From: Candidatus Roseilinea mizusawaensis
GTDB taxonomy: Bacteria; Chloroflexota; Anaerolineae; J036; Brachytrichaceae
Reading direction: 5' to 3'
Assembly: GCA_016841965.1 (NCBI GenBank)
Contig: JAEANN010000003.1
Coordinates: 1-36,769 of the forward strand
DNA length: 36,769 nucleotides
A program made the translations under genes and the position numbers. Below are positions 1-36,769 of the stretch, piece by piece. A model generated the notes under the pieces. The model saw only the letters and a list, made by a program, of their open reading frames with translations, searched no databases and was not told the DNA's origin. Position 1 is the stretch's first letter. Each line of letters opens with the position of its first letter.

Positions 1-250
1 GGTGGGAACGGCGGCATGCTGCGGCCATGCTCGCCGCCTTGTGTGAACTGCACAGCAATCGGCTAGACGCCGCAATCCGTCAGTGCCGCCGGCGGTGACT
101 GTCACAAATCTGCGCTACACCCGCGGCGGGGCGGCGGCGCGGCGGCGGCGGCGCGGCGGTTGCAAACCGCACGCGCAGACAGCGTTCGCAGTCGCTGAGT
201 GCGTGGAGAATGCGTTCGCCGCGCCTGCCCGGTGGATAATCGTTCTTTGC
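1..250. other. Upstream region without a recognised gene
   Basis: No gene was recognised here. The stretch at about 120-165 is almost pure GCG/GGC and can be read as a poly-Arg/Ala extension of the helicase frame. That extension does not resemble HrpB, so it is treated as non-coding leader. No clear -35/-10 pair was seen. Confidence 0.4.
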
Positions 251-2776
251 ATGATGTTGATCCAACAGGCCCTGCCCGAACTGAGCGCGGCGCTGCGCGA
301 GCGCCCAATTGTGTTGCTCTGCGCGCCGCCCGGCGCCGGCAAGAGCACCGGCGTCCCACTGGCTCTGCTCACAGAAGACTGGTTGCAGGGCCGGCGCATC
401 CTGATGCTCGAACCGCGTCGGCTGGCCGCGCGCGCCATTGCCGCCCGTATGGCCCACCTGCTCGGCGAAGCCCCCGGCCAGACCGTCGGTTATCGCGTGC
501 GCTTTGAAAACCGCGTCACTACGCGCACGCGTCTGGAAGTGTTGACCGAAGGCATCCTGACACGCCGGCTGCAACACGATCCCGCGCTAGAGGGGGTGGG
601 GCTGGTCATCTTCGATGAGTTTCACGAGCGCAACCTGCATTCAGATCTGGCGTTGGCGTTGTGCCGCGACGCGCAATCCGTGTTACGGCCCGATTTACGC
701 CTGCTCATCATGTCGGCCACGCTCGACGAGCCGGCCCTGCGTGCAACCCTCGGCGACGCGCCGCTGGTGCGTCTCGCCGGCCGGTCGTTCCCCGTCACCG
801 TTCGATATGCCACGCGCGATTTGCCCGCCCCGCTTGCAGAGCCAGTGGCGCAGGCTGTGTCACGCGCGTTGCGTGACCAGCCGGGGGATGTGCTCGTCTT
901 CCTGCCCGGCGCGCGTGAAATCCGGCGCGCGCAGGCAGTCATTGCTCATCAGCACCCTGACGTGATGATCTGCCCGCTGTATGGCGACTTGCCCCTCGAT
1001 GCCCAGCAGGCCGCTATCACGCCCGATCCGGCCGGCCGCAGAAAAGTGGTGCTGGCTACATCAATCGCCGAGACTTCTTTGACGATCGAAGGGGTGCGCG
1101 CAGTGATTGACGCTGGCTTCGCCCGTGTGCCACGCTTCGATGCGCGCACCGGCCTGACCCGACTCGACACTGTTCGCGTCACGCTCGATTCAGCCGATCA
1201 GCGCGCGGGTCGGGCCGGCCGGCTTGGGCCGGGGCTGTGCTATCGCCTGTGGACGCACCAGACGCATCGCCAGCTCAGCCCTGCGCGCGTCCCCGAAATT
1301 CTAGACGCCGACCTGGCTGCGTTGCGGTTGGAGATGGCTGCATGGGGGGCGCGAACGGCTGACGCGCTGTCCTGGGTCACCCCGCCGCCGGCCGGCGCGC
1401 TGGCGCAGGCAACCGGCCTGCTTCAGCTTTTGGGGGCGCTCGATCCAGACGATCCGGGCCGTATCACTGCCCGTGGCCGAAAGTTGTTGGACTGGGGCGC
1501 CCATCCGCGCGTGGCGCACCTGCTGGCCGAAGCGCAACAGGCCGGCGCTGCGCAAGCTGCTTTGGCGGCTGATGTTGCCGCCCTGATCGAAGAACGCGAT
1601 CCCTTGTCCCATGAAACGAGCGCCGATATGACCCTGCGGATCGAGGCGCTGCGGCGTTGGCGCAGGTCGCGTTCACCCAGCGGATCGCCGGCTAAGGACG
1701 ATGGGCGCGCCCTGGCACGCGTCGAGCGATTGGCTGCCCAGTGGCGCACGATGATGCAAATGCCGGCCGATGCCATGCGCCTCGACAATGCTCCGCTTGA
1801 TCCCTACGAAGTGGGGCGATGGATTGCGCTGGCCTACCCCGATCGGGTGGCTCGCCGGCGCAATGAGGGAGCAGGCCGTTACAAGCTGGCGCTGGGGCGC
1901 GGGGTGCGCCTGCCCGAGCATGATTCCCTGGCCGCGCACGAGTGGCTGGCTGTGGCCCATGTCGATGCCGGCCAGCAGGCCGAGGGATTGATCCATCTGG
2001 CTGCGCCGCTGCATCCCGAAGATCTGCAGCCCTATGTTGCCGAGCGCGATGTAGTGGGATGGGATGCGCGACAGGGCGCCCTGATTGCGCAGCGTGAATG
2101 GCGCGTGGGCGAATTGACGCTGGCGACGCGCCCTTTGCCGCAGCCGGCCCCTGCCCGGCGCATCGCCGTGTTGTGCGATGTGATCCGCCGGGAAGGGCTG
2201 GACGTGCTGGCATGGACGGAGGCTGCCCGCCAGTGGCAGGCGCGCGCGCAGAGCGTGCATCTGTGGCGCGGCGATCCCTGGCCCGATGTCTGTGACGCGG
2301 CCTTGCTGGCCAATGCCGAGGCGTGGCTGGGGCCGTGTCTGGATGGCGTGACAAAGCGCGCCGATTTCGCGCGTCTGAATGTGCTGGTGATGTTGCAACG
2401 CTGGATGCCCGGCCCGCTGCGAGCGCAACTTGATGTGCTTGCTCCAGAGCGGCTGACCGTACCCAGTGGCGCTCACATTCGTCTGCGTTACGCGCCGGAC
2501 GGCAGCCCGCCGGTGCTGGCGGTGAAGATTCAGGAGCTGTTCGGGCTGGAGGACACGCCGACCATCAACGAGGGCCGCGTGAAGGTGCTGATGCATTTGT
2601 TGTCGCCGGCCCAACGCCCGATTCAGGTCACGCAGGATCTGCGCAGCTTCTGGCGCAACACCTATCCCCTGATTCGCAAAGAGTTGCGTGGCCGATATCC
2701 GAAACACGCCTGGCCCGATGATCCCTGGAATGCCACACCCACGCGCAAGACGATGCGCCGCGCTGGCGGCGCTTGA
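251..2776 (+). CDS. hrpB: ATP-dependent DEAH-box helicase HrpB
   Basis: This is a superfamily 2 DEAH-box RNA helicase of the HrpB type, a cytosolic NTP-driven helicase whose cellular substrate is poorly defined. The protein is 841 aa from ATG 251, close to the usual 800-840 aa. It shows Walker A GAGKST at residues 28-33, motif II DEFH at 122-125, motif III SAT at 155-157 and motif VI QRAGRAGR at 315-322. An HrpB-specific C-terminal region reaches to the end and carries the typical RSFWxxxYPxxRKELRGRYPKHxWP ending. The frame is open back to 83, but those 56 residues are Arg/Ala low-complexity sequence. The ATGs at 251 and 254 are therefore preferred, because family homology starts with them. 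The gene is monocistronic and converges on the regulator gene that ends at 2833. Confidence 0.95.
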   Translation: MMLIQQALPELSAALRERPIVLLCAPPGAGKSTGVPLALLTEDWLQGRRILMLEPRRLAARAIAARMAHLLGEAPGQTVGYRVRFENRVTTRTRLEVLTEGILTRRLQHDPALEGVGLVIFDEFHERNLHSDLALALCRDAQSVLRPDLRLLIMSATLDEPALRATLGDAPLVRLAGRSFPVTVRYATRDLPAPLAEPVAQAVSRALRDQPGDVLVFLPGAREIRRAQAVIAHQHPDVMICPLYGDLPLDAQQAAITPDPAGRRKVVLATSIAETSLTIEGVRAVIDAGFARVPRFDARTGLTRLDTVRVTLDSADQRAGRAGRLGPGLCYRLWTHQTHRQLSPARVPEILDADLAALRLEMAAWGARTADALSWVTPPPAGALAQATGLLQLLGALDPDDPGRITARGRKLLDWGAHPRVAHLLAEAQQAGAAQAALAADVAALIEERDPLSHETSADMTLRIEALRRWRRSRSPSGSPAKDDGRALARVERLAAQWRTMMQMPADAMRLDNAPLDPYEVGRWIALAYPDRVARRRNEGAGRYKLALGRGVRLPEHDSLAAHEWLAVAHVDAGQQAEGLIHLAAPLHPEDLQPYVAERDVVGWDARQGALIAQREWRVGELTLATRPLPQPAPARRIAVLCDVIRREGLDVLAWTEAARQWQARAQSVHLWRGDPWPDVCDAALLANAEAWLGPCLDGVTKRADFARLNVLVMLQRWMPGPLRAQLDVLAPERLTVPSGAHIRLRYAPDGSPPVLAVKIQELFGLEDTPTINEGRVKVLMHLLSPAQRPIQVTQDLRSFWRNTYPLIRKELRGRYPKHAWPDDPWNATPTRKTMRRAGGA

Positions 2777-2832
2777 GCTGTTGTGTGCAAACTGCCAGCC
2801 AAGTCAGGATCGCCCTTGCTTGAGCGCGACGA

Positions 2833-3552
2833 TCAACGCGGCGGGGAGGTGCGTTTGCCACGGCGGCGTTTGGCCGGCGCGGAGTCAGTGGGCCGATTCT
2901 CAGCCGGCGCTGCCTCGCTCTGCATGTAGGCCGGCGACAGAAACCATGCCACGCACAGCCCGTATACCCGGCCGTTGGGGTCGGCCGGTTCGTTCAGCAA
3001 GTCTTCTTGCAGTTGCTCTACGCGCGCTGCATACAGGCGGGCGCGCGCGTCGGACAAGCGCGCATGCGGGAAGCCGATGATTGTGATGGCTTCGCCGCGC
3101 GCGTCGGCCAGCGCGTCGGCCAACTCACCGCGCGCCGTCGTCATGATTTCCATCGGCACGGCGCCTTTGTCCACCAGTTCTGGCGGGAGGTCGAACTGAA
3201 AGATGCGTGCGGTGCGCGTGTAATACTTGGCGATGATGCCGTTGGTCACCCGCCGGGCCACCACCTGCACCAGCCCGGCCGCTTCGAGCACACGCAAGTG
3301 ATAGCCGATGGCGCCGGGCGACGCCTTCAACCGGTCGGCAATTTGCTTGGCTGTGGCCGGCTGCGCGCGGATGACCGCCAGGATGCGCGAGCGCACCGGA
3401 TCGCTGATGGCTTTGAATTGCTCCAGCGTGGTGATGGCCAGCGACTTGGGCAAGTCGGGCATCTCGACCGGAACGTCATGGGGCAGGGCTGGCAGCGCGC
3501 TATCCCCTGCGGCCGATTTGCTCCTGGCGCGCTGCGGATTCTGACGCGGCAT
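2833..3552 (-). CDS. ArsR-family winged-helix transcriptional regulator
   Basis: This is a predicted DNA-binding repressor of 239 aa. The winged-helix domain covers about residues 43-105 and includes DPVRSRILAVI and TAKQIADRL, followed by the recognition helix GAIGYHLRVLEAAGLV. This is the helix_turn_helix_20/ArsR style. The C-terminal part resembles an effector or dimerisation region and ends in a basic KRRRGKR tail. The frame can start at TTG 3597, but ATG 3552 sits better at the start of the protein. It lies 77 bp downstream of the MFS exporter gene on the same strand, so the two probably form an exporter-regulator operon and the protein probably controls that operon. The effector is unknown. 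A 59-bp stretch of this gene has a decayed copy at 14382-14440. Confidence 0.85.
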   Translation of the reverse strand: MPRQNPQRARSKSAAGDSALPALPHDVPVEMPDLPKSLAITTLEQFKAISDPVRSRILAVIRAQPATAKQIADRLKASPGAIGYHLRVLEAAGLVQVVARRVTNGIIAKYYTRTARIFQFDLPPELVDKGAVPMEIMTTARGELADALADARGEAITIIGFPHARLSDARARLYAARVEQLQEDLLNEPADPNGRVYGLCVAWFLSPAYMQSEAAPAENRPTDSAPAKRRRGKRTSPPR

Positions 3553-3629
3553 GATCTGGATAGGCCTCGTTGTGCAAGATTCACTCGGCGGGTGCAATCC
3601 GCCTGGTTGAACGAAAGTCTATCTCGATT

Positions 3630-5015
3630 TCAATCTGTTGCTGCGCTGCCTGCGGCGGCGATGGCCGGCGTTGCTTGAGGTGCGTGCATCGAAGTTGTGT
3701 GATCCGGCAGAATATCTTCGGCGTCGCGCACTGGCCGGATCAGATATCCCAGCGCGCCGACGGCCGAGATCGCTGCGCCGGCTATGACCATCAACAACGC
3801 CATGCCGGCGCCGGGGCCTGCGCCGATCAGACCGCCGAACGTCTGCGACAACCAGATGTCGGCGCGCATGGCCGGCTCGAGCATCTGATCAGCCAACAGG
3901 CCGGCAATCACCGGCGTGATCGGCTGCGTCGCCCAGGCAATCAGACGCCGGGCCGCGAACACGCGTCCTTGCACGTCTGGCGCCACTTTGGATTGCCAGA
4001 TCGCCTGATTGGAGCCGTTGATGGTTGGGATCAACAGCGCGCCGAGGAACGAAGCTGCCGCCCAGACGACGACGCCCTGGCCCAGTCCCATCAGCAGGGT
4101 GCCCATCAGGCCGGTCAACACGTGGCCGAGCAACACGCCGTGCACGCGCCGCTTGAATCCGCCCCACACGCTCAGCAGCACGCCGCCCACGATGCCGCCA
4201 ATGGCGCCCACGGTCTGCACGGCGCCGAAAGCGATCTCGCTGTTGCCGGTGCGCGACAGAATCATGGGCGCTGTGACGGTGATGGCAAGGCCGGCGAACA
4301 GGTTGCCGAACAGGAACACGAGTTGCAGGCCGAGCAGGCTGGGCCGAGCGAAGATGTAACGGAAGCCATAGGCGGCTTCTTTTAACATGCTGCCGCGCCC
4401 TTCACGCCCGGCCTCGGTGACAGGGGGTTGCGGCACGAACACGATCGCCAATGCCAGGACGGCAAACACGAATGTGATGACGTCGATGGTCAGGATGCCG
4501 AGCAGCCCGATGACCGGCAGCAGCGCGCCGGCCAGCAACGGCGCCAGCACGCCCGGCCCCATTTCCATCAACGACATCAGGCCATTGGCGCGCCCAAGCT
4601 GCTCTTTGGGCACCATCAGGCTGATGCTGGCCGAGTAGGCCGGCCATTGGAAGGCGTTGAAGAGGCCCATGATGGCCGAGGCCAGGTAGAGATGCCAGAT
4701 CGACAGCGCGCCGGCCGCCTGGAGCGCGAGCAGCAGAATGGTGGCGGCGCCGGCGCCGAGATCGCTCAGCATCATCATCAGTTTGCGGTTGTGGCGGTCG
4801 ATCAGCACGCCGGCCAGCGGTGAGATGAGCAAAAAGGGCGTGATGAAAAACACCTGCACCAGTCCGAGTGCGGTGGCGCTGCCGGTTTCCTGGAAGGCCC
4901 AGATGGTGATGGCGAATTGCGTCATCTGAGTAGCCAGGATCGACACAATCTGGCCGATCCACACGACGATGAACGCAGTCATGCCGCTGATCGGTTTGCG
5001 AGCCGGCGTTGACAT
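3630..5015 (-). CDS. MFS transporter (DHA3-like drug/metabolite exporter)
   Basis: This is an inner-membrane major facilitator superfamily exporter of 461 aa, with about 12 hydrophobic segments. The MFS motif A is visible as GVLIDRHNRK in the loop after TM2. The sequence resembles the MFS_3/enterobactin-exporter and macrolide-efflux group, but the substrate cannot be read from sequence. ATG 5015 is chosen because AGGAGG lies a few bases upstream on this strand. The frame stays open 67 codons further up, but without family similarity. It is followed by the ArsR-like regulator, probably in one transcript. It is divergent from the sugar operon that starts at 5600. Confidence 0.88.
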   Translation of the reverse strand: MSTPARKPISGMTAFIVVWIGQIVSILATQMTQFAITIWAFQETGSATALGLVQVFFITPFLLISPLAGVLIDRHNRKLMMMLSDLGAGAATILLLALQAAGALSIWHLYLASAIMGLFNAFQWPAYSASISLMVPKEQLGRANGLMSLMEMGPGVLAPLLAGALLPVIGLLGILTIDVITFVFAVLALAIVFVPQPPVTEAGREGRGSMLKEAAYGFRYIFARPSLLGLQLVFLFGNLFAGLAITVTAPMILSRTGNSEIAFGAVQTVGAIGGIVGGVLLSVWGGFKRRVHGVLLGHVLTGLMGTLLMGLGQGVVVWAAASFLGALLIPTINGSNQAIWQSKVAPDVQGRVFAARRLIAWATQPITPVIAGLLADQMLEPAMRADIWLSQTFGGLIGAGPGAGMALLMVIAGAAISAVGALGYLIRPVRDAEDILPDHTTSMHAPQATPAIAAAGSAATD

Positions 5016-5248
5016 GGGGTGAGCCTCCTGTTGGCAGGCTGCGATTTTGGCGCAACGTGCTAATTTAGTAATACGATGTGCGCTTATAGCGCGCCCGCGG
5101 GCTGCTGTCAATGGAACGGGCAAATCGCGCGTCAGATTTAAGGTTGCGAGCGCCGGCAAAGCTGCGCCGGGCCTTTCGCCGGCGCGCGCATCGCCGGCGA
5201 CTTGCACAAAATTCAACAGCCGATTGCCCCGGCCAATCGGTCAAAGTC

Positions 5249-5268
5249 TGTCAAACTATTCTTTGACA
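5249..5268. promoter_or_regulatory. Inverted repeat over the -35 box (operator candidate)
   Basis: TGTCAAA, a 6-bp spacer and TTTGACA form a perfect 7-bp inverted repeat. Its right arm contains the whole -35 hexamer. A protein bound here would block the promoter. The regulator is unknown. Confidence 0.45.
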
Positions 5269-5291
5269 AACAAAACACTCTTGGCTATAGT
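5263..5291 (+). promoter_or_regulatory. Sigma70-type promoter for the sugar operon
   Basis: TTGACA at 5263-5268 is followed by a 17-bp spacer and TATAGT at 5286-5291. This is a near-consensus housekeeping promoter. It drives rightward toward the Gfo/Idh gene, with a leader of about 300 nt. The same 30-bp block recurs in front of xylF (24 of 30 positions identical). Confidence 0.8.
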
Positions 5292-5480
5292 ATCGGCGCT
5301 TGCTCTCTGTTTGCTAGGCTCCGTCGTGTGCTGTTTGTGGTATCGCTGAGGTCGTGGGTGCTGGAGATGAGCCGGTCTAGAAGGGGTTGATCCATCTGCG
5401 TTTGTTCCTATCTAGCAGCCTCATGACTATTTGCAAAGAATCCGGACATTAGCAAATTGGCATATAGCGTACAACCCACT

Positions 5481-5502
5481 GGGCCAAGGGTGGGCCAAGG
5501 GT
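5481..5502. repeat. 11-bp tandem duplication
   Basis: GGGCCAAGGGT occurs twice in direct succession in the leader of the sugar operon. It may be a replication slippage product. No function is evident. Confidence 0.7.
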
Positions 5503-5599
5503 GAGTGCGCCACACACCTAATCTGTGCGGTCGCATTGTCTGCCCGGCTTGCTGATAAGAGAAAGCCTTTGCTGACTCATTAGCGTGGATGGAGACGCC

Positions 5600-6676
5600 A
5601 TGACGCGAACGATCGACCCTGACTACAAACCTAAACTCCCCCCCAAGACAGACTATGGCATTGGCATCGTCGGCTGCGGTGGCATCGTCAACTATGCCCA
5701 CCTGGTCGCTTACAAGAACAATGGTCTGAACGTTGTTGCTTGTTACGACGTCAACCCAGAGGCTGCGCGAAAGACGGCTGAGACGCACGGCATCCCGAAG
5801 GTGTATCTACAACTTGATGATTTGCTGGCCGACCCAGCGGTCGAGATCGTGGACATCGCGGTACAGCCATGGCACCAGCGCGCAATCGCCGAACGCGCGT
5901 TGGCCGCCGGCAAACATCTACTTTGCCAGAAACCACTTTCGGATACTTTCGGGGATGCTGTGGCCATTGCCGAGGCCGGCCGGCGCGCCGATCGAAAGGT
6001 CGCGGTCAATCAGCAGATGCGCTGGGATGCCGGCATCGCCGCTGCGCGCGATCTGATCGCCAAGGGCGTGATTGGCCAGCCCACCGACGCGCAGATTCAG
6101 GTGAGCACGAGTACGCCCTGGCACATGTGGCCGTGGTTGGCCGAGTCGCCTCGGCTCGAGGTGCTCTATCACAGCATCCACTACCTCGACGCGATGCGCT
6201 TCCTGTTTGGCGATCCGGCGTGGGTGACCAGCCGTCATGCCAAGTATCCCAAGCAAGGCGCCAAGGCCGAGACCAAGACCATCACCATCCTGGACTACGC
6301 CGACGGGTTGCAGGCGATGGTGGCCGTCAATCATCACGATGAAAGCCCCGACGGCTACGCGATCTTTCGTTTCCTCGGCACGGAGGGCCTGATCAAAGGC
6401 ACTATCGGCTTGATGTACAACTATCCTCATGGTCGTCCCGACACGTTCGAGGTTCATCTGCATGCCGACAAGCCTGACGATTGGCATGTGTTGCCCTTGC
6501 AAGGGATGTGGGTGCCGGACGCGTTTATTGGTCCCATGGCCTCGCTCATGCAAGCGATCCAGACCGATGGGATACCCGCGACCGATGTAACGGATAATTT
6601 GAATACCCTGCGTCTTGTCGAAGCAGCCTATCGCTCGGTGACAGAGAATCGCTCGGTCAGTCCGGCGGAGATCTAA
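5600..6676 (+). CDS. Gfo/Idh/MocA-family NAD(P)-dependent oxidoreductase
   Basis: This cytosolic sugar or cyclitol dehydrogenase-like protein has 358 aa, the usual family length. The N-terminal Rossmann fold carries GIVGCGG at about residues 22-28. The conserved lysine motif reads CQKP (Lys111) where CEKP is usual. The C-terminal half is the family's substrate-binding alpha/beta domain. ATG 5600 is chosen over GTG 5585 because GGAG lies 5 nt upstream of it. It is the first gene of a tightly packed operon: the SDR gene starts 10 bp after its stop. Within the operon it probably oxidises an imported sugar or sugar acid. The substrate is not determinable from sequence. Confidence 0.9.
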   Translation: MTRTIDPDYKPKLPPKTDYGIGIVGCGGIVNYAHLVAYKNNGLNVVACYDVNPEAARKTAETHGIPKVYLQLDDLLADPAVEIVDIAVQPWHQRAIAERALAAGKHLLCQKPLSDTFGDAVAIAEAGRRADRKVAVNQQMRWDAGIAAARDLIAKGVIGQPTDAQIQVSTSTPWHMWPWLAESPRLEVLYHSIHYLDAMRFLFGDPAWVTSRHAKYPKQGAKAETKTITILDYADGLQAMVAVNHHDESPDGYAIFRFLGTEGLIKGTIGLMYNYPHGRPDTFEVHLHADKPDDWHVLPLQGMWVPDAFIGPMASLMQAIQTDGIPATDVTDNLNTLRLVEAAYRSVTENRSVSPAEI

Positions 6677-6686
6677 ACGCAGAGAA

Positions 6687-7508
6687 ATGGAACAGCGGCT
6701 GAAAGACAAGATCGCCATCGTCACCGGCGCCGGGCGCGGCATCGGCAAGGGTGTGGCCTTGCGGTTGGCCCGCGAGGGCGCGCACATTGTGATCGCCGAA
6801 TATGACCCTGACACGGCTCAACAGACGGCCCAGGAGGTGCAGGCGTTGGGCGTCTTGGCCATGCCGTACCGGATTGATCTGTCTGACGTATCACAGATTC
6901 AGCCGATGGTGGATGCAGTGGTGCACGCCTTTGGGCGCATAGACATTCTGGTCAACAACGCCGGTCGTGTGCAGACCAAGCCGATGCTCGATCTCACAGA
7001 AGAGGACTGGGATCGCGTCGTCAACGTCAATCAACGGGGCCTGTTCTTCTGCCTGCAAGCTGTGGCCCATCAGATGATCGCCCAAATTCCCGAAGAGATT
7101 CGCAACAGTGATCGCGCGCCGCACAGCTTCGGGAAGATCGTCAACTTCTCGTCGGTGGCCGGCCGCAGCGGCCGGCCCAATTCCACTCACTACGCCGCGA
7201 CCAAGGCCGCCGTCATCAGCATCACGCGCTCGGCGGCGCTGGCGCTGGCGCGCTACAACATCAACGTCAACGCCGTCTGTCCCGGCATCGTGCTCACTGC
7301 GATGTGGCAAGAGATAGACCAGGCCAACCAGGTCATGCGCGGGCTAGAACCCGGCGAGTGGATTCGTCGCTCCATTGAGACCGTGCCGCTCAAGCGTGTC
7401 GCCCAATCGGAAGATATCGCTGCTGCAGTGGCTTTTTTGTGTTCGCCAGATTCAGATTACATCACCGGCCAGGCCCTCAACGTAGATGGCGGGTTGGAGA
7501 TGGATTAG
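6687..7508 (+). CDS. Short-chain dehydrogenase/reductase
   Basis: This classical SDR of 273 aa is cytosolic and NAD(P)-dependent. TGAGRGIG lies at residues 13-20, NNAG at 90-93, the catalytic serine at about 156 and YxxxK as Tyr169/Lys173. The C-terminus has the usual GQALNVDGGLEMD ending. The acidic residues after beta-2 (AEYD) suggest NAD preference. In sugar operons such enzymes oxidise L-fucose, L-rhamnose or 2-keto-3-deoxy sugar acids. Together with the mutarotase and lactonase downstream, a non-phosphorylating oxidation route fits, but this is inference. Confidence 0.92.
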   Translation: MEQRLKDKIAIVTGAGRGIGKGVALRLAREGAHIVIAEYDPDTAQQTAQEVQALGVLAMPYRIDLSDVSQIQPMVDAVVHAFGRIDILVNNAGRVQTKPMLDLTEEDWDRVVNVNQRGLFFCLQAVAHQMIAQIPEEIRNSDRAPHSFGKIVNFSSVAGRSGRPNSTHYAATKAAVISITRSAALALARYNINVNAVCPGIVLTAMWQEIDQANQVMRGLEPGEWIRRSIETVPLKRVAQSEDIAAAVAFLCSPDSDYITGQALNVDGGLEMD

Positions 7509-7521
7509 CTTGGTAGATGTC

Positions 7522-8571
7522 ATGCTTACTTATACCGATCTTCCACTTTTGCCTACTCAGCTCATCGGCAGCGCCGGCGTGCCGAGCTGGATGTGGGTCT
7601 TCCGTGATGCAGTCGCCGAAGGCAAGGTTGGGCCGGAGGACATCCGTGAGACGTTGATGGATGCCGTCAACATCGCGCTTCAGGACGCAACCGAGGCAGG
7701 TGTGGACATCATCTCCGACGGCGAGTTCTTTCGCGCTGACTTCACGTGGAATTTCCATGAGCGCATCGCCGGCCTGGAGAAGATTCCCTTCGAGCGCCGG
7801 CTGGGCTATCCTGGCCCGGACCAGTTGGACGCCTTTCGCGCCGTCGAACCACTCAGCGTGCCAGACGGCTATGGGCTGGTAAACGAAGTGCGCTATATCA
7901 AGACGCGCACCGATAAACCGTTCATCACTGCGCTGCAAAGCCCGCTCACACAGGCCTTTCGTATTGACCCCGGCAAAATCTACAAAAACAAAGGTGAAGT
8001 GGCCTGGGCATTGGTGCCGTTCATCAATAAGGAGTTGAAAGACGCCGTGGCCGCCGGCGCGCGCCACATCCAGTTCGACGAGCCGGCATTCTGGACGATG
8101 CCTGGCGGCTTGCCTGAGTTCGTGAAGATGTACAACGCCTGCGTCGAGGACGTAAACGCCACCATCGGCGTGCACCTGTGCTTCGGCAACTTCCGTGGCC
8201 GGCCGGCTACATCAGACCGCACTTACAAGCACATCGCCCCTTACTTGGAACAGATGAACGTGGATGTGGTGCACATGGAGTTCGCCAACCGTTGCATGTG
8301 GGAAGCCGAGTTATGGGCGAAATATGGCGGCGACAAGATTCTGTGCGCCGGCGTGGTTGACGTGAAGGGGCGTTCGCTCGAGACGCCAGAATTGGTGGCC
8401 GAGCGCATCCGGTTGCTCTTGCGCTACGTCAAGCCGGAGAAGCTGTGGGTCTCGTCTGATTGTGGCTTCAGCCAAACGGCGCGCTGGCTGGCCGTCGAAA
8501 AGATGAAGGCCATGGTCAAGGGCGCGGCCATCGTGCGCCGAGAGTTGACCGGTGAAAACAGCCCCGCGTGA
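7522..8571 (+). CDS. MetE C-terminal-like zinc methyltransferase homologue
   Basis: This protein of 349 aa belongs to the cobalamin-independent methionine synthase (UROD/MetE-like) superfamily and covers only the catalytic barrel. The four zinc ligands of MetE are all recognisable: His218 and Cys220 (HLC), Glu253 (HMEF) and Cys314 (DCGF). The Glu-to-Cys distance equals that of MetE. FDEPAF at 185-190 is the usual substrate-pocket strand. It should therefore bind zinc and activate a thiol. Stand-alone members may transfer methyl groups to thiols or act on other thiol substrates. ATG 7522 is used. ATG 7486 would overlap the SDR gene by 23 bp and neither has a good ribosome site. The next gene overlaps its stop, so the two products are probably partners. 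Confidence 0.85.
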   Translation: MLTYTDLPLLPTQLIGSAGVPSWMWVFRDAVAEGKVGPEDIRETLMDAVNIALQDATEAGVDIISDGEFFRADFTWNFHERIAGLEKIPFERRLGYPGPDQLDAFRAVEPLSVPDGYGLVNEVRYIKTRTDKPFITALQSPLTQAFRIDPGKIYKNKGEVAWALVPFINKELKDAVAAGARHIQFDEPAFWTMPGGLPEFVKMYNACVEDVNATIGVHLCFGNFRGRPATSDRTYKHIAPYLEQMNVDVVHMEFANRCMWEAELWAKYGGDKILCAGVVDVKGRSLETPELVAERIRLLLRYVKPEKLWVSSDCGFSQTARWLAVEKMKAMVKGAAIVRRELTGENSPA

Positions 8572-9557
8572 ACCTTCCCTCGCGGTTGAAAACGATGTTG
8601 AAGCTCGAATACAACGACAAGCTCGGTCGTGTCATCCGCATGGATGACATGGACACCATCGGGCGTTCGACCTATGCTATGTTGGAGGATGCGGTTGCCA
8701 GCAGATGCACCGACGAAGCGCTGGCCTTGTCCGATTACTACCTCAGAGAGCTGCGCATCATGCACGATATTCTGATGACCTGGGCGCAGGACATCATCCG
8801 CTTCATGATCGCGCGCGATGCTCACGCAGCGCAGCCCGTGGCGCAAGCGCTCTCCAGCGCAATCTGCAAAGCCTGGCGTGACTTCGAGTTCGGCGTCGCC
8901 CCGCTGCGGCGATTACAAGCAGCCATTCGTGACGGCGACCATGCGCGCGCTTCGGCTGCCTTGGAGCGTTTGTGGCTGGAGTTCAAAATCCCCCACGATG
9001 TGCTCGTGGCGTGGATCAACGAGATGCTGAATTCCCTGTCCAAGACCACCGAGCAGCATGTGCTGGATTCGATCCTGGAGACGCATCAGAGCATCTGGGG
9101 CGACCGCTATGCGACGTGGGATCAGATGACGCCCTGGGAGAAAGTGGCGCTGACCGTGGAGGGGATGCGCGGCCACCTCAGCGGCGCCTCTCGCAAAGGC
9201 GACGTGATCGTGCGCGAGGAAGAAGATCGCTTTGTCATCGCCTTCGACCCCTGCGGCACAGGCGGCGTGTTGCGGCGCGGCGATCCAGAGACCGGCCGCC
9301 CCGCCTATCGCACCGACGGCTTGAATCGCGAGCCGCACGATTGGACGTGGGGTAAGGTCGGCGTACACTGGTACTGCAGCCACTGTGCCATCGCGATGGA
9401 ATGGCTGCCTGGACGCCGGCGCGGTCATCCCTTGCGCCCGCTCGATCATACGCTGGATCATCAAGCCCCATGCGTTTGGTATGTCTACAAGGACGAAAGC
9501 CAGACGCGCGCCTATCACTACCCACGCACCGGACTTGTTAAACCAGAAAGAGGATGA
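8568..9557 (+). CDS. Unrecognised protein with Cys/His motifs, partner of the MetE-like protein
   Basis: No family was recognised for this 329-aa protein. GTG 8568 overlaps the stop of the MetE-like gene by 4 bp; ATG 8595 is the alternative start. The N-terminal 190 residues look fully alpha-helical. The C-terminal part holds Cys229 in FDPCGTGG, a CSHC cluster at 270-273 (Cys270, His272, Cys273) and Cys302, with several aromatic residues (HDWTWGK, VHWYC). This looks like a metal- or thiol-binding module. Strict overlap with the zinc methyltransferase homologue suggests coupled translation and a joint complex or reaction. It has no signal peptide or membrane segment. Confidence 0.7.
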   Translation: MNLPSRLKTMLKLEYNDKLGRVIRMDDMDTIGRSTYAMLEDAVASRCTDEALALSDYYLRELRIMHDILMTWAQDIIRFMIARDAHAAQPVAQALSSAICKAWRDFEFGVAPLRRLQAAIRDGDHARASAALERLWLEFKIPHDVLVAWINEMLNSLSKTTEQHVLDSILETHQSIWGDRYATWDQMTPWEKVALTVEGMRGHLSGASRKGDVIVREEEDRFVIAFDPCGTGGVLRRGDPETGRPAYRTDGLNREPHDWTWGKVGVHWYCSHCAIAMEWLPGRRRGHPLRPLDHTLDHQAPCVWYVYKDESQTRAYHYPRTGLVKPERG

Positions 9558-9594
9558 CCCCCCATCATCAATTCCGTATTGAAATGGAGGCAGC

Positions 9595-10440
9595 ATGACC
9601 GCAATGAGGATAGACACACACCAACACTTCTGGAATCTGGCCAAGGTCGAATACCCATGGCTGGTGCCGGCCTATGGGCCGATCTACGCCAACTTCGCCC
9701 CGCAAGACCTGGAGCCGCAACTGAAGGCCGCCGGCATTGACCGCACGGTGCTTGTGCAAAGCGCCAACAACAACGAGGACACCGTCTCGATGCTCACCCA
9801 GGCCGAATGCTACGAGTGGATCGGCGCGGTAGTGGGCTGGGTGCCACTCTACGATCATCACGAAGCGACTAAGCTACTGGATCGGTATGGCAAGCATCCA
9901 AAATGGCGTGGCGTGCGCCATCTCAATCACGAAGAGCCAGATCCGGATTGGCTGGTTCGCCCCGATGTATTACATGGCTTGAAGTTGCTTGAGGAGCGCG
10001 ACATGACATTCGACGTCGTCGCTATCTTTCCCAAGCACATCGGCCATGTGCCCACCTTGGCCGAGCACGCACCTGCCCTGAAGATCATCATTGACCATCT
10101 CGCCAAGCCACCGATCAAAGAGCAGAAGATAGACGAGTGGCGCGCGGCCATGGCGCGTTGCGCGCAGTATCCGAACGTCTATGCCAAGGTCTCCGGCCTG
10201 AACACTGCCGCCGATTGGAATAACTGGTCGGCTGCCGATTTGAAGCCCTATATTGATGCGGCCATCGAGTTATTTGGCGCACATCGCTGCATGTTCGGCA
10301 GCGACTGGCCGGTAGCGATCTTGGCGGGCGACTATGCGAAGGTGTGGCGCGAAACAAACGAGGCGCTCAAAGGGCGCAGCCAAGCTGAAATTGATGCGGT
10401 GCTGGGCGGCACGGCGCAGAAGGTCTATCAAGTCGAGTAG
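9595..10440 (+). CDS. COG3618-type amidohydrolase / sugar lactonase
   Basis: This TIM-barrel metal-dependent hydrolase of 281 aa belongs to the amidohydrolase_2 family. DTHQHFW (His9, His11) opens the barrel and GSDWPV lies near the C-terminus. The layout matches the L-fucono-1,5-lactonase/L-rhamnono-lactonase group, which opens sugar lactones made by dehydrogenases. TGGAGG is 4 nt upstream of ATG 9595. The position between two dehydrogenase genes and a rhamnose-mutarotase-like gene supports a lactonase role for a 6-deoxysugar. The exact sugar is inferred, not shown. Confidence 0.85.
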   Translation: MTAMRIDTHQHFWNLAKVEYPWLVPAYGPIYANFAPQDLEPQLKAAGIDRTVLVQSANNNEDTVSMLTQAECYEWIGAVVGWVPLYDHHEATKLLDRYGKHPKWRGVRHLNHEEPDPDWLVRPDVLHGLKLLEERDMTFDVVAIFPKHIGHVPTLAEHAPALKIIIDHLAKPPIKEQKIDEWRAAMARCAQYPNVYAKVSGLNTAADWNNWSAADLKPYIDAAIELFGAHRCMFGSDWPVAILAGDYAKVWRETNEALKGRSQAEIDAVLGGTAQKVYQVE

Positions 10441-10563
10441 TGTCGCGAATGCGGTTGGGGTCAGTCGTGTCATCGGTCTGCCTCGACACCGGTGTTGCTC
10501 GACACAAACGACGCCGGCGATATCAACTAGAGGAAACCGACACTAATTTATTAAGGGAGCTGT

Positions 10564-10887
10564 ATGAAACGCTTTGGACAGGTGATCGGCATAAAACCGG
10601 ATCGTATCGAGGTGTACAAGCAGTTGCATGCTGCAGTGTGGCCGGCTGTGCTGAGCAAGATCAAGGAATGCAACATCCGCAATTACTCGATTTATCTGCA
10701 TGACAACCTGCTGTTCGCCTATTTCGAGTATGTCGGGGACGACTTCGAAGCCGATATGGCCAAGATGGCTGCCGACCCCATGACACAAGAGTGGTGGGCC
10801 ATCTGTATGCCGATGCAAGTGCCCGTTGAGGGCCGCAAGCCCGGCGAGCATTGGCACACGATGGAAGAGGTCTTCCACACCGATTGA
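10564..10887 (+). CDS. rhaM: L-rhamnose mutarotase family protein
   Basis: This small dimeric alpha/beta barrel protein of 107 aa interconverts sugar anomers. Tyr18, His22 and Tyr41 align with the catalytic or binding residues described for E. coli RhaM, and a WW pair lies at 77-78. The length is as expected for the family (about 104 aa). AAGGGAG lies just upstream of the ATG. A 123-bp gap with ACACCGGTGT at 10486-10495 separates it from the lactonase gene. Members of this family also act on L-fucose, so the sugar could be either. Confidence 0.9.
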   Translation: MKRFGQVIGIKPDRIEVYKQLHAAVWPAVLSKIKECNIRNYSIYLHDNLLFAYFEYVGDDFEADMAKMAADPMTQEWWAICMPMQVPVEGRKPGEHWHTMEEVFHTD

Positions 10888-10986
10888 TAGATGTTGATCT
10901 GTTTGGATTGTTGCGCGCAGGCGTGCAGGGCAAAGTCTTACGCGCAGGATTGTTTTGTGTCTTCAAAAGACTAGGAGGTTTGAAAC

Positions 10987-12408
10987 ATGTCCAAGCATCG
11001 AATGTCTGCTCTACTTGTTGTCGCCGGCGCCACGCTTGCCGCGTGCGCAGCGCCGGCTGCGCCTGCCCCCCAAGCGCCGCAGCAGCCGGCTGCCGCCCCC
11101 ACTCAGGCTGCGCCGGCGCAATCTGCTGGCGATGGCCCACAGGTAGCCGGCGTGGATCGCCGCTTCGACGGTGTCACGTTGCGCGCTGCGTTCATCGGCG
11201 GCGGCCAATACGAAAAGATGTATGAATCTATCAAAGACTGGGAAGCGGCGACCGGGGCAAAGGTCGAGATTGTCTACAAGGGCGATGGCTTCGAGATCGA
11301 CAAAAAGCTAAAGACCGACTTCGCTGCCGGCACCGGCGACTACGATGTGGTTTGGGATCACACCTCGTTCTTCTCACAATACATCCCCTTCCTAGAGCCA
11401 TTGGAGAACTATTTCAGCCAAGAGGAACTGAAGGACTTCTCGCAAGCGATTCTCAAGAGCGCGACGCGCGATGGGCATCTGTGGCTGATCCCGCGCCATG
11501 CCGATATTAGCGTCGTTCACTATCGCACAGACCTATATGGCAATGAGCAGTACAAGGCCGAGTTCAAAGCCAAGTATGGCTACGATCTGGCGCCGCCGGA
11601 AACGTGGAATCAGTTCTTCGATCATGCCGAGTTCTTCGCCGGCAAAGAACCCGGCCTGCTTGGCACCAACTTCGCCGGCAAAGAAGAGGCGCTCAGCGGC
11701 CGCTTCTACGAAATCCTGGTGGCCAACGGCGGCAAGTTACTCGACGAGAACTTCAAACCGGCCTTCAACAGCGAAGCCGGCGTGAAGACGGCCCAATTCT
11801 TCCGCGAACTCTATGCGCGCAAACTGGTGCCAGCCGACATGACCAGCCTGCTGTGGGATGGCGTGGCCAACAACTTCTGCCAGGGCAATATTGCCGTGCA
11901 CAACGAATGGTTCGGCTGGTACTCCTACTTCCAGGACCCGAAGAACTGTAAAGTCGCCGGCAAGTTCGACCTGATCCGCCAGCCGGTAGGTGAAGGCGGC
12001 ATCCGCAGCGGTTGGGCCGGCGCGCACGCCTTCAGCATCCCGGCCAGCAGTAAGAACAAAGAAGCCGCAGCGGCCCTGATCAAGTTCCTGACCTCGGAGA
12101 AGATCATGTACGAAGAAGCCAAGCTTGGCTTCCTGCCGGTGCGCGACAGTGTCTGGGCGCGTATGATTGCCGAAGCGTCCAACAGCGACAACCCGCTGGA
12201 CAAGAAGCGCCTGGAGATTGCCCAGGTCGCGATCAGCAATGACTTCTTCGCGCCGCCATTGATCGCGGAATGGATCCCGCTGACGAACATCTTGACGCCC
12301 AAGCTGCAGGCGATCATGCTCGGCGATGTTGATCCCAAGCAGGGCTTGGATGAGGCGGCGGCTGAAGTAGAGAAAATGATGGCGGAGGCCGGCTACTACA
12401 ACAAGTAA
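10987..12408 (+). CDS. CUT1 ABC sugar-binding lipoprotein
   Basis: This extracellular solute-binding protein (family 1) of 473 aa is lipid-anchored. The signal peptide ends in the lipobox LAAC with Cys20, followed by an Ala/Pro/Gln-rich linker of about 30 residues. The rest is a typical periplasmic-binding-protein-like mixed alpha/beta fold. AGGAGG lies 8 nt before the ATG. Two CUT1 permease genes follow, so it delivers an oligosaccharide or monosaccharide to them. The operon's enzymes suggest a 6-deoxyhexose, but this is inference. A stem-loop follows the stop codon. Confidence 0.93.
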   Translation: MSKHRMSALLVVAGATLAACAAPAAPAPQAPQQPAAAPTQAAPAQSAGDGPQVAGVDRRFDGVTLRAAFIGGGQYEKMYESIKDWEAATGAKVEIVYKGDGFEIDKKLKTDFAAGTGDYDVVWDHTSFFSQYIPFLEPLENYFSQEELKDFSQAILKSATRDGHLWLIPRHADISVVHYRTDLYGNEQYKAEFKAKYGYDLAPPETWNQFFDHAEFFAGKEPGLLGTNFAGKEEALSGRFYEILVANGGKLLDENFKPAFNSEAGVKTAQFFRELYARKLVPADMTSLLWDGVANNFCQGNIAVHNEWFGWYSYFQDPKNCKVAGKFDLIRQPVGEGGIRSGWAGAHAFSIPASSKNKEAAAALIKFLTSEKIMYEEAKLGFLPVRDSVWARMIAEASNSDNPLDKKRLEIAQVAISNDFFAPPLIAEWIPLTNILTPKLQAIMLGDVDPKQGLDEAAAEVEKMMAEAGYYNK

Positions 12409-12434
12409 GTAGCAAGCTCGTCAGTCGGCAGAAT

Positions 12435-12473
12435 CCTCAGCTCCGAGACATATCGCAAGCCTCGGAGCTGAGG
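12435..12473 (+). promoter_or_regulatory. Stem-loop between binding-protein and permease genes
   Basis: CCTCAGCTCCGAG at 12435-12447 and its exact complement at 12461-12473 form a 13-bp stem with a 13-nt loop. No U-tract follows. It probably stabilises the upstream mRNA end or limits read-through, so that more binding protein than permease is made. Confidence 0.75.
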
Positions 12474-12486
12474 CTGGTTTACAAGC

Positions 12487-13413
12487 ATGGCGCAACTTAC
12501 GCAAGCATCCGTCGTCGAGCAGCGTTTCGCGTCGACCCGATCTTCTGGCACATCCAGATTCGTCTTTGTGATGCTGGCGCCGTCGGTAGTCATCATTGCT
12601 TTCGTCGTCGTCTTTCCGCTTATCTATTCGTTCTACCTGTCTTTTACCTCATATACCCTGCTCAAACCAGTCCCTGCCTGGAATAATTTTGCAAATTACC
12701 AGCGCTTGCTACAAGACCCCATCTTTGGCCAGGCCTTCATCAACACGCTCTTGTTCATGTTCGTCACCGTCAACGCCGCTTTTCTAATGGGGTTGTTTCT
12801 TTCCCAGGCCGTTGCGCGCACGATTCGCGGCCAGTCGCTGTTGCGCACTCTGCTCATGGTGCCGATGATGTTTGCGCCGGTGATGGTGGGCTTTCAGTTC
12901 CGCTGGTTTTTCAACGATCAGGTGGGACTAGTGAACAACGTGCTGACGTCATTGGGGTTGCTCAACGGCTCGATTCCCTGGCTGGTGGATCGCTGGCTGG
13001 CTATGTTCTCTATTGGTGCGGCAACCGTGTGGATGAATACGCCGGTGGTTGCTATCATTCTACTGGCCGGCACACTGTCCATCTCACCGGAATTGTACGA
13101 GGCGGCTGACGTCGACGGCGCAAACAGTTGGCAGAAGTTCCGCGCGATCACCTATCCATTGCTTGGGCCGTTTATCACTATTGCGCTGACTATCCTTTCG
13201 CTGGATGTCGCCCGCGGCTACGACATCGTCTCGATCATGACCGGCGGCGGGCCGGCCCATCGCACCGAGCTGTTGTGGACTTACGTCCCCCGCGTAGCAA
13301 TCCAGGAATCCAAATTCGGCCTGGGCGCAGCCATGTCATTCGTCACCGTCATCGTCACTGTTGCGTTTACCCTATACCTGTTCCGTCAATTGCTGAAATC
13401 GAGGATTCTCTGA
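12487..13413 (+). CDS. CUT1 ABC sugar permease (MalF-like)
   Basis: This inner-membrane permease of 308 aa has about six transmembrane segments. The first starts near residue 25. The EAA loop reads EAADVDGANSWQKFRAITYPLLGP and contacts the ATPase. It lies directly after the stem-loop and its stop overlaps the start of the partner permease. No ATP-binding subunit is encoded in this operon, so a shared MsmK/UgpC-type ATPase from elsewhere probably energises it. Confidence 0.92.
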   Translation: MAQLTQASVVEQRFASTRSSGTSRFVFVMLAPSVVIIAFVVVFPLIYSFYLSFTSYTLLKPVPAWNNFANYQRLLQDPIFGQAFINTLLFMFVTVNAAFLMGLFLSQAVARTIRGQSLLRTLLMVPMMFAPVMVGFQFRWFFNDQVGLVNNVLTSLGLLNGSIPWLVDRWLAMFSIGAATVWMNTPVVAIILLAGTLSISPELYEAADVDGANSWQKFRAITYPLLGPFITIALTILSLDVARGYDIVSIMTGGGPAHRTELLWTYVPRVAIQESKFGLGAAMSFVTVIVTVAFTLYLFRQLLKSRIL

Positions 13414-14288
13414 TGCGCTATTCGTCTCGCCGTCGTTTGTCAAGTGCGTTGCTCGATCTCCTTGTGTGGGTTGTCCTAATTGCCATGCTCGTGCCGGCGC
13501 TGTGGCTGGTGTTCACATCGGTGCGCAACCCGGTGGAGGTCAACGCCAAGCCGCCGGTGTGGGTTCCGCGCCAGCTCACCCTCGATGGCTTTAAACCGCT
13601 CTTCGGCCAGTCCACCGAGGCGACGGGCGCTATTCCATTTGACCGCTACTTCTTCAATTCGACGTTGGTTGCTCTGTTCAGCACAGTGATTGCCGTTGCC
13701 CTGGGCACGATGGCCGGCTACGTGTTCGCCCGCTATCGTTTTCGGAGCAAAAACGCTCTTTTTCTGGGCATTATGCTCTCGCGCGCTGTGCCGGGCATCG
13801 CCCTCAGTTTGCCCTTGTTCCTCTTGTTCGCGCGCATCAGCCAGGCCGGGCCACTGAAACTGATTGATACGCAGCTCGGCCTCATCATCGTCTATACCGC
13901 GGTCAATGTACCTTTTACGATCTGGTTGATGGATGGCTTCTTTCGCGAGATTCCCACCGAACTGAGTGAAGCAGCTCAGCTTGATGGGTGTACCGAGTGG
14001 CAAACATTCGTGCGCGTCAACCTGCCGCTGGCCTTGCCTGGGTTGGCCGCCAGCGCCATTTTTGCCTTTCTGGCTGCGTGGAATGAATTTCAGATTGCCG
14101 GCGTACTGACCCGCACTGTTAATTCCAAGACTGCGCCGGTGGGGCTGTTCGATTTCACCGGCCAGTTCACCATTGACTGGCGTGGCATGGCTGCGATGGC
14201 GACCGTCATGATGATCCCGGCTATTGCTTTTGTGTTCATGGTGCAGCGCAACCTCGTGCGCGGCTTGACCTTTGGCGCAGTCAAGTAG
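13413..14288 (+). CDS. CUT1 ABC sugar permease (MalG-like)
   Basis: This second permease subunit has 291 aa and about six transmembrane segments. The EAA loop reads EAAQLDGCTEWQTFVRVNLP. The ATG overlaps the upstream TGA (ATGA style), which indicates translational coupling. The frame is open further upstream, but that part is a shadow of the previous gene. It is the last gene of the operon, and no clear terminator follows it. Confidence 0.92.
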   Translation: MRYSSRRRLSSALLDLLVWVVLIAMLVPALWLVFTSVRNPVEVNAKPPVWVPRQLTLDGFKPLFGQSTEATGAIPFDRYFFNSTLVALFSTVIAVALGTMAGYVFARYRFRSKNALFLGIMLSRAVPGIALSLPLFLLFARISQAGPLKLIDTQLGLIIVYTAVNVPFTIWLMDGFFREIPTELSEAAQLDGCTEWQTFVRVNLPLALPGLAASAIFAFLAAWNEFQIAGVLTRTVNSKTAPVGLFDFTGQFTIDWRGMAAMATVMMIPAIAFVFMVQRNLVRGLTFGAVK

Positions 14289-14381
14289 GGTACCCCCTGT
14301 TAATCTCTAAGCTCAGATCGGTAAATTCGAACAGGCCGCAGGGCCTACTCCCTGGACTGAGCATGGACGCACGATCCCGAT

Positions 14382-14440
14382 AACCGGTCGGCAGTTTGCT
14401 TGGCTGTCACCGGTTGCGTGTGGATGACTCCCGCAATGCG
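14382..14440 (-). pseudogene. Relic of an ArsR-family regulator gene (HTH part)
   Basis: Read on the minus strand, the fragment gives R-I-A-G-V-I-H-T-Q-P-V-T-A-K-Q-T-A-D-R-L. This matches the helix region of the regulator at 2833-3552 (positions 3329-3387) in 48 of 59 bases by direct count. Similarity stops abruptly at both ends. It has no start and no full domain, so it is a decayed fragment. It lies 9 bp upstream of the xyl -35 box. Confidence 0.75.
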
Positions 14441-14449
14441 TACTGTCTT

Positions 14450-14478
14450 TTGACAAACACAAGGCTTTTGGCTATGAT
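14450..14478 (+). promoter_or_regulatory. Sigma70-type promoter for xylFGH
   Basis: TTGACA at 14450-14455, a 17-bp spacer and TATGAT at 14473-14478 form a near-consensus promoter. The block 14449-14478 matches 5262-5291 at 24 of 30 positions, including spacer bases. Common regulation or common descent of the two promoters is likely. Confidence 0.8.
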
Positions 14479-14544
14479 TTTGATGTGCTATATGCCCGTT
14501 GTGGCTTCTTATCTGTCTGTCTATGAATTGTTAGACGCCTGAGG

Positions 14545-14621
14545 CTATTCACATCTATCCATCATTTGCTGTAAAAGAAGAGGAGGTGATCTCAACGCTG
14601 TCAACCTATCCACATCTATTC
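14545..14621. repeat. Two near-identical 16-bp direct repeats in the xyl leader
   Basis: CTATTCACATCTATCC (14545-14560) and CTATCCACATCTATTC (14606-14621) differ at two positions and are offset by 61 bp. They flank the isolated Shine-Dalgarno sequence. They could be regulator sites on DNA or RNA. Confidence 0.5.
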
Positions 14622-14672
14622 TTTTTACCTGATAACCCGACGTCTATTTCAGACAATCAGAAATCCGGTTAG
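14598..14672 (+). CDS. Possible 24-codon leader peptide before xylF
   Basis: A perfect 11-nt match to the 16S anti-Shine-Dalgarno sequence (AGGAGGTGATC, 14581-14591) precedes a CTG at 14598. That CTG opens a 24-codon frame whose TAG stop (14670-14672) overlaps the AGGAGG of xylF. Translation of such a peptide would be coupled to xylF. The CTG start is unusual and no homologue is known to me, so this is tentative. Confidence 0.25.
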   Translation: MSTYPHLFFLPDNPTSISDNQKSG

Positions 14673-14682
14673 GAGGAACATC

Positions 14683-15825
14683 ATGAATCGTAGAATCAAT
14701 AACTTGCTCGCAGGGATTGCCATTGGCGCAGCATTTGGTCTGATTCTGACAGCTTGCGCGCCTGCCGCCCAGCCCGCCCAGCCCGCCCAGCCCGCCCAGC
14801 CCGCACAGAGCAAAGTCAAAATTGGCATATCCATGTCTGACTTTGCGACTGAGCGATGGAAGCCGGAAGCAGACATGATGAAGAAGCTGCTCGAGGAGAA
14901 GGGATATGAGGTTCTGGTGCAGGAAGCCAATCACGATGTGAAGCTGCAAAATGACCAGATTGACAACATGGTTGCGCAGGGCGTTAAGGGCCTGATCATT
15001 GTTGCTGAAGACAGCGACGCAGCGGCTACGGCGGTGGACAAGGCTGCCAAAGCCGGCGTAAAGGTCATCGCCTATGATCGCTTGATCAAGACGCCGGCCA
15101 TCGCGGCGTATCTGTCGTTTAACAACGAGGAAGTAGGCCGGCAGCAGGCCCTGGGCGTGATGAAGGCAGTGGACATTGACGGGGGCAAGTGGACCAAGGA
15201 TAACCCATTAAAACTGGTCAAGCTGGGAGGTAGCCCCACCGACAACAACGCCATCCTGTTCCGCAAAGGGCAAGATGAGATTTTGCAGCCCTATGTGGAT
15301 AAGGGTGTGATTAAAGTCGTCGCGGACCAGTGGGTGGACAACTGGGACCCGGCCAACGCGCTGAAGCTGATGGAGAACATCTTGACGGCGCAGGGCAACC
15401 AGATTGATGCTGTGGTCGCCTCTAATGATGGCACCGCACTGGGTGCGTTGCAAGCGTTGAAGGCGCAAGGCTTGGCCGGTAAGGTGCCGATCTCTGGCCA
15501 GGATGCCACCGCCGACGGCTGCAACAGCATTGTCAAGGGCGAACTCACCGTCTCGATACTCAAGGACATTCGCGAGTTGGCCCCCATCGCTGCCAATCTG
15601 ATGGACGAGCTGTTAAAGGGCCAGTCGGATCCCAACCTGAAGTCGTTTACATTGGCTCAGTTAACCAATGACTCTAAGTACCAGGGCGAGGTCATGGCCT
15701 ATTTCCTGCCTGTGTTCCAGGTCGACAAGAGCAACGTCTTTGATCTGGTAGTGAAGAGCGGCTTCCAGCCGTATGATGCGGTATACCGCGATGTTCCAGA
15801 ATCAGAGCGCCCGCCCAAGCCGTAA
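14683..15825 (+). CDS. xylF: D-xylose-type ABC sugar-binding lipoprotein
   Basis: This CUT2-class substrate-binding protein has 380 aa and belongs to the XylF group. The lipobox is LTAC with Cys25, followed by an AQP repeat linker. Characteristic XylF segments include ERWKPEADMM, KVIAYDRLI, YLSFNNEEVG, KLGGSPTDNNA, VADQWVDNWDP and VVASNDGTALG. AGGAGG lies 6 nt before the ATG. It is followed by a strong stem-loop and then the ATPase and permease genes. It should bind xylose or a related pentose outside the membrane. Specificity is by family similarity only. Confidence 0.93.
   Translation: MNRRINNLLAGIAIGAAFGLILTACAPAAQPAQPAQPAQPAQSKVKIGISMSDFATERWKPEADMMKKLLEEKGYEVLVQEANHDVKLQNDQIDNMVAQGVKGLIIVAEDSDAAATAVDKAAKAGVKVIAYDRLIKTPAIAAYLSFNNEEVGRQQALGVMKAVDIDGGKWTKDNPLKLVKLGGSPTDNNAILFRKGQDEILQPYVDKGVIKVVADQWVDNWDPANALKLMENILTAQGNQIDAVVASNDGTALGALQALKAQGLAGKVPISGQDATADGCNSIVKGELTVSILKDIRELAPIAANLMDELLKGQSDPNLKSFTLAQLTNDSKYQGEVMAYFLPVFQVDKSNVFDLVVKSGFQPYDAVYRDVPESERPPKP
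14770..14805 (+). repeat. 9-bp tandem repeat (x4) encoding the lipoprotein linker
   Basis: CAGCCCGCC is repeated three times exactly, plus a fourth copy with one change. It encodes Gln-Pro-Ala units of the spacer between lipid anchor and binding domain. Copy number can change in frame without harming the fold. Confidence 0.85.
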
Positions 15826-15855
15826 CTAACGATAGATCTTTACAGGATAGTCCTT

Positions 15856-15890
15856 TATCCGCGCCCAGCCTACTCTGCTGGGCGCGGATA
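15856..15890 (+). promoter_or_regulatory. Stem-loop between xylF and xylG
   Basis: TATCCGCGCCCAGC at 15856-15869 and its exact complement at 15877-15890 form a perfect 14-bp stem with a 7-nt loop. No U-tract follows, so it is more likely an mRNA-stabilising or attenuating structure than a full terminator. It fits a need for more XylF than XylG/H. Confidence 0.8.
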
Positions 15891-15909
15891 CTCTCTGGTG
15901 CGACAGCCG

Positions 15910-17427
15910 ATGAACGATGACACCATCCTTGAATTTCAGAATGTCAGCAAAGTCTTTCCGGGGGTCAAGGCGCTGAGCGATGTCAGTTTCCGCATTCAGC
16001 GCGGCACCATTCATGGGCTATGCGGAGAGAACGGCGCTGGTAAGTCCACACTGATGAAGATTTTGTCGGGCGTCTATCCTCACGGAACTTATGACGGCCG
16101 GATTATTTACAACGGGCAAGAGCTTAAGCTACATGGTGGCGCCATTCGGCAAGCTGCCGAGCAAGGTATCGCCATTGTGTATCAAGAACTGACGCTGATC
16201 CCCAACATGACAGTCGGTGAGAATGTCTTTTTGGGGCGTGAGCCGGTTGAACGGGGGGCCATCAACTGGGACCGCTTGTATTCAGATACCCAGTTGATTC
16301 TTAAGCGCTACGGCCTAGACTTGCACCCGCAAGATGTTGTCAAGGATTTAGGCGTCGGCAAGATGCAAATGACAGAGATCGCTAAAGCGCTTTCGGAAGA
16401 CGCTAAAGTGTTGATTCTAGATGAACCCACGAGCGCTTTGTCGGAGATCGAGATTAACAAGCTCATGGATATCTTGCGCACTCTCAAGAGCCTGGGCATG
16501 ACGTGTATCTACATCACGCACAAGATGAGCGAATTTTTCGAGATCACCGACACGATCACAGTGCTGCGAGATGGTAAAGTGGTGACCACCCAGCCGACCA
16601 AAGATATCACCCCTGAAAAGCTGGTGAGCTATATGGTAGGCCGGGAAATGAAAGAACGTTTTCCTAAAAGCAACCGCCGGCCCGGCGAGGTGATCCTCGA
16701 AGTCAAAGATCTACACGCTGTCCGTGGAGAGCGGGAGGTCTTGAAGGGCGTTTCGTTCGATCTGCGGCGCGGTGAGATTCTGGGCATCGCTGGATTGATG
16801 GGGTCAGGCCGCACTGAACTGGTGATGACCCTCTTTGGTGAGTTTGCGCGCATCACGCGCGGCAGCGTGCTCGTGGAAGGTCGCGAGGTCAGAATTACTG
16901 ATAGTCACAGCGCCATGGAACATGGCATCAGTCTGGTGCCCGAAGACCGCAAGCGTCACGGGCTGGTGTTGGGGCAGTCTATCCTGAACAATATCTCATT
17001 GCCCAACTTGGATCGGTTTGCAGGTTTTATGCGCATCAACCGGAACGCTGAAGTTAAAGAGAGCCTCCGCATGATGAAAGAGCTGGCAATTAAGGCGCCC
17101 AATCTGTATGTGCCGGCCGAGTCGCTATCCGGTGGCAATCAGCAAAAGGTGGTCATTGCTAAATGGCTGATGTCCAAACCTAAAATCCTAATCATGGATG
17201 ACCCGACACGCGGCGTGGACGTGGGCGCCAAGTATGAAATTTACAAGCTCATGAACGATCTGGCTGAAAATGGAATCGCAATTATTATGATTTCCAGCGA
17301 GCTCGAAGAAGTGTTGGGAATGAGCGATCGGGTGCTGGTCATGTGGCAAGGGAAATCCAATGGCTTGCTGCCGATCCAGGAAGCGACGCAGGAAAGCATC
17401 ATGCATCGGGCTGCTGGCCTGATGTGA
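15910..17427 (+). CDS. xylG: CUT2 ABC sugar transporter ATP-binding protein
   Basis: This tandem two-domain ATPase of the XylG/RbsA type has 505 aa from ATG 15910; GTG 15898 is the alternative start. The first domain has Walker A GENGAGKST (about 39-47), a degenerate signature LGVGKMQM and Walker B VLILDEPTS. The second domain has the usual degenerate P-loop GLMGSGRTEL, the canonical signature LSGGNQQKV and a Walker B ILIMDDPTRGVD. Such asymmetry is normal for the family, with the two ATP sites differing in activity. It sits on the cytosolic face and energises the XylH permease. An imperfect palindrome (17421-17443) spans its stop codon. Confidence 0.93.
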   Translation: MNDDTILEFQNVSKVFPGVKALSDVSFRIQRGTIHGLCGENGAGKSTLMKILSGVYPHGTYDGRIIYNGQELKLHGGAIRQAAEQGIAIVYQELTLIPNMTVGENVFLGREPVERGAINWDRLYSDTQLILKRYGLDLHPQDVVKDLGVGKMQMTEIAKALSEDAKVLILDEPTSALSEIEINKLMDILRTLKSLGMTCIYITHKMSEFFEITDTITVLRDGKVVTTQPTKDITPEKLVSYMVGREMKERFPKSNRRPGEVILEVKDLHAVRGEREVLKGVSFDLRRGEILGIAGLMGSGRTELVMTLFGEFARITRGSVLVEGREVRITDSHSAMEHGISLVPEDRKRHGLVLGQSILNNISLPNLDRFAGFMRINRNAEVKESLRMMKELAIKAPNLYVPAESLSGGNQQKVVIAKWLMSKPKILIMDDPTRGVDVGAKYEIYKLMNDLAENGIAIIMISSELEEVLGMSDRVLVMWQGKSNGLLPIQEATQESIMHRAAGLM

Positions 17428-17469
17428 TCACACGTGACACATCCGCAAATCCAAGAACGAGGTGTCTGA

Positions 17470-18693
17470 ATGGCTGATATGACTGTTGCGCAGCCCGGCC
17501 GCGAGCAAAGCTCAACTGCCTCGCCTCTGCTGCAGTTGTTCCGCCGGAACGTCCAGACGTACACGATCATCATCGCTTTGATTCTGATCTGGCTGGTGTT
17601 CACTATCGCCACGGGCGGGGGCTATCTGTCGCCCCAAAATATCTCCAATTTGTTTCGCCAGATGTCCGTCACATCGCTGATGGCCGCCGGCATGGTGCTG
17701 GTCATCGTCACAGGCGGCATCGACTTGTCAGTGGGCCGGCTGGCAGGTTTTGTATCGGTGGTGGTGGCTTATCTTCAGGCTAATACCTGGTATCAGATCA
17801 TTCCTAATCAGCCTGCGCTATCTGCTGTGTTATCTGTGAGCGTAGGGTTGGCTGTAGGTGCTGCGTGGGGCATCGCTCAGGGATATATCGTGGCTTACCT
17901 GCGCGTGCCGGCCTTCATCGTCACATTGGGCAGCATGTTCATTTTGCAGGGGCTGATATTGTTGCAGACCGAAGGCAAAACCATTCCCGCTAATCAGCCG
18001 GTCTTCTCGGAAATAGGCCAAGGCTACTTGCAATCAGAATTGAGTTGGATTCTGGCCGTAGTGGTTATTGCTTTGATGTTCCTGTTCATGTTTCGAGACC
18101 GGGTTAACAAACAGAAGTATGGCTTCCCGTTGTCGCCACTGTGGCTGGACATTGTCAAGAACGTGTTTTATGCCGGCCTGCTGGTGCTGTATGTCTACGC
18201 TGTCAACCTCTATCAGGTCGCGCCGGGCATTCCGTATCCGGTGCTCTTGTTGGCGATCGTGGCTGTCATCATGACCTATATCTCGACCAACACGCGCTTT
18301 GGCCGGCATGCTTATGCGATTGGCGGCAACCGCGAAGCTGCACGATTATCCGGCATCAACATTCGCCGCAATATCTTCTTGATTTTTGTGTTGATGGGTT
18401 TCCTATCGGGCTTGGCCGGCATCGTGCTCGCCTCCTATGTCGGTTATGGCACCATCGGCGCGGGAGCCGGCTACGAGCTTGATGTGATTGCCAGCGCCAT
18501 CCTCGGCGGCACGTCGACTTTAGGCGGTGTGGGCACCATCCCCGGCGCTATGATTGGCGGCCTGATTATGGCCAGCCTCAGCACGGGCCTGCAAATGCTC
18601 AATGCGCCGCCCGCCACGACCTATGTAGTCAAAGGAATTGTTCTGGTGGCCGCTGTGCTGTTGGATGTTTACTTCAAGCGAGAGGGCAAATAG
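17470..18693 (+). CDS. xylH: CUT2 ABC sugar permease
   Basis: This inner-membrane permease of the XylH/RbsC (BPD_transp_2) family has 407 aa and about ten transmembrane segments. Typical segments include MVLVIVTGGIDLSVG, VPAFIVTLGSMFILQGL, GGNREAARLSGINI and the C-terminal ILGGTSTLGGVGTIPGAMIGGLIM. The extra-long form with a central insert matches XylH rather than RbsC. GAGGTG lies just before the ATG. It is the last gene of the operon and a strong terminator follows. Confidence 0.93.
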   Translation: MADMTVAQPGREQSSTASPLLQLFRRNVQTYTIIIALILIWLVFTIATGGGYLSPQNISNLFRQMSVTSLMAAGMVLVIVTGGIDLSVGRLAGFVSVVVAYLQANTWYQIIPNQPALSAVLSVSVGLAVGAAWGIAQGYIVAYLRVPAFIVTLGSMFILQGLILLQTEGKTIPANQPVFSEIGQGYLQSELSWILAVVVIALMFLFMFRDRVNKQKYGFPLSPLWLDIVKNVFYAGLLVLYVYAVNLYQVAPGIPYPVLLLAIVAVIMTYISTNTRFGRHAYAIGGNREAARLSGINIRRNIFLIFVLMGFLSGLAGIVLASYVGYGTIGAGAGYELDVIASAILGGTSTLGGVGTIPGAMIGGLIMASLSTGLQMLNAPPATTYVVKGIVLVAAVLLDVYFKREGK

Positions 18694-18803
18694 TCCGGCG
18701 CCTTTCAGGTAAGGGGGGAGGGTGTGCCTTGCCCGCGCGCGCGGAGTGTTGTCCGAGACATCCGGGCGCTGGCCGGCACCGACTCTGGTAATCCAGGCCA
18801 CAA

Positions 18804-18840
18804 ACCCGCGAGGCCTCAAAAGGCCTCGCGGGTATTTTAT
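18804..18840 (+). terminator. Intrinsic terminator of the xyl operon
   Basis: ACCCGCGAGGCCT (18804-18816), a CAAA tetraloop and the exact complement (18821-18833) give a 13-bp GC-rich stem. It is followed by an AT-rich tail ATTTTATTATTT. It ends rightward transcription before the convergent DUF2892 gene. Confidence 0.92.
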
Positions 18841-18852
18841 TATTTGCCTGGT

Positions 18853-19062
18853 CTATTGCGCTTTGCGCGGGCAGGTGGAAATACCCAGCACCGTGTACAG
18901 GCCGCAGAAGCCAATAACACCTGTCGCCAGCAACACCACCGCTGCCACGCCGAGAATGATCGCCAATACCCCGCTCACCTGACCGGTGAGCACCAGCACG
19001 CCAAGGGCTAGCGCGATCACAATTCGCACGACGCGATCCACTGTTCCTACATTTTGTTTCAT
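18853..19062 (-). CDS. DUF2892 (YgaP-type) small membrane protein
   Basis: This protein of 69 aa carries the DUF2892 pattern: an N-terminal KQNVGTVDRVVRI segment and two hydrophobic helices, ending in GFCGLYTVLGISTCP. ATG 19062 is used because GGAGG precedes it; the open frame upstream is not conserved. The two C-terminal cysteines are typical for the family, whose relatives are fused to rhodanese domains (YgaP). It lies 96 bp downstream of a Crp/Fnr gene on the same strand, a common pairing in bacteria. It may work in sulfur or redox stress, but the role is unknown. Confidence 0.88.
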   Translation of the reverse strand: MKQNVGTVDRVVRIVIALALGVLVLTGQVSGVLAIILGVAAVVLLATGVIGFCGLYTVLGISTCPRKAQ

Positions 19063-19119
19063 TTTCTGCCTCCAAACGTCCATCAGGTTTATGGTTTCGC
19101 GTATCTTATCCGTCAGTCG

Positions 19120-19138
19120 TTTGTCTGTCAGTGACAAA
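19120..19138. promoter_or_regulatory. Inverted repeat between the Crp/Fnr and DUF2892 genes
   Basis: TTTGTC, a 7-bp spacer and GACAAA form a perfect 6-bp inverted repeat, about 60 bp upstream of the DUF2892 start. It could be the binding site of the adjacent Crp/Fnr protein. The odd spacing differs from the classical Crp and Fnr sites. Confidence 0.4.
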
Positions 19139-19158
19139 GTCACACAACCTGGCCTAAC

Positions 19159-19833
19159 TCAGGCGCGCGCCTTTGCAGCCAGCCCAGACACATCGAGAAC
19201 AGTGACTGTGCCGCGCCCTGTCTCGATCCACCCATTGCCGGCGAAATCTTCCAGAATTCGGCTGACCACCTCGCGCGACGTGCCCAGTTCATCGGCGATC
19301 TGTTGATGGGTGAGTTTGAGGGTGGGGTGCGCCGGGTCGCGCCGGCTGACCAGAAAATCGGCCACACGCGCGTCCATGCGTCGGAAGGCCACTTCGTTGA
19401 CGACGGCCATCAACACCGATAGGCGATGGGCCAGCAGGTCGAACACATAGTCACGCCAGGCAGGATAACGCTCAATCCAGTCGCGGAAGATGGGCGCGGG
19501 GATGAAAACGGCTTCGGCATCACGCTCAACGACGGCGATGGCCGGGAACTGATGCCGGCTGAGGATGCAGTTGGCGGTCAGGATGCAGCTCTGGCCGCGC
19601 TCGAAGCGGTATAGGGTGATCTCGCGGCCGGTCTCGCTCATCTTGTACACGCGCACGCAGCCGCTGATCAGAATAGCGATGGCGCTGCACTCGTCACCTT
19701 CGACAAACACGGTAGTCCTGGCCGGCACACGTTGGACGAAGGCGTGATCGCAAAAGTCGCGCGCCAGTGCATCGGCTTGTCTCAGGAATGGCAGGATTTC
19801 CTGCGCGCGCGCAACCTGAACAGGTTCGATCAT
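19159..19833 (-). CDS. Crp/Fnr-family transcriptional regulator
   Basis: This cytosolic DNA-binding regulator has 224 aa. The N-terminal cyclic-nucleotide-binding-like domain includes VFVEGDECSAIAILISGCVRVYK and GREITLYRFERGQSC. The C-terminal HTH_Crp domain includes LTHQQIADELGTSREVVSRIL. Three cysteines (in DFCDH, GQSCILTANC) are present, but no clear Fnr-type iron-sulfur cluster pattern at the N-terminus. GGAGAG precedes the ATG. It probably controls the DUF2892 gene, from which it is separated by an inverted repeat. Confidence 0.92.
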   Translation of the reverse strand: MIEPVQVARAQEILPFLRQADALARDFCDHAFVQRVPARTTVFVEGDECSAIAILISGCVRVYKMSETGREITLYRFERGQSCILTANCILSRHQFPAIAVVERDAEAVFIPAPIFRDWIERYPAWRDYVFDLLAHRLSVLMAVVNEVAFRRMDARVADFLVSRRDPAHPTLKLTHQQIADELGTSREVVSRILEDFAGNGWIETGRGTVTVLDVSGLAAKARA

Positions 19834-19857
19834 GAAGTGACTCTCCTCATCACGGGA

Positions 19858-20718
19858 TTACTCTCGTGGGCGACTGGGCTCGAAAGAGATTTTGATCTGG
19901 CTGAATCCCAAGCTGCGCAAATGCTCGGTCAGCCGTAACTCGGCCAATTCTTGCGCCAGGCTCATCATGCTGGGGTTATTGGCCACCAGGTCGGCCAGTT
20001 GTTGCCGAGCGCGGGCCAGCGCCTCCAGCTCCAGCCCTTCGTATTCTGAATAGATCCAACTGCGCTCGGAGACGCGGATGCGCGATTCCTCCGGCAACAT
20101 TTCCACGCTCAGCACCGACACCGCCGGCAGCGTCAGCGTGATGGCCGCCCCGTTGGGCTGGATGTTGCGCGCATCCAGCCGGGTGAGATCGACGCCGACC
20201 TTGATCCGCCCGACTGCGTACAGGATCACCTTGTCTGTGCCGAAGATTTGCAGCAATCCTTCGCGCTCCACTTTGGCTTCAGCTTCGGTCGCCAGCGTGT
20301 ATTCGACCATCGCCAGTTCGCCGATGTTGCGCCACACCGGCATGGGGATGGGCGTCGGCGTGGGGGTAGGGGTGGGCAGCGGCGTTGCGGTGGATGTGGG
20401 AGTGGGCGATGGAATCTCGGTAGGCAGCGCGGTGGGCGAGGGCGAGGCAGGAATGGGCGTGTGCGTGGGTGGCTGTGGCGAAGGCGCCGGTGTGACCGGG
20501 GCCGGTGTGACCGGGGCCGGCGTCACCTGCACCACCACGTAGATCGGCGTGGACGTGGCGGCAATCGGCGCTGCTGTTGCGGACGCACCCTGCGGCGTGA
20601 GAAGTGCGCGTACCAGCAGCCCGAATCCCACCACTACTGCGACGACGGCCAGGCCGGCGGCGATCAGGCAGCCGGGCGAATGGATCAGCGACTCCCAGCG
20701 TCTTTGTGCATCGCTCAT
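19858..20718 (-). CDS. DUF4230-like membrane-anchored protein
   Basis: This protein of 286 aa has one N-terminal transmembrane helix (about residues 18-40). A Pro/Thr-rich low-complexity linker follows (about 60-130) and then a DUF4230-like domain. That domain shows the family pattern GRIKVGVDLTRL-D and ITLPAVSVL, ending in an alpha-helical segment. The domain is expected outside the cell or in the cell wall space. Its function is unknown. It lies 24 bp upstream of the Crp/Fnr start on the same strand, so co-transcription is possible. Confidence 0.8.
   Translation of the reverse strand: MSDAQRRWESLIHSPGCLIAAGLAVVAVVVGFGLLVRALLTPQGASATAAPIAATSTPIYVVVQVTPAPVTPAPVTPAPSPQPPTHTPIPASPSPTALPTEIPSPTPTSTATPLPTPTPTPTPIPMPVWRNIGELAMVEYTLATEAEAKVEREGLLQIFGTDKVILYAVGRIKVGVDLTRLDARNIQPNGAAITLTLPAVSVLSVEMLPEESRIRVSERSWIYSEYEGLELEALARARQQLADLVANNPSMMSLAQELAELRLTEHLRSLGFSQIKISFEPSRPRE
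20487..20516 (-). repeat. 15-bp tandem repeat in the Pro/Thr linker
   Basis: The unit CCGGTGTGACCGGGG occurs twice exactly and decays into a third copy. It encodes repeated Thr-Pro-Ala-Pro-Val in the linker of the DUF4230-like protein. Confidence 0.75.
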
Positions 20719-20810
20719 AAATGCGAATATAACTCAGCTTTGAGCAGCAGCCTGTGTGCTTGGGTCGGGCCAACCGGCTGCTGGTCGGCGCGCCGGTAAG
20801 GCCAGCTTTT

Positions 20811-22328
20811 TCAGGCTTGATCGGCCGGCGATGCGACTTCCTGCGTCGCGCTCAGCGCGTCCAGCGGCAACGGCCACAATGGGGCGCGCGGCGTCGCCGG
20901 CTGCACCGGCTCGCAGTCCGCCGGGTCGATTGCGCGGCGGGCTGCCTCAATCGCGCGCGCAACCGCGTCGCCGCACATGCGGCCCTGGCAAAATCCCATC
21001 CCGGCCCGCGTCAACCCTTTGACTTCGTTCACCGTGCGCGCGCCGGCTTGCACAGCGCCGACAATCTCGTCCAGCCGAACATCTTCGCACCGGCACAAGA
21101 TTGTGCCCGCCTGCGCCAGCGTATAAAAGCCATCCCCCGGCGTGAACAGCGCGTTCAGCAAGTCGGCAAAGTGTTGCTCGCGGCGCAGTCCTCTGCGCAG
21201 CCGGCCCAGATGTGTTTCGGCTGCCGCCGGATCAAGATAGCCCAAATCGCGCGCCGCAGCCAGACCGGCTATCTGGCCCTCCAGTTGCGCCAGCACGGCC
21301 CCGCCCGGCCTGGCCCCGTCGCCTGCAATCCACACGCCCGGCTGTGAGGCAGCCAGATCAGGCCCACGCACAGGCGTTGTGCAGCCGGCGTGCGCATCGA
21401 AGACGTGTTGGCAGCCCATCAGCCGGCTGAGCTGAATGGCCGGCGTAAACCCATAGCCTACTACCAGCGCGTCTGCCTCCAGTGTGCGCCGGTTTGCTGC
21501 TCCAGATAGCGGACGCCAGTCTTGCCCCAGGCGCGCCACTTCGACCGCCTGCACTGTGTCTGCGCCGTGCGCTGCAATGGCTGCCCAGCCCGACCAGATT
21601 GGCGTCCCGGCGTGGCGCAGGATATGCCAGTAGTGATACCCCTCGCGCAAGCGCGCCCACTGCCCCCAGAGCGCCGGCAGACGCCGCAGCCCGCGCCGCA
21701 GCCCGCGCCGCAGCCCGCGCCGGATCAGACGCGGGCTGGCGTGGGCAAGCGCCAACACTTGCGCCCCGGCCTGTGTCAGATTTGCCGCCACAGCCAGTGC
21801 CAGCGGCCCGCTGCCCGACACCACAACGCGCCGCCCCGGCAATACGCCCTGACTTTTGAGCAGGTTCTGCGCCGCGCCGGCCGTCCACACCCCCGGCAGC
21901 GTCCAGCCAGGGAAGGGCACCGGCCGATCGTATGCGCCCACGGCCAGAATGACGGCGCGCGTTTCCAGGACGCGCAGGCCATCGGGGGTGTGCACATCAA
22001 GCCGCCAGCCCGAAGCACTTTCAGCGCGTGTGATGCTCCACACGGCGCTATTCAGCCAGCGCTGTGCCCCGCTTGCCTCGGCTTGGGCAAACAACGCCTG
22101 CGCCTCGGCGCGGTGATCGAACCTTGAGCGCGCCGGCTGAAGGGTGGGTGGCGCTTGCAGGTAATACTGCCCGCCGGGCTGAGGGTGATTGTCGATGATG
22201 GCAATGCACATGCGCCGGCCGCTAGCTTGTGCAGCCGCCACCAACGCCGACAGGCCGGCCGGCCCCGCGCCGATGATGGCCAGATCAACGCGCGTGTCGG
22301 GCTTGTGGAATGCAGTTTGCTCGCTCAT
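20811..22328 (-). CDS. HcnB/opine-oxidase-A-like FAD oxidoreductase
   Basis: This flavin disulfide-reductase-type subunit has 505 aa. GAGPAGLSA at residues 20-28 binds FAD. A second Rossmann motif lies near VVVSGSGPLALAVA. A C-terminal BFD-type [2Fe-2S] site has Cys412, Cys414, Cys447 and Cys452. This is the large subunit layout of hydrogen-cyanide synthase HcnB, octopine/nopaline oxidase A and D-proline-type dehydrogenases. It overlaps the small [2Fe-2S] subunit gene by 4 bp. With the two genes upstream it forms a heterotrimeric amine or amino-acid dehydrogenase. Cyanide production is possible but not supported beyond family resemblance. A RRGL tandem repeat lies inside it. Confidence 0.88.
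   Translation of the reverse strand: MSEQTAFHKPDTRVDLAIIGAGPAGLSALVAAAQASGRRMCIAIIDNHPQPGGQYYLQAPPTLQPARSRFDHRAEAQALFAQAEASGAQRWLNSAVWSITRAESASGWRLDVHTPDGLRVLETRAVILAVGAYDRPVPFPGWTLPGVWTAGAAQNLLKSQGVLPGRRVVVSGSGPLALAVAANLTQAGAQVLALAHASPRLIRRGLRRGLRRGLRRLPALWGQWARLREGYHYWHILRHAGTPIWSGWAAIAAHGADTVQAVEVARLGQDWRPLSGAANRRTLEADALVVGYGFTPAIQLSRLMGCQHVFDAHAGCTTPVRGPDLAASQPGVWIAGDGARPGGAVLAQLEGQIAGLAAARDLGYLDPAAAETHLGRLRRGLRREQHFADLLNALFTPGDGFYTLAQAGTILCRCEDVRLDEIVGAVQAGARTVNEVKGLTRAGMGFCQGRMCGDAVARAIEAARRAIDPADCEPVQPATPRAPLWPLPLDALSATQEVASPADQA
21685..21720 (-). repeat. 12-bp tandem repeat (x3) inside the HcnB-like gene
   Basis: CGCAGCCCGCGC is repeated three times without change and encodes repeated Arg-Arg-Gly-Leu on the minus strand. 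The insertion is in frame, between the second Rossmann motif and the following barrel strand. It looks like a recent slippage expansion in a surface loop. Confidence 0.85.
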
Positions 22329-22672
22329 GCCGGTTCACACGTTTGTTGTTGTGGTGGTTGGGCGCCGGTGTGCACGCGCATCCCATCTTCTGCCGGCGTC
22401 AGACATGCGCGCACGCTGCGCAGCGCGCCCGGCGCTGTGGCCGGGGCGACCCACACCAGGCACTCGAAGCACACGCCCATACCGCAATATAGCCCGCGGG
22501 CGCGCATGGGATGATCTGCGCCGGGGCGATAGAGGGCGCGCCGGCCGGCTGCCAGCAACACAGTGGCCAGCGTTTCGCCTGCGTATGCGACGACCGGTTG
22601 ATCGTCGATCCAAATGGTGAGTGCTGCGCCGCGTCGTTGCGGGGCCAGCGGCGTGTCAGGCGGGATGCGCAT
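22325..22672 (-). CDS. HcnA-like [2Fe-2S] ferredoxin subunit
   Basis: This small subunit of 115 aa has a plant-type ferredoxin [2Fe-2S] fold (Fer2_4). The cluster ligands are Cys63, Cys68, Cys71 and Cys90 (CX4CX2CX18C). It matches the small subunit of HcnABC/sarcosine-oxidase-like complexes. It overlaps the preceding DAO gene by 17 bp and the following HcnB-like gene by 4 bp, so all three are translated together. It probably passes electrons from the substrate flavin to the second flavoprotein. Confidence 0.88.
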   Translation of the reverse strand: MRIPPDTPLAPQRRGAALTIWIDDQPVVAYAGETLATVLLAAGRRALYRPGADHPMRARGLYCGMGVCFECLVWVAPATAPGALRSVRACLTPAEDGMRVHTGAQPPQQQTCEPA

Positions 22673-23813
22673 GGTGATTCACCTTTCGATCGGGTCGGAA
22701 CGCCGATACATCGATGGCAGTAGGGCGACCCAGAATCAAGTCCGTCATCAGCTCGCCGACAATGGGTGTGACGATGACCGTGGACTTGAACGCTGTGGCG
22801 ATGAACAGGCCGGGTAAATCTGCAACCGGCCCCAGGCAGGGCAGGCCGTCGGGTGTGGAGGCGACCGGTGCGGCCCATGTCCGTAAAGCGCACAGCGGGC
22901 GCAGCGCCGGGAAGAAGCGCGTGGCGACCCGCGCGATGGCGCGCAGGTCTGCCGGCGGCGCATCGTGCCCCAGCGCCGGATCGGGTCGGGCGGCCTCGCC
23001 CAGCAAAAAATGACCGTGCGCAGTTTGAGAGATGGCCAGCACAGCCTCGCCGGCGCTGTTTTCGATGTCCTCGAAAAAGGCCGCCGAAGCGATGTGATTG
23101 TTGAGACGCAGTGCGCTGGCTTCGGTGACCAGCGCCTGCCCGCGCACATGTTGGATCGGCCACGTGCGCCCGATCTGCTGGCCCAGCAGATTGGTCCAGG
23201 CGCCGGTGGTGAGCACGACGGCCCCGGCGCTCCACACACCGCGCGCGGTCTGCACGCCTGTGACCCGCCCGTGTTCAACGCGCAAGCCCAGCACAGGCGT
23301 CTGAGTGTGCACACGCAGGCCGTGCGCGCGCCCGCGCTGGACATAGGCCCATAACAAGCCAAACGGGTTGATCTGGCCTTCGTGGGGGTGGTAGCACGCG
23401 CCCAGCACAACACGCCGATCCAGCAGGGGTTCGATTTCGCCCAGGTGGTCAGCCGGCACGATTTCGGCGGCGATGCCGGCGGCGCGCAAGACCGGCACGC
23501 GGGCTTGCATCGTGCGCCATTGCGCTTCGGTCTCGATCAACAACAGACTGCCCAGCCGGCGATAGCCGATCGGCGCACCAAGCTGCGCCTGCAGCTCTGG
23601 AAAGCGCGCCAGGCCGGCCAGCGTCAACGGCAGGCTGTATGCCAGCTCGGCGTCTTGGGCCTGCACATTGCCGTAGTTGGCGCGCGACGCGCCGGCCGCA
23701 ATCTCGCCGCGCTCGATCAGTGCAGTGCGCAGGCCGGCCATTGCCAGATGGCAGCCCACCGCGCAGCCGATATAGCCGGCCCCCACCACAATCACATCAC
23801 AGGTCTCGGCCAT
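22656..23813 (-). CDS. DAO-family FAD amino-acid dehydrogenase (HcnC-like)
   Basis: This catalytic subunit of 385 aa belongs to the DAO family (glycine oxidase, sarcosine oxidase beta, HcnC). GAGYIGCAVG at residues 11-20 binds FAD, and the C-terminal segment DGLPCLGPVADLPGLFIAT is typical. It is expected to oxidise the C-N bond of an amino acid or secondary amine. It is the first of three overlapping genes and lies 21 bp after the MBOAT gene. No good Shine-Dalgarno sequence precedes the ATG, so translation may depend on coupling with the upstream gene. Confidence 0.88.
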   Translation of the reverse strand: MAETCDVIVVGAGYIGCAVGCHLAMAGLRTALIERGEIAAGASRANYGNVQAQDAELAYSLPLTLAGLARFPELQAQLGAPIGYRRLGSLLLIETEAQWRTMQARVPVLRAAGIAAEIVPADHLGEIEPLLDRRVVLGACYHPHEGQINPFGLLWAYVQRGRAHGLRVHTQTPVLGLRVEHGRVTGVQTARGVWSAGAVVLTTGAWTNLLGQQIGRTWPIQHVRGQALVTEASALRLNNHIASAAFFEDIENSAGEAVLAISQTAHGHFLLGEAARPDPALGHDAPPADLRAIARVATRFFPALRPLCALRTWAAPVASTPDGLPCLGPVADLPGLFIATAFKSTVIVTPIVGELMTDLILGRPTAIDVSAFRPDRKVNHHAHPA

Positions 23814-23834
23814 AGGTGATCCATGTCGGCAGCG

Positions 23835-25100
23835 TCACGCACTGCCTCGAACGATCTGCTCCAGCCAGAAAAGCGGATACAGGTAACGCCCGAAGTAGGC
23901 GTCATAGGCGTAAGGCGTCAATGCCAGGTTGATCAGGCACAGGCCGAGCAGCAGAGCCGGTTGGCGCACCCAAGCCGGCAGATCGGGCCACTGGCGCCGC
24001 AGGCGGACGCGATTCCAGGCATGTTCGATCAACAACAGCCCACCCAGCCCTGCGCCCCAGATTATCCCGAACAGGCTGACCGAATGCCACAACCCACAGC
24101 CGATCATGGTTGCCATGACGTTGCGCAATGGATGGCGTCCCGACCCGCCCAGCGCTTGAAAGATGTAATCGTTCATCCAGCGGGTCATGGTGATGTTCCA
24201 GCGCCGCCAGAAGTCGCGCATGCGGTGCGTGTGCAGCAACAGGCCGACAGGAGCGAAGTTTTCCGGCAGGGTGATGCCATACAGGCGCGCCGCGCCGATG
24301 CCCAAATCGGTGTAACCGGAGAAGCCGAGGTAATACGTTGCTCCCAACAGCACGGCAGCCAGCGCGAATTCAATCGGTGGCGTGTGAGGGAAGCGCAGCA
24401 CCGCCGCGCCGGGGTTGAGCGCCGTCAGCAGCACGCCGGCCAGCGCCCCTTTCGCCAGCGCCTGCGCGATGCGCAGCAGGCCGGCCTGTGTGTCGCGCCA
24501 GACCTGCGCCGCGCGCCAGCCGGCCTCTAGCTGGGTGAATTGCGCATTCCATGCCACAAAGCGAATGAGCGGCAAATGCACAAAGGTGGGGAAGAACACA
24601 CACCACGCCAGATAGGCAAACAGCGCCGGCTGCTCTGCTTGCCGGCGCGCATCGCCGAAATCGACGGCGAAGTGCGTCAGCCGCAGAAAGGTGAACGCGA
24701 CCGGCAAGCCGAGCGTGGGCAGGGCAGTGGCTGTGGTCAGGCCGCTCCAGTCCAGCGCCGGCGTGAAGGTCAGCAGGCCGAGCAGGCCGTGCAGCGCGGC
24801 ATACAGCACGACCAGGCCGGCCACGATGTGCGATGAAGCCAGGCCCAAGCGCGACGCCAGGTACACGCCAAGCGCCACGCTGAGCACGCCGGCTACCAGC
24901 AGCAGGGGGCGCTGATACGCGAACAGGACGATGACCAGGCTGATCAGGACGAGCGTGGGCCGGCGTGTGGCCGGTGGCGCAAGCCGGAAGATCAACGCGC
25001 CCAGCCCAATTGCCCCTAGCACGTGCAAAGGTACAAGCGCCTGAGCCAGCGCCATTGCCGTTGCTATTGCATTACTTGCCGCCGCATCTGCCCACGTCAT
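23835..25100 (-). CDS. MBOAT-family O-acyltransferase (AlgI-like)
   Basis: This polytopic inner-membrane protein of 421 aa has about ten hydrophobic segments. The MBOAT signatures are visible: FWRRWNITMTRWMNDYIF at about 297-314 and the catalytic-type histidine His339 in GLWHS. AlgI, DltB and related proteins acetylate or acylate an extracellular polymer. The AlgI partner AlgJ/X was not seen here. It lies on one strand between the UbiA-like and DAO genes with short gaps, so it may belong to the same transcript. Its acceptor is unknown. Confidence 0.85.
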   Translation of the reverse strand: MTWADAAASNAIATAMALAQALVPLHVLGAIGLGALIFRLAPPATRRPTLVLISLVIVLFAYQRPLLLVAGVLSVALGVYLASRLGLASSHIVAGLVVLYAALHGLLGLLTFTPALDWSGLTTATALPTLGLPVAFTFLRLTHFAVDFGDARRQAEQPALFAYLAWCVFFPTFVHLPLIRFVAWNAQFTQLEAGWRAAQVWRDTQAGLLRIAQALAKGALAGVLLTALNPGAAVLRFPHTPPIEFALAAVLLGATYYLGFSGYTDLGIGAARLYGITLPENFAPVGLLLHTHRMRDFWRRWNITMTRWMNDYIFQALGGSGRHPLRNVMATMIGCGLWHSVSLFGIIWGAGLGGLLLIEHAWNRVRLRRQWPDLPAWVRQPALLLGLCLINLALTPYAYDAYFGRYLYPLFWLEQIVRGSA

Positions 25101-25195
25101 ACGCCGCCGGCGTTAAAGTGTAGCAGAAGGGTTAGGTGGCCGGCGTATGTGGGGCGCGTATGGGGCGGCGCGGCGAGGATGTCTTGGATTGCCTC

Positions 25196-26203
25196 TCAGC
25201 CGGCCAGCAGCCGCACGCCTGTTTCGATCACCAGCGCCAGCAGGAACAACAACCCGAAGGCGCGATTGTGCACAAATGCAAACGCTGCCAGCCAGGTCGG
25301 CCAGGCGTCTGCGGGGAACCAGTCGGGTTTCTCGGCCGGCTTGGGCAGCCGAAACATCTTAAACGCCAGCGCCAACTGGCGGATCGCCAGCGCCACGATC
25401 AGCATAACCGGCGAGAAGAAGCCGGCGATCACCAGCGCCGCCACCAGCACGTATTGCATCACCATGCAGCCGATGGCGACCCAGCGCGCCAGATTGTCGC
25501 CCAGGATTACCGGCAGGGTGAAGATGCCTTTTTCGCGGTCGGCGGCGCGCTTGTCGATGTGCTTGCCGAAGATCACCATGGTTGTGCCCAGCGCGTAGGG
25601 CAACCCGCCCAGCACCACGTTCCAGTCCCACTCGCCGGCCACCACATAGTAGCCGCCGCCGATCATCAACGGCCCCCATACCAGCAGGACGGCCACCTCG
25701 CCCAGCCCGACATACTTCAGCGGCCAGGTGTACGCCAGCACGAAAAACGCCCCGGCGATCAACAGCGGCAGGGTCAGCCCGCCACGCGCCAGCACGAGGA
25801 TGATGCCGCAGGCCAGCGCGATGCCGCCGGTGACGATGGCATAGCGCCAGGCGTCTTTCATCGTCCAGAAGCCGGCTTCGAGCGGTTGCACACCATACTG
25901 CGCGCGGTAATAGTTGCCCTTGTCCACGCCGCGCGCGTAGTCGGTCATGTCGTTCAGCAGGTTGTTGGTGGCATGCGCCATGACCAGTCCGATCGTCATC
26001 ACGGCCCACAGTCCAAAGTCGAACTTGCCGGCGCGAATGGCAAAGATGCCGGCGATGGCCGCCGAGATGAAGGTCATGATGAGCACGGCCGACCGCGTGG
26101 CGATCAGCCATTTGGCCAGCGCATCCAGTCGGCCCCATTCTTGCGCGCTCAGGCGCGGCACCCCGCGCAACGCGCGACGCCATATCCCGCTGCTGTTGTT
26201 CAT
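25196..26203 (-). CDS. UbiA-family prenyltransferase
   Basis: This integral-membrane aromatic prenyltransferase homologue has 335 aa and about eight or nine helices. The first Asp-rich motif is NNLLNDMTDYARGVD (residues 80-94) and the second is KHIDKRAADREKG with Asp217 and Asp222. Both are the Mg-diphosphate binding sites of the family. The sequence is MenA/UbiA-like, but the acceptor is undetermined. AGGAG lies about 11 nt before the ATG. The downstream neighbours are an acyltransferase and an amino-acid dehydrogenase, which gives no obvious quinone context. Confidence 0.87.
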   Translation of the reverse strand: MNNSSGIWRRALRGVPRLSAQEWGRLDALAKWLIATRSAVLIMTFISAAIAGIFAIRAGKFDFGLWAVMTIGLVMAHATNNLLNDMTDYARGVDKGNYYRAQYGVQPLEAGFWTMKDAWRYAIVTGGIALACGIILVLARGGLTLPLLIAGAFFVLAYTWPLKYVGLGEVAVLLVWGPLMIGGGYYVVAGEWDWNVVLGGLPYALGTTMVIFGKHIDKRAADREKGIFTLPVILGDNLARWVAIGCMVMQYVLVAALVIAGFFSPVMLIVALAIRQLALAFKMFRLPKPAEKPDWFPADAWPTWLAAFAFVHNRAFGLLFLLALVIETGVRLLAG

Positions 26204-26543
26204 GGATTCATCAACTCCTTGTGCTTGTCTCGACCCTGATTCTGCGCCCCACGCTTGCGCGGGAGCGGCGAGTACAGTACTTCAGGCAGAGATGAATAAC
26301 ACAGCCGGCTGAGCGACAGATGAGCGCACTCAGGCCGGCGAATCGATGGACGCGCCGGGAGCGTTTGTTAAGTTCAAGTTTGTGTGCGTTTGAGGAGAAG
26401 TGACAATCCGCGCAATCACCGTCACACCTATTGCGCTATCTCTGACCAGAATGGTTTGTGGTCGCGTGGAAGTAACAGGTGCCAGGGCGCGCTAAACGCT
26501 TTCGCGCTGCGCGAAGACGAGAAGTCCGGCGCAGGGGTAAAGA
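26204..26543. other. Intergenic region without a recognised gene (340 bp)
   Basis: No gene or known RNA was recognised. It separates the UbiA-like gene's promoter side from the end of the AAA+ ATPase gene. A short hairpin (TTCGCG, CTG, CGCGAA at 26501-26515) lies just downstream of the ATPase stop and lacks a U-tract. Confidence 0.4.
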
Positions 26544-27674
26544 CTACGGCAAGACGAAATCCAGGTAATTCCCCGGATCAACCGCCCTGAATTCTGAATT
26601 TTCGTATGTCTCGCGCCAACCTTTTGGGGGAACGATGGGTTTGTTCGCCTGCCATTTGAACTCATACCCGTACAATTTCCCCTCCCGCTCTTCGACCAAA
26701 TCAATTTCGCGTTGTTGATAGGTGCGCCAGAAGTAACTATTCGCCGGTAGCAGGGCATAGGTGCGATACTTCAGCCGCTCCATCAGCATGAAATTCTCCC
26801 ACAATGCCCCAACGTCGCTGCGTTGGTCGAGGCGGTTGAACTGCGCCAGGATGGCGTTGCGGATGCCGTTATCTAGAAAGTAGTACTTCGACTTGTTCAC
26901 AACTTCCTGGCGCAGGTTGCGGCTGAACCCGCTCAGACGATGGATAACAAAGGCCTTTTCGAGCAGGTCGAGGTAACGCTTGACCGTTTTAACATCTATC
27001 CCCAACTGCGTCGCCAACTCGCTGATGGACACTTCACTCCCGACTTGCAGCGCCAGTAGCTTCAACAAATCGAACAGCGTGCGAGAGCGCTTGATGCGGT
27101 CCAGGGCAAGAATATCCTTCAGCAGGTAGGCATCGGCGATTTCGGTCAGGATTGCGATGCGCTCGCGTCGGCTAGGCGCAAGCAGGACTTCGGGATAGGC
27201 GCCGAAGATGAGGAAATCCTCGAGTTTTTCGCGTAGTTCAAAGCGATTGTAGGTGGAGCGCAACTCCATCTGGGCCAGCGGAAATAAACTCAAGGTGAGC
27301 TTGCGCCCGGTCAACGGTTCGCCTACTTGCCCGGCCAGTTCAAAGGACGAAGACCCGGTGGCAATGACGTAAATGCCGGGCGTCTGGTCGACAATGATCT
27401 TGAGACCCATGCCGATATTCGGGATATTTTGCGCTTCGTCAATAGCGAGCAGTTGGTATCCCTCGACATACGCCAGGATTTGCGCGAAATCCTGCGAACT
27501 CAGCACCTGTTGCGTGCGGATATTGTCCCCCGAGTCCAGTTTGTACTTCAAAGATGTTTGGTCTAGGAATCGGTGTAGCAACGTGGTTTTGCCCACCCGG
27601 CGCGGCCCGTAAATGACCAAAACCTTGTTGGGCTTCAGGAAGGCATCCAAAGGTTCATAAGCGCGCTGGAACAT
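26544..27674 (-). CDS. AAA+ ATPase with C-terminal DUF4143 domain
   Basis: This protein of 376 aa has an AAA_14-type ATPase domain followed by a winged helix and a DUF4143 domain. Walker A GPRRVGKTT lies at 23-31 and Walker B LLAIDEAQ at 75-82. DUF4143 is recognised by KYYFLDNGIRNAIL and the nuclease-like EIDLVEEREGKLYGYEFKW segment. That segment has the E-x-D ... E-x-K pattern of PD-(D/E)XK enzymes. This abundant family is scattered across bacteria and often moves horizontally; its role is not settled. Base composition is lower in GC than the neighbours, which supports transfer. Its promoter suggests a leaderless mRNA. Confidence 0.88.
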   Translation of the reverse strand: MFQRAYEPLDAFLKPNKVLVIYGPRRVGKTTLLHRFLDQTSLKYKLDSGDNIRTQQVLSSQDFAQILAYVEGYQLLAIDEAQNIPNIGMGLKIIVDQTPGIYVIATGSSSFELAGQVGEPLTGRKLTLSLFPLAQMELRSTYNRFELREKLEDFLIFGAYPEVLLAPSRRERIAILTEIADAYLLKDILALDRIKRSRTLFDLLKLLALQVGSEVSISELATQLGIDVKTVKRYLDLLEKAFVIHRLSGFSRNLRQEVVNKSKYYFLDNGIRNAILAQFNRLDQRSDVGALWENFMLMERLKYRTYALLPANSYFWRTYQQREIDLVEEREGKLYGYEFKWQANKPIVPPKGWRETYENSEFRAVDPGNYLDFVLP

Positions 27675-27680
27675 GCGAAC

Positions 27681-27709
27681 AGTCTACATTACGGGCAATA
27701 TTTTGTCAA
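27681..27709 (-). promoter_or_regulatory. Promoter of the AAA+ ATPase gene
   Basis: On the minus strand, TTGACA (27709-27704), a 17-bp spacer and TAGACT (27686-27681) lie directly before the ATG at 27674. The expected transcription start falls on or next to the A of the ATG, so the mRNA may be leaderless. Confidence 0.65.
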
Positions 27710-27756
27710 AAACAAGGGAATGCAGTTCACTGTTTTTGTATTAAAAACAGGGAATG
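27708..27756. repeat. Direct and inverted repeats upstream of the AAA+ ATPase promoter
   Basis: AAAAACAAGGGAATG (27708-27722) and AAAAACAGGGAATG (27743-27756) are direct repeats offset by 35 bp. CTGTTTTT/AAAAACAG (27730-27750, 5-bp spacer) is an exact inverted repeat that overlaps the second copy. The first copy abuts the -35 box. This is a candidate operator. Confidence 0.55.
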
Positions 27757-27829
27757 AGTCTGGGCCGGCCACACTGCTCCTCAAATGCCCGCTGCGTTGG
27801 GGGAGATTGACGTTCCACCCCGCGCCTGT

Positions 27830-28120
27830 TCAGCGCGCAGAAAACCATGCTTGACAGACGAACTGCTCGTACTCGGCCCGATCGCCGGGCGCCAGGAACG
27901 GCGGCAGCGTGTCGAACAGCCGGAACGCAGCGCCGAGCAGGCCGGCTGCCCGGTGCGCTTGCGATTGCATCAGCGCCACGCCGGCCAGCCCGGCCAGACA
28001 ACGCGCCACCATGTGCTGATTACTGAACTCGCGCGCCATGCGCAGGCTCTCTGTGTAAAGCTCGCTGGCGCGCGCAATGTCGTTCAGCCGGCGCGCAACC
28101 TGGCCCAGGTGATGGGTCAC
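27830..28120 (-). pseudogene. C-terminal relic of a TPR-containing transcriptional regulator
   Basis: The 96-residue frame contains ARASELYTESLRMAREF and CLAGLAGVALMQSQ followed by AAGLLGAA. This is the tetratricopeptide ending typical of large AAA/LuxR or SARP-type regulators of about 900-1000 aa. The rest of such a gene is not present upstream, so this is a remnant. It lies in an 800-bp stretch without intact genes. Confidence 0.65.
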
Positions 28121-28317
28121 GATCAGGATGGCCGCTGTCTGTGACCGGCAGCACCACGGGATGCTTGCTCACGTCCACGTTGGACGGCGTGCGGAGACGG
28201 TGGCTGTGCCGTTGCCGTTATCTTCCCCTCGCCGTTGCTGTGTAGGGCGCATTCTGCATCGCAGCGACGACCGGCGTGCTGACCAAAACCGGCGCGATAT
28301 TGGACACGGTAAAGGTG

Positions 28318-28428
28318 AAGATGGCCCTAGGCAAGATGGCCATCTCTGACCAGGTGCTGCTAAAGCCCGGCCTGCTGACCGACAGTGAATGGGCCGAACG
28401 GCGTCCCGAACGGTTTCAGAAACGTGTG
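28318..28428 (+). pseudogene. Relic of an HD-GYP phosphodiesterase domain
   Basis: The frame reads ALGKMAISDQVLLKPGLLTDSEWAE, which is the HD-GYP consensus around LLHDIGKxxIxDxxLLKPGPLT. The HD residues themselves are lost and the frame drifts after about 35 residues. Flanking sequence gives no further domain, so this is a fragment of a cyclic-di-GMP phosphodiesterase or response regulator gene. Confidence 0.65.
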
Positions 28429-28499
28429 ATCGATCATCCGGGCCAGAGCCTGGGGTGTCAGCCGGCTGCCTGTAAGGCCGGCGCCGGTCACAGCACTGC

Positions 28500-29480
28500 T
28501 CATTGCATCCTCCGCGCTTGCATGAACGCTTCCACTTCCGCCCGGGTGGGTAGCGCCGGGATCGCGCCCGGTCTGGTGCAGGCCAACCCGCCTACCACGA
28601 TGGCATAGGCGAGCGCGTCACGCACGACCGACTCGGCCACAAGTCTCAAAGAGCCGAGCCGCTCGCGTTCGGGCAGCAGCCGGCTGATCATGGCAGCCAT
28701 GAACCCGTCTCCGGCCCCGGTTGTCTCGACGACATTCACAGGTACGGCCGGCAGATCAATCTGATAGACGCCGTTGGTCGCAATCGCACCGTTTGCTCCC
28801 CGGCTGATCACCAGCAGCTCGACGCCCCGATCCAGCACTGCCCGGATACCACTCTCCAGATCGGTGTGGCCGGTGGCGACTTCCCACTCTTCTTCGCTGA
28901 TCTTGGCGAGGTGGCACTGGCGAAATGAATCGCGAATCACGCGCTGCGCCGTTTCGACATCCGGCCACAGGGTGGGGCGGTAATTCGGATCGTAGGTAAT
29001 CATCAATCCCCGTTCCTGGGCCATGCGCAGCGCCTTGTGTTGCGCGCTGGCGGCCGGCTCGTGGATGAACGTGATCGAGCCGAAATGAAAGCAGCGCGCG
29101 CCGTCGAACAGTCGCGCATCGATCTCATCCTCGCGCAGCATCATGTCGGCGCCGGGGTTGCGATAGAAGCACAAGTCTTTGCGTCCATCGTCCCACACCG
29201 CTACGAACACGGCAGTTGTGCGCGCCTGTGGATCGACAAACAAATAGCGCGTGTCAATGCCGTCTGCGGCCAGACTGTCGCGCAGATACACGCCAAATGG
29301 ATCGTCGCCCACTTTGCTGACGAAGGCCGCCGGCGTGCCCAGGCGTTGCAGCGCCACCGCGACATTGGCCGGCGCGCCCCCCGGTGCTTTGATGAAGCCC
29401 GGCGCGCGCGTCAGCGGCGTGTTCGCCTGCGTGGACACAAATTCGACCAGCACTTCCCCCATGCAAATGACATCTGCCAT
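28500..29480 (-). CDS. PfkB-family carbohydrate kinase
   Basis: This cytosolic ribokinase-type sugar kinase has 326 aa. The N-terminal GGAPANVA motif and the C-terminal TTGAGDGF motif with catalytic Asp258 are both intact. The closest types are fructokinase and 2-keto-3-deoxygluconate kinase; the substrate is not certain. ATG 29480 is chosen because GGAGAG precedes it and MADVICMGEV is the usual family start. It lies 68 bp downstream of the unrecognised HGS-motif gene on the same strand. It may act on an intermediate of the sugar pathways nearby. Confidence 0.9.
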   Translation of the reverse strand: MADVICMGEVLVEFVSTQANTPLTRAPGFIKAPGGAPANVAVALQRLGTPAAFVSKVGDDPFGVYLRDSLAADGIDTRYLFVDPQARTTAVFVAVWDDGRKDLCFYRNPGADMMLREDEIDARLFDGARCFHFGSITFIHEPAASAQHKALRMAQERGLMITYDPNYRPTLWPDVETAQRVIRDSFRQCHLAKISEEEWEVATGHTDLESGIRAVLDRGVELLVISRGANGAIATNGVYQIDLPAVPVNVVETTGAGDGFMAAMISRLLPERERLGSLRLVAESVVRDALAYAIVVGGLACTRPGAIPALPTRAEVEAFMQARRMQ

Positions 29481-29548
29481 CTTTCTCTCCAGTTCTCTGG
29501 TGTGATGCGGCGAATCGCGCCAGAATGTATGCCGGCTTGCGCGCAGTG

Positions 29549-30361
29549 TCAACTCAGGGCGGCGGCCAGGCGTGTCTTGTAGTGCAACCAGGTCTCGAAA
29601 ACAGGCTCATCTTCAGGGTGACCGGTCACGCTGTGCAAGAATGGAAAGTCAGCCGGCGACACCGGCAGTCGGGCTACGATCGGCGCTTCGCGCTCGCTGA
29701 TCCATTCATCGAAGCGCGCCGGCCCTTCGGCGGTCGGCCTGAATCCCTCGGCGCGCAGGATGTAGATCATGCCGTTCACCCAGTTGGCATGTGGCAACAC
29801 CTGCTCGTTGATTGAGAACAAATAGAAACGCGCGCGCTTGCCGTCGGGTGTGTCAACCACCAGGCAGGCATTGCGCAGACTGCCTGCCCATCCTGCTTGC
29901 GAAATACAGGCGAAAAACAATGGCCAGATGCCGTCGCCGGCTGCAAACACTGCATTCACCGGCCGGCCGACCCAGTCGGACTGCGGGCGTGGTTGCAGAC
30001 GGTCAATGTCAGGATTGCTGGAGCCGTGAAGCAGGTAATGCTTGTGTTCGGTCAAGTAACGCAGGAATTCATGTTTCGGGTAGGGCAGGCTGTATGTCAT
30101 CTGCCGGCCGGCCGGCGCATCGAAATATCGTTCCATCAACTGCTCGAACGCGCTCACGGCGGCCTGGCTCAGCGCAAGCGGTGGCGCTTTGAGGAACAGG
30201 CGTTCGCACAGCGCCAGCGCAACCTGTGCGCGATCATTCGATAGGCCGGCGCGCAGCAGGATTTCGGGTTGAGCCGCGCTGGGATCGAACAGCCAGCGCG
30301 CAATGTGCGGCGCAATCTCGCGCAGCGCAGCCGGCGGTATTGATAATGGATCAGCACACAT
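29549..30361 (-). CDS. Unrecognised protein with an HGS motif (ADP-ribosyltransferase-like?)
   Basis: No certain family was recognised for this 270-aa protein. A central block has YLLHGSS (His112-Gly-Ser) followed 22 residues later by AVFAAGDGIWPLFFA. This order is reminiscent of the HGS/HGT strand and second strand of ADP-ribosyltransferase-fold proteins, with INEQ further on as a possible third motif. It has no signal peptide or membrane segment. AGAGGAAAG lies before the ATG. It precedes the PfkB kinase gene on the same strand and is divergent from the amidohydrolase gene at 30528. The ART assignment is inference. Confidence 0.65.
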   Translation of the reverse strand: MCADPLSIPPAALREIAPHIARWLFDPSAAQPEILLRAGLSNDRAQVALALCERLFLKAPPLALSQAAVSAFEQLMERYFDAPAGRQMTYSLPYPKHEFLRYLTEHKHYLLHGSSNPDIDRLQPRPQSDWVGRPVNAVFAAGDGIWPLFFACISQAGWAGSLRNACLVVDTPDGKRARFYLFSINEQVLPHANWVNGMIYILRAEGFRPTAEGPARFDEWISEREAPIVARLPVSPADFPFLHSVTGHPEDEPVFETWLHYKTRLAAALS

Positions 30362-30527
30362 CGTCTTTCCTCTGGGACTGGATTACACTCTGGGTCGGCA
30401 ATTATCATCCTCCCGCACGGCTGTGAAATGTGCGCGCGGGTGATCTGGCCGGCAAAACAGGTGTTCGGCGCGCCGGCCAGGTGATGATATCGCATGTTGC
30501 CATGACTCGCGGAGGTCCCGATCGAAC

Positions 30528-31370
30528 ATGCAAAACGTGCACACGCATGTCTGGGAAGAGCATCTGCACCTTGCGCCGTTCTTTGTCAAGGAGGCCGAAC
30601 TATCGCGCGGCTATCCGCTCGATATGACGGTGCGCTATGCCGATTTCATGTCCGACAACGCGTGCTTTGAGCGGGTGGTGGTGTTGGGCGCAAAGGCGCG
30701 TCTGAACGGTATCTGGGTTCCCGATGATTATCTGGCTGCGTTCGTGGCGCAGGCGCCGGGCAAGTTATATGGGTTCGCCGGCTGCGACCCAACTCAGTCC
30801 GGCTACCTCGACGAGCTGCGCCGCGCTGCCGAAGATTTGCGCCTGTCTGGCGTGAAGATGATGCCCATGTACGCCGGCTTTGATCCGCGCGATCCGCGCT
30901 GCGACCCGGTGTACGCTTACTGCCAGTCGCGCGGTCTGCCCATCCTCTTTCACACCGGCACGACCTTCAACCGGCAGGCCCCGCTCGCTTTCAGCCGGCC
31001 CTGGTTGTGGGACGACGTGGCCATTCGCTATCCAGAATTGCGCATGGTGCTGGCCCATGTGGGGCATCCATTCTGCGAAGAGTGCCTGGTTGTCATTCGC
31101 AAGCACCCGCATGTGTACGCCGACATCTCGGCGTTGTTCTATCGCCCCTGGCAGTTCTACAACATGCTGGTCGCTGCGCAGGAATACAAGGTGACGCACA
31201 AGTTGCTCTTTGGCACCGACTACCCATTTGCCACAGCACAGGAGTCTATCGAAGGACTGCGCCAGGCCAATCGTGTTGTTGGCAACAGCGGCCTGCCGTA
31301 TATCACCGATGCCACTGTCGAAGGCATCCTCCACCGCGACGCATTCGCCCTGTTGGGCATTTCATCCTGA
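30528..31370 (+). CDS. Amidohydrolase_2 family protein
   Basis: This TIM-barrel hydrolase or decarboxylase homologue has 280 aa. The HTH metal-binding strand is at residues 5-7, a second histidine block is ILFHTG, then VLAHVGHPF, and the late Asp is in FGTDYPF. All expected metal ligands are present. GGAGG lies 12 nt before the ATG. It is followed by an RraA-family gene across an eight-copy 7-bp repeat, so a small degradation operon is likely. The substrate is unknown; related proteins include aromatic-acid decarboxylases and lactonases. Confidence 0.87.
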   Translation: MQNVHTHVWEEHLHLAPFFVKEAELSRGYPLDMTVRYADFMSDNACFERVVVLGAKARLNGIWVPDDYLAAFVAQAPGKLYGFAGCDPTQSGYLDELRRAAEDLRLSGVKMMPMYAGFDPRDPRCDPVYAYCQSRGLPILFHTGTTFNRQAPLAFSRPWLWDDVAIRYPELRMVLAHVGHPFCEECLVVIRKHPHVYADISALFYRPWQFYNMLVAAQEYKVTHKLLFGTDYPFATAQESIEGLRQANRVVGNSGLPYITDATVEGILHRDAFALLGISS

Positions 31371-31373
31371 GTT

Positions 31374-31429
31374 TGTCATCTGTGATCTGTGATCTGTGAT
31401 CTGTGATCTGTGATCTGTCATCTGTCATC
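31374..31429. repeat. Heptanucleotide tandem repeat, eight copies
   Basis: TGTSATC units run without interruption for 56 bp: one TGTCATC, five TGTGATC, two TGTCATC. The array begins 3 bp after the stop of the amidohydrolase gene and ends 25 bp before the ATG of the RraA-family gene. With a 7-bp unit, copy-number change shifts every frame that crosses the array. Confidence 0.95.
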
Positions 31430-31454
31430 TGCACGCCGTCATCTCTCTTCTGCC

Positions 31455-32126
31455 ATGACCAACGACCAATCGACTTCCGAGTTCATCAAGACGAATCTCT
31501 ACGTGCCTGTGGTGTGCGACATTCTGGACGGATTGGGATATCGCAATCAGGCCATGCACCGGCGCTTGCGTCCCTTGCTGCCGGATATGCGCGCGTGCGG
31601 GTTTGTGGGCCGGGCGCGCACCGTGCGCTGGATGGAGATCGATTACATCGTCGAGGATGATCCCTACGGACTGGAGATTGACATTGTCGATTCGCTCAGG
31701 CCCGGCGATGTGATTGTGCACTCGACCGACTACGCCGGCACCAATGCGCCCTGGGGCGAGCTGATGTCCACCATCGCCAAGCGCAATGGATGCGTGGGTT
31801 GCGTGTGCGATAGCCAGATCCGCGACTGCGTGCGCATCATCGAGATGGGATTCCCGGTGTATTACGCCGGCATTTGCCCACTCGACTCGAAGGGCCGGGC
31901 GCGCGTCATGGCAATCGACGTGCCCATCCGCTGCGGCGAGGTGCTGGTGCGGCCGGGTGAGATCGTCTTTGCTGACTATGACGGTATCGTTGTCATTCCG
32001 CGCGAAGTCGAGCAGCACGTGTTGGCGCTGGCGCAGGAGAAAGCCGGCAAGGAGTCGCTGACGCGCAATGAACTTCTGGCCGGCAAGTCGTTGCGCGAGG
32101 TGTATGAAAAGTATCGCGTGCTGTAG
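31455..32126 (+). CDS. RraA-family protein (aldolase-like)
   Basis: This protein of 223 aa has the RraA/HMG-CHA aldolase fold. GELM lies at 101-104 and the conserved D-x3-RD motif appears as DSQIRD (Asp119, Arg123, Asp124). The canonical Gly of DGxxRD is Ser here. Such residues bind divalent metal and pyruvate in class II aldolases of this group, so aldol cleavage of a keto acid is plausible. RNase E inhibition is unlikely for this type. No Shine-Dalgarno sequence precedes ATG 31455. The frame is open through GTG 31410 within the 7-bp repeat, which is an alternative start. Confidence 0.85.
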   Translation: MTNDQSTSEFIKTNLYVPVVCDILDGLGYRNQAMHRRLRPLLPDMRACGFVGRARTVRWMEIDYIVEDDPYGLEIDIVDSLRPGDVIVHSTDYAGTNAPWGELMSTIAKRNGCVGCVCDSQIRDCVRIIEMGFPVYYAGICPLDSKGRARVMAIDVPIRCGEVLVRPGEIVFADYDGIVVIPREVEQHVLALAQEKAGKESLTRNELLAGKSLREVYEKYRVL

Positions 32127-32155
32127 CCGGTTAGCCTGTTCTTAATTCTCACTTT

Positions 32156-32161
32156 TATAAT
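32156..32161 (+). promoter_or_regulatory. -10 element of the FbpABC-like operon
   Basis: A perfect TATAAT lies 62 bp before the start codon of the binding-protein gene. The -35 side is weak (TTAGCC with a 19-bp spacer), so an activator or a non-consensus promoter is possible. Confidence 0.5.
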
Positions 32162-32223
32162 CGCCCCTGTATCGCTGAAGCAAACCCAATCAGTCTGTTC
32201 ACAACTTCGATTTTGAGGTGCCC

Positions 32224-33318
32224 ATGAAATCTCTGAAAATCTTGATTGCCCCGTTTGTTGTGCCGGCTTTGTTGATGTTGGCTGCCTGCGCGCCGGCGCC
32301 TGCGCCCACCGCCGCGCCCGTCGCACAGCCGACTGCCGCGCCTGCTGCCGCTGAGCCAACTGCCGCGCCGAAACCCGAGAAGCTGACGGTGCTTTGCACG
32401 CCACAGGAAGACTGGTGTCAAGCCATGACCAAAGCCTTCGAGGAGCAGACCGGCATCAAGACCAGCTATGTGCGGCTCTCCAGCGGCGAATCGCTGGCCA
32501 AGCTGCGCGCCACGAAAGATAATCCTGAGTTCAGTGTGTGGTGGGGTGGGCCGGCCGATGGCTTCGTGGCCGCCGCTGCCGAAGACCTGCTGGAACCATA
32601 CGTGTCGCCAAACGCCGCCGACATCCCGGCTGCTCAGAAAGACCCCAACGGCATCTGGACCGGCGTGTATGTGGGCGCGTTGGGCTTCTGCTCGAATAAA
32701 GATGTGCTGGCCCAGCTCGGCGTGGAGAAGCCCAACTCGTGGGATGATCTGCTCGATCCCAAGCTGAAGGGACAAGTGGCCATCGCGCACCCGGCCAGCT
32801 CTGGCACGGCCTACACCGCGGTGTGGACGCAAGTCACCCGCCTGGGCGGCATTGATCAGGCCTTTGAGTATCTGAAGCAACTGCACCAGAACGTCTTGCA
32901 GTACACCAAGAGCGGTTCAGCGCCGGGTCAAATGGCCGGCCGCGGCGAAGTCGCCGTCGCCGTGATCTTTTCGCACGACTGCGTCAAGTTCGCCGACGAA
33001 GGCATGACCGCGCTTGAAGTGTCGTTCCCCGAAGAGGGCACGGGTTACGAGATCGGCGGCGTGGCGCTGATCAAGAACGCCCCCGAACCTGAGGCCGCCA
33101 AGATGTGGATTGACTGGGTGTTGACGGCCCAGGCGCAAGAGATCGGCCCCACCGTCAAGTCGTATCAGTTGCCGACCAACCCCAACGCCAAAGTGTCGGA
33201 ACGTTCGGTCAAGCTGTCCGAGGTCAAGTTGGTGGACTACAACTTTGACGAAGCCGGCAAGAACCGCAAGGCGATTACGCAGCGCTTCGAGGACGAAATC
33301 ACCGTCGCGCCGCAATAA
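32224..33318 (+). CDS. FbpA-like ABC solute-binding lipoprotein
   Basis: This substrate-binding protein of 364 aa resembles the iron(III)/thiamine/phosphonate group (SBP_bac_6/PBP2_Fbp-like). The lipobox LAAC has Cys22, followed by an Ala/Pro/Thr linker. The typical central segment ASSGTAYTAVWTQV and the YEIGGVALIKNAPEPEAAKMWIDW block are present. ATG 32224 is chosen because GAGGTG precedes it; GTG 32218 is the alternative. It is the first gene of a three-gene importer. Ferric iron is the most common ligand of this group, but 2-aminoethylphosphonate or polyamine cannot be excluded. Confidence 0.88.
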   Translation: MKSLKILIAPFVVPALLMLAACAPAPAPTAAPVAQPTAAPAAAEPTAAPKPEKLTVLCTPQEDWCQAMTKAFEEQTGIKTSYVRLSSGESLAKLRATKDNPEFSVWWGGPADGFVAAAAEDLLEPYVSPNAADIPAAQKDPNGIWTGVYVGALGFCSNKDVLAQLGVEKPNSWDDLLDPKLKGQVAIAHPASSGTAYTAVWTQVTRLGGIDQAFEYLKQLHQNVLQYTKSGSAPGQMAGRGEVAVAVIFSHDCVKFADEGMTALEVSFPEEGTGYEIGGVALIKNAPEPEAAKMWIDWVLTAQAQEIGPTVKSYQLPTNPNAKVSERSVKLSEVKLVDYNFDEAGKNRKAITQRFEDEITVAPQ

Positions 33319-33345
33319 CCCGCTGAACCGTGATGTATCTGCGCG

Positions 33346-33370
33346 CAGCTCCGCTGATTCAGCGGGGCTG
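33346..33370 (+). promoter_or_regulatory. Stem-loop between binding-protein and permease genes
   Basis: CAGCTCCGCTGA (33346-33357) pairs with TCAGCGGGGCTG (33359-33370), with one G-U pair. The tight centre leaves about ten pairs and a small loop. No U-tract follows. It lies 28 nt after the stop of the binding-protein gene, as in the two sugar importers. Confidence 0.6.
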
Positions 33371-33404
33371 CGCCCCTTCTCTATATCTCTCCACGCTCTC
33401 ACCG

Positions 33405-35153
33405 ATGCGTCTTTCTCGGCCTCTGGCCCCTACCATCGGCTGGCGTCGTGTATGGCGCGAGTATCGCGCGCTGGCCCGCGACCCGCTCTATCTGATCGCG
33501 CTGGTGGCGGCGGCGCTGTTTGTGCTCGCCGCCATCCTGTATCCGCTGATTGCCACGCTCGGCCAGGCCGCTTCATCGGAAGGCGCCCGCGTCTTAGGCG
33601 ATGTCTTACGCCGGCCGGTGTATCACCGCATCATCCTCAACACCCTGGTGATGGGGCTGTTGGTCGCCGGCGTGGGCACCGGCGTGGGATTTCTGCTGGC
33701 CTTTGTGCAGGTGCGCGTGGCCGCGCCGGCCTGGCTGAAGCGTTTCATTCACCTCACCGCACTGGTGCCGGTGGTCAGCCCGCCGTTCGCGGTGGCGGTG
33801 GCCACGATTGTGCTGTTCGGCCGCAGCGGCCTGATCACCTATGGTGTGTTCGGCGCGCGCACCGACATCTACGGCCTGCCTGGCCTGACCATCGTGATGA
33901 CCCTCTCGTTCTTCACCGTGGCCTACCTGAGCCTGAGCGGCCTGCTGCGCGGCCTCGACCCGGCCATGGATGAAGCCGCCACCAACCTGGGGGCAAGCCG
34001 CTGGCATCAATTCCGCACCGTCACCCTGCCGATGTTGTTGCCGGGCCTGGGCAGCTCATTCTTGTTGCTGTTCGTCGAGGCGGTGGCCGACCTGGGCAAC
34101 CCGCTGGTGCTGGGCGGCAACTTCACCGTTCTGGCCACCCGGCTCTATCTGGCCATCGTCGGCGAGTACGACCTCACCAGCGGGTCGGTGCTGTCTGTGG
34201 TGCTGCTCATTCCCTCGGTGCTGTTGTATTTTTTGCAGTGGCGTTTGGCCACGCGCGCCTCGGTAGTCACCATCACCGGCAAGCCGACCGGCCGAGTCTT
34301 GCTCATCACCGACAAGCGCGCGGTCATCCCGCTGGTGGGCGCCGCCACGGCCATCGCGCTCTTCATCGTGCTGATCTACGGCACGCTACTGGTGGGCGCG
34401 TTTGTGATGTCGCTGGGGGTGAACAACACGTTCACGTTAAAGAACTTTGAGTTTGTGCTGCTGGGATATGGCGCAGAGGCCATGATAGACACGTCGTTCA
34501 TGTCGGCCATCGCCACGCCGCTGGCCGGCGTGTTGGGCATGGTGATCGCCTTCTTGGTGGTGCGCGGGCGCTTTTTGGGGCGCAGCGCGCTCGACCTGGG
34601 GACGATGCTCGGTATTGCCGTGCCCGGCACGATCTTCGGCATCGGCTATCTGCTGGCGTTTAACAATCCCACTACGCTGGGCGGCGTGACGCTCATCCCC
34701 AAGCTCACCGGCGGGGCGGCTGTGCTGGGCGGGGCGCTGGCGATTGTGATGGTGTATGTCATTCGCTCGACGCCGGCCGGCCTGCGCGCCGGCGTCGCCG
34801 CGCTGCAACAGATTGACCCCGCCATCGAAGAGGCTTCGGTTTCGCTGGGCGCCGATCAGGCCCTCACCTTTCGCAAGGTCACGCTGCCCTTGATTCGCCC
34901 GGCGTTCTTCTCCGGCTTGATCTATGCCTTTGCGCGCTCGATGACCACGGTGAGCGCGATTTTGTTCCTCACCACGCCCGAAACGCGCATCATGACCCAG
35001 CAGATTCTGAACGAGACCGAGGCCGGGCGTTTTGGCAACGCCTTTGCTTACGTGGTCGTGTTGATCGCGATTGTGTTGGTCGTCATCGGCCTGTTGAGCC
35101 TCTTGATCGGCCTCAGCACCGGCGCCGAGCGGGAGGCCGTCCAAACCCCATGA
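33405..35153 (+). CDS. Fused double ABC permease (FbpB-like)
   Basis: This inner-membrane protein of 582 aa is two permease domains in one chain, as in FbpB/SfuB, with about 12 transmembrane segments. Two EAA loops are present: EAATNLGASRWHQFRTVTLP and EEASVSLGADQALTFRKVTLP. ATG 33405 places the start after the stem-loop. The frame is also open from GTG 33330/ATG 33333, whose extra N-terminus has no family similarity. No good ribosome site precedes either start. The stop overlaps the ATPase start by 4 bp. Confidence 0.87.
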   Translation: MRLSRPLAPTIGWRRVWREYRALARDPLYLIALVAAALFVLAAILYPLIATLGQAASSEGARVLGDVLRRPVYHRIILNTLVMGLLVAGVGTGVGFLLAFVQVRVAAPAWLKRFIHLTALVPVVSPPFAVAVATIVLFGRSGLITYGVFGARTDIYGLPGLTIVMTLSFFTVAYLSLSGLLRGLDPAMDEAATNLGASRWHQFRTVTLPMLLPGLGSSFLLLFVEAVADLGNPLVLGGNFTVLATRLYLAIVGEYDLTSGSVLSVVLLIPSVLLYFLQWRLATRASVVTITGKPTGRVLLITDKRAVIPLVGAATAIALFIVLIYGTLLVGAFVMSLGVNNTFTLKNFEFVLLGYGAEAMIDTSFMSAIATPLAGVLGMVIAFLVVRGRFLGRSALDLGTMLGIAVPGTIFGIGYLLAFNNPTTLGGVTLIPKLTGGAAVLGGALAIVMVYVIRSTPAGLRAGVAALQQIDPAIEEASVSLGADQALTFRKVTLPLIRPAFFSGLIYAFARSMTTVSAILFLTTPETRIMTQQILNETEAGRFGNAFAYVVVLIAIVLVVIGLLSLLIGLSTGAEREAVQTP

Positions 35154-36250
35154 CCGAAGCGCACTCGCTCATCCTGCAAGACGTCACTAAAGTGTTCCAA
35201 ACCCCGGAGGGCCGCACGGTCACGGCCGCCGATGGCATCTCGCTGCAGATCGCGCAAGGTGAGTTCGTCACCTTGCTGGGGCCGTCTGGCTGCGGCAAGA
35301 CCACCACCCTGCGCATGATCGCCGGCTTCGAGTTTCCCACCTCGGGCCGCATCTTGCTGGACGGCAAAGACATCGCCAACACGCCGCCCAACAAGCGCGA
35401 GATGGGCATGGTATTCCAGTCCTACGCGCTCTTCCCGCACCTGACCGTTTTTGAGAACATCGCCTACGGGCTGCGCCTGCGACGGATGAGTGCGGCCGAC
35501 GTCACCCGCATCGTGGATGAGACCATGGCGCTGGTGAATCTGAGCGGGCTGGAGCAACGCCGGCCGGCGGCTCTCTCCGGCGGCCAGCAACAGCGCGTGG
35601 CGCTGGCCCGCGCCCTGGCCATCCGCCCCAAGGTGCTGCTGTTCGACGAGCCGCTTTCCAACCTGGACGCCAAGCTGCGCGTCGCGCTGCGCTCGGAGAT
35701 TCGTCAGTTGCAGCAACGACTGGGCATCACCAGCCTGTATGTCACGCACGATCAGGCCGAGGCGATGAGCTTGTCGGATCGCGTTGTGGTGATGAACGGG
35801 GGGCGGGTGGAACAGGTCGGCGCGCCGGCCGAGGTGTATCGCCGCCCGGCCAGCCGCTTTGTGGCCGATTTCATCGGTCAGGCCAACTTCTTGCCGGTCA
35901 CGGCAACGCACGTCGCCGAGGGCCAGGCGCGCGTAGTCTGTTGGGATCAGTCAGTCGTCGTGCCGGCGCATCCTGCGCTGCGCGACGGGCCGGCCCTGTT
36001 GATGGTGCGCCCGGAGTGCGCGCGACTATGCCAGGCTGAGGACGAGCAGCCGGCTTTTGTCGGTGTGGTGCAATCGGCCACCTACGTGGGCAGTACAGTC
36101 GAGTACACCGTGCTGAGCCGCGATCAAACCATTAACATCGCCGACCACGATAGCGTGTGGACACGTCTCTTTCAGGTTGGCGACTCGGTGCGCTGGACGT
36201 TCGACCCGCGGCGCGTCTATGCGCTGAGCGCGCTGAGCGCGGAAGGATGA
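35150..36250 (+). CDS. FbpC/PotA-like ABC transporter ATPase
   Basis: This cytosolic ATPase subunit has 366 aa. Walker A GPSGCGKT lies at 44-51, the Q-loop at about 90, the signature LSGGQ at 142-146 and Walker B LLFDEP at 163-168. A C-terminal TOBE_2 domain (about 245-360) is typical of the iron, spermidine and sugar importer ATPases. ATGA overlap with the permease gene couples translation. The same ATPase type can serve several permeases, so it might also energise the CUT1 importer at 12487-14288, though a sugar-type ATPase is more likely. Confidence 0.93.
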
Positions 36251-36311
36251 GGGGGCGGCGCAGGATGCCCAAAGGCTGCGGCTTTGTTGGTGGCCGGCCG
36301 GGATGTGAACA

Positions 36312-36769
36312 TTAAACGTTTGTCGGCTGAGCGGCTACCCACACCCCAAACTCCTGCACCGTAAAGCACCGTGCTTCGGTGACCACGCTGCCGGGGCTAA
36401 AGCAGACACCGGTGAATGCGATGTGCTGACCGGCGCCACCATTAGACCGCCATTCGCGCCCGACCAACGGTTCGAGGTTGCCAATAATGGCTGCGTTGTC
36501 AGCTTTGGTATGCGCGAGCAAACGCCCGTCTTTTGGTAAGGAAATCGTGAAACTGTTATTACCTTGCTGAAACTTTGCGACACCGCCAAAAAGTTGACCG
36601 TCCTCACACGGAGAAATTTGTTCTAATTTGGTGGCTCCCCACCCATACCCGCGCTCGCCGCCGATGTGTAGGCGTTCGAGCGCCGATTGCCAATCCAGCG
36701 TACAGCCTGTTTTGGCAAAGATGTAGCCCTTCAAGTAGACCGGCTGACCGGTATCCAGCGTGTAAGGGG
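36312..36769 (-). CDS. Probable type III CRISPR RAMP protein, C-terminal part
   Basis: The gene runs off the right edge: the frame is open to the last base, so only the C-terminal 150 residues or so are visible. WQSALERLHIGGERGYGWG contains a glycine-rich loop (GGERGYGWG) like the G-loop of RAMP-superfamily Cas proteins (Cas5/Cas7 and Csx10-like subunits of type III complexes). The TTG at 36734 is not taken as the start. Base composition is lower in GC than the ABC genes. The subunit type is uncertain and no repeat array lies within the window. Confidence 0.6.
   Translation of the reverse strand, partial: PYTLDTGQPVYLKGYIFAKTGCTLDWQSALERLHIGGERGYGWGATKLEQISPCEDGQLFGGVAKFQQGNNSFTISLPKDGRLLAHTKADNAAIIGNLEPLVGREWRSNGGAGQHIAFTGVCFSPGSVVTEARCFTVQEFGVWVAAQPTNV

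Follow-up and report, generated by a model that had tools for sequence, protein, structure and literature searches.

The epoxyalkane:coenzyme M transferase is a catabolic zinc-thiol enzyme of the MetE fold that uses coenzyme M. The oxidative L-fucose pathway comprises a mutarotase, an SDR dehydrogenase, a fuconolactonase, a dehydratase, a further SDR and a hydrolase and, to our knowledge, most known removal of sugar methyl ethers proceeds via P450s. Demethylation of 6-O-methyl-D-galactose is carried out by a cytochrome P450 with release of formaldehyde (PMC10033563). Among core methionine synthases, MesD/MesX is folate-independent and consists of a MetE core that needs a DUF1852 partner of unknown function, forming methionine from homocysteine only with this partner and oxygen (PMC7857596); MesB is linked to the Wood-Ljungdahl pathway through the corrinoid protein of that pathway (PMC7005905, PMC7857596).

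In the open-access literature we found no description of a MetE-type protein in deoxysugar breakdown, of sugar O-demethylation by a MetE homologue, or of the CSHC protein family presented below, which agrees with an earlier statement, in a preliminary description of this DNA, that no step in deoxysugar oxidation is known for zinc-thiol methyltransferases. Here we analysed a gene pair in a 36,769-nucleotide stretch (the window). Judged from its sequence, the pair combines an enzyme of the core MetE type with a hitherto undescribed partner in a new context, and it points to an undescribed two-protein step in the breakdown of (probably methylated) deoxysugars.

Results

The first gene of the pair (7522..8571, forward strand) encodes a 349-aa protein consisting of the MetE catalytic half only, matching PF01717 (E = 2.5e-24, Pfam search) with no N-terminal folate domain above cut-off in Pfam and NCBIfam searches. 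Full-length alignment with the C-terminal half of Thermotoga maritima MetE and with PDB 3rpd placed the zinc ligands at H218, C220, E253 and C314, exactly those named when the protein was described as a stand-alone MetE C-terminal homologue. These align with positions 650, 652, 674 and 736 of the T. maritima MetE sequence file, which we take to be the published H618, C620, E642 and C704, provided that the file includes a 32-residue tag. The homocysteine-binding residues of MetE (Ser, Glu and Asp at 433, 484 and 599 of the Escherichia coli enzyme; PMC7857596) correspond to S17, E68 and D186. All four zinc and three homocysteine residues were invariant in 48 relatives (21 paired with a CSHC gene and 27 unpaired), which makes homocysteine, or an amino-thiol much like it, the probable thiol substrate; with both sites intact, methyl or thiol chemistry is plausible for this protein.

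Membership in the known methionine synthase families was not apparent. TIGR01371, which defines MetE by two homologous domains, about 750 aa and a folate-binding N-terminal half, gave 60.8 bits against a cut-off of 929.95, with alignment to model positions 422–753 only, and the curated methionine synthase cut-offs were likewise missed (PRK04326, 201 of 406 bits; PRK09121, 156 of 392; PRK00957, 85 of 258; PRK01207, 60 of 399). The MetE-like protein is the sole PF01717 protein of its genome. A MetH-size protein (1203 aa) is encoded elsewhere in the same genome, so a methionine synthase is present outside this locus; together with the gene context, this disfavours a housekeeping methionine synthase role.

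The second gene, named here for its CSHC motif, can be read from a GTG at 8568 (8568..9557, forward strand, 329 aa). This start is required for the previously described 4-bp overlap with the MetE-like frame. An ATG start at 8595, giving 320 aa and a 23-bp gap with no overlap, appears more likely because the conserved N-terminus of its relatives begins at the residue encoded by this ATG and the nine preceding residues are unconserved. The overlap thus holds for the GTG start, and the 329-aa length is the less likely one; small spacing between the two genes is common among relatives. The motifs FDPCGTGG and YCSHC are present as described. We found no family match for the protein in Pfam, NCBIfam, PDB sequences or by profile search. 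Its designation as a protein of unknown family therefore stands, and no known family unrelated to methyl or thiol chemistry emerged.

In an alignment with 23 relatives (50–94% identical to the window's protein), the N-terminal half was long and helical, and the C-terminal half had many invariant residues. H193, C219, G222, Y259, H262, C263, E268, C292 and K298 (numbering of alignment A1; 10 higher in the 329-aa protein) were kept in 30 of 30 sequences, comprising these relatives and seven distant homologues, and such a combination of conserved Cys, His, Glu and Lys points to a possible metal or thiol site. A role as a corrinoid carrier (methyltransferase corrinoid protein) was also considered and was dropped for want of a Rossmann domain and of the DxHxxG motif: B12-binding PF02310 had no match in CSHC, DxHxxG was absent from 23 CSHC sequences, and PF02607 matched below cut-off only, over about 41 residues.

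The predicted structure of the complete CSHC chain (AlphaFold2, pLDDT 82) comprises an N-terminal helical bundle and a C-terminal Cys/His domain. Foldseek with this full-length model returned no match at E ≤ 0.001, and the VIA-align matches (Z 5–8) were ordinary four-helix bundles covering residues 9–138. Modelled alone, the C-terminal half reached a pLDDT of 49, and fold comparisons rest on the full-length model. The Pfam model of ATC_hydrolase (PF14196) did not match CSHC or its relatives. Profile comparison (hhalign) of the C-terminal half with ATC_hydrolase members scored 31.5 (probability 23%); 200 column shuffles gave 18.2 at most, and an unrelated family gave 27.0. The alignment register was the one that the cysteine pattern predicts. 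A relation of CSHC to the ATC_hydrolase superfamily may be entertained as a lead only.

The pair lies within an operon whose neighbours were previously named as dehydrogenase, lactonase and mutarotase genes, an assignment borne out by their family matches. All are on the forward strand. Upstream are a Gfo/Idh/MocA dehydrogenase (5600..6676) and an SDR dehydrogenase (6687..7508), both conserved in the cassette. Downstream are an Amidohydrolase-2 protein resembling L-fucono-1,5-lactonase (9595..10440; 207.9 of 400 bits, below the equivalog cut-off), an L-rhamnose-mutarotase-like protein (10564..10887), whose family was assigned on a member of the same cluster (L009:7634-7954; PF05336, rhaM, 114 bits), and open frames for a carbohydrate ABC importer with a binding protein and two permeases (10987..14288), which are recurring neighbours. 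Directly downstream, at 14683-18693, is a second ABC importer of xylose/ribose type (binding protein, ATPase and permease); in close relatives this position holds a lyase gene. A dehydratase and an FAH hydrolase are absent from the window's cassette, and enolase-superfamily and FAH-type genes are encoded elsewhere in its genome. The picture is of a putative 6-deoxysugar oxidative route without the usual dehydratase and hydrolase in the operon.

To survey the pair, we scanned 84,980 species, each represented by one genome, and obtained 27 loci. In all 26 evaluable genomes the MetE-like and CSHC genes lay within 1.5 kb of each other, as they do in the window and two more; at the remaining locus (L022) the contig begins inside the CSHC gene. 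The supposition that the two genes are conserved together was thereby upheld. The order was MetE-CSHC in 20 loci and CSHC-MetE in 6, so the pairing is not mere inheritance of one arrangement, and because it is conserved in about 28 genomes it exceeds chance. The 3.86-Mb genome that contains the window, on its contig C28, is nearest to Candidatus Roseilinea (Chloroflexota), and the nearest named loci are 92–95% identical to the window in the paired proteins.

The paired proteins occupied one side of a branch with support of 100/98 in a tree of 50 MetE-like proteins, and within this clade the two genes were never found apart. The nearest row outside it comes from G217, a genome with a CSHC gene (39% protein identity) on a different contig. 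Distance matrices of the two families correlated (r = 0.73; 0 of 2000 permutations as high), as is partly expected from shared genome ancestry. Among 400 sampled Chloroflexota, MetE-like proteins are common and CSHC proteins rare (matches in 208 and 7 genomes, respectively). Outside this phylum CSHC is known only from Rhodococcus plasmids and two loci in MAGs labelled Zixiibacteriota and unclassified bacterium (L014:6960-8951 and L015:5290-7281). These two loci hold the pair (66% identity to the window's MetE-like protein, 74–77% to its CSHC protein) without a sugar cassette; their neighbours are enolase-superfamily and dioxygenase-like genes and, in L015, also sulfatase genes. Horizontal transfer or mis-binning is likely.

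In almost every genome the pair is located in a sugar cassette. Neighbours recurring across loci were Gfo/Idh and SDR dehydrogenases, the fuconolactonase-like amidohydrolase, a sugar binding protein, two permeases, the rhamnose-mutarotase-like protein and a GntR/FCD-type regulator. Present only at certain loci are pyruvate-dehydrogenase-type E1 subunits, a class III aminotransferase or a xylose-isomerase-like protein, and at one locus (L017) the pair adjoins L-fucose isomerase-like and FGGY kinase genes. A gene of the fumarase/adenylosuccinate-lyase superfamily was found near the pair in 18 loci (for example, L012:6175-7530). It scored 499 bits against XcbD (cut-off 600), was also below the PRK08937 cut-off, and scored equally well against non-sulfur members of the superfamily. 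Several cassettes do not include this lyase, the window's among them; the window's own genome has a homologue (65–66%) on another contig (C45:267361-268695), in a separate operon together with two SDR genes, a cupin-like gene and those of an ABC importer. At L026:9054-10133, and also in L035, a 359-aa protein without a Pfam or NCBIfam match directly follows CSHC; by eye it resembles UroD/MtaA methyltransferases.

Both families also occur apart. Distant CSHC homologues (23–38% identity) without a MetE-like neighbour were found on Rhodococcus plasmids and in other Chloroflexota. The plasmid proteins (L042:11998-13032, L043:11971-13032 and L044:9917-10684; 27–29% identity) are annotated as hypothetical. 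Two of these three have SDR/DUF1116 genes on one side and a pair of glutamine-synthetase-like genes on the other, and the third (RHA1) adjoins lpdA and a 2-oxoacid dehydrogenase complex; another homologue (G114) is near TRAP transporter and FNR-like genes. Because these homologues occur without a MetE-like neighbour, the CSHC fold is unspecific for methyl transfer, and they count against CSHC as a dedicated methyl-donor partner. MetE-like relatives without CSHC retain the same active-site residues. The MetE-like clade neighbouring the paired one was beside a ROK sugar kinase and a SIS-domain protein (PRK02947) in 6 of 6 loci read (L080, L081, L082, L083, L086 and L089), often with Gfo/Idh and SDR genes, and by this context is a putative second sugar-linked MetE-like group, without CSHC.

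Discussion

We tentatively favour, at well under even confidence, a reading in which the MetE-like and CSHC proteins form a two-protein module for a single step, dependent on zinc and homocysteine, by which a 6-deoxysugar or a derivative is oxidatively degraded. The substrate would most likely be O-methylated, although this is a guess. The two roles suggested in the preliminary description, demethylation of O-methylated sugars and thiol-dependent handling of a sugar-derived aldehyde, are candidate functions, and the sequence itself does not single out a substrate. The module is suggested by the strict pairing, the single clade, the co-variation, the invariant zinc and homocysteine residues and the missing folate domain, and also by the sugar cassette, the ROK/SIS-linked neighbouring clade, the MetH-size protein elsewhere and the MesD/MesX precedent. 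Against it stand the CSHC homologues without MetE, the intact active site of unpaired MetE-like proteins and a CSHC protein without corrinoid signature. The MetE-like protein would bind and activate homocysteine on its zinc, as the seven invariant residues support, and would accept a methyl (or alkyl) group; its donor would be derived from a sugar and presumably not be methyl-folate, since the protein lacks the folate half. Oxidation of the sugar by the upstream dehydrogenases could turn a neighbouring methyl ether into an activated, vinylogous-ester-like methyl donor, and CSHC would be the dedicated partner, holding or preparing this donor in the domain with invariant Cys, His, Glu and Lys. 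Such a module would be a catabolic counterpart of MesD/MesX with a different partner protein. The more specific reading of catabolic O-demethylation, in which dehydrogenases activate an O-methyl deoxysugar and the zinc-homocysteine enzyme transfers the methyl group to homocysteine with the help of a partner that it requires and that belongs to a new family, we regard as improbable; if it were true, sugar methyl ethers would be recovered as methionine without P450, corrinoid or folate.

In the main alternative, the two proteins would be independent enzymes that convert sugar-derived intermediates one after the other in a single pathway; their genes would be clustered because both are needed and not because the proteins cooperate. 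We judge this explanation unlikely but still of appreciable weight. CSHC would then be a metal-dependent organic-acid enzyme (a hydrolase, lyase or isomerase, possibly ATC-hydrolase-like) and the MetE-like protein an independent zinc-thiol transferase. The CSHC homologues in catabolic clusters without MetE-like genes (Rhodococcus, RHA1 and G114) are in line with this, as is the similarity of the C-terminal profile to ATC_hydrolase above its shuffles (31.5 versus at most 18.2); however, that similarity is weak, an unrelated family having reached 27.0, and within the clade the genes are never apart and the families co-vary.

The MetE-like protein might instead activate homocysteine or another amino-thiol to trap a reactive carbonyl or enone made by the dehydrogenases, by analogy with coenzyme M-dependent epoxide metabolism, the thiol adduct passing to the fumarase-superfamily lyase. 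The intact zinc-thiolate site residues and the lyase gene in 18 loci, at 499 bits versus XcbD, a member of the superfamily that forms C-S bonds, would fit such thiol capture, but the lyase matches non-sulfur members equally, is missing from several cassettes including that of the window, and no thiol-processing gene is common to the loci; we give this route little credence. Similarly remote to us is that the pair would be a biosynthetic, folate-independent methionine synthase, a fifth core type merely located in a sugar operon. MesD/MesX provides a precedent for it, whereas the MetH-size protein in the genome, the occurrence of the pair in sugar cassettes almost everywhere, and scores far below every methionine-synthase equivalog cut-off speak against it.

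A strictly conserved pair in deoxysugar cassettes would define a new metabolic step. It would also give a function to a new protein family of Chloroflexota and Rhodococcus plasmids, and would widen the idea of MetE-core enzymes with dedicated partners beyond MesX.

Compared with the systems outlined above, the pair is most readily set beside MesD/MesX, with which it shares a MetE catalytic half of about 340 aa without a folate domain next to a partner of unknown function and, as in the core synthases MesA–MesD generally, conserved zinc and homocysteine residues in the MetE-like protein. Unlike in MesD/MesX, the partner is not DUF1852 (PF08908 had no match in the window's CSHC protein at E ≤ 10, nor in 23 relatives at E ≤ 1), the MetE-like protein reaches 156 of 392 bits against PRK09121, and the setting is a sugar operon, not methionine supply. 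The core MetE (MesB) of Dehalococcoidia is likewise a single-domain MetE in Chloroflexota with an HxC...C zinc site (PMC7005905, PMC7857596); in contrast to MesB, our cassette is without a corrinoid protein, and a glutamate is the fourth zinc ligand of the window's MetE-like protein. Unlike the epoxyalkane:coenzyme M transferase, this protein keeps all three homocysteine-binding residues. The CSHC C-terminal half shows weak profile similarity to ATC_hydrolase (PF14196) and shares its order of strand-Cys, helix and strand, but the protein has an extra N-terminal helical half and no Pfam match, and the similarity is below a safe level. The P450 route also removes a sugar methyl ether (PMC10033563), and the window's cassette is without a visible P450. 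Like the oxidative L-fucose pathway, the cassette has a mutarotase, an SDR and a lactonase; unlike that pathway, in place of the dehydratase and FAH hydrolase it carries the MetE-like gene, the CSHC gene and often a lyase.
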